The notes under the pieces were generated by a model. It had not been told where the DNA came from. It was given only the letters and a program-made list of their open reading frames with translations, and did not search any database. 64,000 nucleotides of DNA from the IMG/VR virus record IMGVR_UViG_3300030329_005082, positions 90,662-154,661 of that record. The stretch is one strand, 5' to 3'. Of this stretch, positions 1 through 64,000 are shown in pieces. This DNA comes from a virus. Position 1 is the stretch's first letter. Every line of letters begins with the position of its first letter. Made by a program: the position numbers and the translations under genes.

Positions 1-32
1 AACTTCCGCCACTCTGTTAGTAGTTTTTTCAT
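1..32 (-). CDS. Start of a further tagged payload gene (runs off left edge)
   Basis: Only the first ten codons and part of the next lie in the window. The ATG is at 32-30 and the reading frame gives MKKLLTEWRKF, the same leader found on the genes to its right. The stop of the preceding gene lies at 37-35, two bases before this ATG, so it is packed into the same chain. The body of the protein is not visible, so no function can be given; its presence shows that the tagged gene array continues beyond the window. Confidence 0.8.
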   Translation of the reverse strand, partial: MKKLLTEWRK

Positions 33-34
33 TA

Positions 35-409
35 TCAACCCAAGCCTCCGATTTCATCATTGGTTACTAGGTGCTTTATTATTTGAAATGCCATTGCAGC
101 CGGAATGACTGAGCCGCCGGGCAACATCGTCGCCATTAACGTGTTCTGTGCTGCATCTTTCCATTCCTGGCTCTCTTCTTCTGTTAATTCCTCTCCTTTT
201 TTCCATTTATCTAGCGCAACAACAAATGGCTTACTGCTCGGTGTTTTACTCTTGACTACTTTCGTAAATTTTAAAATTAAAGATTTGAGTTCATCAAAAT
301 GCTTTCTAATCCAATCTGTGATTTTACCTTCACGGAGTGCTTGTTCGTATCCTTCTACAAGTAAAACTTGTTGTTCATACTTCCGCCACTCTGTTAGGAG
401 GTCTTTCAT
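35..409 (-). CDS. Tagged small protein, unknown body (124 aa)
   Basis: The start is taken as the ATG at 409 because it forms an ATGA overlap with the stop of the gene to the right and because the protein then begins MKDLLTEWRKY, the leader shared by its neighbours; an upstream extension of 25 codons would lie inside the neighbour. After the leader come a charged helical region, then a W-x-x-G-x-x-LT-x-E segment (about residues 68-82) and a hydrophobic stretch around LPGGSVIPAAMAF (about residues 97-109) that may touch a membrane. I do not recognise the family with confidence. By position it is another member of the payload array. Confidence 0.75.
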   Translation of the reverse strand: MKDLLTEWRKYEQQVLLVEGYEQALREGKITDWIRKHFDELKSLILKFTKVVKSKTPSSKPFVVALDKWKKGEELTEEESQEWKDAAQNTLMATMLPGGSVIPAAMAFQIIKHLVTNDEIGGLG

Positions 410-900
410 TTTTTCTTCCCTGGGTATCTTTCCCAGTCTTCTCGTTCTGAATATGGTATTCGTGGCTGTGGGTCGTATCCCCACTCTAGCCAGGAGTTGC
501 CGTCAGTGAAAATATCTCGGGCAGTTACTGATTTCTTTATAATGTCGTATTCGCCGTTAAGCGCACTCTCGCCGTGATCTTTAGCATACTGTCTTACAGT
601 CGTAACCCAGTCACCACGATTAATGCCTCGTATACCTTTTGGAACGGCTCGGTAAACTGTGAGTTGTTTGTCCCGTCGTCCGTGGGCTTTGCGGAGAATA
701 TTATAAGCCTCGGAGTCTAAGAAACGGTCGCCAGTCCCATACCAACTCATACCATTGGGTCCGTAGACATCATCTGGATATATACCGTTGGCTGCGATGT
801 TCCATAGAGGAGCACCATCTTCCGCCATTGGGGCAGAGTGCTCGCCCTTGTAGTCTTCTTCTTTTAGAAACTTCCGCCATTCTGTTAGTAGTTTTTTCAT
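406..900 (-). CDS. Tagged ADP-ribosyltransferase-like protein (YRAVP/DWVTT type)
   Basis: The 164-residue protein begins MKKLLTEWRKFLKEE. The body has APLWNIAANGIYPDDVY (about 29-45), VYRAVP (82-87), GDWVTT (96-101) and EWGYDP (139-144). This order of an arginine-bearing strand followed by an S/T-rich strand is that of an ART-like fold seen in phage head-associated and polyvalent proteins, and YRA recalls the VYRAQ motif of T4 Alt. The classical ExE catalytic motif is not obvious, so activity is uncertain. It overlaps both neighbours by 4 nt (ATGA), implying translational coupling. The fold assignment comes from motif memory, not a search. Confidence 0.8.
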   Translation of the reverse strand: MKKLLTEWRKFLKEEDYKGEHSAPMAEDGAPLWNIAANGIYPDDVYGPNGMSWYGTGDRFLDSEAYNILRKAHGRRDKQLTVYRAVPKGIRGINRGDWVTTVRQYAKDHGESALNGEYDIIKKSVTARDIFTDGNSWLEWGYDPQPRIPYSEREDWERYPGKKK

Positions 901-1217
901 CGCCTTACAAACCTCAAATCACCATCGGTATTGGCTATCTGGCTTGGTTTGGCTTCAAAGTCTTCACCAACATAGCGATATTCCCCTGGGTTGTCTGCCT
1001 CTTGTATATCGTCTTCATCTACAAACGCATAAACTACATAGAAGTCCTCGTCATTATAAATTGCCGAAGTAACAGCGTGGTCGCCAGCAAATTTGCGGGA
1101 CAAAGTTACATAATCATTATTCCTAATAACTTTTGTGAAAGCAGGTTGTGCTCGGAAGATTTTTACCTTCTTTCCCTCTTTCAAAAACTTCCGCCACTCT
1201 GTTAGTAGTTGTTTCAT
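897..1217 (-). CDS. Tagged short ART-like protein
   Basis: A 106-residue protein beginning MKQLLTEWRKFLKEG. The body keeps FRAQP (about 21-25), DYVTLSRKFA (about 36-45) and NPGEYRYVG (about 77-85), a compact version of the R-strand and S/T-strand layout of the neighbouring ART-like protein. It is shorter than usual ARTs (about 150-200 residues), so it may be a minimal, degenerate or regulatory version. ATGA overlaps on both sides put it in the same translationally coupled chain. No catalytic glutamate pair can be named with confidence. Confidence 0.72.
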   Translation of the reverse strand: MKQLLTEWRKFLKEGKKVKIFRAQPAFTKVIRNNDYVTLSRKFAGDHAVTSAIYNDEDFYVVYAFVDEDDIQEADNPGEYRYVGEDFEAKPSQIANTDGDLRFVRR

Positions 1218-1864
1218 CTTGTCTTTTCAACCTCAAGAACTTTTATTCTCTTAGGATCAAACATAATCCAATTCTCGTCTAACTGAATACTGTCAAAGCC
1301 TTCGTCTTCAATTTGCTGTAGATAGAGCTTGTCATACTCATCCCAGCCAGCAGTCTTGTCAACGGTCAGTTCAACTTTCATTATATATTTAGATGACAGT
1401 GCTCCACTCTCACCTCTAAGAATTTTATCTTTATCTTCCGAAAACCACATGACACCTTGAGCGCCGAAGTCACGGCTGAACTTTCTGATAGGAACGTTGC
1501 TGCCATGATATGCAATAATAGTCTGTGATCCCAATACTTCAATGGATTCTAATTTCGCTTTTTTTACTTTTATTTCCCCGGTTTCATCAATGTTTCCGCT
1601 GATTACATCTTCCGGAAAATACTCATAAGTCAATAAAGCATCTTGCTTGTCGGTCATATCTGTGTAATAGTCTTTTACGAAATCCTTGGTTGTTCCAAGA
1701 TAGATTCCGCCAGATGGGCTTTCAACTGCTCCAACTTCAGCACTATACTCTAAGTCAGGGTTCTGAAGACTGAATAGTTTGCCGCCCTCAGTAGCAACAA
1801 TCTTGTATCCTTTTCTAGACTCTTTTTGTTCTAGTAGAAATTTTCGCCAGCTAGAGGTTTTCAT
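1214..1864 (-). CDS. Tagged double-ART protein (ART-PolyVal-like C-terminus)
   Basis: The 216 residues begin MKTSSWRKFLLEQ, a leader that has lost the LLTE portion but keeps WRKFL. Residues about 18-112 form a first module (GYKIVATEGG, GGIYLGTT, YEYFPEDVISG). Residues about 115-212 form a second with AYHGSN, VMWFSED, a GFDSIQL strand and IMFDPKRIKVLEV. The second pattern (YHGS, then WFSxD, then GFDSI, then FDPxxI) matches ADP-ribosyltransferases of the ART-PolyVal kind found in phage polyvalent proteins. Two ART-like modules in one short protein suggest fusion or duplication. ATGA overlaps join it to both neighbours. Confidence 0.78.
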   Translation of the reverse strand: MKTSSWRKFLLEQKESRKGYKIVATEGGKLFSLQNPDLEYSAEVGAVESPSGGIYLGTTKDFVKDYYTDMTDKQDALLTYEYFPEDVISGNIDETGEIKVKKAKLESIEVLGSQTIIAYHGSNVPIRKFSRDFGAQGVMWFSEDKDKILRGESGALSSKYIMKVELTVDKTAGWDEYDKLYLQQIEDEGFDSIQLDENWIMFDPKRIKVLEVEKTR

Positions 1865-2292
1865 CTTTTGCCTCCTGGGTATCTAATCATGGCTTCTCGG
1901 CTCCGATAGTCCTTGTTGCGACCAAGATTAGATTTGAATCCAAATCCTTTGTAGAATTTTTTGAGCTTCGGAACGCTGCCACCAAAATCTTTAGACGGAG
2001 TTAGAGCTATAATATAATCATTTTCATCAGCCCAGTCTATGATTTTATTCATGGCTTTTGTCCCAAGTCCGGAACCTCTTTTTTCTTTCGGAACAACGAT
2101 AGAGTCAAGATTTACAATTGATTTAGAATATTCGTCACCTGGGGTTCCGGAAGACATCCAAAGATCAATCTCGTATTCATCACTTATGGATTTTGCAAAC
2201 GGTGACACGACTGCGCTGAGAGCTTGTTTACGATCCCTGTAAGACTCTTTTTCAGATAGGAATTTACGCCATTCGGTTAGTAAACTTTTCAC
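1861..2292 (-). CDS. Tagged GNAT-family N-acetyltransferase
   Basis: A GNAT fold of about 143 residues. The acetyl-CoA pyrophosphate-binding motif is RGSGLGTKAM (about residues 73-82), preceded by the strand SIVNLDSIVV and followed by FYKGFGF. The start is a GTG at 2292: it gives MKSLLTEWRKFLSEKE, matching the shared leader exactly, and makes a 4-nt GTGA overlap with the stop of the polyvalent gene. Another GTG lies one codon upstream. GNAT domains are common in phage polyvalent proteins. The acyl acceptor is unknown; a host or virion protein, RNA or small molecule are all possible. Confidence 0.88.
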   Translation of the reverse strand: MKSLLTEWRKFLSEKESYRDRKQALSAVVSPFAKSISDEYEIDLWMSSGTPGDEYSKSIVNLDSIVVPKEKRGSGLGTKAMNKIIDWADENDYIIALTPSKDFGGSVPKLKKFYKGFGFKSNLGRNKDYRSREAMIRYPGGKR

Positions 2293-5200
2293 CACTCTTC
2301 CTCTTCGTCTTCGTCGTCATACTCTGGCTCTTCAAAAGAACCAAAGCCTTGATCACGCTTTGTTTCGTAGTAAATTTCAGCCTCTTCTGGGGTGCCGGTA
2401 GCAAAGTCTGACTCGTCAACACTATACTCCTCTAGTCCCATCTCTTGTGCGTTCATTAGAATATTATACTCTTGCAAGAATGAAGCTGGGATTCTGCCCT
2501 TATACCCATATATTCCAACTTCACGGGACAAAGAAAAACTGTCAACATCTAAATCACGACGTTGGCGGTCTCTAAAACTTGAACAAATATAATCATAACA
2601 CCCTGTGTCGCCAGAAGTAATATCAACATCGTAATCAGGAATCATCAACGCTTTGTCTGGAATTCTCAAAGCTACAACCATGGGATCGCCGCCTACTTTG
2701 CGAGAAGTGTGGAATGCGTGATGTAGCGCCTCATCAAAACGGGAAGAAAAGAATACTGCATCAGGATGAGATATTCCTTCGTAGTTTGTTTCTTTCTCGC
2801 CAGGAACAAGTCCAAACTTTAAAAGCCCTGGGATATAATCAGTGGTTGTTCCGTGGTACACAATATTTGGAATCTTTCCTCTTAGTGCCCAGCGGGATAA
2901 CTGCTCATCACCGGCTTCAGTTGGCATATATGTTACACCAGAAGCTCCCAACTCTTTGACTACTTTTTTGACAAGGATGGATGATTTTGGATCCAAAAAG
3001 AATGAGCCAACTTTCTCAAGGTGGAGATAGTTTGGACGGCTCCAATTTAATCCACCAACCAGCACGTCGCTACGCTCGGCAGAGTCTAGTATCTGCTTGA
3101 GATCATGAACTTCATCCCAATCTTGTTCTACATCCAGTGCTTGATTTATTTCTTCTTTTGTCTCTTCGTCCACTTCATCCTGAAGACGCCAGATGTTTTG
3201 GCGGTAAGCTACAATGTTACTGCCTTCTGGGTCGCCCTTGACAAACATCTCAGAGATAATTTTATTCTCGCTAAGGGTTTCTTCATCAAGCGCCTCTAAA
3301 ATAACATCTTTATACTTTGGAGACATCTCGTCGTGACCAGGGACATCCGCAAGATCAACAAGTTTGTGTTCTGTGTGTTCAAAACTTAATTTAATGTCAG
3401 ATTCAGGCATCTCTGCTTTATAAAATGTTTCGTCACCAATGCTGTAGAGTTTTACAGGATTTTTGATTCTTAAGTTTGTTTCCTCAAAAACCTCTCTTAC
3501 TAGACCTTCTTCAAGTGTCTCGCCCTCTACAAGGTGACCACCAGGCAAATCCCAGTGTCCAGGGAAGTTTTCCATTTCTTCGCAGCGTTTGATAAGCAAA
3601 ATCTGATCACCAGAATACAATACAGCCTTGGCAACCTCTTTCACATCAGGTTTCTCATCGGATATTGATATTTCTATCTGCTCCATGATCATATTCTTAA
3701 GGAGCGACTTAACATCTTTAGATTCATTTTTTGATTCACGATCAAGCTTGTACCCTTGTATCTCTAATTCCTTCTCAATAGCGGCGGCTTGTTTGGGAGT
3801 AACATCGTATTCTGAATCGTTTCTGATATCTTCTAGCATCTTGGCTACATGATCTCTAATCTTTTTGCTTGCTGGAACTCCAAGTTCTTTTCTGGTAAGA
3901 GCTTTCCATAAAAGATCAGCAGCAAAATTCTTCCAAGTCATTTCGCCAGCATATGCTGGATAATTATCAAGAACCTTTATCACAATATCATCAGGCACTG
4001 TGTTGCTCAGGATGAAACTATCAACAACGTCAGGTATGAAAATATTACCCTCTTCCTTAAGTTTTTTCAAACTACCAAGAATGTCATATAAAGACTCTTC
4101 TGGCAGGCTCGGGGCGTGAATCATGTCTGCTAAAAACTCTGCCGAGTCTGTTCGCAACTTGCCGTCCTCGTCATACAATTCGTCCAAAAGTGAGACAGCG
4201 GGGGTGCTGGGGTTTAAGAGTGCTGCCTTGGCAAGTGAATAATCTCCCCAAGTGCCCATTGACTTATGGTATGACCCGACCTGCTTCTTGAGAACATCTT
4301 GTGGCATGTTTGGGTTCATCATTGCTTTTTTGAGAACCTCTGGTGAATAGCCCGCTGCACCCTCAGAGACGGCTCTCAAAAACTCAGGAGTAGCTTTCTT
4401 TGGATTAGAAAGCATGTGCATTACCACATATTTATCACTGTATTCTTTATTTACCTTGTTCAACAATTCCTTACTAGCGGCATCAAATATCTCTTGAGGA
4501 ACGTTAGGGTGGGCAAGTATATGCTGTAATATACTGGTTGAAACAAAAGTCTCTTTTCCGGTTTCGGAAACCTTCTTTACAAAGTCATATATTTTTTGTA
4601 TATGAGGAGTTTCCAAACTCATATTTTTTTGCACAGCATAATCTAAGATATCTAATTTATCATGAATATCAAATTTTGCGCCGGAATCGGGATCTGCGTC
4701 AATGTCTGATCCGAACTCCATAACTGACACAAGTGCTCTTTCAACCTTGTCGGCTGGAGCGCCAGGTGAAACTAAAATTCTAAATGCTGATGTTGTTGGG
4801 AGTGAATAAATACTATTGTCTATAGTGGCGACGTGATCTAATCCGCCCTTATGCGTAAAGAACCCCTGAGATGCTTCATTCTTGTGGATGATCCCGGCCG
4901 AGTTAACATCAATAACAGCGTCATATCCAAGGGCTCGTAAAATACCATTAGACAAAAGGGTAACCTTTTTGTCAGTTGCTATCTCTAATGCCTTAGCCGC
5001 TGCCTGAACGTAATCATATACTTTTTCAGACTCTGTGTCTCCGCCGTAATTACGAAAAGAAACCTTGGACAACGTTTCAACGTGTTTAGGATCTTCTAAC
5101 CAAAACTCGGGAGAAACAAATGATACTCTATCACCCTCCCTAGTGTTAGCCATCATCAGCTTAAGAGAAGCCTTTGACCCAGGAGGTCCAGCAGGCATCT

Positions 5201-7895
5201 CGTAAACTGGAAATGTATCTTGTGCAAATGCTGGGTATTTTCTGGCAATAGCAGCGTTCATTTCTTCTCTTGACGGGATGTCGCCTGTCATAGCATCATC
5301 TCCGAGCCAGAGAACTTTAGCGCCGTCTTTGATTTTCAACAGTTGTGCATATGGTCTTTTGCTGCCAAAGATCTTATTTTTGGAAGCGCGATCAACAATA
5401 TTCTTTGTCCAATGCCAGCCGTAAATACCAGCAGGAGTATTGTATTTAGTCCCTGGGTTGATGCCTACCTTTTGCACATCTGTGAAACTTACTAAAAAAT
5501 TAGGGTCTCCAATCGCATTCATGATAGCGTCCCGATCAGGATTGGAACTTATTTTAAGCTCTTCTTCTAGAACCTCTTTGATGAGGCTCCTTATTAGGCT
5601 GACAGTTTTAGACTCATTCTTTCCTGGGAGGTTTTTGTACTGTGGGTCATCCTTGGACAGGAGTGGCTGCTTTGTTTCAAATTCTTTGACTATTATGTCC
5701 CATTGTTTTTGGACCAATTTCTCAATTACATCAACGTGTTCGTCAAAGTAAGTAAGGAACGTCATGTTCTGTAGGATTTGTTTTTCGCTAGTACTAGGCT
5801 CAAAAGCAATAACAACTGCACCCATGGCTTTATAGGTCGGAGCGTTACCACTATATTGCGGGCTCGCAAATGTCTCTGGGTACAGATAGAATTTTATTGA
5901 ATCTAGCGCATTAAGAGCGGGGGTTACGTCTTCTTTTTCTTTTTCCGGAAGTCCAGCCATGGGAAGCTCTAATTGCTTGTGGGCAGCTTGAGCAGCATCC
6001 ATAATCTCATCTGATAGAGAATTGATCATAGGCTTGGAGTGTACAGGAGCTAGTTGTACCCCTCTCTTACGCAAGTAGATTGTTGACTTCATATTCTCCC
6101 AGTCACGAAGACTCCAGCCGAAAACATCTGCCATTGTTGGAGACTGTGCATATTCAAGTGGTTTTTCTGAGTTACCAGAAGCATCTTTACGGGGCCCTGG
6201 GACTGGATAATTGTCTAGCTCAAAGAAAGCTGCGACTGTCAATACACCGGCTCTTGTAAGAGGGGCATCTACTTTAAAGTTCTTTAGTTGTTTGCCAGCG
6301 ATGATTTCTTCTTCTTCGTCAGTTGTGTCCAGAAGCTCTCCATAAGGAGTCTCTTGCATCCAGCCATCTTCCATCATAGAGTTGATAATGGCTTCCTTGA
6401 CTTCATCATAAGACTCAACGACATTGGAAACATCTTCTATGAGTTCTCGGGCTCCATCAAGTTGTAATCCCCATGATTCTATCTTTCCGAAAATACGCAA
6501 TATAGCCTTACCAGTGACACTGCGTTGAATGCCAGCATCCCAATCTTCTATGTGAGCATCAGGTACATACCACTCGCTATCTTCGTAAGCAGCCTCGGCT
6601 AAGCTGGCTAAAGTTCTTAGGGGCTCCAAGCGATTGAGAGCCTGAAAGGCTTCTTTTTCGTCTTTGGCTCCAACCATTGGGGCTTTTATCATCCCCTCTT
6701 CAAGGTAAAAATCAAACTCAAAGTCAATAGACACATTGACTTCTGGCATCTCATTCCATTCGTCCCAGTCAACACTTATATTTGACCTAACATCTTGGTG
6801 ATCTAAATATGAATGCTCTAGGTCTAGAATTGCATTCCTGGCTTCATCAACAATTTGTTCAATCCGATCTTCGCCAACAAAATCAATATCATCTTCGTCA
6901 CCAGATACATCAACTGAATCAGAAGGTCCATACATCTCTAGTGCATCGGAGAGTTCTATGTTTTCCATGCCGATCAAATTATTAAACATGGTGTGTTCAG
7001 AACTGTCAGAATATGAACCACCTCTGCGAACAAAGTCTCCAAGCCATAACTTCTCGGAGAAGACGGGATGGCTCTTCTGAATATCTCTTGCCCAGGCAAT
7101 AACAGTATTCAAGAAACCAGGGACAGGCTTACCATAGATCCGAGTCTCAGGCACGAGTAGTGCTAGCGGTTTGCCTTGGGTTGCTAGTTTTGGATTATCT
7201 AAGCGACGAAGGCGAACACGAGCGATGGGCCTGATACCAGAAACGCCACGGTCGCGATCTGCAAATAATTCATGGTCGTCAAGATGTTCCTCTGCTTTTT
7301 TATAATCGTCGCCATCAATAAGATAAGCGATAGCACCGGCACGCATAGCATCAGCAATTGCACACTTGAAATAATCATGACCCTCTGAGTGGCATGATGT
7401 GATTCCTTCTTGTCCAAAGTCTGACATTCTCAGAACGTCTACTGGATGCTGAGAAATCACAACAGCATATTTGGTATCTAATACGTCCGGATTGCCGAGG
7501 AAGTTTGCTTGGAACTTGTTCCACCACTTTTGAACTTTTTCAGGAAGCTCTTTGCCAATGGTTTTTCCAAGTCTTGTTTTTCTTTCCCTTTTTCCGACAC
7601 GGGTTTCAATTTCTTGAGTTGCGGTGCCGTCTTCAAGGTTGACTTGAATGCCCTTGGCTGCCAAAGGCGTGACAATATAATCGTAAAAATTCTGGATTTC
7701 TTCATTATCGGAAGCCATCATAGGAATCAAGACACGCTCTTTGCCGCCAAAGACAGGAGACATTTCCGACTGTTCTAAATCTTTGGCAGCGTCTACGACA
7801 TAATCGTAAACCTCTGAACTAATCTCATCTAACCTACGGAATGGTTCTCTCTGGTCAGCTAAATACTGATTCCAGCTATGGAGCAAATCTTTCAT
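2289..7895 (-). CDS. Giant polyvalent protein with Nudix and ART domains (1868 aa)
   Basis: It starts MKDLLHSWNQYL, a divergent copy of the array leader, with GAGGAA as ribosome binding site. Domains in order: residues 30-290, an unknown module with a conserved SCHSEGHDYFKC segment (about 167-178); about 300-640, acidic and unassigned; 760-783, a leader-like segment NESKTVSLIRSLIKEVLEEE; 785-1030, a module with NPGTKYNTPAGIYGW and LGYDAVIDV; about 1100-1330, LRV-type repeats (NPNxPxxxL); 1389-1412, a second leader-like segment; 1418-1525, a Nudix hydrolase with box G1453-x5-E1459-x7-R1467-E-V-F-E-E; 1640-1820, an ART with YHGT (H1681) and VFFSS; then an acidic tail. Polyvalent proteins of this kind are known from phages and conjugative elements. 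It is probably packaged and injected, by analogy. Confidence 0.88.
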   Translation of the reverse strand: MKDLLHSWNQYLADQREPFRRLDEISSEVYDYVVDAAKDLEQSEMSPVFGGKERVLIPMMASDNEEIQNFYDYIVTPLAAKGIQVNLEDGTATQEIETRVGKRERKTRLGKTIGKELPEKVQKWWNKFQANFLGNPDVLDTKYAVVISQHPVDVLRMSDFGQEGITSCHSEGHDYFKCAIADAMRAGAIAYLIDGDDYKKAEEHLDDHELFADRDRGVSGIRPIARVRLRRLDNPKLATQGKPLALLVPETRIYGKPVPGFLNTVIAWARDIQKSHPVFSEKLWLGDFVRRGGSYSDSSEHTMFNNLIGMENIELSDALEMYGPSDSVDVSGDEDDIDFVGEDRIEQIVDEARNAILDLEHSYLDHQDVRSNISVDWDEWNEMPEVNVSIDFEFDFYLEEGMIKAPMVGAKDEKEAFQALNRLEPLRTLASLAEAAYEDSEWYVPDAHIEDWDAGIQRSVTGKAILRIFGKIESWGLQLDGARELIEDVSNVVESYDEVKEAIINSMMEDGWMQETPYGELLDTTDEEEEIIAGKQLKNFKVDAPLTRAGVLTVAAFFELDNYPVPGPRKDASGNSEKPLEYAQSPTMADVFGWSLRDWENMKSTIYLRKRGVQLAPVHSKPMINSLSDEIMDAAQAAHKQLELPMAGLPEKEKEDVTPALNALDSIKFYLYPETFASPQYSGNAPTYKAMGAVVIAFEPSTSEKQILQNMTFLTYFDEHVDVIEKLVQKQWDIIVKEFETKQPLLSKDDPQYKNLPGKNESKTVSLIRSLIKEVLEEELKISSNPDRDAIMNAIGDPNFLVSFTDVQKVGINPGTKYNTPAGIYGWHWTKNIVDRASKNKIFGSKRPYAQLLKIKDGAKVLWLGDDAMTGDIPSREEMNAAIARKYPAFAQDTFPVYEMPAGPPGSKASLKLMMANTREGDRVSFVSPEFWLEDPKHVETLSKVSFRNYGGDTESEKVYDYVQAAAKALEIATDKKVTLLSNGILRALGYDAVIDVNSAGIIHKNEASQGFFTHKGGLDHVATIDNSIYSLPTTSAFRILVSPGAPADKVERALVSVMEFGSDIDADPDSGAKFDIHDKLDILDYAVQKNMSLETPHIQKIYDFVKKVSETGKETFVSTSILQHILAHPNVPQEIFDAASKELLNKVNKEYSDKYVVMHMLSNPKKATPEFLRAVSEGAAGYSPEVLKKAMMNPNMPQDVLKKQVGSYHKSMGTWGDYSLAKAALLNPSTPAVSLLDELYDEDGKLRTDSAEFLADMIHAPSLPEESLYDILGSLKKLKEEGNIFIPDVVDSFILSNTVPDDIVIKVLDNYPAYAGEMTWKNFAADLLWKALTRKELGVPASKKIRDHVAKMLEDIRNDSEYDVTPKQAAAIEKELEIQGYKLDRESKNESKDVKSLLKNMIMEQIEISISDEKPDVKEVAKAVLYSGDQILLIKRCEEMENFPGHWDLPGGHLVEGETLEEGLVREVFEETNLRIKNPVKLYSIGDETFYKAEMPESDIKLSFEHTEHKLVDLADVPGHDEMSPKYKDVILEALDEETLSENKIISEMFVKGDPEGSNIVAYRQNIWRLQDEVDEETKEEINQALDVEQDWDEVHDLKQILDSAERSDVLVGGLNWSRPNYLHLEKVGSFFLDPKSSILVKKVVKELGASGVTYMPTEAGDEQLSRWALRGKIPNIVYHGTTTDYIPGLLKFGLVPGEKETNYEGISHPDAVFFSSRFDEALHHAFHTSRKVGGDPMVVALRIPDKALMIPDYDVDITSGDTGCYDYICSSFRDRQRRDLDVDSFSLSREVGIYGYKGRIPASFLQEYNILMNAQEMGLEEYSVDESDFATGTPEEAEIYYETKRDQGFGSFEEPEYDDEDEEEEW
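3660..3731 (-). other. Internal leader-like segment at a module boundary
   Basis: Encodes NESKDVKSLLKNMIMEQIEI, about residues 1389-1408 of the polyvalent protein, just before the Nudix module. It resembles the segment at 5547-5618 and the MKITKSQL..IIREE leader of the genes at 9516-10312. It may be a linker, a former N-terminus kept after fusion, or a processing site. Confidence 0.5.
5547..5618 (-). other. Internal leader-like segment at a module boundary
   Basis: Encodes NESKTVSLIRSLIKEVLEEE, about residues 760-779 of the polyvalent protein, separating the N-terminal modules from the ART-like module. It contains (L/I)-x-E triplets of the kind cut by T4-type prohead proteases. Cleavage is inference only. 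Confidence 0.5.
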
Positions 7896-7904
7896 TAATG
7901 TTCC

Positions 7905-8852
7905 TCACGCCTTTAAAACGACCTTCAATAAATAGGCATCAGAATCAATAAAGGCGGCATTGTCTTTACGGTCGCTGAATACATCGGCTGGCATCTCCCC
8001 AATGTCTTTATAACCGGACGTGTCCATGAGTCGGACTTCTACGTCATAAGCCAGCAACGCTTTCACCAACTTCATGGCTTTTTTCTGGGCGTCAGCATCC
8101 AACCCCAACAAGACTGGTGTGTCGTTTTTTACGATCTTCCGAAAGAGTCGGCTGTCTTCTCGTAGGGTTGAGCCGAGCAGCGGAATGCTGTTCTCGCCAG
8201 CCACAATAGCGTCAAAAACACCCTCAACCAAAGTGACCTCTCGTTCCCAGTCAATCAGCAGTTCGTTGAAGATGATGTCTTTGTTGCCGGGTCCGTTGAG
8301 ATACGGAGGCCAGACATTAGGATCATATGTGCGGGACGTGAAAAAGTTACAGTAGCCGTCTTCGTCAAATGAAGGGAGGATAATCCTGTTTTTGTATTCC
8401 CCGGAAGCGCAGTAGCCGATCTTCCAATAAAGGACGTCTTTCTGTTCAACGGCACGTTTGCGTAAATAGTTTAGGGGCACTCTTGCCGAGGCAGGGTGAG
8501 AGCGACCAGTTAGTGTTTGAAACTCATTTGGAAGGTCAATTCGCTGTTTTATTTCCTCTTCTTTCGCAAAGAGGTTGTCTAGGTCGCCTAGCTCAATATC
8601 GGCGTCAAATTCCTTCCATCTATGGATGTGACTTATATCGCCCCAACGACGCACTATGCGTCGTAAATTTTTGGTACGCCAGTCACATGTCCAACACTTG
8701 GCAACATTCTTATCAATATTGATTGATAGCTTTGGCTTGTGGTGCTGGCAACATCGTGAAGGATAAAGGAGTTCCTTGCCCTGCCGGTGAGGGCGACCAA
8801 GGATCTCATCTAGGATTCGCTTCTTTTTGGCTGAGGTTGGATCGTTGAACAA
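7905..8852 (-). CDS. DNA primase, T4 gp61/DnaG type
   Basis: A 315-residue primase that makes RNA primers for lagging-strand synthesis. The N-terminal zinc ribbon shows C34-C35-x-H-H and C53-x-x-C56 with the KLSINI strand typical of CHC2 domains. The Toprim domain has VTLVEGVFDAI (E210), GLDADA (D252 and D254) and a D-x-GE near 282-285. The size matches T4 gp61 (about 340 residues). The only plausible start is a TTG at 8852, directly after the TAA of the nucleotidase gene, which suggests translational re-initiation. The partner helicase is not in the window. Confidence 0.92.
   Translation of the reverse strand: MFNDPTSAKKKRILDEILGRPHRQGKELLYPSRCCQHHKPKLSINIDKNVAKCWTCDWRTKNLRRIVRRWGDISHIHRWKEFDADIELGDLDNLFAKEEEIKQRIDLPNEFQTLTGRSHPASARVPLNYLRKRAVEQKDVLYWKIGYCASGEYKNRIILPSFDEDGYCNFFTSRTYDPNVWPPYLNGPGNKDIIFNELLIDWEREVTLVEGVFDAIVAGENSIPLLGSTLREDSRLFRKIVKNDTPVLLGLDADAQKKAMKLVKALLAYDVEVRLMDTSGYKDIGEMPADVFSDRKDNAAFIDSDAYLLKVVLKA
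7928..7935 (-). promoter_or_regulatory. CTATTTAT element ahead of the polyvalent/tag operon
   Basis: Read leftward this is CTATTTATTGAAGG, 33 bases before the ATG of the polyvalent gene and within the last codons of the primase gene. It is one of six gene-proximal copies in the window, all in the orientation of the gene that follows. Confidence 0.4.
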
Positions 8853-9461
8853 TTAGTATCCGAGTTCTTTAAGTTGCCTAATAGTATTATCCACGTCATC
8901 TGGATTATGTTTAATGGCAATGCCGCCACCAGCAATAAACTCGTTGATATACTTGTCACGATCATCAATCAGAAGACCTTGCTTGCCCTTGTGGGTTCCG
9001 AAGGGCTCTTTGGTATCTGATAGATTGACTAGATTTCTTGGCAATCCCAACTCTCGTTCTACCCAAAGACGCTTACCTTCTCTGGATCCCTCTGCCATGG
9101 GTGCTGAAAGAATTTCAATGCCTGGGATGTTTTTTGCATAATCCCATAATTTCTTTCCGCCTTTTTCCCAGCCGAGGTTAGCCCACAATTCTACGTCGTC
9201 CTCTACAAGACGATACATAAAATCACGAGTGCGATAGTTTCGGGGGAAACTCTGTTCGGAACTGTCGGGTCTGGCGATGTGCCAGCGGTCAATCTCCACA
9301 TCCCAGCCGCCAATCTCTTTGGCAGTTGATCTGGCTAACTTGTGTAGTGGATCGTCCGGACTATCCTTGAGGCGTTTCATTTCCTCGTTCATGTATTTAA
9401 GCACGCCTGTTTCAAAATCTACAAGCACGCCATCCATGTCCATAAAGACTTGATGATTCAT
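8853..9461 (-). CDS. HAD-family 5'(3')-deoxyribonucleotidase-like phosphatase
   Basis: The 202-residue protein begins with the HAD motif I D8-M-D10-G-V-L-V-D, where D8 would form the phospho-aspartate. Motif II is probably ILSAP (about 120-124), and motif III/IV is GLLIDDRDKYI (about 162-172) followed by GGGIAIKHN. This layout fits phage 5'(3')-nucleotidases that recycle deoxynucleoside monophosphates during phage DNA synthesis. A strong GGAGGAG lies about 8 bases before the ATG. It sits directly upstream of the primase gene, consistent with a replication/nucleotide operon. Confidence 0.85.
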   Translation of the reverse strand: MNHQVFMDMDGVLVDFETGVLKYMNEEMKRLKDSPDDPLHKLARSTAKEIGGWDVEIDRWHIARPDSSEQSFPRNYRTRDFMYRLVEDDVELWANLGWEKGGKKLWDYAKNIPGIEILSAPMAEGSREGKRLWVERELGLPRNLVNLSDTKEPFGTHKGKQGLLIDDRDKYINEFIAGGGIAIKHNPDDVDNTIRQLKELGY

Positions 9462-9515
9462 AACGGTACTCCTCCGTATGAATATTATCGCATATATTTT
9501 ATGGAAGTCAAGAAG

Positions 9516-9959
9516 TTATTTATCTTTTTTATTGCGAGGCATGTCACGACGGGCATTTTTTTTGCTTTGCATTTCCAATTCGTAACGCTCTCTGGCTTTT
9601 CGTAAGATATCATCGTTCTGTTGCTGCTGTCTTGCTTCTTCTTCTTCATCTTCAGGAGTTACTTCGGCTGGTACTGGCCAAGCTGGCTCTTCTTTGTTTC
9701 CTGGCGGTAAACCTTCTTCAACCATGCTTATGAGGTCTTCTAGTTTGTTTTGAACATATTTTGCTAAACCAAAGGCATCTGTACTCACATCATCTGCTAA
9801 TGGACTTCCGGGTTTACGGGCTTCACCAAGAGACTCCAGGGCTTTCAATAAATGACCTAGTGCCTCACTGTTGCTGCCGTAACTGCCACCTTTAGGGCGG
9901 GTAAGTCCGCCAACTTCTTCTCTGATGATTTTTGCTAGTTGTGATTTTGTAATCTTCAT
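9516..9959 (-). CDS. MKITKSQL-tagged protein, acidic/charged (147 aa)
   Basis: The start is the ATG at 9959, because GAGG lies about 8 bases upstream and the protein then begins MKITKSQLAKIIREEV, nearly identical to the start of the next gene to the right; a TTG 15 bases upstream is less likely. After the leader come a low-complexity SYGSNSEALGHLLKALESLG region and a Pro/Glu-rich acidic stretch (about 95-115). The C-terminus is highly basic (KKNARRDMPRNKKDK), which could bind nucleic acid. No enzyme motif is seen. By its leader it may be a head-internal protein. Confidence 0.72.
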   Translation of the reverse strand: MKITKSQLAKIIREEVGGLTRPKGGSYGSNSEALGHLLKALESLGEARKPGSPLADDVSTDAFGLAKYVQNKLEDLISMVEEGLPPGNKEEPAWPVPAEVTPEDEEEEARQQQQNDDILRKARERYELEMQSKKNARRDMPRNKKDK

Positions 9960-9970
9960 TTTGTTTGCCC

Positions 9971-10312
9971 TCAATCTCGCTGTCGGCGGCTTACAATATT
10001 TTTAGCCGTCAGTTGCGCTAAGTCAATTCTATCAACACCGGAAAGTTCGGTCAGTCCATTGTCTTCTAGGTATGACCGTACTAAATTTTGTATTTCTGAA
10101 TTTCTCATTAGCATGTGTAAAACATTGTTTTTTAGAGCCTCTTCGTCAGTGCCGCCAGGGAAGGACTCGCCCCTCCAAGATTTCCCGGTGATATGGCCCC
10201 CTAGTTGGTGGGCTAGTTTCACCAGATCATCATATCTATCAGAAACACCGATTTGGTGATGCCGAATTTCTTCTCTAATGATTTGTCGTAGTTGAGACTT
10301 GGTGATTTTCAT
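9971..10312 (-). CDS. MKITKSQL-tagged protein, unknown (113 aa)
   Basis: The start is the ATG at 10312, with GGAGGG eight bases upstream; the protein begins MKITKSQLRQIIREEIR. The leader has the I-R-E triplet expected of a T4-type prohead protease site. The rest is mainly helical with a glycine-rich GGHITGKSWRGESFPGG stretch (about 38-54) and no recognised domain. It lies 11 bases upstream of the second gene with the same leader, so the pair probably arose by duplication of the 5' part. A CTATTTAT element lies about 20 bases before the ATG. Confidence 0.72.
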   Translation of the reverse strand: MKITKSQLRQIIREEIRHHQIGVSDRYDDLVKLAHQLGGHITGKSWRGESFPGGTDEEALKNNVLHMLMRNSEIQNLVRSYLEDNGLTELSGVDRIDLAQLTAKNIVSRRQRD

Positions 10313-10332
10313 TACTTTACCCTCCGGGTACA

Positions 10333-10340
10333 ATAAATAG
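10333..10340 (-). promoter_or_regulatory. CTATTTAT element ahead of the MKITKSQL gene pair
   Basis: Leftward ACTATTTATTG lies in the 32-base gap between the RuvC-like gene and the gene starting at 10312, about 20 bases before its ATG and just ahead of the GGAGGG ribosome binding site. Confidence 0.45.
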
Positions 10341-10344
10341 TATG

Positions 10345-10914
10345 TTAATCAACTAAAACTATCTTCTCTGTTAGGAACCCTTTGTTGTCTTTGTTTCTCA
10401 AAAGATATTCACCAGCACGGGCAATCACTATGGCGTCTGCCCTGTCGTCAGTTCCCTTCTTGTAGTTTCTTCCGCCACGAGCCATTTCGTACTTGAATGC
10501 TGTCTTTTCTTTTTCAATCACAGCTTCAATGACCATCTTCTTTCTTTTTGGTCCCTTTGTTCCACGGGGAAATGACAATCCATACAAAGACCTGGCACTG
10601 TTCACATTAATATACGTTGGTTCTAATTCAAACGTATCATAACACATCCATGAAACAATGCCGTTGAATTTGGCTAGTTTCATAATTGTGTCGGCTCTGG
10701 ACCTTCCAGGGATGAACTTCTTGAGAGCGGTTTCAATAAAAACATGTTCTATGTCATGATCTCTCAATTGCCAGAGTTCTGATCCGATCAGTTCTGCTTT
10801 TTGGAATAGGTTGTCTGCCTTTGAGATGTCCCAGTGGTCGCTGAGGATTAGTTGACGATCGTCTATAAGAGCAACACCGACTATTGCGGTGGAAATGTCT
10901 AAGCCTAAAATCAT
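10345..10914 (-). CDS. RuvC-like Holliday junction resolvase
   Basis: A 189-residue RNase H-fold nuclease. It starts MILGLDIS with the first catalytic Asp at D6, then VFIETALKKF with E61, and near the C-terminus DDRADAIVIARAG with D156, D157 and D160. The D-E-D-D spacing and the ADAIVIA helix match RuvC-type resolvases of phages and bacteria, which cut four-way junctions in replicating or packaging DNA. The T4 resolvase (gp49) belongs to a different fold, so this phage uses another solution. It lies between the replication genes and the tail block. Confidence 0.87.
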   Translation of the reverse strand: MILGLDISTAIVGVALIDDRQLILSDHWDISKADNLFQKAELIGSELWQLRDHDIEHVFIETALKKFIPGRSRADTIMKLAKFNGIVSWMCYDTFELEPTYINVNSARSLYGLSFPRGTKGPKRKKMVIEAVIEKEKTAFKYEMARGGRNYKKGTDDRADAIVIARAGEYLLRNKDNKGFLTEKIVLVD

Positions 10915-10925
10915 ACCTTAGTTTA

Positions 10926-12119
10926 CTACAGGTCAAGCTTTAGTTTAAATGTGTATTCGTCAATCTCTTTTTTCATGACGGGGTTCGCAAGCTTTGCTAC
11001 GCCAATAAGATTTTTGTCTTCGTCAAAGATGCCGATCTGCGTGATGAAAGTTTGCTTTTGAAACTCATCTTCAAAATCACAGTATTGACTTTCTATAGTA
11101 TTCTTGATAACAAGTTGACGTGGTTCTATATAGCCCTGGCTGCCGGTTATGGTTAGTGATCGCCAATCACCATTTGAAGAACTCAACCAAGTTGGGTTTG
11201 TTGAGTTGTTTAGTTGTCCTGGCTGGGCTGTTGCAAACATAGTCATCGTTGGAATCTTTTGTGTACCTTTAAAGGTCACCATGCTAAGACTTGCCGTTGG
11301 GAATCCGCCTGCACTACTTGTGCCAGTATACGTCCCGAAATAGGTCCATTTAGGATTGACGTTTGTGGCTGCATTGCCAGTCCCAAGATAATCATCATAT
11401 GAAGTGGTGTTGATATTTGCGGAAGAAGTTAACAGAATAAACCCTTCATTATACAAAACAACACCAACAATTGACCCACTAGTTGCACCCATTGTTGAAA
11501 TAAGTTCGCCATTACGCCGAGAGTCTACTGCTTGAGCCATCAAAGACCCTGTATAGTAAAACTTAAGATCTACTGAACCTTTCTCAATTCCAGACTCAAA
11601 GAAGATGGAAGGAATCTCTATCATGTTCACGTTGCCGTGATCATACGCATCGGTATATTCATAACTGTCGCTAATATAACGATAGTAGTTCATTGTGTTT
11701 TGCAAGGCTATTAGCTTCTTGCGGTTAGTTACGAAAGCGTTTTTCTGTGCTTCTGTTCCCGCCGGAAACGGGTTAGTCGTTGTGTGAAAATATTGACGAC
11801 TCAAGGAAGCTGTCAAGGGATAAGACCCTGTGATCATTTCGCCGGGTTCCATGTTTTCATATGAGGCAGTTGTTACATTTGGAAAAGATAACCAAAACCC
11901 ATCTTTGATAATAAATGGGTAGATCAGTTGTTGAACAGTACCGTCGCGATCAACATTATACTCGTATAAACTAATAGAACCTGTGGGAATGTTTCTTCCC
12001 ATGTTTCTATCATTGTTGATATAGGCTGATCCGCTATAAAAGACAAATTCATATTCCGGACGGGTAACCATCCGATTTATGAATATATCGTCTTGACCGA
12101 ATTCGTGGAGGTATGACAT
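10926..12119 (-). CDS. Virion structural protein, tail/fibre type (397 aa)
   Basis: A beta-rich, Ser/Thr/Gly/Asn-rich protein typical of phage tail appendages. The last 40 or so residues (QIGIFDEDKNLIGVAKLANP..., ending EYTFKLKLDL) align with the C-terminus of the neighbouring 358-residue protein (TVGLYGANNELLAVGKLSEP..., ending EYTLRVRLDY), so the two share a C-terminal module. It begins MSYLHEFGQDDIFINRM after a GGGAGG-type site in the 11-base gap. Attachment to the baseplate or fibre is inferred from composition and position only. Confidence 0.7.
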   Translation of the reverse strand: MSYLHEFGQDDIFINRMVTRPEYEFVFYSGSAYINNDRNMGRNIPTGSISLYEYNVDRDGTVQQLIYPFIIKDGFWLSFPNVTTASYENMEPGEMITGSYPLTASLSRQYFHTTTNPFPAGTEAQKNAFVTNRKKLIALQNTMNYYRYISDSYEYTDAYDHGNVNMIEIPSIFFESGIEKGSVDLKFYYTGSLMAQAVDSRRNGELISTMGATSGSIVGVVLYNEGFILLTSSANINTTSYDDYLGTGNAATNVNPKWTYFGTYTGTSSAGGFPTASLSMVTFKGTQKIPTMTMFATAQPGQLNNSTNPTWLSSSNGDWRSLTITGSQGYIEPRQLVIKNTIESQYCDFEDEFQKQTFITQIGIFDEDKNLIGVAKLANPVMKKEIDEYTFKLKLDL

Positions 12120-12130
12120 GCAGCCTCCCG

Positions 12131-13207
12131 TTAGTAATCTAGTCTAACCCTAAGAGTGTACTCGTCTGCTGGAGTCTTCTTTAGAGGCTCGCTCAATTTG
12201 CCGACAGCCAACAACTCATTGTTTGCTCCATAGAGACCAACAGTTGTGATGTAGGAGACTGGATCATCCGTACTCACATCTTTGACTCTAATCTTGCTAG
12301 AGTTTAGGTAAGTTGGGTTACTGCTGTAATTGAACTCATTAGATCCTGCACGGCAGAAGTAAATTGTTGAGTTTAGTTCGGTTGTGTTGTTAAAGCTGAC
12401 ATTGCGTACTCTGCGACGAAGTGCGTCGCAGCTAGCACTGATTGCGCCAGAGACCATGAGTTGTGTGGAATTCTGTGCAGCAGGATTCATAGGTCTAGCG
12501 GCAGTAGCGATTGGAGTATTGAACACAGAAGACGTAACAACGGCAATACCAGCTTGATAGAATACTAGACCAGCAGCAACTCCTGTTGGCTCTCCATCAC
12601 TAGAGGCAGCCCATAAGACGTTATATTCGCCTGCTGGTGAGTTTGTCAAAGCATTAGTTGCATTTGTATCAGTTAGAGTAATTAATTCATCGCCTATTGT
12701 GGCCGGTGTCAGATCGCTACCAGCATTTAATACTAGCGAGAACCCGCCGCCGTTGACCTTTTGAATCTCATCCTTTGTGAGGAGTCTGGCAAAATTGATG
12801 AAATAAACTCCATTCATTCTACTAGAGGCATCAGAAGTACCAAAAGCACCAGAAACATCAAATCTCTGAATATTGCCGTCTGAGTCATACCCACACAACA
12901 TTTGGGCCATTTCATTGTAAATATCGTTTTTCTGATTGAGTTGTGTAGGGGAAAGAACTTCACCACCGGCTATTCCAGAATATAAACCAACAGTCAAATC
13001 TAGAATGTGGTTTGCTGATGAACTTAGATAAGGGTAATCATAAACTGATTGGAACATTCCGTGGGAATAATTCTTTACGTTTTCTTCTGCTCCGAAAGTA
13101 CCATAGGTTCCGGACAAGATTGTTCCTGTAAGAGGAATTGCTTCATGAAGCTTTGTTCGGTTCTGTTGAACATCTTCGCTTAGTAGTGTCTTAAAACTCG
13201 TTGCCAT
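12131..13207 (-). CDS. Virion structural protein, tail/fibre type (358 aa)
   Basis: Beta-rich protein with many Asn, Ser, Thr and Ala residues and no enzyme motif. N-terminal sequence includes LLSEDVQQNRTKLHEAIPLTGTILSGTYG in consecutive segments, and the C-terminal 40 residues are homologous to those of the 397-residue neighbour downstream. The shared C-terminus may be a trimerisation or docking module for a common partner. AAGGA precedes the ATG. It is co-oriented with and tightly spaced to the other tail genes. Confidence 0.7.
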   Translation of the reverse strand: MATSFKTLLSEDVQQNRTKLHEAIPLTGTILSGTYGTFGAEENVKNYSHGMFQSVYDYPYLSSSANHILDLTVGLYSGIAGGEVLSPTQLNQKNDIYNEMAQMLCGYDSDGNIQRFDVSGAFGTSDASSRMNGVYFINFARLLTKDEIQKVNGGGFSLVLNAGSDLTPATIGDELITLTDTNATNALTNSPAGEYNVLWAASSDGEPTGVAAGLVFYQAGIAVVTSSVFNTPIATAARPMNPAAQNSTQLMVSGAISASCDALRRRVRNVSFNNTTELNSTIYFCRAGSNEFNYSSNPTYLNSSKIRVKDVSTDDPVSYITTVGLYGANNELLAVGKLSEPLKKTPADEYTLRVRLDY

Positions 13208-13227
13208 TTGTTATTCCTTCTTATAGT

Positions 13228-14184
13228 CTATATTTTCTTCAACAACTTCAATGCAATGTCTGTGCGATAGCCAGTTGTGAATCCGGTAACCCTAACGACT
13301 GTATCAATTATCCTAACATCGATATCGCCATCGCCAGGGTCTGTTGTACCAGTTGAACCAAGTTGTGTAAAGAGAGCAGTATTCACTTGTAGGTCAAGCG
13401 TTGCTCTTAGGTTGAATTTCAAACGTGTTCCGATTCGTCCGGTGGTGTCTGTAGAGCCAATCACTTTACCTGGGCTGCGAAGTCCGTCCTGCGTTTGTTC
13501 TGTTTCAAAAGGAAGAAAATAGTCTTCATTAGAGTTCGTGGAGAAATAATAACTCGCTACACTATCATCATCAATAAATGTTGGAGTAGCCAAAGTCCCA
13601 TCACTAGTTGCTAGTTGCAAGAGTCTGTTATCAACCTCAATAATATACTGAGTTTCCATCAAGCTTCTGTTTGTTTCGGACAAAGATCCCAAAGTTAGTT
13701 GAGAAGTGTCCAAGCCTTGATCAAATACAATTTTTGATTCGCTGTCTAATGCACCATCTTGAGATGCTCTATATCCACCAGCAGTAAATGCTGTACCAGT
13801 ATTGTCCCTAATCGCTGTAGTTGTCGTTGCATCTACGGCAACACTATATCCGCCGGCAGCCTGCGTTGGCGCGCCAAGAGCAGGAAGGTTGTTCAATTTA
13901 ATAACAGGCAAATACAACAAAGAGTTATCAGCGTAAGTCAAAAGCTTATTCTTCAAAACACTTGTATTATTTGTAAAAGCTTCAAACACAGGAAGCTGGA
14001 GAATTCTCAAATCTTCATAACCTGAAGATGTTACTGGGGTATAAAGTGAATAATCAACTTCGTCGTCGCCAAGTGCAAACTTGGAAATTCTAAAGCTGCC
14101 ATCACCGGCTGCAAGGCGCTTTCTGCCAGCGTCTGTCAAAACAGCGTCTAGGATGATGTCGCCACTATTATCTAAAAATGCCAT
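13228..14184 (-). CDS. Virion structural protein with LTxxGRxxLxxG N-terminal module
   Basis: A 318-residue protein beginning MAFLDNSGDIILDAVLTDAG. The N-terminal 60 residues follow the pattern LTDAGRKRLAAGDGSF...FALGDDEVDY, which I recall from tail proteins of marine myoviruses; a diverged copy heads the 297-residue protein at 21083-21976. The remainder is beta-rich and Thr/Asp-rich. The C-terminus has VRVTGFTTGYRTDIAL. GAGGAAAA precedes the ATG. Exact tail location is unknown. Confidence 0.72.
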   Translation of the reverse strand: MAFLDNSGDIILDAVLTDAGRKRLAAGDGSFRISKFALGDDEVDYSLYTPVTSSGYEDLRILQLPVFEAFTNNTSVLKNKLLTYADNSLLYLPVIKLNNLPALGAPTQAAGGYSVAVDATTTTAIRDNTGTAFTAGGYRASQDGALDSESKIVFDQGLDTSQLTLGSLSETNRSLMETQYIIEVDNRLLQLATSDGTLATPTFIDDDSVASYYFSTNSNEDYFLPFETEQTQDGLRSPGKVIGSTDTTGRIGTRLKFNLRATLDLQVNTALFTQLGSTGTTDPGDGDIDVRIIDTVVRVTGFTTGYRTDIALKLLKKI

Positions 14185-14254
14185 AACTTTTCCTCTTTAT
14201 AAACTACACTCGCAGTTCTTATTAAGTAGTATCGTTTTATCAAAATTATTTTTC

Positions 14255-17200
14255 TTAATCATTACACAATGTATTTTCGTCTTCTTCTTCCGGCGCTTTT
14301 TCGTCAAAGGTGAGTTTTATATCAAATTTGCGACCCGTATCTCGGGAGGTCAATCGGAAGACAAATGTGTTGCCTACTACTGGTGATCCATGTACTGATG
14401 CTAGGTTTTTTGTGCCCTGTATAACGCCTTCTGAGTCTAGATCAAAAAATGGGAATGTCTGTATATCAGACGCTTCCACTCTCATAAATCTAGCGAAGCG
14501 GCGGGTGGGCATCTGTGTTGAAATCGGTGTATATTGAAACAACTCTATTTCGGGTATAAATAACCCTTTTTCGTACACCAGTCGCACTCTATAAATTGGA
14601 GCCGGCAAAGATGGATTACCGTGATTATCCTCTACATAGCAGGTGTAATAATAATAAGTGTTAGTTTCTAAAGTATCCAACACATCAAATGAAACAACTG
14701 TTTCAACATTTTCTTCTGGGTCAAGTGACAGCGTTCGTATTCCTCCGCTGGCAAAAGATGCATATAGATCATTATAACTTGGTACGGTAAAATCTAATGC
14801 TCGCGCTCTCAAGAGAATAACTTTTTGTATTTCTTCTATGCCTTCGTTTTTATATTCTAGATGCCCTGGTCTAAGGTCGTAATTTTCAAACTGCCTCTGG
14901 TATTGGTATAGTGCTTGGATTTTTTCTGCATTTTGTCCAACATTTATAAATTCAAGCGCATGATCGCCTGTGTAGTTTCCAGTACCAAGTTGAGTGTTTA
15001 TTTTAATTTGTCTAAAATTGTCCAATAAAGGAAGGACTTGAATATCCGGGGCACAGGGAGGGTGAGACATAATATTTACGATCGGATAGCTGATACATCT
15101 TGCAACCCTTGGGTCTTGTGGGTCCTCAAAAAATGTGCCATAAATTGGAACCTCTAATACTTGAACAACAGGTTTCTCATATGAGCGGATATCATAAGTA
15201 ACCAATGCTGGGTTCATCGTGTTTGGAATCTCTTGAGGGTCATTTGTGAGGAGCGACAACGGCTCGTCGGCATCAATAACCAAAACCTCACATTGCGTAC
15301 CGACAACAAGCCTAAACTCACTCAACTCATAACGGTATTTAGTGTCGTATTTCACTTGCGTATCAACATAGGTTATAGTTTGAGACTCTCCTGTGTTGGC
15401 AAACAAAATATCTTGAATTTTTGTACCTTCCTGATTATACTTGGATAATCTGTATCCCAAAGATTCAGATGGAGACTCTGTGTCTTTACCGAGGTAATTG
15501 AAGTAATTCAATACTTTTGGTTTTATTGTGGAACGAGAATTTAATAAAGCGCGTTGAAGATTCTCTTTTTGAGAATTTGTCAACCGAAATCTTGTTATTG
15601 GTTCTATTCCTTTTTCCGATACCACCAAAGATTCAATAACTTCGTCATTCATTCCAAATTCTAGTGCTTCAAAAATACTTGTTGATCGGAAAGGTTTTGT
15701 TCCTAAATTAGTAGTTGATATAGAAAACCCATTACCGTCCTCATTGGTAACAACATAATCTGTAAATACTTGATAGGATTGTTCTGCTCCTTCGCTTGCT
15801 CGCAAAGATTCTAGAACGGCTGAACTTACTTTGTTTTCTTCAATTATCTTTCCAACGTCTCCTTGGTCAGAAGTGGCAAACGAAGGCTGTATATACATTG
15901 GAAAGAATTTCTTTTTCTCTTCTAGTTTCTTTAGTATTCCGATCTCTGTTGCTGGGAACATAACGGATTTCAAAGATCTGTCAATTGTTATTTTCTGTTC
16001 AGCAGTAAGATCGCATGTTGCTTTATGTGAATACACATCAAGATAATCTCTAAGACTTGTGTCGTTTAGAAGGTTTTGATTTTCGGGAATATTGCCCTCT
16101 AAAGTCGCTGAGACTGCATACTCTTTTTGCAAAGTATTGCCGGCAACTGGGTTACCTTGCCAGGCAGGGCTCAACCTTAGTCCGTCATTGTCAATAATCG
16201 CGGACGTAAACAAATCATAGATATACATACTTGGCTGTACATTTTCAGGTATATTTGATCCACTAACTGTTTTTTCATAGTTTTTATCATAGAAAAGATA
16301 CTCTGGATTAATCTGAGAAAATCCTATAGCCCGAGGAGGACCCTCATCCAAATCTAGAAAAGCGTGTGTCTCTAGTCGTGTGACATATGGTGTTTCCACA
16401 GTAAACTTTACAAAATCATACACTGTTTTCTTGCTCTTGGGGGATGTCTTCAGAAGATTTAAGATATATTCTTCACCCAAAACACTCTTCACTGCATTAT
16501 ACAGAGCAACCCTATCTTGATATATTTCTGTACCAAGTCCGGCAAACAAATACATTGTTCCAAATTGAAAAGATTTACCTAGATTTGGGAAGGCAGCCGC
16601 ACCAAACGTTGAGAACTCAGCCTCAAGTCCTGTCACACGCTGTTGAAGCCTCGCTATCTCCCTTTCGTTTTCCTCGGATGGGTTTTCCAGTTGCTCTAGT
16701 GCAATTTCCCGTTGGCGTTCAATCAGGGTGTCTATCTCTTCTTGTATACTGGCACGTGTTTCTCTAAATCTTAGCATTTTATATGCATGTTCATGAAGTG
16801 GCTCATCAACTTTAGCAGTAGCAATTATTGCCCCATAAAAAGCCAAAGACCCTTCTGTTATCTCTCCGTCCTCATAGGTGAGTATTGTAGATAATTGCTG
16901 AGTTATTTGTTCTCGCGAGTCGCTTAATATCCTCTCTATGGTTTCGGCTCTCAATTTAGAAAGTACCCCTGGGAGCCTGATAACCCCTCCCATGCCGTCT
17001 GTGGCTAGATAATCATTTGAGCGAATTTGAGATAAGCTGTACCCCTCCCTCTCAGCAGTGGGGTTGTTACGGATAGCAACGAGCCACTCATCCATTTGTT
17101 TTTGATCTGGCATTAGTGCAATATCTTGATTATCCTCACTCCAGCCACCCAAGGACCAGCGTATATTAGACCCATATGATTCAGCCGAAGCCTGAAGAGA

Positions 17201-17308
17201 TGGATCATAACGGAGCGGCTTGATATATCCCTTGCGATTATAAAACCGTGAAATAGGTTCGCGAGCGGCAATTGGCGGTAATATGCGTATTTTTCTGTTA
17301 AAGGTCAT
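14255..17308 (-). CDS. Large virion protein, baseplate/tail-associated (1017 aa)
   Basis: No enzyme signature is visible. A strongly predicted coiled coil lies around residues 190-240 (IQEEIDTLIERQREIALEQL, then EIARLQQRVTGLEAEF). Two stretches look like fibronectin type III strands: around 655-690 (DTQVKYDTKYRYELSEFRLV) and around 890-930 (TNTYYYYTCYVEDNHGNPS). The C-terminus is acidic (EEEDENTLCND). It lies 2 bases downstream of the 1251-residue gene and belongs to the same transcription unit. The gap to the next gene (14185-14254) contains no clear hairpin. Function is inferred from context only. Confidence 0.65.
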   Translation of the reverse strand: MTFNRKIRILPPIAAREPISRFYNRKGYIKPLRYDPSLQASAESYGSNIRWSLGGWSEDNQDIALMPDQKQMDEWLVAIRNNPTAEREGYSLSQIRSNDYLATDGMGGVIRLPGVLSKLRAETIERILSDSREQITQQLSTILTYEDGEITEGSLAFYGAIIATAKVDEPLHEHAYKMLRFRETRASIQEEIDTLIERQREIALEQLENPSEENEREIARLQQRVTGLEAEFSTFGAAAFPNLGKSFQFGTMYLFAGLGTEIYQDRVALYNAVKSVLGEEYILNLLKTSPKSKKTVYDFVKFTVETPYVTRLETHAFLDLDEGPPRAIGFSQINPEYLFYDKNYEKTVSGSNIPENVQPSMYIYDLFTSAIIDNDGLRLSPAWQGNPVAGNTLQKEYAVSATLEGNIPENQNLLNDTSLRDYLDVYSHKATCDLTAEQKITIDRSLKSVMFPATEIGILKKLEEKKKFFPMYIQPSFATSDQGDVGKIIEENKVSSAVLESLRASEGAEQSYQVFTDYVVTNEDGNGFSISTTNLGTKPFRSTSIFEALEFGMNDEVIESLVVSEKGIEPITRFRLTNSQKENLQRALLNSRSTIKPKVLNYFNYLGKDTESPSESLGYRLSKYNQEGTKIQDILFANTGESQTITYVDTQVKYDTKYRYELSEFRLVVGTQCEVLVIDADEPLSLLTNDPQEIPNTMNPALVTYDIRSYEKPVVQVLEVPIYGTFFEDPQDPRVARCISYPIVNIMSHPPCAPDIQVLPLLDNFRQIKINTQLGTGNYTGDHALEFINVGQNAEKIQALYQYQRQFENYDLRPGHLEYKNEGIEEIQKVILLRARALDFTVPSYNDLYASFASGGIRTLSLDPEENVETVVSFDVLDTLETNTYYYYTCYVEDNHGNPSLPAPIYRVRLVYEKGLFIPEIELFQYTPISTQMPTRRFARFMRVEASDIQTFPFFDLDSEGVIQGTKNLASVHGSPVVGNTFVFRLTSRDTGRKFDIKLTFDEKAPEEEDENTLCND

Positions 17309-17310
17309 TT

Positions 17311-20300
17311 TTACATTGGCCCTTTATATCCGGTGACAAAACCATATGCCGGGGCTTCTTCTTTTACTTCAGGGTCGTCAAAATAACCTTCGGGATATTT
17401 CTCTGGATTTTCTTCTTCTGGCTGATCTGTTTCTCCCAGTCCGAGTAAAAAGTACTCATTATACATTGGCAATTCTAAAGTTTCCTTACGTTCAAAATAC
17501 TCTTGCACTAAATCTAAAACAGGTTTTTTGTAATGACTCAGTATCTTAATGTAGTCCAAAGGAGACATTAGTCTAACACGACATAGTAGATTTTGTTGAA
17601 TTTTTACTGCATCTGCTATTTTCCTTTGTGAAAGAAGACGCCATTGAGGTAGCTTAGTTTTCTCCAGGCGACTATTATCAACAGGGCTAACAGTCAAAAC
17701 ATCTGCTGAAAACTCTGTCTCTTCTGCCAGATTGTTGAATCCGTCCAAATATTCTATCCTTGCTATTTGTTTGTAGTTTAGCCAAAATGTCAAAAACTTA
17801 GCATATATTTTGGTTGGATCATAGGTGGCTGGATATGGTGGCTCATTTGGATCATTTTTTGAAAAACTGATGAGCATATTTTCTTCACGAGTTGTGTTAC
17901 CTGGGTCTTGGTCTGACAAGATTGGACGGCAAGCATCAAACTGAATTCTCTCATTCCCGAACCTATTTGATTGTTGGGTTGTTGCTATAATCATTGCGCT
18001 CTTAACTTGATTAGGCAAATTTGCCACAGGTGTATCCTGTAAGACAAACGTAAGACTTTCATCTGTAAGCCCTATCATTGTAACAAACTCTTTCAAAGAA
18101 TTGAAAGGAATATCTTCATATCTAATAAACCTTGGATCTATATCACTGTCTACAGTCAGTTCTCCAAAAATAGCAAATGGTAACTTGATAGGTCTCTTTA
18201 TAAGTCTTCTTTGTTCGCGAGAAGCTGCTTCATTACCTGGGCGCTTAGAAGCTGATGTGTCTGACAAAGAGCTATTGGCATTTTCCATGTAAGTCAAAAC
18301 AGATGGGTCTGTATTATTAGCACCACCAATTATTGAAGGTATAGCCAGAGGACCATTGCGGAAAATAAACATACCAGACCCAGGTGTTGCGTTTTCTGTG
18401 GTAGGAGGAAATTTTCCTGTACTTATCTTGGGAGGGTTGTATTGTGGTGTTGGAGTTGAGCTAAATTCTACACAATGTTGTTCCTCTAAAGCTTTCATAA
18501 CAGACTCATAAAGAATATTATTTGGTGTCTGATGTGGGTCATCATCTACTATCACAGGGTTTATTTGACGATTATCTACTGAAAATTTCATGTTTGAAAT
18601 ATCGGCAAACAATTGAGCATATTCGTTCAGGTCATAACGCACCGTGGGCCTGACAGAACTACCAGCAGCCGGAACATACATTGTATTTCTGCCTGGTGTT
18701 CTGATAACATTTGACGTCATATAAGCATATGCTGGTCCCATATATGATTCTATAGGTGCTATATCCCTATCATCAATAGATGAGAAATATTTTTCAAATT
18801 CTGCCATTACTCTGTTTTCATATTCTGTCAAAGAAATTCTTGAAAGACCAAACTGTTCTCTGTTACGCTCGCGAACAAAAACATAATCAGTACCATAATC
18901 TAGAGACTCTCCTTTTGGCACCGGCTTATTGAATATTGTTTTGTCTGTAATCAAAGGAACTTTACGCTGGCAAAATCCCCTGCGCTGAAGTTTAGAGTCT
19001 TGATCAAAAGCCAATCCACGACCGAGGGGATCATTCGGGAAAATCTCTGTCAATTTACGATAGATAATCTGGATCCCAACGTCCATAAGTTTTTCCAGAT
19101 CTTTAATAACCAACGGATCAATAAGTCCATTGTTTTTACTAAACTCATCTCTAAAGAAAAGTGCAATGTTTATTCTGTCGCCCTCAAACGCGAACGGGTT
19201 CAAGTCATCCAACAACTCTTGGTATTCAAAAGCAGCCTTGAGAAGGACGCTATCAAACATTTGAGCTTCGCCATCTATAATGCCCTTGATTCTATTTAGA
19301 GGAACATTTAGGGTCATTCTTTTTGGATTATACAAGTCTCTGCCATCACTTACTACTCCCCCAGAATATCCGCCGGGAGTTGGCACTGAATTGACTATTG
19401 TGTCAAAGATGTCTGACACTGTAGTTTTTCTTGCTAGCAAATATTTGATCATATTTCTCATAAAAATTGGTGCGCCATCATAAACAACATATTCAGCGCC
19501 ATAAACAAAATTTGCATTTATTTGTGAGCCTTTGTGTCCACCGTATTTTTGAAATTTGCCAAATTGATCTTTGCCTTCAAAGAATATTATCTTGTTTTGT
19601 ACACCGTCAGAGTTTTCAGGTGTCAAATAAACATTTGGAACTGGTGTAGCTTCGCCAACAACCTTTTCTGGAAATGTTGTATCTGGACCGGTTTCTACTG
19701 CTCGTCCTGAAGTATCCAAGTCATTGACGGCTCGGGTGGCGTCTTTAGATACCGATCGGCGAATCACGTTCATCCTTAACACTTTAGAAGGCTCTGAGTC
19801 TGGGTCTTCCATCAATCCTGTGCCATTGATCAATTGTGTTGATATTTTTTTACTTCTATACAGAAACGGAAAATAACTATTCTTTGCCAGACAAGACTCT
19901 ATATCAAAAGCGAACATAAAGCGATTATTTTCATCACTATCTTTTGCAATCCAGAAATCAGAAAAGTAATTGTCTTTTTTGATAATCTTTCTAATTTCAG
20001 GCTTGGAGTCTAAAATTGTTCTTGAGAGAGAACCATATACTCTATCAAATACAGAATTTACTCTTTCTATGAAGACATTTTGTGGGCTTAGATCTATACG
20101 TTGGAAAATTATTGCTTGGGGCGCACGGACAGTGGTCATGTCAGTATAGTCACCATCTTGTAATTGGGGTCCGGGGCCTCTTAGTGGGTTTGAGCGTGTT
20201 ATTCTTGGCCAAGCATATCTATCACCAATCACAGTCGCAGTCCTGGCAGCAGACATCCCAGTCACTAAAGATATCTCTGGAAGCTCAAAGTTATCCCCAG

Positions 20301-21066
20301 GTGGGGCAAAGTCGGCGTCATAAACGAACATGTAAAAAGTTAATTGTTCTAAATCACCTTCGGTCAATCCTGAAAAATCAAACACTACAGGATCTAAGTG
20401 AACCCTTTGCATGTTGTGTGTAGGGTTTCGTGTTATTTGTTCAATTGATGTTTCAGACCAAAAGCGAGACCTTCCACTTTCTTCATCAAACTCAATTAAC
20501 TCAACGTCACTAAGTGATCTTCCAGTCCCAACATTTGTATCAACAGCAGAACGACGTATAATTTCGCCATCCTCGTTTCTTGGCATATGATCTAGCACAG
20601 GCACATCATAATAGATTGTACCTTCCATCACACCAGAATTTGAAAATTGATTTCTGAACATTTGAGGAATTAAGGTTCTTTGGGTGGAATATGGCGACAT
20701 TGGCTGAGATTCATTGAAGACATAACCGCCTACCCCTAAACTTTCCTGTAAAAATTCAACATACTCATCCGAAGGGTACTCTTCGTTGAACCCATCTACG
20801 CGATGGGTGTTTGACATTAGAAGATATTCATTTACTCTTTGTGTCGCGAAATCTATAAGTTGTGATGATTTTTTACTATAGGAAGCAACTATCCGAATAC
20901 GAAGACCTTCTAATTCCTCATCCATTTCTGCCACCCTAGACACTGACTGGACCAAAGAAGCATTCACAATCCCCATTCTCTTTACTGAATTGGGGTCTTC
21001 CTCTTTCCTACTCACCTCAAGTGTGATGGATCCAAAGTCTAGATTTTTAATTGATCTTAATAACAT
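17311..21066 (-). CDS. Large virion protein, unknown (1251 aa)
   Basis: Begins MLLRSIKNLDFGSITLEVSR and is rich in Asp/Asn/Pro/Arg with no catalytic motif. A helical N-terminal part (about residues 45-90) is followed by a long mixed region and an acidic C-terminus ending AYGFVTGYKGPM. It is separated by 16 bases from the 297-residue gene upstream and by 2 from the 1017-residue gene downstream, so it is part of the tail block. T4 has no obvious counterpart of this size here; it may belong to an enlarged baseplate. Confidence 0.6.
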   Translation of the reverse strand: MLLRSIKNLDFGSITLEVSRKEEDPNSVKRMGIVNASLVQSVSRVAEMDEELEGLRIRIVASYSKKSSQLIDFATQRVNEYLLMSNTHRVDGFNEEYPSDEYVEFLQESLGVGGYVFNESQPMSPYSTQRTLIPQMFRNQFSNSGVMEGTIYYDVPVLDHMPRNEDGEIIRRSAVDTNVGTGRSLSDVELIEFDEESGRSRFWSETSIEQITRNPTHNMQRVHLDPVVFDFSGLTEGDLEQLTFYMFVYDADFAPPGDNFELPEISLVTGMSAARTATVIGDRYAWPRITRSNPLRGPGPQLQDGDYTDMTTVRAPQAIIFQRIDLSPQNVFIERVNSVFDRVYGSLSRTILDSKPEIRKIIKKDNYFSDFWIAKDSDENNRFMFAFDIESCLAKNSYFPFLYRSKKISTQLINGTGLMEDPDSEPSKVLRMNVIRRSVSKDATRAVNDLDTSGRAVETGPDTTFPEKVVGEATPVPNVYLTPENSDGVQNKIIFFEGKDQFGKFQKYGGHKGSQINANFVYGAEYVVYDGAPIFMRNMIKYLLARKTTVSDIFDTIVNSVPTPGGYSGGVVSDGRDLYNPKRMTLNVPLNRIKGIIDGEAQMFDSVLLKAAFEYQELLDDLNPFAFEGDRINIALFFRDEFSKNNGLIDPLVIKDLEKLMDVGIQIIYRKLTEIFPNDPLGRGLAFDQDSKLQRRGFCQRKVPLITDKTIFNKPVPKGESLDYGTDYVFVRERNREQFGLSRISLTEYENRVMAEFEKYFSSIDDRDIAPIESYMGPAYAYMTSNVIRTPGRNTMYVPAAGSSVRPTVRYDLNEYAQLFADISNMKFSVDNRQINPVIVDDDPHQTPNNILYESVMKALEEQHCVEFSSTPTPQYNPPKISTGKFPPTTENATPGSGMFIFRNGPLAIPSIIGGANNTDPSVLTYMENANSSLSDTSASKRPGNEAASREQRRLIKRPIKLPFAIFGELTVDSDIDPRFIRYEDIPFNSLKEFVTMIGLTDESLTFVLQDTPVANLPNQVKSAMIIATTQQSNRFGNERIQFDACRPILSDQDPGNTTREENMLISFSKNDPNEPPYPATYDPTKIYAKFLTFWLNYKQIARIEYLDGFNNLAEETEFSADVLTVSPVDNSRLEKTKLPQWRLLSQRKIADAVKIQQNLLCRVRLMSPLDYIKILSHYKKPVLDLVQEYFERKETLELPMYNEYFLLGLGETDQPEEENPEKYPEGYFDDPEVKEEAPAYGFVTGYKGPM

Positions 21067-21082
21067 ATCTTATCCTACACTA

Positions 21083-21976
21083 CTAAACTTCATTCGTAAC
21101 AACCTTGCAGATATTACCAGGGTTTCTGTCAATGTTGTTTTTATAAATTGTTGAATTGGAAGGCATCTCAACCCCTGGTACCTCTTGGTCTAATAAAATA
21201 TTGAAATAATATTCTACGTAGGTGTCATCTAAGACCGGGAAGCCGGCTAAAATATCTTCGCTGTTACCACCGATTGTTTGCGCTAAAACGGCGGGTGTTG
21301 TCTGGTTCCTTAAATTCTCAGCATTGATTGAATGGGTATTGATAAAAGACAAGGCTTGCATCTCACTACCTCCTTTGGGGTCTAATTTGAACACTTCTAG
21401 ATCATAGTTCCCATTCACGCTGAAGATTGTATTCAATTCTTGTATGTCTAATGTTATGTTTTGATTTTCCAACAAATCATATCGTACCGATGATCCGCTT
21501 TGCTCTACAGAATAAGCAACATACAAAGACGCAGACACGACAGGCAACGTATTATTAGCCATATATTCCGGATGTTCGTTTAGGTCTTTATCACTATTGT
21601 TAGTTACGCGAATGTCCCAAGAGGGGGCGAAATCAGAAAATTGATTATTCCGCCCAAGGAATCTATTGTAAGTTGCACAATAAGCCTTGTATTTATCAAA
21701 ATATGTCTCATAGTTGGCGCTGGTTCTAGAACTAATCGGTCTAGATGATGATGAAAATTTAGTCCATGGTCTCGTGCGTGGTGTTGTATTCTTTATTCTC
21801 TCAACTATTTGATTTTGTGTTTCTGATTTTCCGCCAAAGGCTCCATCATACAATACACCTGTGTCATAAAAAGCGTAATATGATGGATTAAACTTGCCCT
21901 CTGAGAGCTTCTGCCTCCCGTAAGGTGTCAACTCTATTTGGATGACTTCTTGTTTTTGATCAAAGAACTTAACCAT
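21083..21976 (-). CDS. Virion structural protein with LTxxGRxxLxxG N-terminal module (297 aa)
   Basis: The protein starts MVKFFDQKQEVIQIELTPYG and continues RQKLSEGKFNPSYYAFYDTG, matching the N-terminal pattern of the 318-residue protein at 13228-14184. The shared module suggests both dock in the same way, for example as tail completion or sheath-initiator-like parts. The rest is Asn/Ser-rich and beta-predicted. It is transcribed between two giant tail genes with gaps of 10 and 16 bases. Confidence 0.68.
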   Translation of the reverse strand: MVKFFDQKQEVIQIELTPYGRQKLSEGKFNPSYYAFYDTGVLYDGAFGGKSETQNQIVERIKNTTPRTRPWTKFSSSSRPISSRTSANYETYFDKYKAYCATYNRFLGRNNQFSDFAPSWDIRVTNNSDKDLNEHPEYMANNTLPVVSASLYVAYSVEQSGSSVRYDLLENQNITLDIQELNTIFSVNGNYDLEVFKLDPKGGSEMQALSFINTHSINAENLRNQTTPAVLAQTIGGNSEDILAGFPVLDDTYVEYYFNILLDQEVPGVEMPSNSTIYKNNIDRNPGNICKVVTNEV

Positions 21977-21986
21977 ATCTTAAGTA

Positions 21987-24900
21987 TCACTCCGGACGGT
22001 TTTGTGTCAATCCTCTAAGATCAACGCCGGGCGAATCAATAACTCCAGAACCTGCTCTTGCTTCTTCTGCTGCTCGTTCAAGCTCACGAGTAGTTGCCCT
22101 ACCCTCTTCTTGATACTCTTCTAATTCTGATTTTAGTTCGGGACGGAAACCAACTTTTGTATTTATTTTGCCCAATTCTAGAACAGAACAGTAATCATAA
22201 GGCCAATTGTATGTCGGATCACCCAAGTGATGCTTCAGCATGTAAATGCTCTTAGAAAAATTATCTCGGTCAGCAAGGAGTCTGGAGGCTGTCCTTTCAT
22301 CCATCCCTTCGTTTATGAAAGATTGACGAATACTATCATAAGTAAACGCCTTGTCGCCCTCTACTTCTTCTACGACCATTTGAGTATAAGAAGGTATGCC
22401 TCGCTCTTTAACCTTGAAGACAAGCCACTTGATATCTGGGAAAAACCCTAAGCGGTCTGGGTGCTTAGCAATATCCAACAAATCATAACGAGGGTGACCA
22501 TCTCGTTCAGCCCCCAAAGCCAACTGTTCTTTCAGCACTTCTGGGAAAACAGTTGGTTCAGCCTCTACATTATCTCCAGGCATATAATGATCTATTGCTG
22601 ATAGACTTTGGCGGAACTTGGTTGAAAGTTCTGGCATTACCCCTTGCCATATATCTGACAAATCTTGACGGGTTAAGGAAACTTTATGCTCCATCAGGTA
22701 AACGACTGGTGTTTGTGTCATTTCTTCCCCCTCTAAAATAGAGTCGTAATCATCGCCGCCAAATGGATTAATGAGATCTGGAATTGTTGGGTACCCCTTT
22801 GGTACCATTCCCATAAGTTTTCTTGCGAGAGCAGGGGGTAGAGAAAATTTAGTAAACTGCTTCCTAAACTGTTTCACTTTTGGTCCTAGCTTGTCGGCAG
22901 GTCCCTGAAGAGTTATAAGCCTTGGTTCATTGAGTTTGGGATCAATATAAAAAGGAAGCGCCAAAATAGCCTCTGATATACTCTTCTCGTTGTCGGGAGC
23001 TAGTTCGCCAAGACGCTTTGCTCTAGACATATCAAACCCGGAGCGGATGATTTCTTCTGAATCAAAGCCACAAAGGTCCGCAAGGGAACGAACTGTCCTG
23101 TTCGCCTCAAGGACAAAATCTGGTACTTTTTTCACATATTTGTATACTCTCTCAACATCTCCAGTAGATCCATCAGGAGTACCGATGGCAACCAAGTCAT
23201 ATTCTTCACTTTCACCTGTTGGGATATCCTTAATGTAGAGATAGGATCCTTGGTTAGTTTGAGGCATCACTCCGTATTGGTGCCACATACCCTGAGCGGA
23301 TGATGTATACATCCCAACATTGACCGATGAAGAATAAGCATATTGGTCTGTTGGTCCGGAACGATCAGGGAAATCCAAAGTTGGGCATTCCCATTTTGGC
23401 ATGATTACCCATTTGTTGGGGTCAGATGACTTATATGTGCCGCCGTGGTCAGTAGGGAATTCATTGCCGATACTAATTGATGCATCAATGTCCATTCTGT
23501 TTTGCCAGGCTCTATTCCAACCATAATCAGGAGTACCAGTTGTAGAGGTAGCCACGCCGTCACGATCAACAAAGGACCCAGAAGTAAAATCATAAAAGCT
23601 ACTACTAGCGTTCAAGAACTGAACAAAGACTTCTCCTCTGTCATTGTTAATGATTTCGTCTAGTGTGTAAGAATCCTTGCCACCATCTGGCATAAAGGTT
23701 ATACGAACTAACGAAGGTCCATAATAATGAGGGGGCGTAAATGGAGCGAACTCGCCGCGGTGACGGGGCCATGATAATGGCTTGGGTATTTGATTAGCTG
23801 TCAGAGTCTCCCAGGCGGCAGACCCAGTAGCTGTTGGGATCCCGTAAGCATATGGGTTACTGTAGAAATTGAACTCCTCGGTCTTCATTAGCCCAATTTC
23901 CATCATATAGGCAGCGTCCTTTTGGACATCAACTGTCCTAACTGGTGCAGAAACTTCCCCTTCGCTGGAAGCTGGCTTGCCAAACTGAGATACAAACTTG
24001 GCTAAATACCCATCCGAGCCGTATTTGTTTTCTTTCTTGCTCAAGAAAAACTTGGGAACGTTTGCTAGGAAGTTAGAGACAGCCTTCTTGTAAAGAGTGT
24101 CGTCTAGTCCCTTGGGAGTAATAGATCCGCTGACATCCAAGTAAAGCAACTGATTCAAATCAGAAAGAACTGTTGGTTGTTCATATCCCTCTTCTAGTGC
24201 AGCGGCGGGATCTAGAATGGTCTCAAAAGGTAGTCTGTCTGCCCAGAAAAACTTATTGACCTCGGCAGAACTCCACTCCGCATCTTCTCTATTTCTTCGT
24301 TTGTTTCCGGGGATTGATCCTGCACCTGTTGTGGCGCTGCTAAGTGATCCGCTTAGGCAACCACGAAGAGTATCATAGTGCAATGCTGCAAGGGGGAAGT
24401 ATTGATCTGCATTTCTTTCGGCTCGGCGGATTGGATAATCTACAGCAACACCAGATTTGATGGAGTTATACATGATACCTGGGGCAAAGAATGGTCGCAA
24501 TAAGGATCTCCAAGCCGGGGTAGTGCCGGCAGAACTACCAGCATATACAGCGTTTGATGAGTAGGCTGTTCGGAACAAGGCAGCAATATCCAGAGTCCTA
24601 TCAACAGGATAGAAGCCACTGTAAGGCAAGAGCTTGACAATTGCTTCAGACTCTAGCTCAAAATGTCGGGGATAATCATTGAATATAAAATTACGATCAC
24701 CTTCGTCAGTAGGCATGAAATCTTCCAAGAACTCAATATCATCGGTTTGAGCAAATCTTTCATAGAAGTTTGGATTGGTTCCGTCAAAATTGCTGGTGTT
24801 AGATCCTGTTATTTCAAGACTTGCTGATATGACTGCAAATAACGATCCTTCGTTTTGATATTGTTCTATGTGCTCGCTGATTCTGAACTCTGGTAAGATT

Positions 24901-27900
24901 GTGTGGTCTTTGCCGACAAGTCTAATATCTGAAACATAATCTTCATATGAGCCGTAGAATGGATATGTTGCTGGTGCGAGTTGTCCCCTTCTTGGTCCAT
25001 CAACATAACGACGGTCGCGACCGGCAGTCCAGGCTGGTCTTGTGTAAGCGGAACCGGGTGAGCGAGGCTCTGGCAGTTCTCCCGAAAACGCAGTTCCGGC
25101 AGCAACACCACCAGCAAACGCCACTTGGGTGCATTGTCCGCCAGAAATTCCTGTACCTGTAATTGCCTGCCCATTCATTGCCACACCTGCGACATCTGCT
25201 ACGATCTGCATCACAGCACCAACAGCACCTGGGTCTACTGGTGTTACATCAATCTCTGCATTTGATTTGCACAAAGAAACAGAAGTATAGATGGCATTTA
25301 TAACATCGTTTGTAGTACTAACGCCGCTACAACCTATGAAATAAGATGTTGCATTAACTCTCAACCCTGCATCGCTTGGCAGTTTGGTCTGGTCAAATGT
25401 GAATGTCACAGCAGTAGTGGTTGTTGTAATTATGATTGTTTGTCCGTCCAAAATGCTCGCAACTGTCTCAACGGCTGTAATTGATGCAGTTGCCGGCACG
25501 GCTGGAGTTGCGTATGACACAGTTGTGGTTACTGGAATATTGTACACATATTGTGCTGAGTTTATGTTTGCGGCAGCATAAGAAGCTGTCCCGTCGCGGA
25601 AAGAAGCATTGGTCACCTTATCATTAATCGTTCCATAATGGGTCATCATTAGTTCGCCGCAAGGCATTGTTGCCGCATCGGCAAAAACTACAGGAACAGA
25701 AGCTGTCAAAATCGTGACCAAAGATCCTGTAGAGTCAGAATACAAATATGAATCAAGTGGCCACATAGACCCAGAACCATTCCCAGAGCCAATTGGAGCC
25801 GATGCATCAAGTGAGTTATAAGGCTTTTGTTCTGATGCTTGCACTGTGTACCCTTGGGAGGTTACAAAAGGTGTCTCAACTCTTGGTAGCTGACGAACGT
25901 ATGTTAGCTTATTTGCGGCAGAGCGCAAGTCAGCATATGTACTGAAAGATGAAACATCATAACTTGATACAGCTATGTCACTCCTCCAGAAATCATTAAT
26001 AAATGACAACCTAGCTCTGGAGCCGGAGAAATATGTATAAATCTCTTTAGGATAAATTGTCTCAGGATATGAGAACACCTTGATAAGATCTGCACCGTTG
26101 GCAACTCGTGGTGTTGGTGGTACAAATTGATCTCTTAGTATTTCATAAGGTCTTTTTATTTTCCCGTAAGAAAACTTAATGCCGCCGTTTATTTGTCTGT
26201 TTAGTTCTCTGTTTGCAAAGCCCATCAACTCGTTACCATAACTGTATTTCATGCTTACAGTTATTTTCTCACCCAATGTTTTTGCTGGTGTCCCGAGCGG
26301 GGTTTTGATTTGGTGAATTAAAGGCTTGTATCTAGAAGTGACCGGTGCTTCTCTAAGAGAGACAGAATAATAATAATTTGACGTGTTGCCTTTTCTATCC
26401 GTCACTTGTCTTGAGGAAGTTGAATTACTAAACGAATTCATAGGCAACCCAGTGCCCTGTTCTACTGTTTCTTGAACTTGTGGCAGAACATTGTAAGTGT
26501 TTTTCTGAGTATAGAACTTCGCATAAGGGTCTGTTCCATTGCTAATCTGCTTCCATGGTACAAAATCGCGATTCTTAGACCACTTAAACTTCTTTGTATA
26601 AGCTAAATCAAAAATCAGGGCAGAGTCCCAACTAGAAACAGCATTGAGGCTCTGAGTCACAAATGAAATATTTTCTGGATAACGAGACCGTAGAGCAACA
26701 TATTGTCCATATATAGCAGAATTGTCCGAACCAGAAATATAAGAAGTCCATTGAGATCTGTCAGCAGCAGGCAACGCTCTTGTTACATAACCATTATCAA
26801 ACGTACTGCCAGTAATAACAGTAGTCGTTGGGAACGTAGTGCCAATCATCAACTGATTCACACGGTTCATTGGTGTTTTATGTATAGAGGGTATTACTGA
26901 ACTTCCTGTTTCAAACCCTCCAAACGTTGAGTGCTTCTTAAGGTTTTCATTATGTGGCAGTCTTACTGCCATATTTCTGAAGGGCAGTGCATTGTTGGGA
27001 GAGAACTGATCAGAGTTCACATCCCTAAATTGTTGTTTAGAGTCTTGCTTGGAGCCGGGTGCAGCAAATCGGTCAGTGAAGATTGTTTCATTTATTCTTC
27101 GTGAAGGTATCTGCCGTGGTGCAGGATAGTCTGCTGAGCCCGTTAGTCCAAGGGCTCTTCGGGCTGGTGTTGTTAGGAATGCTGTCGGCGCACTATAAGC
27201 ATAATGACTGTTGTTGAAAACAAAGTCCATATTTGTGTCTGCGCGGTTGTTCCCTTGAACAACTTCATAATATTTTGAATAGTTTCCGACTTTTCTGACG
27301 CCATCAGTTACTTGATGGTCAGAGATGACTGTTTTGATGTTTGCAATATTCAAAGGCGACTTGGAAGCCAAACCTCTTAGGTATTGACCTTTGGGCTTGT
27401 TTTCTATCGTCAAGGTTGTTATAGAGCCAGTCCCGCTAGCAATCTCTAAGCTGTATTCTTCGGCGCGATCTACTGTTCTAAATGGTGCGTTATGACGTGC
27501 TTGAATACCACCAACCCACCTTTCAGCGAATGGACCCTGCATGGGAACACTTTGACGATAAGGAAGAACACTGTCTTCGTGGATATTGGTTAGTGATATG
27601 CCAGTAAGTCCGGAACTGTTGAGTCCAGCATTATATCCTGATACGATACTAGAACTTACCGCCGTAAACGGAGTAATCTGACTACCCTTGTAGAGATTGC
27701 CGTCTTTGGTTGCTCGGAAAGCTACTTTTTTCTTTTCATTCGGAACATCTTCATCTGTACAATCTGGAAATGCTTCAAATCTGTCAAAAGTTAAATCACG
27801 GAATCGGCGCTTCTTGTTGAGGTACTGATTGATACCGCCATAATAAGGAGGTATTAGTTTGGCGGAAATACAAACAATAGAGTTTGCACCCCTTTGAGTG

Positions 27901-30900
27901 GCTTTCTGATCTGTAGCAACAGTATGAGGAGGTCCAATTTCTCTGGACCATGCGTTTAAAACAGCATTTCTGGTTGCTAATATTCCATCAGAATCCGCAA
28001 CAAGTGGTGGTACGTCTCTCTCGGCTCTTGTCTGCCACCAAACACAATTTTCATTTTGATTGCCGCTTACTGGGTGGTGATTTTTTGCCCAACCGGGAAT
28101 ATCCAAACATATTGTGCCTCTTGGTGCGCCGAGGAGCCCGCCAGGTCCACCAGGGTGTCGGTCTCTTAGTATTGAGATCTTGTGTTGAATTTTCGGACGC
28201 TCAAGAACGTGGTTCTCAACAATTTTACGAACATCAGATGCGTGGCGAGCAGATTCAGGGAAAAACTCTTCAATCACCTGACTCATTGAAGTGTCTAGCC
28301 ACTTGAAATAATCAATGTATTTTTCTAAGTCAGGAATATCGTTTCTTACCTTGCGGAAGAATATCTCTCTAACTTTTTCCATTCGCTTATAATTTAAACG
28401 ATACTTGTTTACTGGTTCACCAATGAGGTTGTTAAAGTCTTCAATGCTAGCAAACAATTCAAGCATCCTGTTGGAGATGCTGCGATACATGGATCGTTCT
28501 ACAGCAAAATAGAATGTCTCAGGTCTCGTATAAATTCCGAAAGTCTGCTCATCAGAATTGAGAGCTTGAACCATCTCTTCGCCGCCAACATATTCAGGCA
28601 CCTGAAGTTTACTGGTATGGATATAAGCTTTTCGGACTGGTGTTGAACTAGCCGCAAAGAAATCACCACGTCCAGAATGTTGTCGTAAGTTAATATTACT
28701 GAACATTGCTTTCTGGTATTGACTTGGGTAATCCGCTGCGACGGAACCAGAAGAGAAATCTTGAACAACAAAGCGACCAGAGGCGTCGCTTCCTGTAATA
28801 TTTCCGAAGTCCCAGTTTAGGGCAAGTGTTTGAATGCGGGGTATATAAACATTTGGATTCTGAGCTTGGAAAGAATAAGCATTTCTATATGGACGGAGGC
28901 GTCCGTGAGTATCTGCTTCCTTAGCTTGAAGGTCTAGCGTTCCAGATGGGAAATAATCTGTCCAAAATCTAACACTAGAGGCACGGACATCTGTTTTTTC
29001 TAACGTGCTGCCTGTAAAGTTTGTCCTGTGAGCACCAACATAAATTCTCTTATTTGACTCTATGATTGGTGCAGCATCATTATAAGTCATAGATGCGCTG
29101 GCTAGGAAGCTATTTCTTTTAACTCCTGTATCATAATTTACACCGTAAAGTTCCAGGGTGTAGCCGTCTGTTGATACTGATGCGCCATTGATTGCATCTG
29201 TAAAAGGATATTTTGTAGGGCGTAGAGATAAAGTAAAGTTCCACTTTTGATTATCATATACGTCATTGAATATAGAACTTGATAAAAGTGTCGTGCCGGC
29301 CCGATTCTTGACAACAAAATAAGCATCTCTGACCCGGTAATTTGGTGAATAAACTTTAGGATATTCCCCTGGAGACCTGATTGCATATACTTGAAGTCCG
29401 TGGTCATTCCCCGCAGTCTGCCATGTCATATCCGTGGAGGTTTGATCTGTATCAAAAGGCGTGTGGAAACCCATCAAAGAAGAAGTCAAAACCCTTGGCA
29501 TTTCGTAAGGCAACAATTCGGGATTATCTTTGTCTGGAAAAACTATTTCACTCTGTAAAGAAAAGGCAAATTCTTCAAGGTTCAATGACCCTGTTACAAA
29601 CCCTTTAGAATTAGTATTAGAAGCGTCGGGATACTGATAAACACTCGCCTTTACATCCCCCTGGTTTAAAAGTCCCGTAAAGTCTGCGAACTTTTTAGTA
29701 CTCATCGTAGAGATATAATTGCTCTTAACTTCAAAGTCTGAATTATCAGGATACGTGTTGAGAGCTATGACTTCTTCACCCACACCCAAACAACGAATGA
29801 AGTTTCTAATTGATTTTTCAGTACCCTTAGACTTTAGAATAAAACTAAGGTTGTTGTAGATGTTTTTATAAATTGAATTTTTAACTTCTATGAGTCTCTG
29901 TTCAAAATTTATCTGCTCATCTCTTTGTAAGAATTGTTGTAAAGTGCCGGCATTTTGGAAGAATTCGGGCATTTCCAAACCCATTGATTCTACTAGGCGG
30001 TCATTATAAGGATACTCATTGATTGAGCCAGTGGCGCTGCCACTAATATATTTTACATGACGAAGCTCTTTAAGTGCGGTCAATTGATTATAAAGAGTGT
30101 CAAAATAGCTGGAAAGTATTTGTGTGACACTTACAATCTCATTTTCACCGTTTTCTTCCTCTTCAATTATCCAATTAGGAAGATGATTCAACAAGCGAGA
30201 GTTGTTATTATAATCATAATTGCTGCCGGTTAAAACATATGCAGCCTTCGTGTCTACATAAAGCGGGTTGGAAGTTCTGATGATCGGGTCACCAACTTCT
30301 CTTACCGATTCTAATTCAAGTGAATCAACTGCTGAGGCTGTGTTTCTGCTGTGAGTTGTATTATATCCTGTAAAGGCACCATTAGATAAACGACCGGAAT
30401 AATCCAAACATATACTGTCAATGCTCGCGGTCTGAGTAATGCCTTCGTTGAATTTTAGATAAACACCCAATCCAACATTTGCGTCATATTTGTCTGTACC
30501 ACCGCCAACGCTATCAAACCAATATCTTCCTATCTGTTCATCGTTGCGATTAGTCTTCCAAAATCTAAATTCGTCAACAGACGCTGATAACTTTCCGTAC
30601 CCCTGGGCGGCACCTGGCAGTCCTGATATGTCTGTTCTAAGAGCACCAATGTTACCAATCATTGAACCAGTGACTAAACCAATTTCCGCAGACACAGCAG
30701 GCGGAATAGCTGTTTGAACACAGGCACCATTTACAAAAAAGTCAATTGTAGGACTGGACCCAGAAGTATTAAATACAAATGAGAAGTTTCGGAAAACTCC
30801 GTCTGAAATACTTATACCACCTGTTGTCGGGACTGGAATTCCATCAAAACCGTGGGAACCGGATTTCATTGTTACATAAAATCTATCCTCTGTCCCTTGT

Positions 30901-31544
30901 CTTAGTTCAATTCTCAATCTGCCGTATTGAGCAGATGTGGTTGCAGCACCATTCCAAAGGTCAAAAATAACTTGACGCTCTGATGATGTTGAGGCATCAA
31001 TTTCCGAGTTCTTCTTTAGGAAGAATTCAACTGAACTACCGCTTGGACCGCCGAATTCTAGATTGGAAGTTCTGTTTTTAGATTCTTTATAAATGGATCC
31101 TGAATGGGGTCCGCCTTTGATTTGGATATATTCTGCTGAGGATGAGTAATATCCAGAAGCGTGTGAGCTTATGGCTCCATAATCTGCGCCAATAGTGACA
31201 TATCCTGTAGAAGTTGGATATACATCTTCAAGGATATATTTCTCTAAAGGGTTGATTTTATTATAAAAGCCGACTCTTTCTAATATTGATCCATCGTATG
31301 GGTAATAGTTCGCAATATAATTGAAAGCGTTGCTATAATATTGCTCAGCCGAACCAAACCTAACAAAACTTTCTGGCTTTGAATAATCAACAGGGGGAAG
31401 AAAATATTTCTGTTTTTGTATAGAAGCAGACAGGTGAGCTTCGGACTCTATTCCGTCACCTAAAGTATCAGGCGCACTAAGTTTCAGGAATTTTCCGACA
31501 GTAACAATTTGTAGGTTATTGTCAAATAGTTTTTTTACACTCAT
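21987..31544 (-). CDS. Giant virion protein with LamG-like domain (3185 aa)
   Basis: The largest gene in the window. Residues about 125-375 look like a concanavalin/LamG fold (SVEFFLKKNS, RLRIELRQG, FSFVFNTSG, TIDFFVNGACV, SVDEFRFWKTN), a glycan- or protein-binding module common in phage adhesins. Residues about 2005-2148 hold a Thr/Val/Ala-rich block (ILDGQTIIITTTTTAVTFTF, then DVINAIYTSV) that looks like an inserted immunoglobulin-like or fibre repeat. The C-terminal 500 residues are more charged and helical and end in a coiled-coil-like ELEEYQEEGR region. It follows the DNRLRE-like gene with an ATGA overlap. A baseplate or tail-fibre scaffold role is inferred from position after the gp6-like gene. 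Confidence 0.75.
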   Translation of the reverse strand: MSVKKLFDNNLQIVTVGKFLKLSAPDTLGDGIESEAHLSASIQKQKYFLPPVDYSKPESFVRFGSAEQYYSNAFNYIANYYPYDGSILERVGFYNKINPLEKYILEDVYPTSTGYVTIGADYGAISSHASGYYSSSAEYIQIKGGPHSGSIYKESKNRTSNLEFGGPSGSSVEFFLKKNSEIDASTSSERQVIFDLWNGAATTSAQYGRLRIELRQGTEDRFYVTMKSGSHGFDGIPVPTTGGISISDGVFRNFSFVFNTSGSSPTIDFFVNGACVQTAIPPAVSAEIGLVTGSMIGNIGALRTDISGLPGAAQGYGKLSASVDEFRFWKTNRNDEQIGRYWFDSVGGGTDKYDANVGLGVYLKFNEGITQTASIDSICLDYSGRLSNGAFTGYNTTHSRNTASAVDSLELESVREVGDPIIRTSNPLYVDTKAAYVLTGSNYDYNNNSRLLNHLPNWIIEEEENGENEIVSVTQILSSYFDTLYNQLTALKELRHVKYISGSATGSINEYPYNDRLVESMGLEMPEFFQNAGTLQQFLQRDEQINFEQRLIEVKNSIYKNIYNNLSFILKSKGTEKSIRNFIRCLGVGEEVIALNTYPDNSDFEVKSNYISTMSTKKFADFTGLLNQGDVKASVYQYPDASNTNSKGFVTGSLNLEEFAFSLQSEIVFPDKDNPELLPYEMPRVLTSSLMGFHTPFDTDQTSTDMTWQTAGNDHGLQVYAIRSPGEYPKVYSPNYRVRDAYFVVKNRAGTTLLSSSIFNDVYDNQKWNFTLSLRPTKYPFTDAINGASVSTDGYTLELYGVNYDTGVKRNSFLASASMTYNDAAPIIESNKRIYVGAHRTNFTGSTLEKTDVRASSVRFWTDYFPSGTLDLQAKEADTHGRLRPYRNAYSFQAQNPNVYIPRIQTLALNWDFGNITGSDASGRFVVQDFSSGSVAADYPSQYQKAMFSNINLRQHSGRGDFFAASSTPVRKAYIHTSKLQVPEYVGGEEMVQALNSDEQTFGIYTRPETFYFAVERSMYRSISNRMLELFASIEDFNNLIGEPVNKYRLNYKRMEKVREIFFRKVRNDIPDLEKYIDYFKWLDTSMSQVIEEFFPESARHASDVRKIVENHVLERPKIQHKISILRDRHPGGPGGLLGAPRGTICLDIPGWAKNHHPVSGNQNENCVWWQTRAERDVPPLVADSDGILATRNAVLNAWSREIGPPHTVATDQKATQRGANSIVCISAKLIPPYYGGINQYLNKKRRFRDLTFDRFEAFPDCTDEDVPNEKKKVAFRATKDGNLYKGSQITPFTAVSSSIVSGYNAGLNSSGLTGISLTNIHEDSVLPYRQSVPMQGPFAERWVGGIQARHNAPFRTVDRAEEYSLEIASGTGSITTLTIENKPKGQYLRGLASKSPLNIANIKTVISDHQVTDGVRKVGNYSKYYEVVQGNNRADTNMDFVFNNSHYAYSAPTAFLTTPARRALGLTGSADYPAPRQIPSRRINETIFTDRFAAPGSKQDSKQQFRDVNSDQFSPNNALPFRNMAVRLPHNENLKKHSTFGGFETGSSVIPSIHKTPMNRVNQLMIGTTFPTTTVITGSTFDNGYVTRALPAADRSQWTSYISGSDNSAIYGQYVALRSRYPENISFVTQSLNAVSSWDSALIFDLAYTKKFKWSKNRDFVPWKQISNGTDPYAKFYTQKNTYNVLPQVQETVEQGTGLPMNSFSNSTSSRQVTDRKGNTSNYYYSVSLREAPVTSRYKPLIHQIKTPLGTPAKTLGEKITVSMKYSYGNELMGFANRELNRQINGGIKFSYGKIKRPYEILRDQFVPPTPRVANGADLIKVFSYPETIYPKEIYTYFSGSRARLSFINDFWRSDIAVSSYDVSSFSTYADLRSAANKLTYVRQLPRVETPFVTSQGYTVQASEQKPYNSLDASAPIGSGNGSGSMWPLDSYLYSDSTGSLVTILTASVPVVFADAATMPCGELMMTHYGTINDKVTNASFRDGTASYAAANINSAQYVYNIPVTTTVSYATPAVPATASITAVETVASILDGQTIIITTTTTAVTFTFDQTKLPSDAGLRVNATSYFIGCSGVSTTNDVINAIYTSVSLCKSNAEIDVTPVDPGAVGAVMQIVADVAGVAMNGQAITGTGISGGQCTQVAFAGGVAAGTAFSGELPEPRSPGSAYTRPAWTAGRDRRYVDGPRRGQLAPATYPFYGSYEDYVSDIRLVGKDHTILPEFRISEHIEQYQNEGSLFAVISASLEITGSNTSNFDGTNPNFYERFAQTDDIEFLEDFMPTDEGDRNFIFNDYPRHFELESEAIVKLLPYSGFYPVDRTLDIAALFRTAYSSNAVYAGSSAGTTPAWRSLLRPFFAPGIMYNSIKSGVAVDYPIRRAERNADQYFPLAALHYDTLRGCLSGSLSSATTGAGSIPGNKRRNREDAEWSSAEVNKFFWADRLPFETILDPAAALEEGYEQPTVLSDLNQLLYLDVSGSITPKGLDDTLYKKAVSNFLANVPKFFLSKKENKYGSDGYLAKFVSQFGKPASSEGEVSAPVRTVDVQKDAAYMMEIGLMKTEEFNFYSNPYAYGIPTATGSAAWETLTANQIPKPLSWPRHRGEFAPFTPPHYYGPSLVRITFMPDGGKDSYTLDEIINNDRGEVFVQFLNASSSFYDFTSGSFVDRDGVATSTTGTPDYGWNRAWQNRMDIDASISIGNEFPTDHGGTYKSSDPNKWVIMPKWECPTLDFPDRSGPTDQYAYSSSVNVGMYTSSAQGMWHQYGVMPQTNQGSYLYIKDIPTGESEEYDLVAIGTPDGSTGDVERVYKYVKKVPDFVLEANRTVRSLADLCGFDSEEIIRSGFDMSRAKRLGELAPDNEKSISEAILALPFYIDPKLNEPRLITLQGPADKLGPKVKQFRKQFTKFSLPPALARKLMGMVPKGYPTIPDLINPFGGDDYDSILEGEEMTQTPVVYLMEHKVSLTRQDLSDIWQGVMPELSTKFRQSLSAIDHYMPGDNVEAEPTVFPEVLKEQLALGAERDGHPRYDLLDIAKHPDRLGFFPDIKWLVFKVKERGIPSYTQMVVEEVEGDKAFTYDSIRQSFINEGMDERTASRLLADRDNFSKSIYMLKHHLGDPTYNWPYDYCSVLELGKINTKVGFRPELKSELEEYQEEGRATTRELERAAEEARAGSGVIDSPGVDLRGLTQNRPE

Positions 31545-33058
31545 TTATCTTCTTCTTTAATTTTGAATTTGAACACCTCTGGTTGTTCAACATACTCACC
31601 TTGTAAATAGTAAGCAAATGTAATTCCATATGCATAGCCTGGTTCAAGGTAGGAAGTATCTAATTCAAAATAATTACCGCTCACGTCGTATGAGAGACGA
31701 CTGAAGTAGTTGTTAGCACTTCCTGTACCAAATGGGATGACCTCTAGATCATCAACAACTCTATGAATGCGGTAATAAGAATCTTCTATAATATCTGGGA
31801 GTGTTTCCGCTGTTGCTACTGTATAAATGTTGGGATTCCAGTTTTTCTTTCTGGCAAATACGCGAAGGTTTGGAGTTTGTCCTTGTGTGTAAGAATCTTC
31901 TAAATTGGTTATAGAAGTGATGTACTCTTCACGATACAACCCATCAATAGTTCCAAATGTTTTAGGTTCATAAGATGCTGTATAAAAATCTACTCTAGAG
32001 CCGCCAGACCCTGTATGCCAGACATCAAATACTGTGTCAAGCGCACTGGTGCTAGCAAAAGAGGCCGTATAAACACCAGTTATTGTTGCTCCATTTTCCC
32101 TTAAGATTCCGGCAGTGACACTGGTGTCGGCGGTGCCTCCCGGCTTTACAAGACTCAGAGCACCTCCAGATGGAGCCGCACTGCCAGAATAAATATCTAC
32201 GGTCAGCGTTTCATTAGATAGCCCAGGAATATTCTGAAGCTGTCCTCTTACTATATTATACAAATACAGCGTGTTTAGATTATTGTCTGCACTTGCAACG
32301 CTGCTGCTAACAAAGAAGCTGCCGCGATGGTCTTTTCTTGTAGAATCCCAGCGGGCTTCAAGAGTTGGACGGTAGTGGAAGAATTCACTGGTTCTAGAGA
32401 AGAACTTTTTAGTATACATTGTTTCTGAGCCGGACACCACTGAATCTGGAAATTTTACAAGAAATCCATAATTTGCCTCTCCGCCAACAGCGTCCAACCA
32501 CTTATAAACCTGATCGGAAACATCAAGAGACATATTCTCTAATCCTGTTTCAAATGTAAAAGTCTTCTTGGTTTCGGCGGGGGCTAAATATGTTCCACCT
32601 GCCTGGGTCCAAGTTGTTCCTGCGGCAGAAGATAACCAACTGGAGGCTCCAAGATCTGTGTAATTTTCCATATCTAAGCCACGACCCTCTGTCCAAGTTT
32701 CTGAAAGCATATAAACATCCAAAGAGAAATCTCTAGGCGCTGTATTGCCATGAGGGGCATTATAAAGGTTTAGATAAAATTTGATACTTCCTGTATCCGC
32801 CGGCAAGACGCCACTTGCCATATCTGAAGTGATTGTAGATATTGGGAACTGAATAATGAACCTACACTGCTCAGCGCCCGAAGCATTGGCTGCGGAAGGA
32901 CTTGTTGTCACAGATGCAGTAGTTTGCCCATGGATTACAAATGCCTCAAGAATATCGGCACCGCCCATATTTGATTCTTCGCCACGGGTAATCAAATTGC
33001 TTTTGTAAGCATTCGTGATTGTATTATCTTTGGCGGCGTAATATTTTTTGATAGCCAT
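31541..33058 (-). CDS. Virion protein with DNRLRE-like domain (505 aa)
   Basis: The N-terminal 240 residues follow the DNRLRE/carbohydrate-binding pattern: AYKSNLITRGEESNMGG, CRFIIQFPI, SIKFYLNLYNA, ETWTEGRGLD, GTTWTQAGGTY, LDVSDQVYKWLD and FHYRPTLEARW. In the family these form a beta-sandwich with tandem T-W-x-E-G signals. The second half is beta-rich with no known motif. It sits 1 base after the gp6-like wedge gene, so it is probably an outer baseplate or tail protein. Sugar binding is possible but unproven. Confidence 0.72.
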   Translation of the reverse strand: MAIKKYYAAKDNTITNAYKSNLITRGEESNMGGADILEAFVIHGQTTASVTTSPSAANASGAEQCRFIIQFPISTITSDMASGVLPADTGSIKFYLNLYNAPHGNTAPRDFSLDVYMLSETWTEGRGLDMENYTDLGASSWLSSAAGTTWTQAGGTYLAPAETKKTFTFETGLENMSLDVSDQVYKWLDAVGGEANYGFLVKFPDSVVSGSETMYTKKFFSRTSEFFHYRPTLEARWDSTRKDHRGSFFVSSSVASADNNLNTLYLYNIVRGQLQNIPGLSNETLTVDIYSGSAAPSGGALSLVKPGGTADTSVTAGILRENGATITGVYTASFASTSALDTVFDVWHTGSGGSRVDFYTASYEPKTFGTIDGLYREEYITSITNLEDSYTQGQTPNLRVFARKKNWNPNIYTVATAETLPDIIEDSYYRIHRVVDDLEVIPFGTGSANNYFSRLSYDVSGNYFELDTSYLEPGYAYGITFAYYLQGEYVEQPEVFKFKIKEEDK

Positions 33059-33059
33059 T

Positions 33060-34853
33060 TTAGATCACTGCTCCTATAATGTCTCTATTTGGCAGTAATA
33101 CTTCAGCAGCAGCATCTTCTGGGAGTACTAAGAATCTACCATCGTCAGAAAGATTAGAGTCAATATCAAATCTATAATTACTATAAACTCCGCCGACATT
33201 ATTTACAAGCTCTACTTCGGTTGTGTCTACAACCCCAGGAACCTCGTTCAATAGTTTATAAATCTGGGAAATGTAAATTGCCTCTCCGATGTTAAATTTG
33301 ATATTGATATATTCGTCTTTTAGTTTTTGTATGCACGCATCAAGCAATTCATAACGATTGACATCTAATGCTGGCAAGACTTTGAACTTGATGCCAATAT
33401 TGATTACTTTGCCGCTCAATACATCAACAGTATCGTTGATCATTCTGTATTTGTTCAGCCAAACTCTTGTGTTTTCTTTAAGATTTGTATTTGGTTCAAT
33501 CAAATCGCCGTTAGCATTTTCTGATAGAAGATAAACATTGAGATTTCTCTTTAGGGAATTTACATCACGAACAACATTGGCTCGCTTAACTTTACCAAAC
33601 TTTGAAGGCATACGATAAATCAGATTGATATAATCTACGCGAGTTACCGCTCGGTTCTGGGATGCGAAGGTTCCGAAAGCTCTTTCTCTGATTTCTTCCG
33701 CCGTCAAAATACTCGTATCCCCTAATATTGGATTCTCATTTTCTACTTCTATAGAGGTGACAACTCCATTAAGTGAATTGAGATCCAACGTTCCCTCGTT
33801 TCTAAAAGAAAAACGAGGAGAGATCACTTCACTCAAACCATTGACGGCAACGTTAATTTCGTCCGATGTGTTTGCGGCGTACTCAATTGTTAGAGTAGTG
33901 TCTGTTGGAACAACACCAAACTTATCTGTTTGAATTAAATTTGTAGGGTCAAATGTTTGATCTGTTATATGGGTGCGACCATTCACATCCAAAACAACAT
34001 CGGCTGGATCTGCTACGACATCTGTTGTGATATTGTCTTGGGAACCATACCCAAATTGAATATAAGTGTCTCCATTTGCTTCAAATTGTGTCACAAACCT
34101 ACGAGGAACAGGCTTAAGTTTCATAATATAAGGAACAACTTCTCGGTCTGAGGATGTGTTCTGAAATTCTTTTATAATGACATCCTGTGTGAGGAAATCA
34201 ACTTCATAATATTCATTCCCTTGACTGTCTTTTACGGAGATAACCTCGCTAATATTTCCCTGATCAATGTTAATTCTTAGGAATCTCTCATAATCTGTCA
34301 CTGTTGTTATCTGTTCATACACTTGCCCAGAAACTACTTGTCCAAAAGCCTTAACGGCAAAAAAGGTTGGATTACCAGTAGAGTCATCAACACGAGCAAC
34401 AGTTACCTCATTATTAGGATTAGTAAAATCAACATTTTCTGTCAAAGTAAAAGCAGACCCGTTCTTTGAGGAAATAAGACTACCTCTTTGTAATATTGGA
34501 AAATAATCTAAATCAGGTCCACGAGAATTGGGATCAGCAGGGACAATAATATAAAAAGATGCAAGTCCTGTAGATTTGGCAGCGCCGGGAGTTTTGTACC
34601 CTAACGTGTTTGAGAGACGGTTAACATTTTCATAAGTGATGGCGCTATCCAGAAAACTTTCGTTTGCCTGAAAGTCTGCATAGAAAGACAACTGGTCGCC
34701 AACATAGGCTACCATATCCATCATCAATGCACCAAAAGAAGCTTCACTGAAATCCTTAAAGGTCGTGGGATAGTACCTTTCAGCATAGTTTACCAAGTCT
34801 TGCTTGATACTTTCAAAATCTCTGCTGGTGTAGTTTATCGGTCTTTTTGCCAT
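33060..34853 (-). CDS. Baseplate wedge protein, T4 gp6-like (baseplate J family)
   Basis: The 597-residue protein opens INYTSRDFESIKQDLVNYAE and continues YYPTTFKDFSEASFGALMMDM, followed by AYVGDQLSFYADFQANE, the hallmark N-terminus of T4 gp6/gpJ-type wedge proteins. AEEIRERAFGTFASQNRAVT (about 380-400) and DYINLIYRMPSKFGKVKRA are the conserved central core. T4 gp6 is 660 residues. Gp6 forms the inner ring of the baseplate around the hub and triggers sheath contraction. The gp25-like gene lies directly upstream, as in T4-like phages. Confidence 0.95.
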   Translation of the reverse strand: MAKRPINYTSRDFESIKQDLVNYAERYYPTTFKDFSEASFGALMMDMVAYVGDQLSFYADFQANESFLDSAITYENVNRLSNTLGYKTPGAAKSTGLASFYIIVPADPNSRGPDLDYFPILQRGSLISSKNGSAFTLTENVDFTNPNNEVTVARVDDSTGNPTFFAVKAFGQVVSGQVYEQITTVTDYERFLRINIDQGNISEVISVKDSQGNEYYEVDFLTQDVIIKEFQNTSSDREVVPYIMKLKPVPRRFVTQFEANGDTYIQFGYGSQDNITTDVVADPADVVLDVNGRTHITDQTFDPTNLIQTDKFGVVPTDTTLTIEYAANTSDEINVAVNGLSEVISPRFSFRNEGTLDLNSLNGVVTSIEVENENPILGDTSILTAEEIRERAFGTFASQNRAVTRVDYINLIYRMPSKFGKVKRANVVRDVNSLKRNLNVYLLSENANGDLIEPNTNLKENTRVWLNKYRMINDTVDVLSGKVINIGIKFKVLPALDVNRYELLDACIQKLKDEYINIKFNIGEAIYISQIYKLLNEVPGVVDTTEVELVNNVGGVYSNYRFDIDSNLSDDGRFLVLPEDAAAEVLLPNRDIIGAVI

Positions 34854-34876
34854 AATGTTTGTACTCGCCTCGTCTT

Positions 34877-35281
34877 TTAACTAGTCATTGTTGATGTTAT
34901 TATTAGCTGATCTTCCTCATCATATGGTAAGATATTATATGTAATGACAACCCTAACCTCATTAAAACCCATAGTGGGGTCCTCATCTGATGTTGTAAAG
35001 TTGACAGAAACAAGGTTTACCGCTGGAGCATACATGTCTGCTTGTTCTGCCACTCTGGAGGCTATCTCCTCAAATGTAGATGGTCCAACATTCTCAAATA
35101 AAAGGTTATAAATACCTACACCAAAATTAGGAATCATGACTCTTTCGCCAGGTGATGTGAGAACAATGTTTTTAAAGTTCTGCTTAATCACCTCTTTGAG
35201 GGTCTTATTTAGACGATATGGCCCATCCGTCTTGTCGTAAACTAGAGGGACTTTTGGTGATATTCCTTGTCTCTTTGTCAT
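34877..35281 (-). CDS. Baseplate wedge protein, T4 gp25-like (GPW/gp25 family)
   Basis: At 134 residues it matches T4 gp25 (132 residues). It contains NFKNIVLTSPGERVMIPNFG (about 35-54), the conserved LxTxxGER-xxPxFG motif, and GIYNLLFEN; the pattern of gp25-family lysozyme-like fold proteins follows. Gp25 contacts gp6 at the inner baseplate and is the point where sheath polymerisation starts. It overlaps the 1821-residue gene upstream by 4 nt (ATGA) and lies 23 bases ahead of the gp6-like gene. Confidence 0.95.
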   Translation of the reverse strand: MTKRQGISPKVPLVYDKTDGPYRLNKTLKEVIKQNFKNIVLTSPGERVMIPNFGVGIYNLLFENVGPSTFEEIASRVAEQADMYAPAVNLVSVNFTTSDEDPTMGFNEVRVVITYNILPYDEEDQLIITSTMTS

Positions 35282-38200
35282 ATTCTAAGTAGCTCTTGTA
35301 GCCGACTTTTTTCTGCCGGTATAAGATCCTTTCTCTGGTTCCATAAATATTCTGCTATATCTGCTCTCCACGTTGCTGCAAGATTCTCTAAATCTCCGAA
35401 TGTTTCTTCTAAGGTGGGTAAATTTCTTTCTTCTATTTCGTCTAACAATTTCAATGCCACATACGCCGGATAATGCACATCTCCTAAAGATGGAGTAACA
35501 CCATCAGGTATATAAACCTCTAGTCTGTTTCTCAGATTTGCTATAGTTAGTTCCTCACCCGAAGCATATGAGAAATATAACATATCTGATATTATATCGC
35601 TGACCTGTTCTGGTAAATCATGGCTGCCATAGCGGGCGAAAAATTCTGGATATGTTCTTAACAATATAGAATAATGTTCTCTTTGTATTGTTGTTTCCAA
35701 TACAACTATACGATCTTCTACTTCTTGTTTTGTAAAATATGTAACGTCTACAAGGTCCCAGGTTTTTTCTGTTGCTGGGAAATTTTCTATTTCTTCTTGG
35801 TACTTTGTTACAACCTGTCCTGTTATATTACTCAACAAAGAGTCATCGGCGGCAGCTATTTCTATCTGGGTTTTAAAACGTCCAGATTTAAAGTTTTTAG
35901 TAATATCTACCACGCTATCAAATGTTACCAAATACAATCCAATAAAAGCTCCTATGGGAAAATAATAAGCTCCATATTCATACCCCCTTCGTGTCAGAAG
36001 TTTTTCTTCTCCAAATGTCGTAGTGAGAGCATTATCTATGAACCGAATTGCTTTTCGTGCTTCTGACAACGTTAGTCCTAAATTATTATCATCCGAAAGA
36101 AGTCCTATTTTTAGTTCTTTGTAAAACTCTAACAAAGTAGTCTTATATCGTTCAAGTGTTACTGGAACAGAAGCGTCATAAGGCGATGTGGCGATGCTGC
36201 TTCGTATATCTTTTGATACAGTCTTGAGCATAGAGTTATAAATTTTTCCCACAAGTTCCTTTATGAAATCTTTTGGTGTTTGGGAAGTAGAGAATTCTAA
36301 ATTATTTTCTGGTACGTCACCAAAAACCTTCTGTACTACCGACATCTTATCATATATTAAATAAGATAAATCTCTGTTTTCAAGTTCTTCATATGTTTTA
36401 CGATACAGATAATCTGTGACAATCTTATTTGTAATAAAGCTATTCCAGTGAGGATATACTCTTGTCAAAGGATAGACGTTCATAAAGTAGTACTGTATCC
36501 TTGACTGAATGCATAAAACAATAGATTGAGCAATTTGAACCTCTTCGTTTGTCACACACTTATCCTCGTTGACCATAAAGGGAGGCTTATTTGTGGATCT
36601 TATAAATGTTTGTAGTTTAGACTTTTTATCTGATCTGATATAGGAATCATTTATATTTTCGTCAATAAATTCAGTCCAATTAGCAACAGATACGGTACTT
36701 ATTTCTCCCCCTTGATCGGACTGCTCTTGAGTAAATGGCGCGACGGTTCCGTCTTCTGCTTCCTCAGTGTCTTTAGATGTCCCAGATGGAACAGGAGCAT
36801 TATCATGGTTTCCGATAATAGAGTTTGTCACTTCCCAACTAATAGATCCCTGCATAATATCATTAATTAAATTTGTTACGGAAACATTACTTCTAGATGG
36901 CATAAGTTGTGTTTTTGCAGACAGTGACTGAGGCTCTTCATTCACTGCGAACGGTCCATTTATCAAAGGCCCTCCTGTATTTTGTCCTCCAACATTTTTA
37001 TCACCAATCCCAGACAAAAGTCGGTAATAATTAATGCCGGCAACCCCATCCTCTCGGTCACGGGGCTCTGGAATATACATTGCTAGAAGTTTTGATTTTA
37101 TTTCAAACTGATCTTCGCCTGGTTGAACAGGTGCTGCTTTCCTAGTCTTTACATTTTTGAATATTCTAACTCCACCATCTTGAATATTATTTATAAACAT
37201 TAAACATCTTGCATTTGATGTTGGAAAATCACTTATCCACTGATCTGGTGGTATTACTTTCTTTTGTCTTTTCCAATATTCTTCTAGGTGTGTATGCAAT
37301 CTTTTGTAAAGTTCCGGCAAATCATCATTCCAATTAGATCGCTGCATAGTAATTGAAGTAAGTCCTTGACGAAGTATTGATGGAGATGTACGCACAGCAT
37401 AAGAAGATTCTTTGTCATCAACGTCGGAGTGGATGTCCCAGCGACTAAACCAAGGATCAGATAATTTATCAGGCGGAGGATAAGGTAAATCAACTCGCGA
37501 GATTTTATGCCCTATCCGGCGGGAGGGTGCTGGGGCAAAATAAATAAATTCTCCGTTCCTTTCTGCTGATCTTTGTTGGGCTATTATAACACGTCGTGAG
37601 ATCAACATTCTAATTGAGTAAAAAAGATCCTGACCAAACAATGTTGTATATAAGTTATATGTGGGGTCCTGAGAATTCTTGGCTTCTTCTTCAAATAATT
37701 TAGCCCACCACTCTGCAATTGATTGCCATAGTGCATTACTGTATTTGGCAATTGTTTCAAGGAGTTCATTGTATCCATCCATGATTGGAATTGAATTTAT
37801 TATCTCTTGTATTTGTCTTTCTATATTTTCTAATCCTCGTAACCAATCACACATGGCATTTATTTTTGCTATCTTATCATTTGCCAAACTCATATATTGA
37901 GACTCTAGTTGTTCTCTGCTAATTTCAAGACCTAGAGTGTCTAAATTTGGCTCGCGACCGGTGCAATATGCCTCTAGAGGCGAAAATGTAAATTTAGCTA
38001 ATTCCTCAGCATTTTCATCGCGCATTTTATCCCCAAGCAATATAAAAAACGTTTGAATTTTTTCTACTGAAAATTGTATATCCTCATATACTGTTGGATC
38101 AATTGTTCTTGTCTCGTTTTCTTCTTCCTCGGGGTCTGTATTACTATCTGCGGGGAATGTGATTATTCCATTCTGCACGGTCTCTAATATTAATTCATAA

Positions 38201-40743
38201 AGAGTATTATCTCCGTCACCAAAAGTCAAACGATCAAGTTCACTTGGTGTACACATATAAGAAATATCTCTAATGAAAGTTTGGATCTGAGTAAGTGTGG
38301 GGTCATCTTTTTCATTTCTTCTGATATTATACAGGTCTGCTTCTTTTGCGACCTTTACTATATCAATATCACCCAAATATTCATTAAGATCTAAAAATCC
38401 GTAGCGAAGATCTTTTAGAGCATCTTCCAAAGTATCTTGATCAGGACCATCAGGCCCACAACCTAAAGATGCTTTTATTATATCTTTGATAATACCCAGT
38501 GCAATACTTTGTATGAATCCTAAAATGATTTTTATAACCATTTCCTCGTAGAGTTCTGTTTGCCTTTGGTGCTTTGATTTAGTAAACCTTTGTACACCTT
38601 TTGGCACCTTGAGATCAATAGTAAGGGGAAAGCCTATGCCAGGTGGTTTACCTGAAGCATCCAGTTCTGGTGACATATTTTTAGGGTCTAAAATTTGGGT
38701 CTCTATCACATTCCCCATTACATCTAGTCCGCAGAATATTTCTTGGTTTATCTTTTTCTCTATTTCCCTAATAAATAGCCGAGGGTTATCGCCAGCCTGA
38801 ATTGCTTGAGAAAGGTAGGCTTTAGACACTTGGTCTTTAATTAGTTCGTCTCTTGCTAGTAGAATAGCCTGACGAAGAAGTGTTCTCATCTTTGCTTTAC
38901 CAGAAATGTTTTGCCAGAATCGCAGGACATCTCCGAGAGCTTGAGCTTGGGCTGTGTTACAATCACCACCCCCCATGTCACTCAAAATCGTAGTTATTTG
39001 ATAGTATGGGTATTTGGTTTTGTTTCTTCTTTTGAGATTTTCCAACATTTTATCTCCCTCTTTATTGAGGTTGATTATTTTAGTATAAAGTTTCTGTCTC
39101 CTTTGTAATCTAAAATTCAATAACGATTCTTCTGCTTTTTCTCTAATTTTATCTGGTGAAAGTTCCACTGATGGGTAGATATATTCATCAAAGAAATCAG
39201 GCCATGGCTTTCTTGATTCTTCTGCCCTTAAAGACTCATCGGAATAAATTTCATAACTATTATTAATGAGACTGAATGTTGTAGGACTTAGCAGAGAGAA
39301 TGCATTAAGAATCTTCCTGGGAAGATTTTCATTTTCTAACACACTATAGAATGTTTTATTTCCTATACCTCGTGTCATAATAAATCCATTTACTACAAAA
39401 TATTTCAACTTGTAATCTTCAGAGAAAACAAACTCAACTACATCGTCATCATCTAGAGCAAATTTGTTGTAAATATAGGCCAGCGACAACATGTCAATAA
39501 AAGAATCTAAACGAGTGGCTTCTTGATCTAAATTTATACCCTGTATGTCTTCGGGTTTTATTCCTTCATTTTTTAGTTGAATTGAATATTCCCTGATTGA
39601 AGAAACAACCCTTGGAATATAGCGGATTAGATTTGCTACTCTTACAGACTTTTTGTGAACAGGTGGAGACTGTTCTGGATTTGTAAGAATTTGTGCTTTT
39701 TCCAGAGGAGTTTTTTCAAACTCGTCGTATGCTACTGCGGGTCCGCCGCCGGAACTTAAAGAATTTACCACACTTCTTTTAACTCTTATGGCGTGTACCC
39801 AGCGAGAACCAGGGCGTACATCTAAGTGTGTTAAAAAATTGATATCCTCAGAATTTAAACCCACATCTATAAGTCTTTGTAGATTATCTGTAGAATATTT
39901 TCCAGTGAATTTTAGTATCCCTGAGAGTCCATCAATCACCGCTTGTCCAAGTACTCTGGATGCTTCGGGAGTCCTGTTCCAATAAGACTTGTCAAAATAT
40001 TGTGTGGAAGCTATATCTGTCCTTGTTGTAAAATAGAATTTATCATCAACAGTGTTGTAATATACCTTATTTGTATCTGTCCCTGGTCCGCAATTGGCCC
40101 TCCAATCATAAATATCAACATTATTGTCGCTATTGACGAATGAGGTAGCGACAGTAGACATGGAAAAATTTTCAATACTTTCAAACGAATCTAGACTTAC
40201 TTGGTTTTGCAAATCAGCAGAGGATCTCATAAGAGTAAGATATTCGTTTGAATGCAGAGAAGGAAAAGCAACCAAGCGAGAAACAAGCCCGGAAGGGCCT
40301 GTGTTGTTGACATTTTCTGGAAGCAGAGAAGAAGGTGTTGAATTAGAGGTATAGTTATCAATCTTACCAAGGCGCTCCAGCCTTGATACTAAGGTAGATA
40401 ATTCTTCATGAGATTTTTCTCCACTTGGCATCTCTAATTTTATTTTACTACCATCTGGAACTATTACACTATTTTGAGGATATAAAACATTATAAGCCTC
40501 TAGATCAATTTTTAAAATTTCTAGATTTGGTGTATCTTTTTCAATTCTTAGGGCTTGCAAATCTTCTACACTGAGTTTTAGTTGATACCCTTGCGGTAAG
40601 AATGTGTAATAATTTACACAAACATCATGAATGACATCTATTACAAATTTGTTTCTATAATCACTGAAATCGTATTCTATATGATCTCCCCACACAGCGG
40701 CAAAAGGATTTATAATATTTTTCTGTTGCTTATTTATTATCAT
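35278..40743 (-). CDS. Giant tail/baseplate protein, unknown (1821 aa)
   Basis: A mostly helical protein with no enzyme motif. A hydrophobic segment VIKIILGFIQSIALGIIKDI lies near residues 732-755, and further apolar stretches occur near YYFPIGAFIGLYLVTF (about 1590). The region around 800-900 is acidic and the C-terminus basic (RLQELLRI). Gene order (hub/spike, this gene, gp25-like, gp6-like) places it in the baseplate. Hydrophobic segments raise the possibility of a tape-measure-like or membrane-contacting part, but length and position do not settle it. Confidence 0.6.
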   Translation of the reverse strand: MIINKQQKNIINPFAAVWGDHIEYDFSDYRNKFVIDVIHDVCVNYYTFLPQGYQLKLSVEDLQALRIEKDTPNLEILKIDLEAYNVLYPQNSVIVPDGSKIKLEMPSGEKSHEELSTLVSRLERLGKIDNYTSNSTPSSLLPENVNNTGPSGLVSRLVAFPSLHSNEYLTLMRSSADLQNQVSLDSFESIENFSMSTVATSFVNSDNNVDIYDWRANCGPGTDTNKVYYNTVDDKFYFTTRTDIASTQYFDKSYWNRTPEASRVLGQAVIDGLSGILKFTGKYSTDNLQRLIDVGLNSEDINFLTHLDVRPGSRWVHAIRVKRSVVNSLSSGGGPAVAYDEFEKTPLEKAQILTNPEQSPPVHKKSVRVANLIRYIPRVVSSIREYSIQLKNEGIKPEDIQGINLDQEATRLDSFIDMLSLAYIYNKFALDDDDVVEFVFSEDYKLKYFVVNGFIMTRGIGNKTFYSVLENENLPRKILNAFSLLSPTTFSLINNSYEIYSDESLRAEESRKPWPDFFDEYIYPSVELSPDKIREKAEESLLNFRLQRRQKLYTKIINLNKEGDKMLENLKRRNKTKYPYYQITTILSDMGGGDCNTAQAQALGDVLRFWQNISGKAKMRTLLRQAILLARDELIKDQVSKAYLSQAIQAGDNPRLFIREIEKKINQEIFCGLDVMGNVIETQILDPKNMSPELDASGKPPGIGFPLTIDLKVPKGVQRFTKSKHQRQTELYEEMVIKIILGFIQSIALGIIKDIIKASLGCGPDGPDQDTLEDALKDLRYGFLDLNEYLGDIDIVKVAKEADLYNIRRNEKDDPTLTQIQTFIRDISYMCTPSELDRLTFGDGDNTLYELILETVQNGIITFPADSNTDPEEEENETRTIDPTVYEDIQFSVEKIQTFFILLGDKMRDENAEELAKFTFSPLEAYCTGREPNLDTLGLEISREQLESQYMSLANDKIAKINAMCDWLRGLENIERQIQEIINSIPIMDGYNELLETIAKYSNALWQSIAEWWAKLFEEEAKNSQDPTYNLYTTLFGQDLFYSIRMLISRRVIIAQQRSAERNGEFIYFAPAPSRRIGHKISRVDLPYPPPDKLSDPWFSRWDIHSDVDDKESSYAVRTSPSILRQGLTSITMQRSNWNDDLPELYKRLHTHLEEYWKRQKKVIPPDQWISDFPTSNARCLMFINNIQDGGVRIFKNVKTRKAAPVQPGEDQFEIKSKLLAMYIPEPRDREDGVAGINYYRLLSGIGDKNVGGQNTGGPLINGPFAVNEEPQSLSAKTQLMPSRSNVSVTNLINDIMQGSISWEVTNSIIGNHDNAPVPSGTSKDTEEAEDGTVAPFTQEQSDQGGEISTVSVANWTEFIDENINDSYIRSDKKSKLQTFIRSTNKPPFMVNEDKCVTNEEVQIAQSIVLCIQSRIQYYFMNVYPLTRVYPHWNSFITNKIVTDYLYRKTYEELENRDLSYLIYDKMSVVQKVFGDVPENNLEFSTSQTPKDFIKELVGKIYNSMLKTVSKDIRSSIATSPYDASVPVTLERYKTTLLEFYKELKIGLLSDDNNLGLTLSEARKAIRFIDNALTTTFGEEKLLTRRGYEYGAYYFPIGAFIGLYLVTFDSVVDITKNFKSGRFKTQIEIAAADDSLLSNITGQVVTKYQEEIENFPATEKTWDLVDVTYFTKQEVEDRIVVLETTIQREHYSILLRTYPEFFARYGSHDLPEQVSDIISDMLYFSYASGEELTIANLRNRLEVYIPDGVTPSLGDVHYPAYVALKLLDEIEERNLPTLEETFGDLENLAATWRADIAEYLWNQRKDLIPAEKSRLQELLRI

Positions 40744-40748
40744 AATTT

Positions 40749-41669
40749 TTAGTTCGTAGTATTAAATTTACTCTTGAAATTATAAAATGCAAAAGGGTTT
40801 CTATCCGAGAAATTAAGCTTATGAAACACACTCTTGAGAGTCCACACATTCATTCTAATTACGTGCGGCACTAAGGAAATCATCATTCCTGCTAATTTTG
40901 TTTGGGCTGGAGCAGAAACCACAGGCACCTTAGATTGAGAAGCCATATATGTCAAAAGAAGTTTTAGCTGAAAATCTAAGAACCCTAAAAGCTCCGAGGT
41001 TAGTTCTTGTTGTCTTACCAAGAGTGTATATAAATCATCACCCTTTACCAAAGGTTGTAAGCCCCTATCGTCGTTACCGGCGATCAAATCAATGCCGCGG
41101 ACCTGTTGTCCAATAAACCAGCCAGATCCAGCAGCGTACTTATCAGTACCAGTTACAATTTTCACACCTTGTCTTCCAACAATCCTAACAGAATCTGATT
41201 TGATAACAATCGCTGGCTCGTTTTTTACATAGCCCACTTTCCCCTCAACAATTCCAAAATACTCATCGGAATCAATGTTTGATGCCTGTTGTGTCATGTA
41301 TATTCTTGATGAATCCATATAAGTACTTGGATCAGTTGCAATTGGATTACCTTCTGCATCTGTCTCTTTTGCACAAACGCCGTTTATACCAGCGATTAAA
41401 TCTATTCTTGCTACATTTGTCCAGCGACCAACTGCTCCAAGCCCCTGGGCTCTGGTTCCTGGCCTATCTCGTCCAATAATGATTGCAGCATTAGATTCTC
41501 CATCAATGACTTTCTCGGCAGGAGTGACGGTCAATTGGGGCTTTGCTGCCAACATTGGACCATTACCAAACCCAGAGGAGTGAGCCTCAATCTCTCCAGG
41601 GTTTTGCTTTAGCCTTCTTTCTTTTGTGGCATCTAAAAATGTATCTGCTATTGTTGGTCTTCTAGGCAT
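40749..41669 (-). CDS. Probable baseplate spike-associated protein (306 aa)
   Basis: Located between the M23 hub-like gene and the 1821-residue gene, with gaps of 5-6 bases. The middle part (about residues 85-190) has short beta repeats such as AIVIKSDSVRIVGRQGVKIV, which resemble the beta-helical strands of spike or tail-tip proteins. The C-terminal 90 residues are helical (LLVRQQELTSELLGFLDFQL). No catalytic motif is visible. The association with the spike is an inference from sequence style and from the neighbouring gene. Confidence 0.55.
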   Translation of the reverse strand: MPRRPTIADTFLDATKERRLKQNPGEIEAHSSGFGNGPMLAAKPQLTVTPAEKVIDGESNAAIIIGRDRPGTRAQGLGAVGRWTNVARIDLIAGINGVCAKETDAEGNPIATDPSTYMDSSRIYMTQQASNIDSDEYFGIVEGKVGYVKNEPAIVIKSDSVRIVGRQGVKIVTGTDKYAAGSGWFIGQQVRGIDLIAGNDDRGLQPLVKGDDLYTLLVRQQELTSELLGFLDFQLKLLLTYMASQSKVPVVSAPAQTKLAGMMISLVPHVIRMNVWTLKSVFHKLNFSDRNPFAFYNFKSKFNTTN

Positions 41670-41675
41670 CTTTTA

Positions 41676-42818
41676 TTACTTCTTTACAAATAGATTGGGG
41701 AAAAAATCTGTTTCAGGGTCAGCATGAGTGCCAAATTGTGAAACCTGTCCGCCCGTTTGCCAGGACGGATCATTATCATACACTACACCAAAATGTAGAT
41801 GAGCAGGTCCTGCACCGGAGTCTCCCGATAAAGCTATTTGATCTCCTGCTTTTACTGTTTTTCCTGAACCAAACTTGTTAGCAGCTATTACAGAGTCTTT
41901 TGTAAGGTGCATATAAAGAGTATAAAAAGTACTATTTGGAGTATCAGCTTTATATGCTGTGTGCTTAATGACGGCATAATACCCTGCACCGTGAGTTTCT
42001 GGATTTCGCGATTGAGCGGCTGCAATAAGCTCGCCATCCAAAACTGCATAAACTTTTTGTCCAACCCCAGCCCTTAAGTCTATTCCAGCATGGTTTGCTG
42101 AACCTCCTGGGGGTGGGTTTCTTGATCCAAAGGGTGAGGTTATATGCCCTAAAGCTTCTGTGTTTGTAGTTGGGCGCGCTGTTAAAGGCCCTCTTGGTGA
42201 AACTCCTGTAGTTGACTTTGGTATTGACGTCTGTTTTATGGGTCTACCGCGGGAACCTCTGGAAGCTGCACATGCCTTTTTGACCGTTGATTTCTTTGCT
42301 GATCCACTATTAGGCATTGGAACTTCGCAGTTTTCGGAAGAATCGGTCCAATCAGGGCTATTATTAATTATTTTAATAATTGTCGCGCCGATTTCGGCAG
42401 TAAAACAAGTACTAGGGTTGTTGATTCTTATTTGTACTTTAGCACCAGCAACAAGTTCTGTTCCTCCTAAAGACTCATCAATATCGCAAGTGATTTGGGG
42501 TAAATCAACTGCATTATCTTTAGCACTCAGAGGCTTAGGACAAATATAACTTCTAGGATCTTCTTCAACCCTTACTTTATATTTTACATGTTTAAACTTA
42601 TCTGATTGGAAAAATTCAAAGTTACCAATCTTTTCGTACCAAGTGGGTAAACGGAGAGCACCAGTCAACACCTTAGCTGTAACAACTTGGTTTTCTTTAT
42701 ATGTGCTCTTTCTTGCGATAAGTTTTCGGTTATTTTGCTTAAGCAAACCATCAACGCCATCAGAAGGACGCCAAGAAGTCTGAGTCAAATCAACTGGTTT
42801 ATTATCAGAATCTGCCAT
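41676..42818 (-). CDS. Baseplate hub/spike protein with M23 peptidase domain
   Basis: The N-terminal half (about residues 40-165) is beta-rich and could be an OB-like hub domain (VVTAKVLTGALRLP, VQIRINNPSTCF). A basic Ser/Thr linker (about 168-220) joins it to an M23 zinc endopeptidase: HITSPFGSR (225-233), H243-A-G-I-D247 (first Zn-binding motif), YMHL (H304) and H340-L-H342. M23 enzymes cut peptide cross-links of peptidoglycan, so this is the likely tail lysin that opens the wall during infection, the role T4 gives to the gp5 lysozyme. AAGGAG precedes the ATG. Confidence 0.9.
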   Translation of the reverse strand: MADSDNKPVDLTQTSWRPSDGVDGLLKQNNRKLIARKSTYKENQVVTAKVLTGALRLPTWYEKIGNFEFFQSDKFKHVKYKVRVEEDPRSYICPKPLSAKDNAVDLPQITCDIDESLGGTELVAGAKVQIRINNPSTCFTAEIGATIIKIINNSPDWTDSSENCEVPMPNSGSAKKSTVKKACAASRGSRGRPIKQTSIPKSTTGVSPRGPLTARPTTNTEALGHITSPFGSRNPPPGGSANHAGIDLRAGVGQKVYAVLDGELIAAAQSRNPETHGAGYYAVIKHTAYKADTPNSTFYTLYMHLTKDSVIAANKFGSGKTVKAGDQIALSGDSGAGPAHLHFGVVYDNDPSWQTGGQVSQFGTHADPETDFFPNLFVKK

Positions 42819-42823
42819 TTCTA

Positions 42824-43114
42824 TTACTCCTTATTGAGCATATCAAACAACTGATTCTTGTCTGCTTCGGATAGACCGTCTTGCTTCGTTGCTGCATCCT
42901 TTTTATAAACCAAGGTTGCCAACTTGACAAGTTGTTCATTACTTCTCTGAAGTGTTTCTACAAATTTGGCTGCAACGGGACCGCTATCAGAGTAACGATC
43001 TGCCGAAACAACCATATATTCTTTAAGGTTAGAAAGCAAGTCTTCAGTGACTTGACGATCCTTATTTATATTATCTAGAGCTTGCTCTATTAGTGATTCT
43101 AAGTTCTTTTTCAT
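42824..43114 (-). CDS. Small helical protein, unknown (96 aa)
   Basis: Starts MKKNLESLIEQALDNINKDR and is predicted fully helical with amphipathic heptads (QVTEDLLSNLKEYMVV, FVETLQRSNEQLVKLATLVY). It lies between the late sigma factor and the hub gene, with a CTATTTAT element in the 15-base gap upstream. A chaperone or small virion part would fit, but no family is recognised. The MKK-x-L-x-S-L start is only superficially like the leaders of the payload genes. Confidence 0.6.
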   Translation of the reverse strand: MKKNLESLIEQALDNINKDRQVTEDLLSNLKEYMVVSADRYSDSGPVAAKFVETLQRSNEQLVKLATLVYKKDAATKQDGLSEADKNQLFDMLNKE

Positions 43115-43117
43115 ACA

Positions 43118-43125
43118 ATAAATAG
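43118..43125 (-). promoter_or_regulatory. CTATTTAT element after the late sigma gene
   Basis: Leftward CCTATTTATTGT lies in the 15-base gap between the sigma gene stop and the ATG at 43114. It is placed so close to the ATG that transcripts from here would be nearly leaderless if the motif is a -10 element. Confidence 0.4.
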
Positions 43126-43129
43126 GAAG

Positions 43130-43819
43130 TCACTTAATTTCTCCTTCGTTCCACTTACTCTTGAAAACTCTGAACTTCTCTCTCATCTTGTTTAGACAAC
43201 TGACTATTTGTTTTGTATTCAGACCTGTAATCTCTCTCATATACAGATATATTGCCTTTTTGTTGAAAATTTCTATTTGGTCCACGTTATTCATAAGGGT
43301 CAAAATTGCATTTAGGACTTTTTCCTCATTGGGTTTTAGGTTTGGGTTGTGCCAGCTTTTTATTTCTACCAACAAAAAGTGCCAAAATTCTCTCTCTTCT
43401 TGTTCATCAAACAGATCTTCATTTTCGCCGTTAGATACAGCCTCAATCTCACGAATCATTGAATCGTATTCAATCTCGCGACGGTTCTTTTTGGTCTGTT
43501 GTTTAGCTTTGTGAGTGAACCAGTTTTTTGTGACTACTGAAAAATAGGAAAATGCTTTTGTGCCCTGGGTTGGGTCAAATTTGCCGAGGATTGTTGTCAA
43601 CCAGATTTTACAATCTTCCTTGAGATAATCAATATTCTCTAGAGAAGTAAACTTATAAGTATAAACAATCTTAGTCACAAGTTCGTCAAAAGCTGGTTGG
43701 ATATGTTCTACATATAGTTCTGTTCTTTTAGATAAGCTATCAGTGGCACAATAATCAATAATTGCCTGTTCTGTAACTTTTGTAAAATAATGATTTTTCT
43801 TTTTAGCTTTTCTAGCCAT
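43130..43819 (-). CDS. Late transcription sigma factor, T4 gp55-like
   Basis: The start is placed at the third of three ATGs (43819), preceded by GGAGAGG at correct spacing; the product MARKAKKKNHYF... has 229 residues. Residues about 85-130 contain FDPTQGTKAFSYFSVVTKNW and FTHKAKQQTKKNRREIEYDS, the region 2 (core-binding and -10 recognition) signature of gp55-type phage sigma factors. Gp55 directs host RNA polymerase to late promoters together with sliding clamp and gp33. The C-terminal LNTKQIVSCLNKMREKFRVF may be a helix-turn-helix-like segment. It is transcribed just ahead of the tail genes. Confidence 0.88.
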   Translation of the reverse strand: MARKAKKKNHYFTKVTEQAIIDYCATDSLSKRTELYVEHIQPAFDELVTKIVYTYKFTSLENIDYLKEDCKIWLTTILGKFDPTQGTKAFSYFSVVTKNWFTHKAKQQTKKNRREIEYDSMIREIEAVSNGENEDLFDEQEEREFWHFLLVEIKSWHNPNLKPNEEKVLNAILTLMNNVDQIEIFNKKAIYLYMREITGLNTKQIVSCLNKMREKFRVFKSKWNEGEIK

Positions 43820-44108
43820 CATCCTCTCCATATAACATGCTGGTGTTTATTTGGATGAAATCCTCCACATCACCACTCAAGTCTCTTGTGTGTTCTAAGA
43901 GTCCCTGCAAGGTTTGATCGCCATAAAATGTTTCTAACCCATATACTCTGGTTAGATGTTCTTTATAAGAGTCAATTGCGTCTTGTAGTGAGTTGACATC
44001 ATCTGTTGTCATTTTTACAAATTTTATTAGATTCCGGCAATACCAGATTAAAAAACCGTTAGACAATAATGAGAGAACTAAGAGCGAAACAAGAATTATA
44101 TCCGTCAT
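43812..44108 (-). CDS. Small membrane-anchored protein (98 aa)
   Basis: One N-terminal transmembrane segment (IILVSLLVLSLLSNGFLIWY, residues 4-23) followed by a cytoplasmic-type helical domain with YGLETFYGDQTLQGLLEHTRDL (about 56-77). I recall similar small proteins in T4-like marine phages next to the late sigma factor, without known function. It overlaps the sigma gene by 8 bases and the zinc-ribbon gene upstream by 4. Confidence 0.75.
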   Translation of the reverse strand: MTDIILVSLLVLSLLSNGFLIWYCRNLIKFVKMTTDDVNSLQDAIDSYKEHLTRVYGLETFYGDQTLQGLLEHTRDLSGDVEDFIQINTSMLYGEDDG

Positions 44109-44368
44109 TCTGTTCTCGCTTTTTGTGTTAATTCTTCTTTTGTTTTCATTAGTTCTTCTTTCCCGTCTTGAATTGCTTCGTGAACTTCTGTTCCAACTTT
44201 TTTATCTTTCACAATATTGGATTTTTTAACTACAGAAATAGCATTTCCTAGATGTTTTTTTATTGCCGTTGATTCACAGTGAATGCAAATTATGCCCTCT
44301 TCCTTATATCGGTGCCTAATCTCAAATTCTTTATTGCAATCTTGACACAGATAGTGATAAAGTGGCAT
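44105..44368 (-). CDS. FmdB-type zinc-ribbon protein (87 aa)
   Basis: Starts MPLYHYLCQDCNKEFEI, the usual start of FmdB/regulatory zinc ribbons, with C8-x2-C11 and C28-x2-C31 to bind one zinc ion. The remaining 55 residues are charged and helical. Such proteins are small putative transcription or protein-interaction factors; a role in late transcription alongside the sigma gene is possible. It overlaps the next gene upstream by one base (TAATG) and the one downstream by four. Confidence 0.85.
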   Translation of the reverse strand: MPLYHYLCQDCNKEFEIRHRYKEEGIICIHCESTAIKKHLGNAISVVKKSNIVKDKKVGTEVHEAIQDGKEELMKTKEELTQKARTE

Positions 44369-44559
44369 TATTCTATTTCAAACTTATTTTCTTCATTCGT
44401 ATTTCCGATTGAAATTGTTGGAGGATTCTCTACATAGACTAGACCATCCTTAACTGTCAAGTTCCAATCAGACAACAATTCTGTAATATCTATTTCTTCA
44501 GCTAAGCATTTCTGCAAAGTCATCAAAAGTGCGCCAATTGCTTGAGGTGATAATTTCAT
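44368..44559 (-). CDS. Small conserved-looking protein (63 aa)
   Basis: Starts MKLSPQAIGALLMTLQKCLA and ends with an acidic tail. The LSPQAxGALxMxLQ start followed by an ITELLSDW segment resembles short proteins encoded near gp55 in marine T4-like phages, as far as I recall; no function is known. AGGAG precedes the ATG, with a GATAATAT sequence a few bases further upstream. Confidence 0.7.
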   Translation of the reverse strand: MKLSPQAIGALLMTLQKCLAEEIDITELLSDWNLTVKDGLVYVENPPTISIGNTNEENKFEIE

Positions 44560-44586
44560 TTTATTCTCCTAATAATATTATCTAAT

Positions 44587-45216
44587 TTACTTTTTCACAG
44601 TAACAAAATATTCCCTATGTGGAGTATCTAATGACACCAACCCATCACCGTACCCACACAAATTTCCTGTTTCTATTTCAATATCCATTGATTTATCAAA
44701 ATATGATGTTAGTTCATCTATTGAATATAAGTTTACAAAAGGTGAACTTGTATAATAATCATTAGTATCTGTTGGAAATTGTATATACATCTTCCCGCCA
44801 GGTTTTAAAAAATCATACAATTGATTTATTAATGTTTTATGATCCTTTTTGTTGATGTGTTGGAAAACCATCAATGAATATATGAAATCAACAGATTCTT
44901 TTTCCATATCAGGGATTACTATCCCATCAGTCTTTATTTTTTTGATTGGTTCTGTAATTTTGTCTAAATACGATTGACAGACGTCAACACCGATCTTGTT
45001 CTCATGAGGCACATTTATATGCTTTAGCACCCTGGCTACACCACAGCCAAATTCTAATACAGTTGCATTGTTTGAAAATAGCCCGCTATTATTTAACTTC
45101 TCGGACTCTAGTACACCCTCATTGTAAAATTCTAAGTCACTTCTTTTGGGAAGGATATACTCTCTCCAATTATCTTGCAGAGAATGAAACTCCCAAAATT
45201 CATGATAATGGCTCAT
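44587..45216 (-). CDS. Class I SAM-dependent methyltransferase
   Basis: About 209 residues from the ATG at 45216 (MSHYHEFWEFHS); a TTG at 45237 with GGATGAAG upstream is an alternative start adding seven residues. Motif I is VLEFGCGVARV (SAM-binding glycine loop), followed by KIGVDVCQSYL (motif II acidic residue), DFIYSLMVFQHI (motif IV region) and LKPGGKMYIQFP (motif post-I/V). It heads the left end of the glycosyltransferase island, so a sugar or glycan is a more likely substrate than DNA. No target-recognition domain is present. Confidence 0.85.
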   Translation of the reverse strand: MSHYHEFWEFHSLQDNWREYILPKRSDLEFYNEGVLESEKLNNSGLFSNNATVLEFGCGVARVLKHINVPHENKIGVDVCQSYLDKITEPIKKIKTDGIVIPDMEKESVDFIYSLMVFQHINKKDHKTLINQLYDFLKPGGKMYIQFPTDTNDYYTSSPFVNLYSIDELTSYFDKSMDIEIETGNLCGYGDGLVSLDTPHREYFVTVKK

Positions 45217-45264
45217 AATATTACTAGTTTCTTTCAATCTTCATCCCATCCTAATATAAGTATA

Positions 45265-45978
45265 TTATAAAGGTAATCCTTTTTTAAATCTTTCTTCCCA
45301 TAAAATCAAATCTCTTTCAAAATCTGACTTGGTATGTACTGCTTTTCCCTTGCGAGCTAGCCATTTAGCGGAATACATGGGAAAATGATTTGCATAATAA
45401 TCACAAGTTTCTTCCCACTGGTCTATTGAGATGGATTTACCATAATGTCTCACAGACCCTTCGTCTAGGATCCTAAACGATTTTAGACTACATTCCCTTT
45501 GGTCTAGTCCGTGGTACCCTGTAGTTGCTCCGTACCTAAAAGCAAACAGGATTGATCTATATTCTGGACCTATCCATTTTCTTTCTGTATATTTCTTGTC
45601 TATATCTTCTTCTGTGATATAGAAATCAAATAATCTCATTCTTACAGCGTCTAAATTGTTATTTAGTTTTCCCCAATCAAACTCTATACGCTCATCGGCA
45701 TCCATATAAACAAACCAATCATTTTCTGATAGGTGTTTTGATGCTTCTGTATAGACGGCATGTCTGTTTTGAAATTCTGCACGGGCTCGGAATTGATCCC
45801 AGGACTGACCTTCAATTACCGACGTCACTATTGGGTGGTTTTTACAAATCTCAACTGTGTTGTCTACTGAAAAATCATCATATACAAAAACTTGTTCGCA
45901 AAACTCTGCCATATGATCCAGGGTTTCCTGCATAATCTCTGATTCGTTCCGAACTCTTGTCAACCCGACGATTTTCAT
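45265..45978 (-). CDS. Family 2 (GT-A) glycosyltransferase
   Basis: Starts MKIVGLTRVRNESEIMQETL with the nucleotide-sugar binding VYDDFSVDNT (about 32-41) and the metal-binding DADER (about 93-97). The C-terminal part has GPEYRSILFAF and GSVRHYGKSI. These fit inverting GT-A enzymes of the GT2/GT92-like kind that transfer sugar from a UDP or GDP donor. It overlaps the next gene by 4 nt (ATGA) and is part of a run of five glycosyltransferases. Confidence 0.88.
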   Translation of the reverse strand: MKIVGLTRVRNESEIMQETLDHMAEFCEQVFVYDDFSVDNTVEICKNHPIVTSVIEGQSWDQFRARAEFQNRHAVYTEASKHLSENDWFVYMDADERIEFDWGKLNNNLDAVRMRLFDFYITEEDIDKKYTERKWIGPEYRSILFAFRYGATTGYHGLDQRECSLKSFRILDEGSVRHYGKSISIDQWEETCDYYANHFPMYSAKWLARKGKAVHTKSDFERDLILWEERFKKGLPL

Positions 45979-46856
45979 AATTTTAGATACTCCTGTACTT
46001 GTTTTTGAATGTTTAGATTTTCTAAAGCATATTCTCTATTTTTGTCGCCCTGAATATAGTCATACTTGTTTATCTCATAAATGAGACTCTCTTTTGTCAC
46101 GGGCTGCTGTATCTTTCTTCCCGAACAATTATTTTCTAAAAAACCATCAATGTTGTGAGATGTTACGATGCCGTCCATAAGTCCCGGTTGATATGGTCTT
46201 TGGTCGGCAATTAGAACGGGCTTTCCGCACGCCATTCCTTCATACGCCCCGCGACCGAGGCTTACTACCAGATCTGCTGTTTTTATCACATTTTGGATGT
46301 CAAGTCGTGGTGAGGTGAATTTATTGTTATACTCTACCGTTATTCCTAATTCAGACCCAATCTCTAATAACATCTGGTTAAATTGATCCGATTGCGATAA
46401 ACTAAACATTTTGTTAATATTTTTTGAAGGACTCTGGTCAGGGCAAAAAACTTCGCAATTTATACCGTTGTGTATCAGAGTTGAGTCAATACCTTTAGAA
46501 GATAAATAATCCTGAACTTCTTTAGAAATAGAAACATGTCGTATTCCTGGCACAGGCTGCTCAAGATGTGGAAAAATACCATGACATGTTTGAATTATAT
46601 TTGACCCTGGAAATAAATTCAAAACACCATTCACGATAGTTGTGTGGTTTAGAAATGCTACATCATAAGAATTAGACATCTTATTAATAGAACACCCAAG
46701 GTTGGATTTTATCATCTCAGACATAACACCCTCTTGCATGGTGAGAATATCTACATGGTGTCCGAGGCGAACTAGTTCTTGAGCCATCGTATAAATAAAT
46801 GTTTCACTACCGCCTAAAGTATGTAAGTGATTTTGTCCTAATAAAATTTTCTTCAT
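45975..46856 (-). CDS. GT-B glycosyltransferase (GT4-like)
   Basis: Start at the ATG at 46856, which overlaps the upstream stop as TAATG; the product begins MKKILLGQNHLHTLGGSETF, a typical GT-B N-terminus with the GGSETF acceptor-side loop. The donor-binding half has VSLGRGAYEGMACGKPVLIA, the R-G-x-x-E-x-M-A-x-G-x-P-V signature of GT4 enzymes. Length is about 293 residues, somewhat short for the family (350-400). Donor and acceptor sugars cannot be told from sequence. Confidence 0.87.
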   Translation of the reverse strand: MKKILLGQNHLHTLGGSETFIYTMAQELVRLGHHVDILTMQEGVMSEMIKSNLGCSINKMSNSYDVAFLNHTTIVNGVLNLFPGSNIIQTCHGIFPHLEQPVPGIRHVSISKEVQDYLSSKGIDSTLIHNGINCEVFCPDQSPSKNINKMFSLSQSDQFNQMLLEIGSELGITVEYNNKFTSPRLDIQNVIKTADLVVSLGRGAYEGMACGKPVLIADQRPYQPGLMDGIVTSHNIDGFLENNCSGRKIQQPVTKESLIYEINKYDYIQGDKNREYALENLNIQKQVQEYLKL

Positions 46857-48082
46857 TACGAGGTTACTTGTCCGGAAAGAAAGTAAAAGTTCCACAACAT
46901 AGAGTATAAAACCTCATCGGAGATTAGCTTGTCTCTGGTATTACTGTGAGTATGTTTTAGAGACCCTTTTGTGTCATCTAGTTTTGATGATAGGACTAAA
47001 GATTCTGCATGATACAAATATACATCAGCACCAGCATAATAAACCTTGTGACCTAATTGAGAAACTCTTAGGCAAAGATCTGCATCTTGATAACTGCAAG
47101 CAAGGGTTTGACAGAAGCCACCAATCTCTACAAATGTTTCAAGATCAATAATTTGAAATGCACCTGTAACAAACTTTGTTTCTCTGTTGGTATTAACCTT
47201 GTGGTTATTTTTGTCGCTAAATCTTCCATAATGAACCGGAGACATAAAAATATGTGCTTGATCTCTCAAGAATGGTGTAGTCACTACATAAGTTCCGCCA
47301 CCATACTGAACTTTGCCGAAAACACCACGCTCACGAACGGATTCCTCGGAGGTTTGGAAATCTTTTGCTAATTCTCTGTAGGTTTTATCTTCATCTATAA
47401 GATGGCAAAATCCCGTCTCAGGATATAATAATTTTGCACCAGTTATTTTAGTGCCTGTCTTTTTTGCTTTAGCGTGGGTTTTCAACAGTGTTGGTACAGC
47501 TTTTTTATTAGGAGCCCATAGATCAGCATTCCACAAAATAATATCTTCATGCCCCAGGCGATGGTATAAGAAAGCCCCTATATTATTGAGCATAGAAAAG
47601 TTAAAAACATCCGACGCATAATCAACCCTAATATAAACTGCGCCGTGGCGGTTAGCAAGTTGTTCTATTTCTTCTGGTTCTTCGGATCTGTCGTCAATAA
47701 CTGTAACATTGGCAACATTGTTTACACCCATCTCCTCAATATTTTGCAAAGTAAATTCTAAGAGATTTACATTATCTTTAATAGGAAGCAAGAGTCCTGG
47801 CTTATCAGGATCTATATTCTTAAGGTTTTGATAAGTTACTTTATATTCTACATTCTTGCCGGCAAACGGGTAATTGCCAACTGAATTAGATTCTAGAATT
47901 TCAACATAATTGGATATCCTGGGGTATACGTCTCTCTTTGAATGGACTATTGAAATCTCATCCTGCTGGAATTCTACTTGAATTTTATTGACTTCTGATA
48001 GCGCCTCTTTATTCAATCCCTCATTTTGGGAAAAAATATCACAGTTCAAGTATTTGTGCGTCGTCGGTTTCTCCCGAAGCAT
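46856..48082 (-). CDS. Family 2 (GT-A) glycosyltransferase with N-terminal extension (408 aa)
   Basis: Residues about 95-330 form the GT-A domain: GLLLPIKDNVNLLEFTL, NVTVIDDRSEEP, IILWNADLWAPNK (the NAD replacing a DxD metal site) and CSYQDADLCLRVSQLGHKVY (the conserved ED-type acceptor motif, here QDADLC). About 90 N-terminal residues have no assignment. It overlaps the upstream glycosyltransferase gene by 44 bases, a long overlap for this genome, so the first codons may be dispensable. Confidence 0.85.
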   Translation of the reverse strand: MLREKPTTHKYLNCDIFSQNEGLNKEALSEVNKIQVEFQQDEISIVHSKRDVYPRISNYVEILESNSVGNYPFAGKNVEYKVTYQNLKNIDPDKPGLLLPIKDNVNLLEFTLQNIEEMGVNNVANVTVIDDRSEEPEEIEQLANRHGAVYIRVDYASDVFNFSMLNNIGAFLYHRLGHEDIILWNADLWAPNKKAVPTLLKTHAKAKKTGTKITGAKLLYPETGFCHLIDEDKTYRELAKDFQTSEESVRERGVFGKVQYGGGTYVVTTPFLRDQAHIFMSPVHYGRFSDKNNHKVNTNRETKFVTGAFQIIDLETFVEIGGFCQTLACSYQDADLCLRVSQLGHKVYYAGADVYLYHAESLVLSSKLDDTKGSLKHTHSNTRDKLISDEVLYSMLWNFYFLSGQVTS

Positions 48083-49313
48083 TTAGACTCCCCATCTGAT
48101 TTATAACTCTATAATACATCTCGTTGATATTTTCTTGAGAGAACTTATTGCGTATATGTTCTCCCAATAATGCTGCATCTTTTTTATTAGTAATAGGAGA
48201 TGTCACTAAGTTTCTAAGGTTTTTCTGTAATGATTCATTTTTAGGATAACACCATTCACATTCTGGAGTAATCAATCCTGGCATAAGGTGATCTTGTTTT
48301 ACTTTCTCAATATCATACGATGTTTTTAAAAACAAGTTCTTTCTTTTTGTTTTTCCGCTTTTTTCATTTGTAACCGGGGCATGTAAAAAGTCCATATGAC
48401 CCGACCATGAAGGAGCAATGACTGGAATGTCGGCACATACGGCATTGAAAATTGGTATACCGAAACCTTCGCCGTGAGCATGTGAAACATAACCTGTAAT
48501 AACATCCGGATCATAAAGAGAGAACACTTCCTCTTGAGAAAGGTTGCCATGAATTAGATGAACTTTACACTTGTGCTCTGGTGATTTGAAATTCAAGTAC
48601 TTCTTCAACAAGTCCTTGGTCATCTTTTCATCTATTCGGCTATTGTTCCTCATATAAGTCTTTAGGATAAATGAGGCATCTTCATCATCATTGAATTCAT
48701 CCAAGAACGAACCAAGCATTTCAAAGATGTTTTTACGTGGAGCAAGCTGCGACACGCACAAGAAATTTTTGCTCGTAGTGATGGCTTCGTAACCGGAAAA
48801 TTTTTCTCTTTCTTGAGGAAGGTTGTTATAGAAAGGAATAACCTCAATAGGCGTCCTAATTTTTTCATTTGTTTGGCTGTCAACGGCTTTCAAGAGGTTT
48901 TCTCTAGCATGGTTGGAAACCACAAGAATCTTTTGAACCATATTACAGTTAGCAATCCACTCTTTAGGAGCAGCCACGGTTTCCAAAGCGGCAGTCACCC
49001 CGATGTCATAGTTGGTAACTTTGTGCCATTCGTTGGGAGGTCGTACTTGAAAGCAGCAGTCAAAGCCGTCAGGCATAGAAGTGCCGGTAGACTTCAGAAA
49101 CTTAAGATACTGCTGGGTATTCTCAATGAGGGGTCCGTACTTGCTGGTATAATCTAGGTTACGGGATGCTTCAGCCCACTGGAGATCAACCAAGTGTACT
49201 ATATGTTTTTGTGGGCTGGATAAGAGTGCGTCTGCTATTACCCGTGCATGATCGCTGTAACCGCTAACGTTGCAGAAAGATCCGATGATTAATATTTTCT
49301 TTTGTTCCGTCAT
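48039..49313 (-). CDS. GT-B glycosyltransferase (GT4-like, 424 aa)
   Basis: Starts MTEQKKILIIGSFCNVSGYS with the GYS loop of GT4 N-terminal domains; FLCVSQLAPRKNI (about 210-222) begins the donor domain and HGEGFGIPIFNAVCADIPVI carries the E-G-F-G signature, with Asn in place of the second Glu of the usual E-x7-E. ATGA overlap with the upstream GT4 gene. The pair of related GT4 enzymes probably adds successive sugars to one glycan. Confidence 0.88.
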   Translation of the reverse strand: MTEQKKILIIGSFCNVSGYSDHARVIADALLSSPQKHIVHLVDLQWAEASRNLDYTSKYGPLIENTQQYLKFLKSTGTSMPDGFDCCFQVRPPNEWHKVTNYDIGVTAALETVAAPKEWIANCNMVQKILVVSNHARENLLKAVDSQTNEKIRTPIEVIPFYNNLPQEREKFSGYEAITTSKNFLCVSQLAPRKNIFEMLGSFLDEFNDDEDASFILKTYMRNNSRIDEKMTKDLLKKYLNFKSPEHKCKVHLIHGNLSQEEVFSLYDPDVITGYVSHAHGEGFGIPIFNAVCADIPVIAPSWSGHMDFLHAPVTNEKSGKTKRKNLFLKTSYDIEKVKQDHLMPGLITPECEWCYPKNESLQKNLRNLVTSPITNKKDAALLGEHIRNKFSQENINEMYYRVINQMGSLNASGETDDAQILEL

Positions 49314-50560
49314 AATTCAGTCATTCTCCATGCTTGGTAGTTCTTACGATTTCCCCACGATCCGTACTTTTCATGAATCTCTTGAAGAAGATTAACCCAA
49401 GAAGTGCCGTAGTTGTCAAAGTTGTAGTTCTTCATGACATGTTCACGTCCTTGTTGACCTAGTTCTTCCCTTTTTTTCGGAGACATTGCGTAAATCTCAT
49501 TCAATGCGGAAATGAAATCTTCCTTTGAAACACGATCTTCATAAATGTAAGGAACTTGTTGGGAGCCGATGAGGGCTTTGGATGCTGGCTTTAAGCCGAT
49601 TCCAAACCAGTTTTCCCCATCAGTTAGCTGCTCTTGTAGTCCGCCAGTAAGAGTAGCAATAATCGGTGTCTCGCTGGCCAATGATTCTAGGGTTGATAAT
49701 CCGAACCCTTCAGCATCGGCAATATTGACTGTACAATCAGCAATGCCATAAAGCTTTGCTAGATCTTCTGCCGGCAAACCTTCCTTAGAGAAGATAACCT
49801 CTGAGTTGACAAGTCCATAATGTTCTGCTAAGTACTCAAGTGGTTGTCCATGCGGATCATCTGGTTTTGTGTGCATAATCAAACAGGCGCTGTCTTGATC
49901 TATGTGATCCTGCTTCAGGAATTCACTAAACCAATGGATGAGTGTCCCGCTCTGCTTCCTTCTAGCATTTCTATTATTCCAGAAAACAATAAATTTGTCT
50001 TTTAGAGCTTTGTTGTTTTTTAATACGTCTGCTCTTTCTGATGCCGATATTTTCCGGAAAATGTCTACTGGCACAGCGTGAGGCAAATAAACCTCGTGAA
50101 CATCCGGAGATACGTTTTGAACAATATCACTGGTGACTTTTGAAATTGTCACTATTACATCATTTGAATCGTAAAACTTCTTATTATACATGGGCAGCGG
50201 ATAATTGTCCCATACATGATAATAAATCATGGGGATATTTTGGCGAATATCTTCCTCAAACATCCACAACCACTCATAATATCTTGGATCAGTCATAAAC
50301 CAAAGCATATCTGGCTTAACTTGATTGATTAATCCTAGAATTTGCTGCTTATCGCCGTAACCATCTACAGGAAGAATGTGCCAATGCTCTTCCTTCTTCA
50401 TCAAATTGTAATTCGGATGTTTAATAGCTCCACCAAGTGAAAATACTTCAAACTTTCCGGACTTCAGAAGAGCCTCAATCATATACTTTGTTTGTGTACC
50501 AACACCTGATGGCAGTAAAGGGTGGTCACTAATCGTCATGACCTTGATTCTATCTGACAA
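49310..50560 (-). CDS. GT-B glycosyltransferase (GT4, 416 aa)
   Basis: The start is a TTG at 50560, chosen because GGAG lies at good spacing upstream and because the first beta strand (RIKVMTISDHPLLPSGVG) follows directly. The donor domain has FIVFWNNRNARRKQ, DCTVNIADAEGFGLSTLESL with a full E-x7-E motif, and ETPIIATLTGG. Homologues act on nucleotide-activated hexoses to build surface or virion glycans. It is the first gene of the glycosyltransferase run, 10 bases after the nuclease gene. Confidence 0.9.
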   Translation of the reverse strand: MSDRIKVMTISDHPLLPSGVGTQTKYMIEALLKSGKFEVFSLGGAIKHPNYNLMKKEEHWHILPVDGYGDKQQILGLINQVKPDMLWFMTDPRYYEWLWMFEEDIRQNIPMIYYHVWDNYPLPMYNKKFYDSNDVIVTISKVTSDIVQNVSPDVHEVYLPHAVPVDIFRKISASERADVLKNNKALKDKFIVFWNNRNARRKQSGTLIHWFSEFLKQDHIDQDSACLIMHTKPDDPHGQPLEYLAEHYGLVNSEVIFSKEGLPAEDLAKLYGIADCTVNIADAEGFGLSTLESLASETPIIATLTGGLQEQLTDGENWFGIGLKPASKALIGSQQVPYIYEDRVSKEDFISALNEIYAMSPKKREELGQQGREHVMKNYNFDNYGTSWVNLLQEIHEKYGSWGNRKNYQAWRMTEL

Positions 50561-50569
50561 TTTTATCTC

Positions 50570-51409
50570 CTATGAACAATATTCTGTCTTATAAAACTCA
50601 CAAGTGCCAAATCTATCTTTACAGTTTGTGCAAGAATTTCGGTTCTTGATGTAGTTTTCCTTTGTGATATTATGCAATGCTTTCGTCAAGGCGTTAAGTG
50701 CATCGGTAGTTCTTTTCTTGCCGGCAGTCACCCGCACGAACTCGGCTTTCTTGCCAACCTTCGCAGTTCGCTTGAGCAAAACGAAGTGACAGTCAACGTC
50801 TTTGGGGTCAACTTCGTACTTCTGGGCATAGAAGTGTTTATAGAATACGAGTTGGTAGGCGAGGATTTTGTCACTCTTCTTTTCACGTCGCCAACCCCAG
50901 GAGCAGGTCTTCCAGTCAATCAGGTGGATTTTCTCATCCTTCTTAGAATAGACCACAAGATCAATAAAGCCTTTGAACTTTTTTTCTGCTTCCGTGAATT
51001 CTGTGATGGGCTCGTAGAGTTGTTCTTCGGCTGCCAGCACTTCCCAGTCCTCACCGAGTTTACCGAACTTGTCGGCAAGACAACGATAAAGGTCAGGAAT
51101 GATTTCAATACCATTTACCAACCACTCTTTGAGGGCGAAATCTCTTTTAGCTTCTAATTGGGCATCATCGGGCAGGGCGTTGAGTTCTGCGATAAACTGC
51201 TCTTTAACCAGCGCCATGATGGCACCTTGAGATTTGTACTTTTCGGGGGAAGTCAAAGTAAATTCACAAACAGTGTGAATGGCTTTCCCGAAAGCCGTGT
51301 AGATGTTGCCCTCAAACTGAGCTACTTTGTCAATATATGTAAGCTTGTGATAATGAGGACAAATGTGCCAATTCCGCCACTCGGAATAGGAGATGTGTTT
51401 GCCTGCCAT
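50570..51409 (-). CDS. PD-(D/E)XK nuclease, RecB/Cas4-like, with cysteine cluster
   Basis: A 279-residue exonuclease-like protein. It begins ISYSEWRNWHICPHYHKLTY (C17), then GKAIH (H45), GFIDLVVY (D150), LIDWKT (D165, K167) and AYQLVFY (Q186), the motif order of RecB-family nucleases. The C-terminus has C260-x2-C263-x6-C270-x7-C278; with C17 these could hold a 4Fe-4S cluster as in Cas4 and AddB. There is no CRISPR array or cas gene nearby. It probably acts in phage recombination or DNA processing. Confidence 0.88.
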   Translation of the reverse strand: MAGKHISYSEWRNWHICPHYHKLTYIDKVAQFEGNIYTAFGKAIHTVCEFTLTSPEKYKSQGAIMALVKEQFIAELNALPDDAQLEAKRDFALKEWLVNGIEIIPDLYRCLADKFGKLGEDWEVLAAEEQLYEPITEFTEAEKKFKGFIDLVVYSKKDEKIHLIDWKTCSWGWRREKKSDKILAYQLVFYKHFYAQKYEVDPKDVDCHFVLLKRTAKVGKKAEFVRVTAGKKRTTDALNALTKALHNITKENYIKNRNSCTNCKDRFGTCEFYKTEYCS

Positions 51410-51421
51410 GTGATCTCTTTC

Positions 51422-52081
51422 TTAGAGATTGTGTAAATTCTCTATCTTATTATACAACAAAGGACTGATTTTGAATAGTGTTTCTTTGTTTCCCATGTAA
51501 AAAGCTTCAAAACCCGTTGCAAAATATTCCCTGAGAGATACAGATGCATATGGTCTTACGAAGAGTCCAGCGGTGGATAACTTCAGCATATTTCCACCAA
51601 CCCTATCATATAAGAACATATCTAAGTCCTTATTGTATTTAATATCTGTAAAATCATACTCTTCGGTCCAGTAACCCTCTGCACGCAATTCTGCTTCTAA
51701 CATCTTTCGCTTCTTTAGAAATTCTGACTGGATCTCACCATCGTCATAGATCTCTTTTACATATTCTGTCTCTAGGTGATGAGCCATCTCATGAATCAAA
51801 TCATCCAGAAGATCAACTAATTTATCCTGTTTGTCTGACAAATAAAGCCAATCGTTAGAATATAGGGCTGATATGTTCCTATCGTCAAATTCTTCTCTAT
51901 GGGCAATTTCAACCCCTTTGAGCCCTTTGAAATAATGTGAAGGAAACTTATCTTCAACTGCTCTAAACACAGGGGAGAAGTCTACGCCGTCTTCTGCTGG
52001 TTCTTCTTGATTAACTACAACATTCCCAAATCTAAAATGTCGGGTAGTGTTTTTAGTTTTTTCAAGAATGTATTCTCTCAT
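51422..52081 (-). CDS. HExxH zinc metallopeptidase-like protein (219 aa)
   Basis: Residues 97-101 are HEMAH within DDLIHEMAHHLET, the zinc-binding helix of gluzincin-type metallopeptidases, and SLREYFATGFEAFYMG (about 182-197) offers the third ligand (E185 or E192). No signal peptide is present, so it would act in the cytoplasm or in the virion. I recall similar proteins in T4-like marine phages, function unknown. It overlaps the PhoH-like gene by 4 nt (ATGA). Confidence 0.82.
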   Translation of the reverse strand: MREYILEKTKNTTRHFRFGNVVVNQEEPAEDGVDFSPVFRAVEDKFPSHYFKGLKGVEIAHREEFDDRNISALYSNDWLYLSDKQDKLVDLLDDLIHEMAHHLETEYVKEIYDDGEIQSEFLKKRKMLEAELRAEGYWTEEYDFTDIKYNKDLDMFLYDRVGGNMLKLSTAGLFVRPYASVSLREYFATGFEAFYMGNKETLFKISPLLYNKIENLHNL

Positions 52082-53379
52082 AATATCTCTGCTGCCAAGG
52101 TTGCTAGTTTGGATCTTTCACCTTTATAAAGAGTTACGTGACCAGAAATTTCATAATTCTTAAATTTTTCAACAGCGTGTGTAAGCCCATTAGATACAGC
52201 ATCCACATAAGAATTATCTATTTGCTGCACATCTCCTGTTAGAATAAGTTTGGTTCCGTGTCCTACTCGTGTGATTATAGTCTTAAGTTCGTGTGCCGTT
52301 AAGTTCTGAGCCTCATCAACAATTATAAAAGCGTTAGAGATTGAACGGCCTCGTATAAATGTCATGGCTTCAATTTCAATAATCCCTTGTTCCATTTGAA
52401 TATCTAGAGCCATCCTATCCCCATAGAGATGTTCTAAATTATCTCTCAAAGGAGCAATCCATGGAGCCATCTTTTCTTCAAGTGTGCCTGGGAGGAATCC
52501 TATATCGCGACCCATCGGCTGAACTGGTCTTGTAATGATAAGTTTATCGTACCCACCTGAGTTTCTAGTAGTATTGATAACTTGTTCTAGACCGCAAGCA
52601 GCAGCCAACAAAGTCTTGCCTGTGCCGGCAGGTCCTGTCATTGATACAATTTGAATATCCCTGTTGAACAAGAGATTCATTGCAAATTCTTGTTCTTTAT
52701 TCTTTGCAGACAATCCCCATATGTTTTTATACTTTACAAGCTTTTTCAATGGAGTATTGTGATTCTTGAACTCACAAACAGCAGATTTAGTACTAGACTT
52801 GCTTTTGAGAATTATGAATTGATTAGGGTGTAATAACGCGTCCTCCGGCAGAAAAACATCATCACCTTCATAAAATTTATTGATTACATCTTCATCCACT
52901 TGTATAGTTGTACACCCATCGTACAAATTCTTTACAGAACTGATTACTTTTTGTGGCTGATAGTCTTCGCACTTAATTCCAAATGAATCACACTTGACTC
53001 GCATATTGATATCACGAGAAACAACTGTAAGCTCATGACCTTCGGATATAAGTTTTTTTGCTGTGGCAATGATTTTATTATCTGAGTCTTGACTATTCAT
53101 ACCTTCTGGTAAGAAAGTCTTATCAAATTGTGCTGCAAACAACCTGCCTTTTCCTCTGCCAAGGGCAACGCCATCAAGCAGACTACCCTTTGAGCGGAGA
53201 CCATCCAGAAACTTGTTGGTCACTCTGGCATTTAACCCTGGTGTATCTTGTCTGTGTTTGTGTTTATCTATTTCATCCAGAACAATTGTAGGGATGGCTA
53301 TATTACTCTTGCCAAAGGATAAGATTGAGCGAACTTCAGTTAGTAAAACATTTGTATCTAATAGTACTGTTTTGGTCAA
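52078..53379 (-). CDS. phoH: PhoH-like ATPase with N-terminal PIN domain (PhoH2 type)
   Basis: Residues 1-145 form a PIN ribonuclease domain (LLDTNVLL with D8, VLDEIDKH with D35, QDSDNKII with D98/D100, SRDINMR with D123). Residues 230-433 form the PhoH ATPase with Walker A GPAGTGKT (249-256), TRPVQPMGRDIGFLPG (284-299) and Walker B IIVDEAQN (352-359). PIN-PhoH fusions unwind and cut RNA in an ATP-dependent manner. The start is a TTG at 53379 with GGAGG seven or so bases upstream. A CTATTTAT element lies 25 bases before it, between the gene and the tmRNA terminator. Confidence 0.93.
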   Translation of the reverse strand: MTKTVLLDTNVLLTEVRSILSFGKSNIAIPTIVLDEIDKHKHRQDTPGLNARVTNKFLDGLRSKGSLLDGVALGRGKGRLFAAQFDKTFLPEGMNSQDSDNKIIATAKKLISEGHELTVVSRDINMRVKCDSFGIKCEDYQPQKVISSVKNLYDGCTTIQVDEDVINKFYEGDDVFLPEDALLHPNQFIILKSKSSTKSAVCEFKNHNTPLKKLVKYKNIWGLSAKNKEQEFAMNLLFNRDIQIVSMTGPAGTGKTLLAAACGLEQVINTTRNSGGYDKLIITRPVQPMGRDIGFLPGTLEEKMAPWIAPLRDNLEHLYGDRMALDIQMEQGIIEIEAMTFIRGRSISNAFIIVDEAQNLTAHELKTIITRVGHGTKLILTGDVQQIDNSYVDAVSNGLTHAVEKFKNYEISGHVTLYKGERSKLATLAAEIL

Positions 53380-53403
53380 TTTTTGACCTCCTTGTCTATA
53401 ATA

Positions 53404-53411
53404 ATAAATAG
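53404..53411 (-). promoter_or_regulatory. CTATTTAT element ahead of the PhoH-like gene
   Basis: Leftward AACTATTTATTATTATAG lies between the tmRNA terminator and the GGAGG of the PhoH-like gene. Because the terminator closes the tmRNA transcript, a new promoter is needed here, and this is the best candidate. Confidence 0.5.
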
Positions 53412-53420
53412 TTGTTTAGA

Positions 53421-53446
53421 CAAAGAAAAAGCCGCCCGAAGGCGGC
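53421..53446 (-). terminator. Rho-independent terminator of the tmRNA gene
   Basis: Leftward the sequence is a GCCGCC-TTCG-GGCGGC hairpin (53431-53446) with a UUCG tetraloop, followed directly by TTTTTCTTTG. The stem begins immediately after the CCA end of the tmRNA. Confidence 0.93.
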
Positions 53447-53769
53447 TGGTGGAGGTAGGGAGAATTGAACTCCCGTCTTGTCTAGTTCCATAAAAAGGTC
53501 ATTTACAAGGTTAGTAGTGCTTTTATCGTCGGCAAAACACTTGACTAGATCATTTTACTTCTGGTGAAAATAATCAAAAACACTTAGGAATTCAAATATG
53601 GCTTTCTGTTTATTGGCTGCCACCGCCTCAAACATCGTCAGGTTATTAAGCTGCGAGTGCTAGTTGAAAATCGTCGTTTGCGATTATTAGATAAGCGTTT
53701 TTAGTGAGCCACGCTTCCCTCACCCTTGCACCTTTTTTACTTTCCTATCAATCGATCCCGGTTACCCCC
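53447..53769 (-). ncRNA. ssrA: tmRNA (transfer-messenger RNA)
   Basis: A complete tmRNA of about 323 nt that rescues stalled ribosomes. The 5' end GGGGGTA pairs with TACCTCC near the 3' end (one G-U) to form the acceptor stem, the T-arm GGGAG-TTCAATT-CTCCC follows, and CCA is encoded. The tag frame starts with GCA at 53681 and reads ANDDFQLALAA then TAA TAA, matching the A-N-D...L-A-A form of bacterial degradation tags recognised by ClpXP. PK1 is visible as interlocked stems GTGAG/CTCAC (53719-53723 with 53704-53708) and AAGCG/CGCTT (53712-53716 with 53693-53697), with the usual AGGTGCA just upstream. The downstream part is shorter and its pseudoknots were not resolved. It has its own promoter and terminator. 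Confidence 0.97.
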
Positions 53770-53779
53770 TTGTAATATT

Positions 53780-53808
53780 ACTTTAGTATATAACGAAAGA
53801 TTTGTCAA
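53780..53808 (-). promoter_or_regulatory. Sigma70-type promoter of the tmRNA gene
   Basis: Leftward TTGACA (53808-53803), a 17-base spacer and TAAAGT (53785-53780), ending about 10 bases before the mature 5' end. The perfect -35 box indicates transcription by the unmodified host polymerase, independent of the phage late sigma factor. Confidence 0.82.
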
Positions 53809-53908
53809 GTTATTTACCTTCATAATATGCTAGCAATTGCTGTCATGGCTTTCAAAGCTCACAATAGCAGTATAATAGTTAAAAAAGAAGTGTTAAGTTA
53901 AAACTGAA

Positions 53909-54697
53909 TTAAAATTCTAAATCCAAATCAAATTCTTCTTCGGCATCCTCGGCTGCCTCATCTTCAACTTGGTCTAGATCTTCTTTTTCTTTTTCTGCTT
54001 CATATTCGGGGGTTGTGACATCTGGGAGAGTGGTTGTCAAATCATTTTCAAACTTATCAAAGTATAACAGCAAGTTTGTGATCAAATAATCATAGAACAA
54101 ATCTCTATCTTGGTCATCTGCCAGCATGTCGTATGCATCTACTATTTGTTTTTCTACTCTTTTAAAAGTATCAGCAGCAAAGTTTCTGCCGGTTTCGTTC
54201 TGATCTTCTATTTGAACGAAATCATCTTCCTCTTTTTCGTCTTCAATATCAATAAACTCGCCATCTAAATCTTCTAGCTCTTCATCGCCATCAATAACAA
54301 TATCAACATCTTCAGATAGTATATCTTCGTTTATTTCATAAACTACACTCTCTCCGAGATCCTCAGCATCAGTAGTAACCTCAATTGGACGCAAGGCACC
54401 CTTGACGGCATGAACTAAATGATTACGAAAAGATTCTCTCTGTTCAACAGATGTAGTTAGCATCAAATAATCATCTTCAATGGTGGGAATAATATTCTTA
54501 AGAAGATCAGCCAAGACATTGATACCAGTATAAGTGCTGGGTTCCTCAGTGCCGGTTTCGGCTTCAACTAACAAAGTCCTAATAACTGATCTCAGTTGGG
54601 ATTCTTGCTCATGAATTGATTTAAGACGATCCTTTAGTTTTCCGCGAACATATTCGCGAATCAACTGCTCAGCTATTAAGGTTTCTCTGCTTATCAT
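53909..54697 (-). CDS. Acidic protein with leader-like N-terminus (262 aa)
   Basis: Highly acidic, especially residues 125-165 (DVDIVIDGDEELEDLDGEFI and on) and the C-terminus (EDEAAEDAEEEFDLDLEF). The N-terminal helix contains LRSVIRTLLVEAETG (about 35-49), which resembles the SLIRSLIKEVLEEE segment of the polyvalent protein and carries an L-V-E triplet. Acidic helical proteins of this kind are often prohead core or scaffold components in T4-like phages; that is a possibility rather than a call. GAGGA lies upstream of the ATG and the gap to the tmRNA promoter is about 100 bases without a clear signal. Confidence 0.68.
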   Translation of the reverse strand: MISRETLIAEQLIREYVRGKLKDRLKSIHEQESQLRSVIRTLLVEAETGTEEPSTYTGINVLADLLKNIIPTIEDDYLMLTTSVEQRESFRNHLVHAVKGALRPIEVTTDAEDLGESVVYEINEDILSEDVDIVIDGDEELEDLDGEFIDIEDEKEEDDFVQIEDQNETGRNFAADTFKRVEKQIVDAYDMLADDQDRDLFYDYLITNLLLYFDKFENDLTTTLPDVTTPEYEAEKEKEDLDQVEDEAAEDAEEEFDLDLEF

Positions 54698-54717
54698 AGT
54701 TAAAAAATCCTCTATAA

Positions 54718-57700
54718 TTATCTTCGTCTTTGTCGTTTAGGACGATTTACTTTGGGTTTCGTGCTTTTTTTGCGTCTTTTTTTCGGGAATGAAGCAGGGG
54801 CATACCCTGGAGATCCGAGAGTTGAACCAGGCGCAAAACCATTTCCTCCGCCCTCAACAGCACCGCCGGCCATGGTTGCCATTTCCTCTATAGCAGCATC
54901 TATTTCAGAATCTATCTGATCAGTTGGTTTAAAGATCCTCCAGATCTCTTCGCCGTCAACACTGTCAGGCATATAAGATAAAAACTCATCTTTTTTATTC
55001 AAATTGATAAAGTCGCGAATATCTTCAGCACTAAACACCTGTCCTTCTGAGGAGGTTACGGGTTCTTCTTCAATTTCTTCTACTGATATGCCGGGGTTGT
55101 GTCTTTCTGCATATGATTTGGCATTTTGGAAACGGGTGTCACCCTCATCCTTACTACTCTTGATTAATAATATTGTGTCTTGTGGTCTTGATTTGACAGG
55201 ATCAGCCAAAAATTCATATACTGTTGTAACGGGACTCCTGTAGTCTGCAATCTCTACGCTTATTTTGGGAGACGCATCAGAAGATGATAAGAACTTAGAC
55301 CATATTTCAAGAGATTGTTCAGCAGACACTTCTGGTTTATCTACAGGGCTAATCAAAACCATCACATTATCTACATCTGATCTCTTTGCTACTTGATTTA
55401 CAAATTCGTAATGACCTTTGTGTGGCGGCTTGAACTTGCCAGGAAATAGAGCAATTCTTTTACCTTCTTCTTCAACAAGTGGTTGAACAGATTCATTGCG
55501 TTGACCTGGCGCATCAGAGTCTTGAGAGATCTGTTGAGACATCTCGTCAGCAACAACTTTAGATTCTTCAATTGCTTTTTGCCCGGCACCAATAGCCTGG
55601 CTTCTATCTTGATAAGTAAAATAATCATTTACATTTTCAGACAATTTAGATGTTGCTTCAAAAACCCTCTGCAAATTATCAGATAAGAATTCCATATATT
55701 GTTCAGCAACATCAACAACTCTTTCTGTGGTAATTGGCAGCGTACCTAATGTTTCATAATCTAAGCTACTAGAAACTGCCTTCAATTGTTGAGGACTGAT
55801 AGCCCACTGGGTGCCGCCTGCACGCTCTAATAACAACCCCTCTGAGATGAGTCTTTTATTTTCTTCTACAGAATAAATCCTGTGGGCTGCTAGCTGTTGC
55901 GGCTCTATATCGGTACCATCTGGTAGCTCATCAGAGACAGTGACGGTTTCATCGGGTGCAGGTGGTGTCTTCTTCCTGTTTCTATACCCTTTTGTCATTT
56001 GTAAGAGTTTATATTTTTCCGGCCAATTGGAATCACCTGTAAGACTGTTGAGTTTCTTGATAGAACTGGACGGGGTGCGAGCAATTTCATAAGGAAGTGC
56101 AAATAATTGGGCGTCCTTGGTTGTACCACCTTTTGCAGATGCAATAATTGCATTTATAAAGTTATCTCTTGTGAAAGTGAATTTTTCTAAAGCAATATTA
56201 TCGCCATCTTTTCTGGCAACGATATATACCATTTGTCCAAACTCTTCTAAAGAATCAACAAGATTGGTATAACTTCCTTCAATCTTAGTTTTTTGATTTA
56301 ATAATTTGAGACTGATAGGAACTGGCTGTGTGTCTTCAAGTTCTGAAAAGGCAATAAGATCTTGGATAGGTAAATTCCCTTTTTCACTTACTTCGGCTTC
56401 TTGTTTTCCACGAAACAATGCTGACAAGAACCCTTCAAAGACAAACCCAGCAGAGGCAGAATTAAAGCTCCTGATGACTGCTGATAAAGATTCTAACAAA
56501 ATAAGAGTGCTGATAATTCTTCGTGGCGAGCGAATACCGCCGCGAGGATTATTAATACTATCATTTAAAAACTGAAGCTTTTCTTGGATAGTTGCGCCAC
56601 CACCAACAGTGTCAAAGATCTTTTGAATTTGCTTTCTTTCCATAGACTCAGGGTCACCCCAAGCCTCAGTTGGTACAAATTTAGGAAGTGAGAGAACAAA
56701 TTGTTTTGCTTTTTCCCTCTTAATATTTCCCTCATCTTCTGTTAGGATATTTCTAGGACGGGAAATACTTTCATTTGCAACGGCTGGGGAAGTTCTTCCA
56801 CCAAATTTGAACATTCCAAGAATCTGATTTAGAGGTGCAAAATTTCCAGAAAACTTATAAGTGTGACCATCATAATCAAAAACAACAGCCTCAACAGGAG
56901 TGGTTATTTGTGAAAAGTCCTTAATCTTATTCAGGTGCCTTTGCATCACCTCCATGGCAGCCGGGTTTTCTGGACCCATTGCTGTCAATTCTCTGACTGC
57001 TGTTGCTAATTCATCTCTTAGGCGAATTACTTCTTTATCTGTGTCTGCAATGAAAACACTATCAAGTCCCTTTAATAACTCTACAGCAAAATCATGAATA
57101 ACTATTTCAAGTGGTTCAATCGCTTGTTGTAACAAGGATTTTTTACTGTTGATTACATTATTTAGATCCTGAAGATCTTGTGGGTTCAGACCTTTCTTAA
57201 GGGCTCTTAATCCAATATTACCGGGTAATTTTAAGAGATATTTTACGATCCCATCTTTCATATTATCTGGTAATTCTGTATCAAGACCGTGAAACAAACG
57301 AGAATATAAGTAATCAGTCATAGTGGAATCGTCGGATAATCCATTTTGAGATATTTCACGATTTATCTTCTCTATAGAAGACTTAAGGACTTCTTCATCT
57401 TCCATTTTTTGAAGTTGTATAATAGCCTTTCTGGCAAGATTGAACCTATTGTCAGATAGTTGATCTTGCATTCTTTCTAAAGAGTTATCAATTATTTCCA
57501 ATGATCCGTTTGGAATAGGACGCCGTTCTCCGGTTTCTTTATCAAAACGAAAATGACCCACTCCATGTATCTTGAGAGTCTTATTATCATATTTTATAAC
57601 ATTTACAGACCCTGGGTCGTTAGAGTCGCCTTCGGTGCCAGGGTCCATAATCTCAGCGTTATACCAAATATTTGCGTCAGATCCAAAGACTTTTTCTTTT

Positions 57701-58020
57701 TCCTCATCAGACAGCGCCTCAACAGCTTTTTCAAATGCTGCAAATCCGCCTGTAAAAGCCTGAGTCAAACCACCTCGTCCTGCAAATTTTGTAGCTAGAC
57801 CTTCAGCATCTAACCCTCCTGACATAAGGTTCCCCTTATTTCTGGCTCCTTTTGCTTTTCCTTCCGGAATAGAATAAGAAAGAAAAAGATTTTGCCCGTC
57901 TACCTTCTCTTCGGCAGTAAGTTCTGCGTCAGCAGCAGCCTTCAGAATCTCTTTCATTTTTGCAAAAGTTAGACTACGGTTATCGTAGAGGTGGTCCATG
58001 TGACCTGCAACGCCACCCAT
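54718..58020 (-). CDS. Multidomain protein: ligase-like, nuclease-like and NMNAT-like segments (1100 aa)
   Basis: Residues 30-160 carry EEKVDGQN (K39-x-D-G), the active-site motif of ATP-dependent polynucleotide ligases, and NAEIMDPG. Residues 500-610 have SAGFVFEGFLSALF, PIQDLIAF and PVPISLKLL, an E...D...SxK order that could be a restriction-endonuclease fold. Residues 855-1030 hold a nucleotidylyltransferase: ALFPGKFKPPHKGH (H867-x-G-H870) and SAEDIRDFI (997-1005), the paired motifs of NMNAT/cytidylyltransferases. NES motifs at about 417 and 842 precede new segments, as in the polyvalent protein. The C-terminus is strongly basic (KKRRKKSTKPKVNRPKRQRR). It might join or modify nucleic acid and make NAD+; all three activities are predictions. 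Confidence 0.82.
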   Translation of the reverse strand: MGGVAGHMDHLYDNRSLTFAKMKEILKAAADAELTAEEKVDGQNLFLSYSIPEGKAKGARNKGNLMSGGLDAEGLATKFAGRGGLTQAFTGGFAAFEKAVEALSDEEKEKVFGSDANIWYNAEIMDPGTEGDSNDPGSVNVIKYDNKTLKIHGVGHFRFDKETGERRPIPNGSLEIIDNSLERMQDQLSDNRFNLARKAIIQLQKMEDEEVLKSSIEKINREISQNGLSDDSTMTDYLYSRLFHGLDTELPDNMKDGIVKYLLKLPGNIGLRALKKGLNPQDLQDLNNVINSKKSLLQQAIEPLEIVIHDFAVELLKGLDSVFIADTDKEVIRLRDELATAVRELTAMGPENPAAMEVMQRHLNKIKDFSQITTPVEAVVFDYDGHTYKFSGNFAPLNQILGMFKFGGRTSPAVANESISRPRNILTEDEGNIKREKAKQFVLSLPKFVPTEAWGDPESMERKQIQKIFDTVGGGATIQEKLQFLNDSINNPRGGIRSPRRIISTLILLESLSAVIRSFNSASAGFVFEGFLSALFRGKQEAEVSEKGNLPIQDLIAFSELEDTQPVPISLKLLNQKTKIEGSYTNLVDSLEEFGQMVYIVARKDGDNIALEKFTFTRDNFINAIIASAKGGTTKDAQLFALPYEIARTPSSSIKKLNSLTGDSNWPEKYKLLQMTKGYRNRKKTPPAPDETVTVSDELPDGTDIEPQQLAAHRIYSVEENKRLISEGLLLERAGGTQWAISPQQLKAVSSSLDYETLGTLPITTERVVDVAEQYMEFLSDNLQRVFEATSKLSENVNDYFTYQDRSQAIGAGQKAIEESKVVADEMSQQISQDSDAPGQRNESVQPLVEEEGKRIALFPGKFKPPHKGHYEFVNQVAKRSDVDNVMVLISPVDKPEVSAEQSLEIWSKFLSSSDASPKISVEIADYRSPVTTVYEFLADPVKSRPQDTILLIKSSKDEGDTRFQNAKSYAERHNPGISVEEIEEEPVTSSEGQVFSAEDIRDFINLNKKDEFLSYMPDSVDGEEIWRIFKPTDQIDSEIDAAIEEMATMAGGAVEGGGNGFAPGSTLGSPGYAPASFPKKRRKKSTKPKVNRPKRQRRR

Positions 58021-58021
58021 A

Positions 58022-58261
58022 TTATTTCTCCTCGTTCAGAAGTTTCAATTGCTCTTCTAAAGAACTTACACGCTCGTTTAGAGATCTTACATGGCGTTTA
58101 ATAGAGCGCAGGTGCTCTTTGGCTACCGAGAGACGATTCGTGTCTCTTTTGTTTGTAACTCTCACGCTCGTAATAATATCATATAACGCCTGTACAGACG
58201 CAGCGGGATCTATTTTTAGTTCTTCCTTTAATAGAAGAGCTTTAGTCAGCTTTCTTAGCAC
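58022..58261 (-). CDS. Small coiled-coil protein (79 aa)
   Basis: The start is uncertain: a GTG at 58261, overlapping the 3' end of the next gene by 20 bases, is the only standard start before the conserved-looking core. Residues 45-79 form a coiled coil (EHLRSIKRHVRSLNERVSSL). The charged helix and position beside small structural genes suggest a head or tail accessory protein. It is 1 base upstream of the 1100-residue gene. Confidence 0.6.
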   Translation of the reverse strand: MLRKLTKALLLKEELKIDPAASVQALYDIITSVRVTNKRDTNRLSVAKEHLRSIKRHVRSLNERVSSLEEQLKLLNEEK

Positions 58262-58463
58262 TTGACTTCTTCTTGGCTACTTTTTTAGCAGGAGCCTTCT
58301 TGACTTTGGGTGCTTCTTCAGCAGCAGCTTCAACTTCAGCTTCTGGCTCAACAACGGGCTCTGCTACTGGAGCAGGTGCTGGTTCTGCTACTGGAGCAGG
58401 TGCTTTACCTTCAGCAGCTAGGGCTGCGGCGCGACGACGTTTTCTTAATCCTGGGCTTGCCAT
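58242..58463 (-). CDS. Ala/Pro/Lys-rich histone-H1-like protein (73 aa)
   Basis: Begins MASPGLRKRRRAAALAAEGK, followed by tandem PAPVAEP units (residues 22-40), an Ala/Glu block and a Lys/Ala tail (KKAPAKKVAKKKSSAKKAD). The layout is that of H1-like DNA-condensing tails, although the acidic centre argues for a linker or DNA-mimic part. The underlying DNA has near-perfect 18-21-base repeats (GCTACTGGAGCAGGTGC), prone to slippage. GGAGG precedes the ATG. Confidence 0.75.
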   Translation of the reverse strand: MASPGLRKRRRAAALAAEGKAPAPVAEPAPAPVAEPVVEPEAEVEAAAEEAPKVKKAPAKKVAKKKSSAKKAD

Positions 58464-58503
58464 TTTAATATCCTCCTTGGGGAAAATGAAACGAATATGT
58501 AAT

Positions 58504-58511
58504 ATAAATAG
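58504..58511 (-). promoter_or_regulatory. CTATTTAT element ahead of the small structural genes
   Basis: Leftward AACTATTTATATTACAT lies 41 bases before the ATG at 58463, in the 69-base gap after the 251-residue gene. On the plus strand the same bases spell TATAAATA, the T4 late promoter core, but no rightward gene follows. Confidence 0.45.
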
Positions 58512-58532
58512 TTACTAAATTCTTTCTATGTC

Positions 58533-59288
58533 CTATGCGGAGCCTGATTCTTTAATGATTACTTGCCCATTGACAATATCAAAGTAGAATTTAGCATAAT
58601 TTCCTTGCCTATTTGTACCATTCATATATAAGTAATTTCCAGACCCTGAAACATATATGTCAGCGTGTGTAAGCAAGGTATCGCCATCAAATTTAAACCA
58701 GGGGTCATCCACTTGATCGCCAAAGTCTGAATATGGTACTTCTTTGATTACAGTCCCGCCATTTTCAATTGTAAACTCATATTTGGCTGCGGAGCCAGAT
58801 TCATTAGTTCCGTGAAGATATAAGTTGTTTCCAGAACCTGAAATGTATATGTCTGCATTCGTAAGCAAGGTATCGCCGTCAAAGGTCAACTCGTAGTCAC
58901 CCACATTGTAGTTGAAACTGTTTCCTAAGCTAGCACTTAGTAGCGCAACGGTTCCTGAAAGAGATACATAAGAACTTGAAAGCGAAGTATAGGAACTTGA
59001 AAGAGATGAAAAATCAGAAGATAAATTGATTACCTTACTATCAACAGATAAGATTTCAGAATTATTCACAGAAATATCATACATGCTGGAAGAAAGTGAA
59101 GAACTCAAAGATGTGATAGATGCATTGATAACAACGTTAGAATCCTCTAAAGAATCAAGTCGGTTCTCAAATGCAGCAGACACTATTTCCATTGATCCTG
59201 TTATATTTTTTTCATCAATGAATTTGGCGACTGCTTTTTTCATAGCATGATGAGCAGAAATATGTCCTAAGCTTCTTCTTTTCCCCAT
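58533..59288 (-). CDS. Virion protein with coiled coil and duplicated beta module (251 aa)
   Basis: Residues 1-30 are basic; residues 30-120 are a Ser-rich coiled-coil-like segment with repeated SLSSSY units; residues about 135-185 and 195-248 are two copies of a module with FDGDTLLTNADIYISGSGN / FDGDTLLTHADIYVSGSGN followed by LYLHGTN / LYMNGTN and VIKE / IIKE. A trimeric fibre shaft plus beta tips would fit this arrangement, so a head or tail fibre is likely. It is 12 bases downstream of the 150-residue gene. Confidence 0.75.
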   Translation of the reverse strand: MGKRRSLGHISAHHAMKKAVAKFIDEKNITGSMEIVSAAFENRLDSLEDSNVVINASITSLSSSLSSSMYDISVNNSEILSVDSKVINLSSDFSSLSSSYTSLSSSYVSLSGTVALLSASLGNSFNYNVGDYELTFDGDTLLTNADIYISGSGNNLYLHGTNESGSAAKYEFTIENGGTVIKEVPYSDFGDQVDDPWFKFDGDTLLTHADIYVSGSGNYLYMNGTNRQGNYAKFYFDIVNGQVIIKESGSA

Positions 59289-59300
59289 TTGACTATATCT

Positions 59301-59753
59301 TTACTCGGGGTTGATGTGATAGCCCAGAGATTCATCTGATAAGCTTATTTGGGAATGTCTATCAACATACCCAAATATATTGAGCGCACTATTTAGGTCT
59401 GCTTTTGCGTAAACGCTAACGCCTCTGTGAGGTATGCCAGGATATACTTGCATTAGTCCGACTTCTTTATCAACATCTATTTTTACAGTTTTTGATGGAT
59501 CAGAAAAACTACCATCACCGCCGATTTCTAAAGTTAAAAATCTGTCAGACGTTGTATAGTTAGATACCCAAAGGAATACCTCATCGTAAGTATAATTTGT
59601 AGCTTGATGTACTAATACTCCAGCCGTAGTAATACTCAAAGGAGAAGTATCCGAATCCCCAGAAAGACCCAATCGCGAAACAGGAGATGGTGAGCTTTTA
59701 AAAGCTAATCCATTAATAGAAGGACTAGATGGTTGATTTCCTAATTTTGCCAT
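59301..59753 (-). CDS. Probable virion decoration/structural protein (150 aa)
   Basis: Begins MAKLGNQPSSPSINGLAFKS, with a beta-rich body (VFLWVSNYTTSDRFLTLEIG, VYPGIPHRGVSVYAK, ALNIFGYVDR). This arrangement of Ser/Pro-rich start plus single beta-sandwich resembles small head or tail decoration proteins of marine phages. GGAGG precedes the ATG. It is in one unit with the fibre-like gene downstream. Confidence 0.68.
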   Translation of the reverse strand: MAKLGNQPSSPSINGLAFKSSPSPVSRLGLSGDSDTSPLSITTAGVLVHQATNYTYDEVFLWVSNYTTSDRFLTLEIGGDGSFSDPSKTVKIDVDKEVGLMQVYPGIPHRGVSVYAKADLNSALNIFGYVDRHSQISLSDESLGYHINPE

Positions 59754-59798
59754 TTTTCAAACCATCCTCCAGAAAAAGATTCATTATATATATTTCAT

Positions 59799-60689
59799 TC
59801 AACGAAAAGTGTTTTCAAGCTTTAGGTTCATTTCTTCAATCCATATTCTGTCAACCTTGGTGTTGACATTGGGTGTTTTGTTTGCTTTTTCCCAAAGCTG
59901 CATTTCTCCTTTAGCGATTGCCTTCTTGAGAAATACTTTAATAGCGACAAGTGGAGAAGATAATCCAACATTTTCAATAACAGAATATCCTGCAAATATA
60001 ACCCCAACCAGTTCGTTGTTTTTGTTTATTACAGGAGATCCACTTGAGCCAGGTTTAGTTGGAATAGTGTAAATAGAGTATCCACGATTATGGTAACCGG
60101 AAAAAATACCTTTAAAAATCAACACAGATCCAGGCCAAAATAATCCGTGCGGTGCTGCCATATTTATAACAGTCTCTCCTTTTTTTGGTTCTTCACTTGC
60201 TACCTTTAAAACAGGGTGTTCTGTATAAATGTCTGAGACTTGTAATAGGCATAAATCAAACCTGTCGTTTATATCAACAACTCGGGCTTTATATTCTGTT
60301 CCCTCCAGATCTACTACAGTAAAAGTAGACCCCTTGTTTATTACCTTGTATCCATCAATATTTTGAACTTTAGGTATCTTATTCTCGCAGGAATGTCCGG
60401 CAGTCATAACATAAGAAATGCTCTGAGAAACCTCACTGCGGAAAACAAATGCACCAGAAGATACATACCTCATCATTGCTTTTTGGCAAGCTATTTTTTC
60501 GGTTTTTGGATCTTTTCCGCAGCCCTCAAGCTCAATTGAGTGTTTGATTTGTGTGAATGTGTGTCTTGGTAAAATCTCTTTTTTATCTTCTTGATTTAAA
60601 TTAACTGTAGCACATCCACTGACACAACTAGACAAACTAAATAACGAAATTATAAGAAACTTGACGTAAATTGGTGTTTTTTTCTGCAT
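59799..60689 (-). CDS. Exported trypsin-like serine protease, predicted lipoprotein
   Basis: The signal peptide (residues 1-21) ends in lipoboxes LSSC (C22) or VSGC (C26). The protease domain shows the triad: TAGHSC with H99, DRFDLCLL with D145 and PGSSGSP with S216, the order and spacing of chymotrypsin-fold (S1/HtrA-like) enzymes. There is no PDZ domain; the C-terminal 45 residues are helical. Phage genes for exported proteases are unusual: it could act in the periplasm of the host on envelope or receptor proteins, or in superinfection exclusion. The next genes run in the opposite direction. Confidence 0.9.
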   Translation of the reverse strand: MQKKTPIYVKFLIISLFSLSSCVSGCATVNLNQEDKKEILPRHTFTQIKHSIELEGCGKDPKTEKIACQKAMMRYVSSGAFVFRSEVSQSISYVMTAGHSCENKIPKVQNIDGYKVINKGSTFTVVDLEGTEYKARVVDINDRFDLCLLQVSDIYTEHPVLKVASEEPKKGETVINMAAPHGLFWPGSVLIFKGIFSGYHNRGYSIYTIPTKPGSSGSPVINKNNELVGVIFAGYSVIENVGLSSPLVAIKVFLKKAIAKGEMQLWEKANKTPNVNTKVDRIWIEEMNLKLENTFR

Positions 60690-60715
60690 AGCATAGTAAC
60701 TAGATTGAAAGGATA

Positions 60716-60723
60716 CTATTTAT
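60716..60723 (+). promoter_or_regulatory. CTATTTAT element ahead of the rightward cargo genes
   Basis: The divergent gap holds TACTATTTATCCAC on the plus strand, 48 bases before the ATG at 60771. This is the only rightward copy and it precedes the only rightward operon. Its complement, GGATAAATAG, could instead serve the protease gene. Confidence 0.45.
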
Positions 60724-60770
60724 CCACAGTAAATCAACACAAATCATTTACTAAAGGAATGGAATTTCAA

Positions 60771-61025
60771 ATGATGAGCACCATTATGTTATCTGGTCTT
60801 TTGCTTTTTTCTAGTCAAAGTCTTGAATTTCCTAAAGTTTGGCAGAAAATACAAGGACAATGGTCCTATGTTGGTCAAGTTAAGGAAAAAACACAAATTT
60901 TGATTTGGATAGAAAAGAAAACAAAAACCCCAAACAATAAGATACTTACTAAAGAGATAAAGAAGATGCCATTTATCACTTTATCACCAACGGGAGAGGT
61001 GTTGAATCTAGATCCACTCCCATAA
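60771..61025 (+). CDS. Small exported protein (about 85 aa)
   Basis: Start chosen at the ATG at 60771 (or 60774, MSTIMLSGLLLFSSQSL), which gives a short signal peptide; in-frame TTG at 60705 and ATG at 60759 are alternatives. The mature part has FPKVWQKIQGQWSYVGQVKE and a Lys/Thr-rich segment, 60 residues in all, with no Cys. No family is recognised. It is 13 bases ahead of the next exported protein and in one operon with it. Confidence 0.6.
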   Translation: MMSTIMLSGLLLFSSQSLEFPKVWQKIQGQWSYVGQVKEKTQILIWIEKKTKTPNNKILTKEIKKMPFITLSPTGEVLNLDPLP

Positions 61026-61038
61026 GGAGCGGTCTTAT

Positions 61039-61509
61039 ATGTTCAAACTTCTAACAAGAAGAACTACCCTTTTAGGTATCTTAGCCTTTACGGCTGCTGT
61101 TTCACTACATTATCAGATTAAAGCAAACAGTCTATATCAAACAGTCTTCAAAAAAGAATCCACTTTTTACACACCCGGTCAACACGGAAACTGTAAATGG
61201 GTGGTTCATATAAGTAATAAAATTACAACAGAGCCAGGCGATAATTCTGCGGCTCAAATAGGCATTCCAGAAGTAAGCAAAGATGGTTATATTGCCGGGA
61301 TACTTCAAAATGGTCCTGGGAACTCTTTATTATTTGCCTTTAAGCTTCCCACCCAGTCCGGTGATTCTCCTCCATTTATCATGACTGCTACATACAATCT
61401 GGAAGATTTACCACTAAAGCAGATAAAATTTAGGGTATTCAATAGTACAGCTATGACAATGATTTTATATTCTACATACGAAAGTTGTGTTGAGGCTACA
61501 ATGAGATGA
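61039..61509 (+). CDS. Exported or membrane-anchored protein (156 aa)
   Basis: N-terminal RRTTLLGILAFTAAVSLHYQ (residues 7-26) is a signal peptide or anchor. The exported part is beta-rich (CKWVVHISNKI, QIGIPEVSKDGYIAGIL, NSLLFAFKLP) with two Cys residues (about 53 and 151) that could form a disulfide. AAGGAG precedes the ATG. It overlaps the lipoprotein gene downstream by 4 nt (ATGA), so the two are translationally coupled and probably work together. Family unknown. Confidence 0.72.
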   Translation: MFKLLTRRTTLLGILAFTAAVSLHYQIKANSLYQTVFKKESTFYTPGQHGNCKWVVHISNKITTEPGDNSAAQIGIPEVSKDGYIAGILQNGPGNSLLFAFKLPTQSGDSPPFIMTATYNLEDLPLKQIKFRVFNSTAMTMILYSTYESCVEATMR

Positions 61510-62765
61510 GGCAGATCTCTATAATTCTGTCTTGTTTAATACTTGCATCATGCCAAGCTTGTTTAGATGATGACCAATTAGTCGCCCTAGAGTGTGCGCC
61601 AGGAACTATTCAGGTGTGCGACCATAACGGACAAATACTCACCTCTCTTAATCACAGAGACCCTCCAGAAAAAGCAGGCGTTTGCAGGTATGGAGCCAGA
61701 ACTTGTACATTTGATGGTTGGACAGAGTGTGTTGGTGCCATAGGTCCATCGGAAGAGGTTTGTGATGGGTTAGATAATGACTGTAATTTGCTAGTGGATG
61801 ATAATTTTCCAGAACAACACCAATTATGTGGCTTTGTTGAGGGTGCCGATTATGGTGTAGGGGTCTGTACACCAGGCGTCATGAAATGTGATAATGGATC
61901 TCTTTATTGTGATGGTCACGTTGGTCCATCCGAAGAGGTATGTGACGGATTTGATAACAACTGCGACGGCTCTATAGATGAAGGTGTTGCTAATACAACT
62001 GCTATTGTTTGTTATGATGGCCCTGACGGGACGATGGCAATTGGTGAATGCCGGGCTGGTGTTCGTTATTGTACTGATGGTGGTTTTGATGGACCCTGCG
62101 ATGGGCAGATTTTACCAGTACAGGAGATATGTGACAATCTTGACAACGATTGTGATGGAGAGGTTGATGAAGGGTTTGATACCCGTGGAGTAGATTTAGT
62201 TTTTATAATTGATATTTCTGGCTCGTTTGATGATGAAATAGACTCTATGATAGAGGGCATTACTCCGCTTTTAGATGACCCGATCACTAGTAATTTTCGC
62301 TTTGGTTTAGCTGTGATAGGTAGACAGAACCTTGGGAATTATGAACCCCCATTGAACCGACATTCTGAAATGGTGACAGATTTTGTTCCTGCTGATGAAT
62401 TTCTGCAATACCTTGAAGGGATGCGTCTTTTAGAGGATGGCGGCATAGAACCATCTATAGATGTAACTCTGTGGTCAATGGAAGGATTATATCCTTTTTC
62501 GTGGGATTTAGGGAATCAAAAAGTAATAATCTTAATGACTGATGAAGTCGCGCAAACGATTACAGGAAGAGAAGTGACCCAAGTGAATGATCATGCTGTG
62601 CAGAATGGTTTTGAAATATTTGTTTTTGCTCTCCCTGAACATCATCATTCGTTCTTAGGAATGGTTCGTGATGACCAAGATAGATTATATACTCCCGCTG
62701 TCAACTCACAAACAGTTTTCCAGCAGATTAGACAAATATTTGAAGATTTATGTATCGGTGGTTAA
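61506..62765 (+). CDS. Lipoprotein with MopE-type metal-binding repeats and VWA domain
   Basis: The signal peptide ends in the lipobox LASC (C16). Three MopE-type repeats follow: EVCDGLDNDCNLLVDD (84-99), EVCDGFDNNCDGSIDE (144-159) and EICDNLDNDCDGEVDE (207-222), with Cys and Asp spacing suited to metal and disulfide binding. A von Willebrand A domain (229-415) has the MIDAS motif D236-I-S-G-S and VIILMTDE. Such combinations are abundant in surface lipoproteins of Myxococcota and related bacteria and rare in phages. It may act on the host surface, for example in adhesion or exclusion. Its 3' end overlaps the leftward gene by 4 bases. Confidence 0.88.
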   Translation: MRQISIILSCLILASCQACLDDDQLVALECAPGTIQVCDHNGQILTSLNHRDPPEKAGVCRYGARTCTFDGWTECVGAIGPSEEVCDGLDNDCNLLVDDNFPEQHQLCGFVEGADYGVGVCTPGVMKCDNGSLYCDGHVGPSEEVCDGFDNNCDGSIDEGVANTTAIVCYDGPDGTMAIGECRAGVRYCTDGGFDGPCDGQILPVQEICDNLDNDCDGEVDEGFDTRGVDLVFIIDISGSFDDEIDSMIEGITPLLDDPITSNFRFGLAVIGRQNLGNYEPPLNRHSEMVTDFVPADEFLQYLEGMRLLEDGGIEPSIDVTLWSMEGLYPFSWDLGNQKVIILMTDEVAQTITGREVTQVNDHAVQNGFEIFVFALPEHHHSFLGMVRDDQDRLYTPAVNSQTVFQQIRQIFEDLCIGG

Positions 62766-63193
62766 TCCTCTAGGGGTTCTACAATTTCATCAGATTCTTC
62801 TTTATTTTCACCTTTGCTAGAATCAAAATCAACCTCAACGGTTTCTTTTCCTTTCTCAAAAGCAAATCCAACATTTCCGTTGGTTGTAATGAATTTGCTA
62901 CCACTGCCATCTTTTTTGAACTCTTCCTCTAGTTGGCTATACATGTATATTTTAATGTTTTCTTTAAGAACTTTTGCATTATTCAAAAGATGCTCAACTA
63001 TAATTTCTAATCTTTCAGCCATCTCAAGAGATTTTTTAGGATCTCCATGCTTGAGACTTGTTAGTAAAAGTGGAATAACATTGGGATGGCTTTTTTCAAA
63101 AGCCTCTATTGAATCAAGAGCTAACAGATGAAGAAACTTCCCAGCTTTATAATTTTTGATATTTAACTTTAGTTCTATATCTTTAGGTTCCAT
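62762..63193 (-). CDS. Small helical, acidic-tailed protein (143 aa)
   Basis: Start at the ATG at 63193 (MEPKDIELKLNIKNYKAG), with GGGGGAG five or six bases upstream; an ATG six codons earlier has no good site. The body is helical (LHLLALDSIEAFEKSHPNVI, AERLEIIVEHLLNN) and the tail is acidic (EESDEIVEPLED). No family is recognised. It shares an operon with the J-domain gene upstream and collides with the rightward lipoprotein gene at its 3' end. Confidence 0.65.
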   Translation of the reverse strand: MEPKDIELKLNIKNYKAGKFLHLLALDSIEAFEKSHPNVIPLLLTSLKHGDPKKSLEMAERLEIIVEHLLNNAKVLKENIKIYMYSQLEEEFKKDGSGSKFITTNGNVGFAFEKGKETVEVDFDSSKGENKEESDEIVEPLED

Positions 63194-63222
63194 TTTATCT
63201 CCCCCTAACATATTATCTATAA

Positions 63223-63777
63223 CTAGTAATTCTCTTCTACATGTTTCCTTATAATTTCTTTAATGGCTTCCTTTTCTTCTTCAGTTTCTGCATGAGCCCA
63301 TGACCAAGCCAAGGTCAACTTGATATCTCTTGTCTCTGCTTCTCCTTCTTGGATATATTTTTCTAATTCTTCTGAGATATCTTTAGAATCAATATCACTA
63401 GTGTCAATGTTTAAAGTTGAAGCAATGACAAATAAGGTAGCTAGGTCTCCTTCACTGTATGCTTCAGAGGCATCTGAAAAATATCTTGTCAAAACATCAG
63501 AATCTACTTTGTCGGGATGTGTTACTTTTGAAATTCTTCTATACAGTTTTTTCATGTCTTTAGACTTTTGTTTTTTTTCTTGTTCTATTTCTTCATCCTT
63601 TTCCTCTTTGGACAGTTTTTTAGCTCGGTTCATCATTTTCTCATATTCATCTGGGAAGTCTTTGTAAAACTGTTCTTTGAATTTCATAAACTTTTCTTGA
63701 GTTTCTTCAAGATCTTCTGACACATACTGTGCATGAAATACTAGTTTTTTTATATTTTTGGGACTTTCATCGGACAT
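63223..63777 (-). CDS. J-domain (DnaJ-like) protein (184 aa)
   Basis: Residues about 75-110 contain KKLYRRISKVTHPDKV with the catalytic H87-P88-D89 tripeptide of J domains, which stimulate the ATPase of Hsp70/DnaK. There is no Gly/Phe region or zinc domain, so it is a bare J protein with charged helices on both sides (coiled coil about 25-72). In a phage this could recruit host DnaK for assembly of large virion proteins or for replication. It lies 25 bases after the terminator and 30 before the next gene. Confidence 0.82.
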   Translation of the reverse strand: MSDESPKNIKKLVFHAQYVSEDLEETQEKFMKFKEQFYKDFPDEYEKMMNRAKKLSKEEKDEEIEQEKKQKSKDMKKLYRRISKVTHPDKVDSDVLTRYFSDASEAYSEGDLATLFVIASTLNIDTSDIDSKDISEELEKYIQEGEAETRDIKLTLAWSWAHAETEEEKEAIKEIIRKHVEENY

Positions 63778-63801
63778 GTCATAAGTATCTTCTTAAAGAA
63801 A

Positions 63802-63828
63802 GAAGGGGCGGCATAAAGCCACCCCTTC
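63802..63828 (-). terminator. Rho-independent terminator after the right-edge gene
   Basis: Leftward GAAGGGGTGGC-TTTAT-GCCGCCCCTTC (one G-T wobble) followed by TTTCTTT. The strength fits the end of a highly expressed late transcript. Confidence 0.88.
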
Positions 63829-63864
63829 CAAAAAACCTTTACTGATATTTAGTACTATTACTTA

Positions 63865-64000
63865 TTAGCCAGCCTTGACTTCAAGCTTCATAAGCTCTTC
63901 AGCACCGGAGGTGTCGTAAGAAAAGATAAGATCAACATTATCTGTACCGTCTACCAATTTAAGTGTACCACCGTTGGATCCGTCGCCTGCGAAAGCAAAC
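63865..64000 (-). CDS. C-terminal end of a probable virion protein (runs off right edge)
   Basis: Leftward open frame ending in TAA at 63867-63865; the visible 44 residues run from FAFAGDGSNGGTLKL through DNVDLIFSYDTSGAEEL to MKLEVKAG. The beta-strand alternation and lack of charge fit a capsid, tail-tube or decoration protein, and the strong terminator just downstream suggests high expression. The rest of the gene lies outside the window, so identity is open. Confidence 0.6.
   Translation of the reverse strand, partial: FAFAGDGSNGGTLKLVDGTDNVDLIFSYDTSGAEELMKLEVKAG

What the first reader, a model, noticed from the sequence alone, without database searches (positions are those of the whole stretch)
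1..7895. Array of genes sharing one N-terminal peptide (MK-x-LLTEWRKFL) but with unrelated bodies
Seven consecutive leftward genes begin with the same 10-13 residue peptide or a clear variant: MKKLLTEWRKF (edge), MKDLLTEWRKY, MKKLLTEWRKFL, MKQLLTEWRKFL, MKTSSWRKFL, MKSLLTEWRKFL and MKDLLHSWNQYL. Identity is kept at the DNA level over about 30 bases and ends abruptly where the bodies diverge into ART-like, GNAT, unknown and polyvalent proteins. Four junctions have ATGA overlaps and one GTGA. A shared peptide on unrelated enzymes is the mark of a sorting signal, not of common ancestry of the whole proteins. This is the best candidate for an undescribed system here.
Basis: partly seen in the sequence, partly recalled or inferred. 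Interest (0 to 1): 0.92.

Follow-up and report, generated by a model that had tools for sequence, protein, structure and literature searches.

The report
Swappable packaging tags on phage-injected proteins
A T4-like environmental phage puts the same short, probably cut-off address label on many unrelated proteins so that they are packed in the virus head and injected with its DNA; the principle is known from phage T4, but here it serves a large, swappable arsenal and gives a sequence handle for finding new injected counter-defence proteins.

Summary
Seven consecutive genes at the window's left edge, three more just outside and two distant ones share leader A (MKKLLTEWRKFLKE). A second leader, B (MKITKSQLRQIIKEE), starts about 14 further genes. 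In IMG/VR, leader A precedes 37 unrelated body clusters and leader B well over 100; leader A is absent from 257 Gb of cellular genomes. Conservation stops at the E of an [LI]-x-E motif, the cleavage motif of T4 prohead protease gp21, in 34 of 36 leader-A body types (control mean 1.1). The phage has a gp21 homologue, and its capsid protein's propeptide carries four invariant [LI]-x-E sites, one reading LLKE. The same body occurs with leader A in one phage, and with leader B, a short T4-like leader, or inside a polyvalent protein in another. Bodies include ADP-ribosyltransferase, GNAT, SAM lyase, 2H phosphoesterase and C39 peptidase domains. Best reading: removable capsid-targeting sequences that work like those of T4 internal proteins, on a much larger modular set of injected effectors. 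The large polyvalent protein has two internal B-like segments, hinting at a cleavable polyprotein. Packaging, cleavage and injection were not shown experimentally. New variant of a known kind.

The parts
1..32 (-). start of edge gene, leader A MKKLLTEWRKF; continues left of the window into an assembly gap (run of N)
35..409 (-). 124-aa protein, leader A variant MKDLLTEWRKY (next [LI]xE is LVE at residue 19); body without family match
406..900 (-). 164-aa protein, leader A MKKLLTEWRKFLKEE; body from residue 16 is 89-96% identical to the C-terminal domain of polyvalent proteins in L310-L312 (phrog_2579 C-terminal domain)
897..1217 (-). 106-aa protein, leader A MKQLLTEWRKFLKEG; body related to the phrog_2579 C-terminal domain
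1214..1864 (-). 216-aa protein, leader A variant MKTSSWRKFLLE; ART-PolyVal (PF18760) domain, E 4e-4, below the curated cutoff
1861..2292 (-). 143-aa GNAT acetyltransferase, leader A MKSLLTEWRKFLSE, GTG start
2289..7895 (-). 1868-aa polyvalent protein, degenerate leader A MKDLLHSWNQYLAD
5541..5609 (-). internal B-like leader segment KTVSLIRSLIKEVLEEEL (about aa 763-785)
   Evidence: above the reversed-protein null
3654..3716 (-). internal B-like leader segment SKDVKSLLKNMIMEQIEIS (about aa 1394-1414), just before the Nudix domain
3378..3629 (-). NUDIX domain of the polyvalent protein (aa 1423-1506)
   Evidence: PF00293, E 1e-13
2460..3275 (-). C-terminal domain (aa 1541-1812, phrog_11974), with a YHGTT motif resembling ART domains
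   Evidence: ART assignment is from sequence inspection only
9516..9959 (-). leader B gene MKITKSQLAKIIREEV
9971..10312 (-). leader B gene MKITKSQLRQIIREEI

Best explanation
Leaders A and B are N-terminal capsid-targeting propeptides that work like those of phage T4 internal head proteins. Inferred mechanism: each leader forms a short amphipathic helix that docks its protein onto the scaffold core while the prohead assembles. The phage's gp21-type prohead protease then cuts after the glutamate of the leader's [LI]-x-E motif. The freed body stays in the head, is packed with the DNA and is injected at infection, where ADP-ribosyltransferases, acetyltransferases, Nudix, SAM lyase, 2H phosphoesterases and others would act at once on the host and its defences. 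Because the address lies in about 14 N-terminal residues, new bodies can be recruited by placing them behind a leader, which gives tandem arrays with ATGA junctions. Shown by sequence: leader conservation and its boundary, the protease motif, the protease gene, leader exchange, phage restriction and body types. Inferred: docking, cleavage, packaging, injection and roles of the bodies.
For: (1) Leader A conservation ends at E14, two residues beyond what the search pattern fixed; 34/36 body types have [LI]xE at W+5 to W+8, body control mean 1.1, maximum 5 in 2000 draws. Leaders one residue longer (FVLTEG, YLLSEG, FVIKEG) keep the motif. (2) The genome has a gp21-type protease (phrog_207, E 5e-53), gp23-type capsid protein (phrog_138, E 2e-68) and portal. 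(3) Capsid-protein propeptides of 61 unique relatives have four invariant [LI]xE sites, including LLKE58. (4) T4 IPII and IPIII start MKTYQEFIAE; T4 gp21 cuts after L/I-x-E and the first 10 residues were all that IPIII required for packaging (PMC9026906). (5) Leader exchange: four A/B body pairs; one ART body with A or short T4-like leaders; body 406-900 with leader A here but inside polyvalent proteins elsewhere, junction at DYKGEH. (6) Leader A has 0 hits in 257 Gb of cellular genomes; leader-bearing contigs >=150 kb all carry gp21 and gp23 homologues, 8/8. (7) Synonymous codons vary while residues stay fixed. (8) Helical hydrophobic moment of A 0.60 against 0.31 shuffled. (9) Bodies are of the injected-effector kind.
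Against: No virion proteomics or N-terminal sequencing of these proteins was available. Leader A also contains LTE7, so the exact cut is not fixed. Neither leader is recognisably homologous to the T4 CTS. Three leader-A contigs of 118-147 kb lack detectable gp21/gp23, which may be incompleteness. Five of 79 leaders have no [LI]xE at W+6 to W+8. Some diverged copies may be decaying.
Confidence: 0.84

Rival explanations
1. The leader is a short DNA repeat that promotes recombination and gene capture; the peptide has no function of its own.
For: Within this genome several copies are nearly identical at DNA level and sit at gene junctions in tandem arrays; the run of N right after one copy fits a repeat-induced assembly gap.
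Against: Across body types the residues are fixed while codons vary (R9 uses 5 codons, L4 and L12 six); E of [LI]xE is kept when the leader is one residue longer; unrelated leader B and short T4-like leaders replace A on the same bodies.
Confidence: 0.05
2. The leader targets proteins elsewhere in the infected cell (inner membrane or a phage compartment), not into the head.
For: The leader is a strongly amphipathic helix; the phage encodes an FtsZ/tubulin-like protein of the kind seen in compartment-forming jumbo phages (own knowledge).
Against: Does not explain conservation ending at the prohead-protease motif, the same motif in the capsid propeptide, or co-occurrence with gp21/gp23. No nuclear-shell gene was searched for.
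Confidence: 0.06
3. The proteins are scaffold or core structural components (like T4 gp67/gp68) rather than injected effectors; the leader only binds the core.
For: A leader-B-like protein lies beside the protease gene (genome 70525-70953, MKKSELKSLIKECIKEVIFEEG); several small bodies have no enzyme signature.
Against: Many bodies match enzymes typical of injected or polyvalent effectors (ART, GNAT, Nudix, SAM lyase, C39, LigT), and the repertoire turns over between phages.
Confidence: 0.05

Closest known systems
Phage T4 capsid targeting sequence (CTS) of internal proteins IPI-III and Alt
   Same: Short N-terminal MK... leader shared by unrelated bodies, ending at L/I-x-E for a gp21 protease; diverse counter-defence bodies; ADP-ribosyltransferase among the cargo (PMC9026906, PMC3012670).
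   Different: Different leader sequences and lengths (14-22 residues); about 26 leader proteins in one genome instead of a handful; at least two interchangeable leader classes; packaging not yet demonstrated.
Phage P1 DarB packaging signal and Dar antirestriction proteins
   Same: N-terminal signal that sends a large antirestriction protein into the head; 30 residues suffice for a reporter (PMC9024508).
   Different: The P1 authors found no shared consensus among Dar N-termini; here the leader is nearly invariant across bodies.
Polyvalent proteins (Iyer et al. 2017)
   Same: The 1868-aa protein combines Nudix, ART-like and other domains of the kind predicted to be injected; ART-PolyVal domains occur among the bodies (PMC5512222).
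   Different: Here the same domains also occur as single genes behind their own leader, and the polyvalent protein has internal leader-like segments.
Head-protein propeptides of giant phages SPN3US and phiKZ
   Same: Propeptides removed by a gp21-related protease after x-x-E; identical N-termini on diverged head proteins gp53/gp54 (PMC5694885).
   Different: Most of those propeptides are over 100 residues; only two proteins were noted to share a leader.

Membership tests
T4-type capsid targeting sequence | Short N-terminal peptide shared by proteins with unrelated bodies | tested here: met
   85 leader-A proteins, 37 body clusters; own-genome test 86 vs 0
T4-type capsid targeting sequence | Leader ends in the gp21 motif L/I-x-E | tested here: met
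   34/36 body types, control mean 1.1; leader B 213/215 at E14, though E14 was part of the search pattern for B
T4-type capsid targeting sequence | Phage has a gp21-type protease and a gp23-type capsid protein with sites of the same motif | tested here: met
   (processing itself inferred from invariant sites)
T4-type capsid targeting sequence | Sequence homology to the T4 CTS | tested here: inconclusive
   Only the pattern MK...F-[IL]-x-E is shared; too short for a homology test; leader patterns not found in T4
T4-type capsid targeting sequence | Leader is needed and sufficient for entry into the head | not testable with these tools
   needs fusion and packaging assay
T4-type capsid targeting sequence | Leader is removed in mature virions | not testable with these tools
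   needs N-terminal mass spectrometry
Polyvalent proteins | Two or more effector domains of different chemistry in one phage polypeptide | tested here: met
   window 2289-7895: NUDIX (E 1e-13) plus phrog_11974 C-terminal domain

The most novel reading that the evidence does not exclude
The 1868-aa polyvalent protein, and others like it, is a cleavable polyprotein: effector domains are preceded by their own internal leader-like segments that dock in the core and are cut by the prohead protease, so that one chain is packaged and then released as several injected effectors. Standalone leader-effector genes and polyvalent proteins would then be two interconvertible layouts of one delivery system.
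Probability: 0.4. Interest if true: 0.85.

Novelty: new variant of a known kind. Interest (0 to 1): 0.72.

Why it matters
Proteins that phages inject with their DNA are hard to recognise from sequence. If these leaders are packaging tags, anyone can list the injected arsenal of T4-like environmental phages by reading the first 14 residues, including many bodies of unknown function that are candidate counter-defence proteins. It also offers an evolutionary route by which new effectors are recruited (put a leader in front) and links single injected effectors to polyvalent proteins.

Tried and rejected
tblastn with the leader alone against isolate phages gave nothing for A and one weak hit for B. 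Leader DNA patterns were absent from T4, Microcystis phage Mel-JY01, Flavobacterium phage immuto, Rhodothermus phage RM378, a cyanophage and two huge phages, yet comparing N-termini within each genome found B-like leaders in immuto and in LR756508.1. The T4 late-promoter motif TATAAATA is not enriched in the window. The resemblance of leader A (LLTEWRKFLKE) to the capsid-protein propeptide (own LLQKWEKTGLLE, T4 LLNKWKPLLE) is suggestive: the motif LLxxW..[LI]xE occurs elsewhere in the genome only in that protein and the primase, but an ungapped profile does not rank it, so I do not claim derivation. AlphaFold models of two bodies were of medium confidence and fold searches gave only weak ART-like and GNAT-like matches, and a profile search of solved structures found nothing; body 406-900 is therefore not assigned. 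Its PHROG name, 'ParB C-terminal domain', was not taken as a function. No paper on virion proteomics of immuto was found in the held library.

Full report
What is there. The window is positions 90662-154661 of a 178,630-bp virus record. Its left edge holds seven consecutive minus-strand genes whose products start with MKKLLTEWRKFLKE or a variant. Reading left of the window shows three further perfect copies and explains the edge gene, which runs into a run of N directly after its leader. Two diverged copies lie about 75 kb away. A second leader, MKITKSQLRQIIKEE (leader B), starts about 14 other genes, two of them in the window at 9516-9959 and 9971-10312. In an unbiased comparison of all N-termini in the genome, 86 pairs score at least 35 against none for internal controls.

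Where else it occurs. A degenerate DNA pattern for leader A residues 1-12 hit 28 stretches in about 24 viral contigs. With the own genome they give 85 leader-A proteins in 37 body clusters, often in tandem arrays of up to seven. The same pattern has no hit in 257 Gb of bacterial and archaeal genomes. A strict B pattern hits only eight stretches in cellular genome assemblies, all metagenome-assembled; one contig of 305,838 bp with many B leaders also carries the T4-like capsid protein and protease, so it is probably a phage.

Why it looks like a cut-off packaging signal. Conservation of leader A runs to E14 and collapses at residue 15, although the search pattern fixed nothing beyond residue 12. 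The last three residues form [LI]-x-E in 34 of 36 body types, against a mean of 1.1 in body controls. Where the leader is one residue longer (FVLTEG, YLLSEG) the motif moves with it. [quoted passage not shown] T4 IPII and IPIII begin MKTYQEFIAE. The phage has a gp21-type protease, portal, terminase and gp23-type capsid protein. In 61 unique relatives of that capsid protein the propeptide has four invariant [LI]-x-E sites, the last reading LL[KR]E, close to the leader's FLKE. Viral contigs of at least 150 kb that bear a leader all have both protease and capsid genes (8 of 8); among those of 100-150 kb three lack them, possibly because they are fragments. The leader is strongly amphipathic as a helix, and the AlphaFold models give it very low confidence, unlike the body.

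Leaders are interchangeable. Four body families carry leader A in one phage and B in another, the closest pair 89% identical over 108 residues. Relatives of the ART body at 1214-1864 carry leader A, or short leaders such as MIKLKDLLNE, MKLKLILE and MLTFKQFLNE; note that the contigs with those short leaders showed no convincing gp23 or gp21 homologue. The body at 406-900 is 89-96% identical to the C-terminal domain of long polyvalent proteins; identity begins exactly at DYKGEH, right after leader A here, while there it follows segments such as ESLKSILRNLIKEAMEDE. An uncultured 484-kb phage (LR756508.1) has 21 or more B-like leaders and about 17 short leaders of the form M[KR][FL]KxxLxE. The isolated Flavobacterium phage immuto has five B-like leaders and two further leader types ending in [LI]-x-E.

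The polyvalent protein. The 1868-aa product of 2289-7895 has a NUDIX domain and a C-terminal domain shared with Vibrio phages. Scanning the whole genome with the leader-B profile, the only matches inside a protein (far from its start) above the reversed-protein null are two segments of this protein, at aa 763 and 1394; the second lies just before the NUDIX domain. This suggests, but does not show, a cleavable polyprotein.

Bodies. Families found behind leader A include ART-PolyVal (7 members), GNAT, peptidase C39, DUF3990, an acyl-transferase family, SAM lyase, LigT-type phosphoesterase, transglutaminase-like and ParB-N. ART, GNAT and Nudix are already argued to be packaged and injected by myoviruses (PMC5512222, PMC9503650, PMC7824862). 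Most bodies have no assignment.

Verdict. It works like the T4 capsid targeting sequence and meets the defining features that sequence can test, apart from homology to the T4 leader itself, which is too short to judge; the two decisive features, need for packaging and removal in the virion, are experimental. No paper in the held library contains these leader sequences. I file it as a new variant of a known kind: new leader classes, exchangeable between bodies, on a far larger effector set.

Noticed in passing
LR756508.1 (L158, L244-L263): Uncultured 484-kb phage with 21 or more B-like leaders and about 17 short T4-like leaders (M[KR][FL]KxxLxE), many before bodies with YRG motifs that look like ART.
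   Followed up: partly
L274-L281 (Flavobacterium phage immuto): Isolated phage with B-like leaders plus two more repeated N-termini, ENFDLKKFLVENKLTxNSKLLxE and MKKQILSEQFxRMQxLAGIITE, also ending in [LI]xE.
   Followed up: partly
L007 (genome 81447-81695, 82357-82812, 82846-83457): Three unrelated ORFs share the start LTLSVKMxML; not an [LI]xE leader; unexplained repeat at gene starts.
   Followed up: no
window 53447-53769: Phage-encoded tmRNA with tag ANDDFQLALAA.
   Followed up: no
L003:17702-19288, L004:5888-7714, L004:3424-4464, L007:510-1646, L007:9762-10583: The phage encodes GroEL, FtsH, an IMPDH/GMP-reductase-like enzyme, an FtsZ/tubulin-like protein and an RseP-like protease.
   Followed up: partly
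L073:10904-11524: A leader-B protein with a second full leader B (MKVTKRQLRQIIKEEV) inside its chain, like a fusion of two leader genes.
   Followed up: no
L006:5879-7591 residues 23-34: Capsid-protein propeptide motif LLQKWEKTGLLE, largely invariant in relatives and resembling leader A; possible shared core-docking motif.
   Followed up: partly
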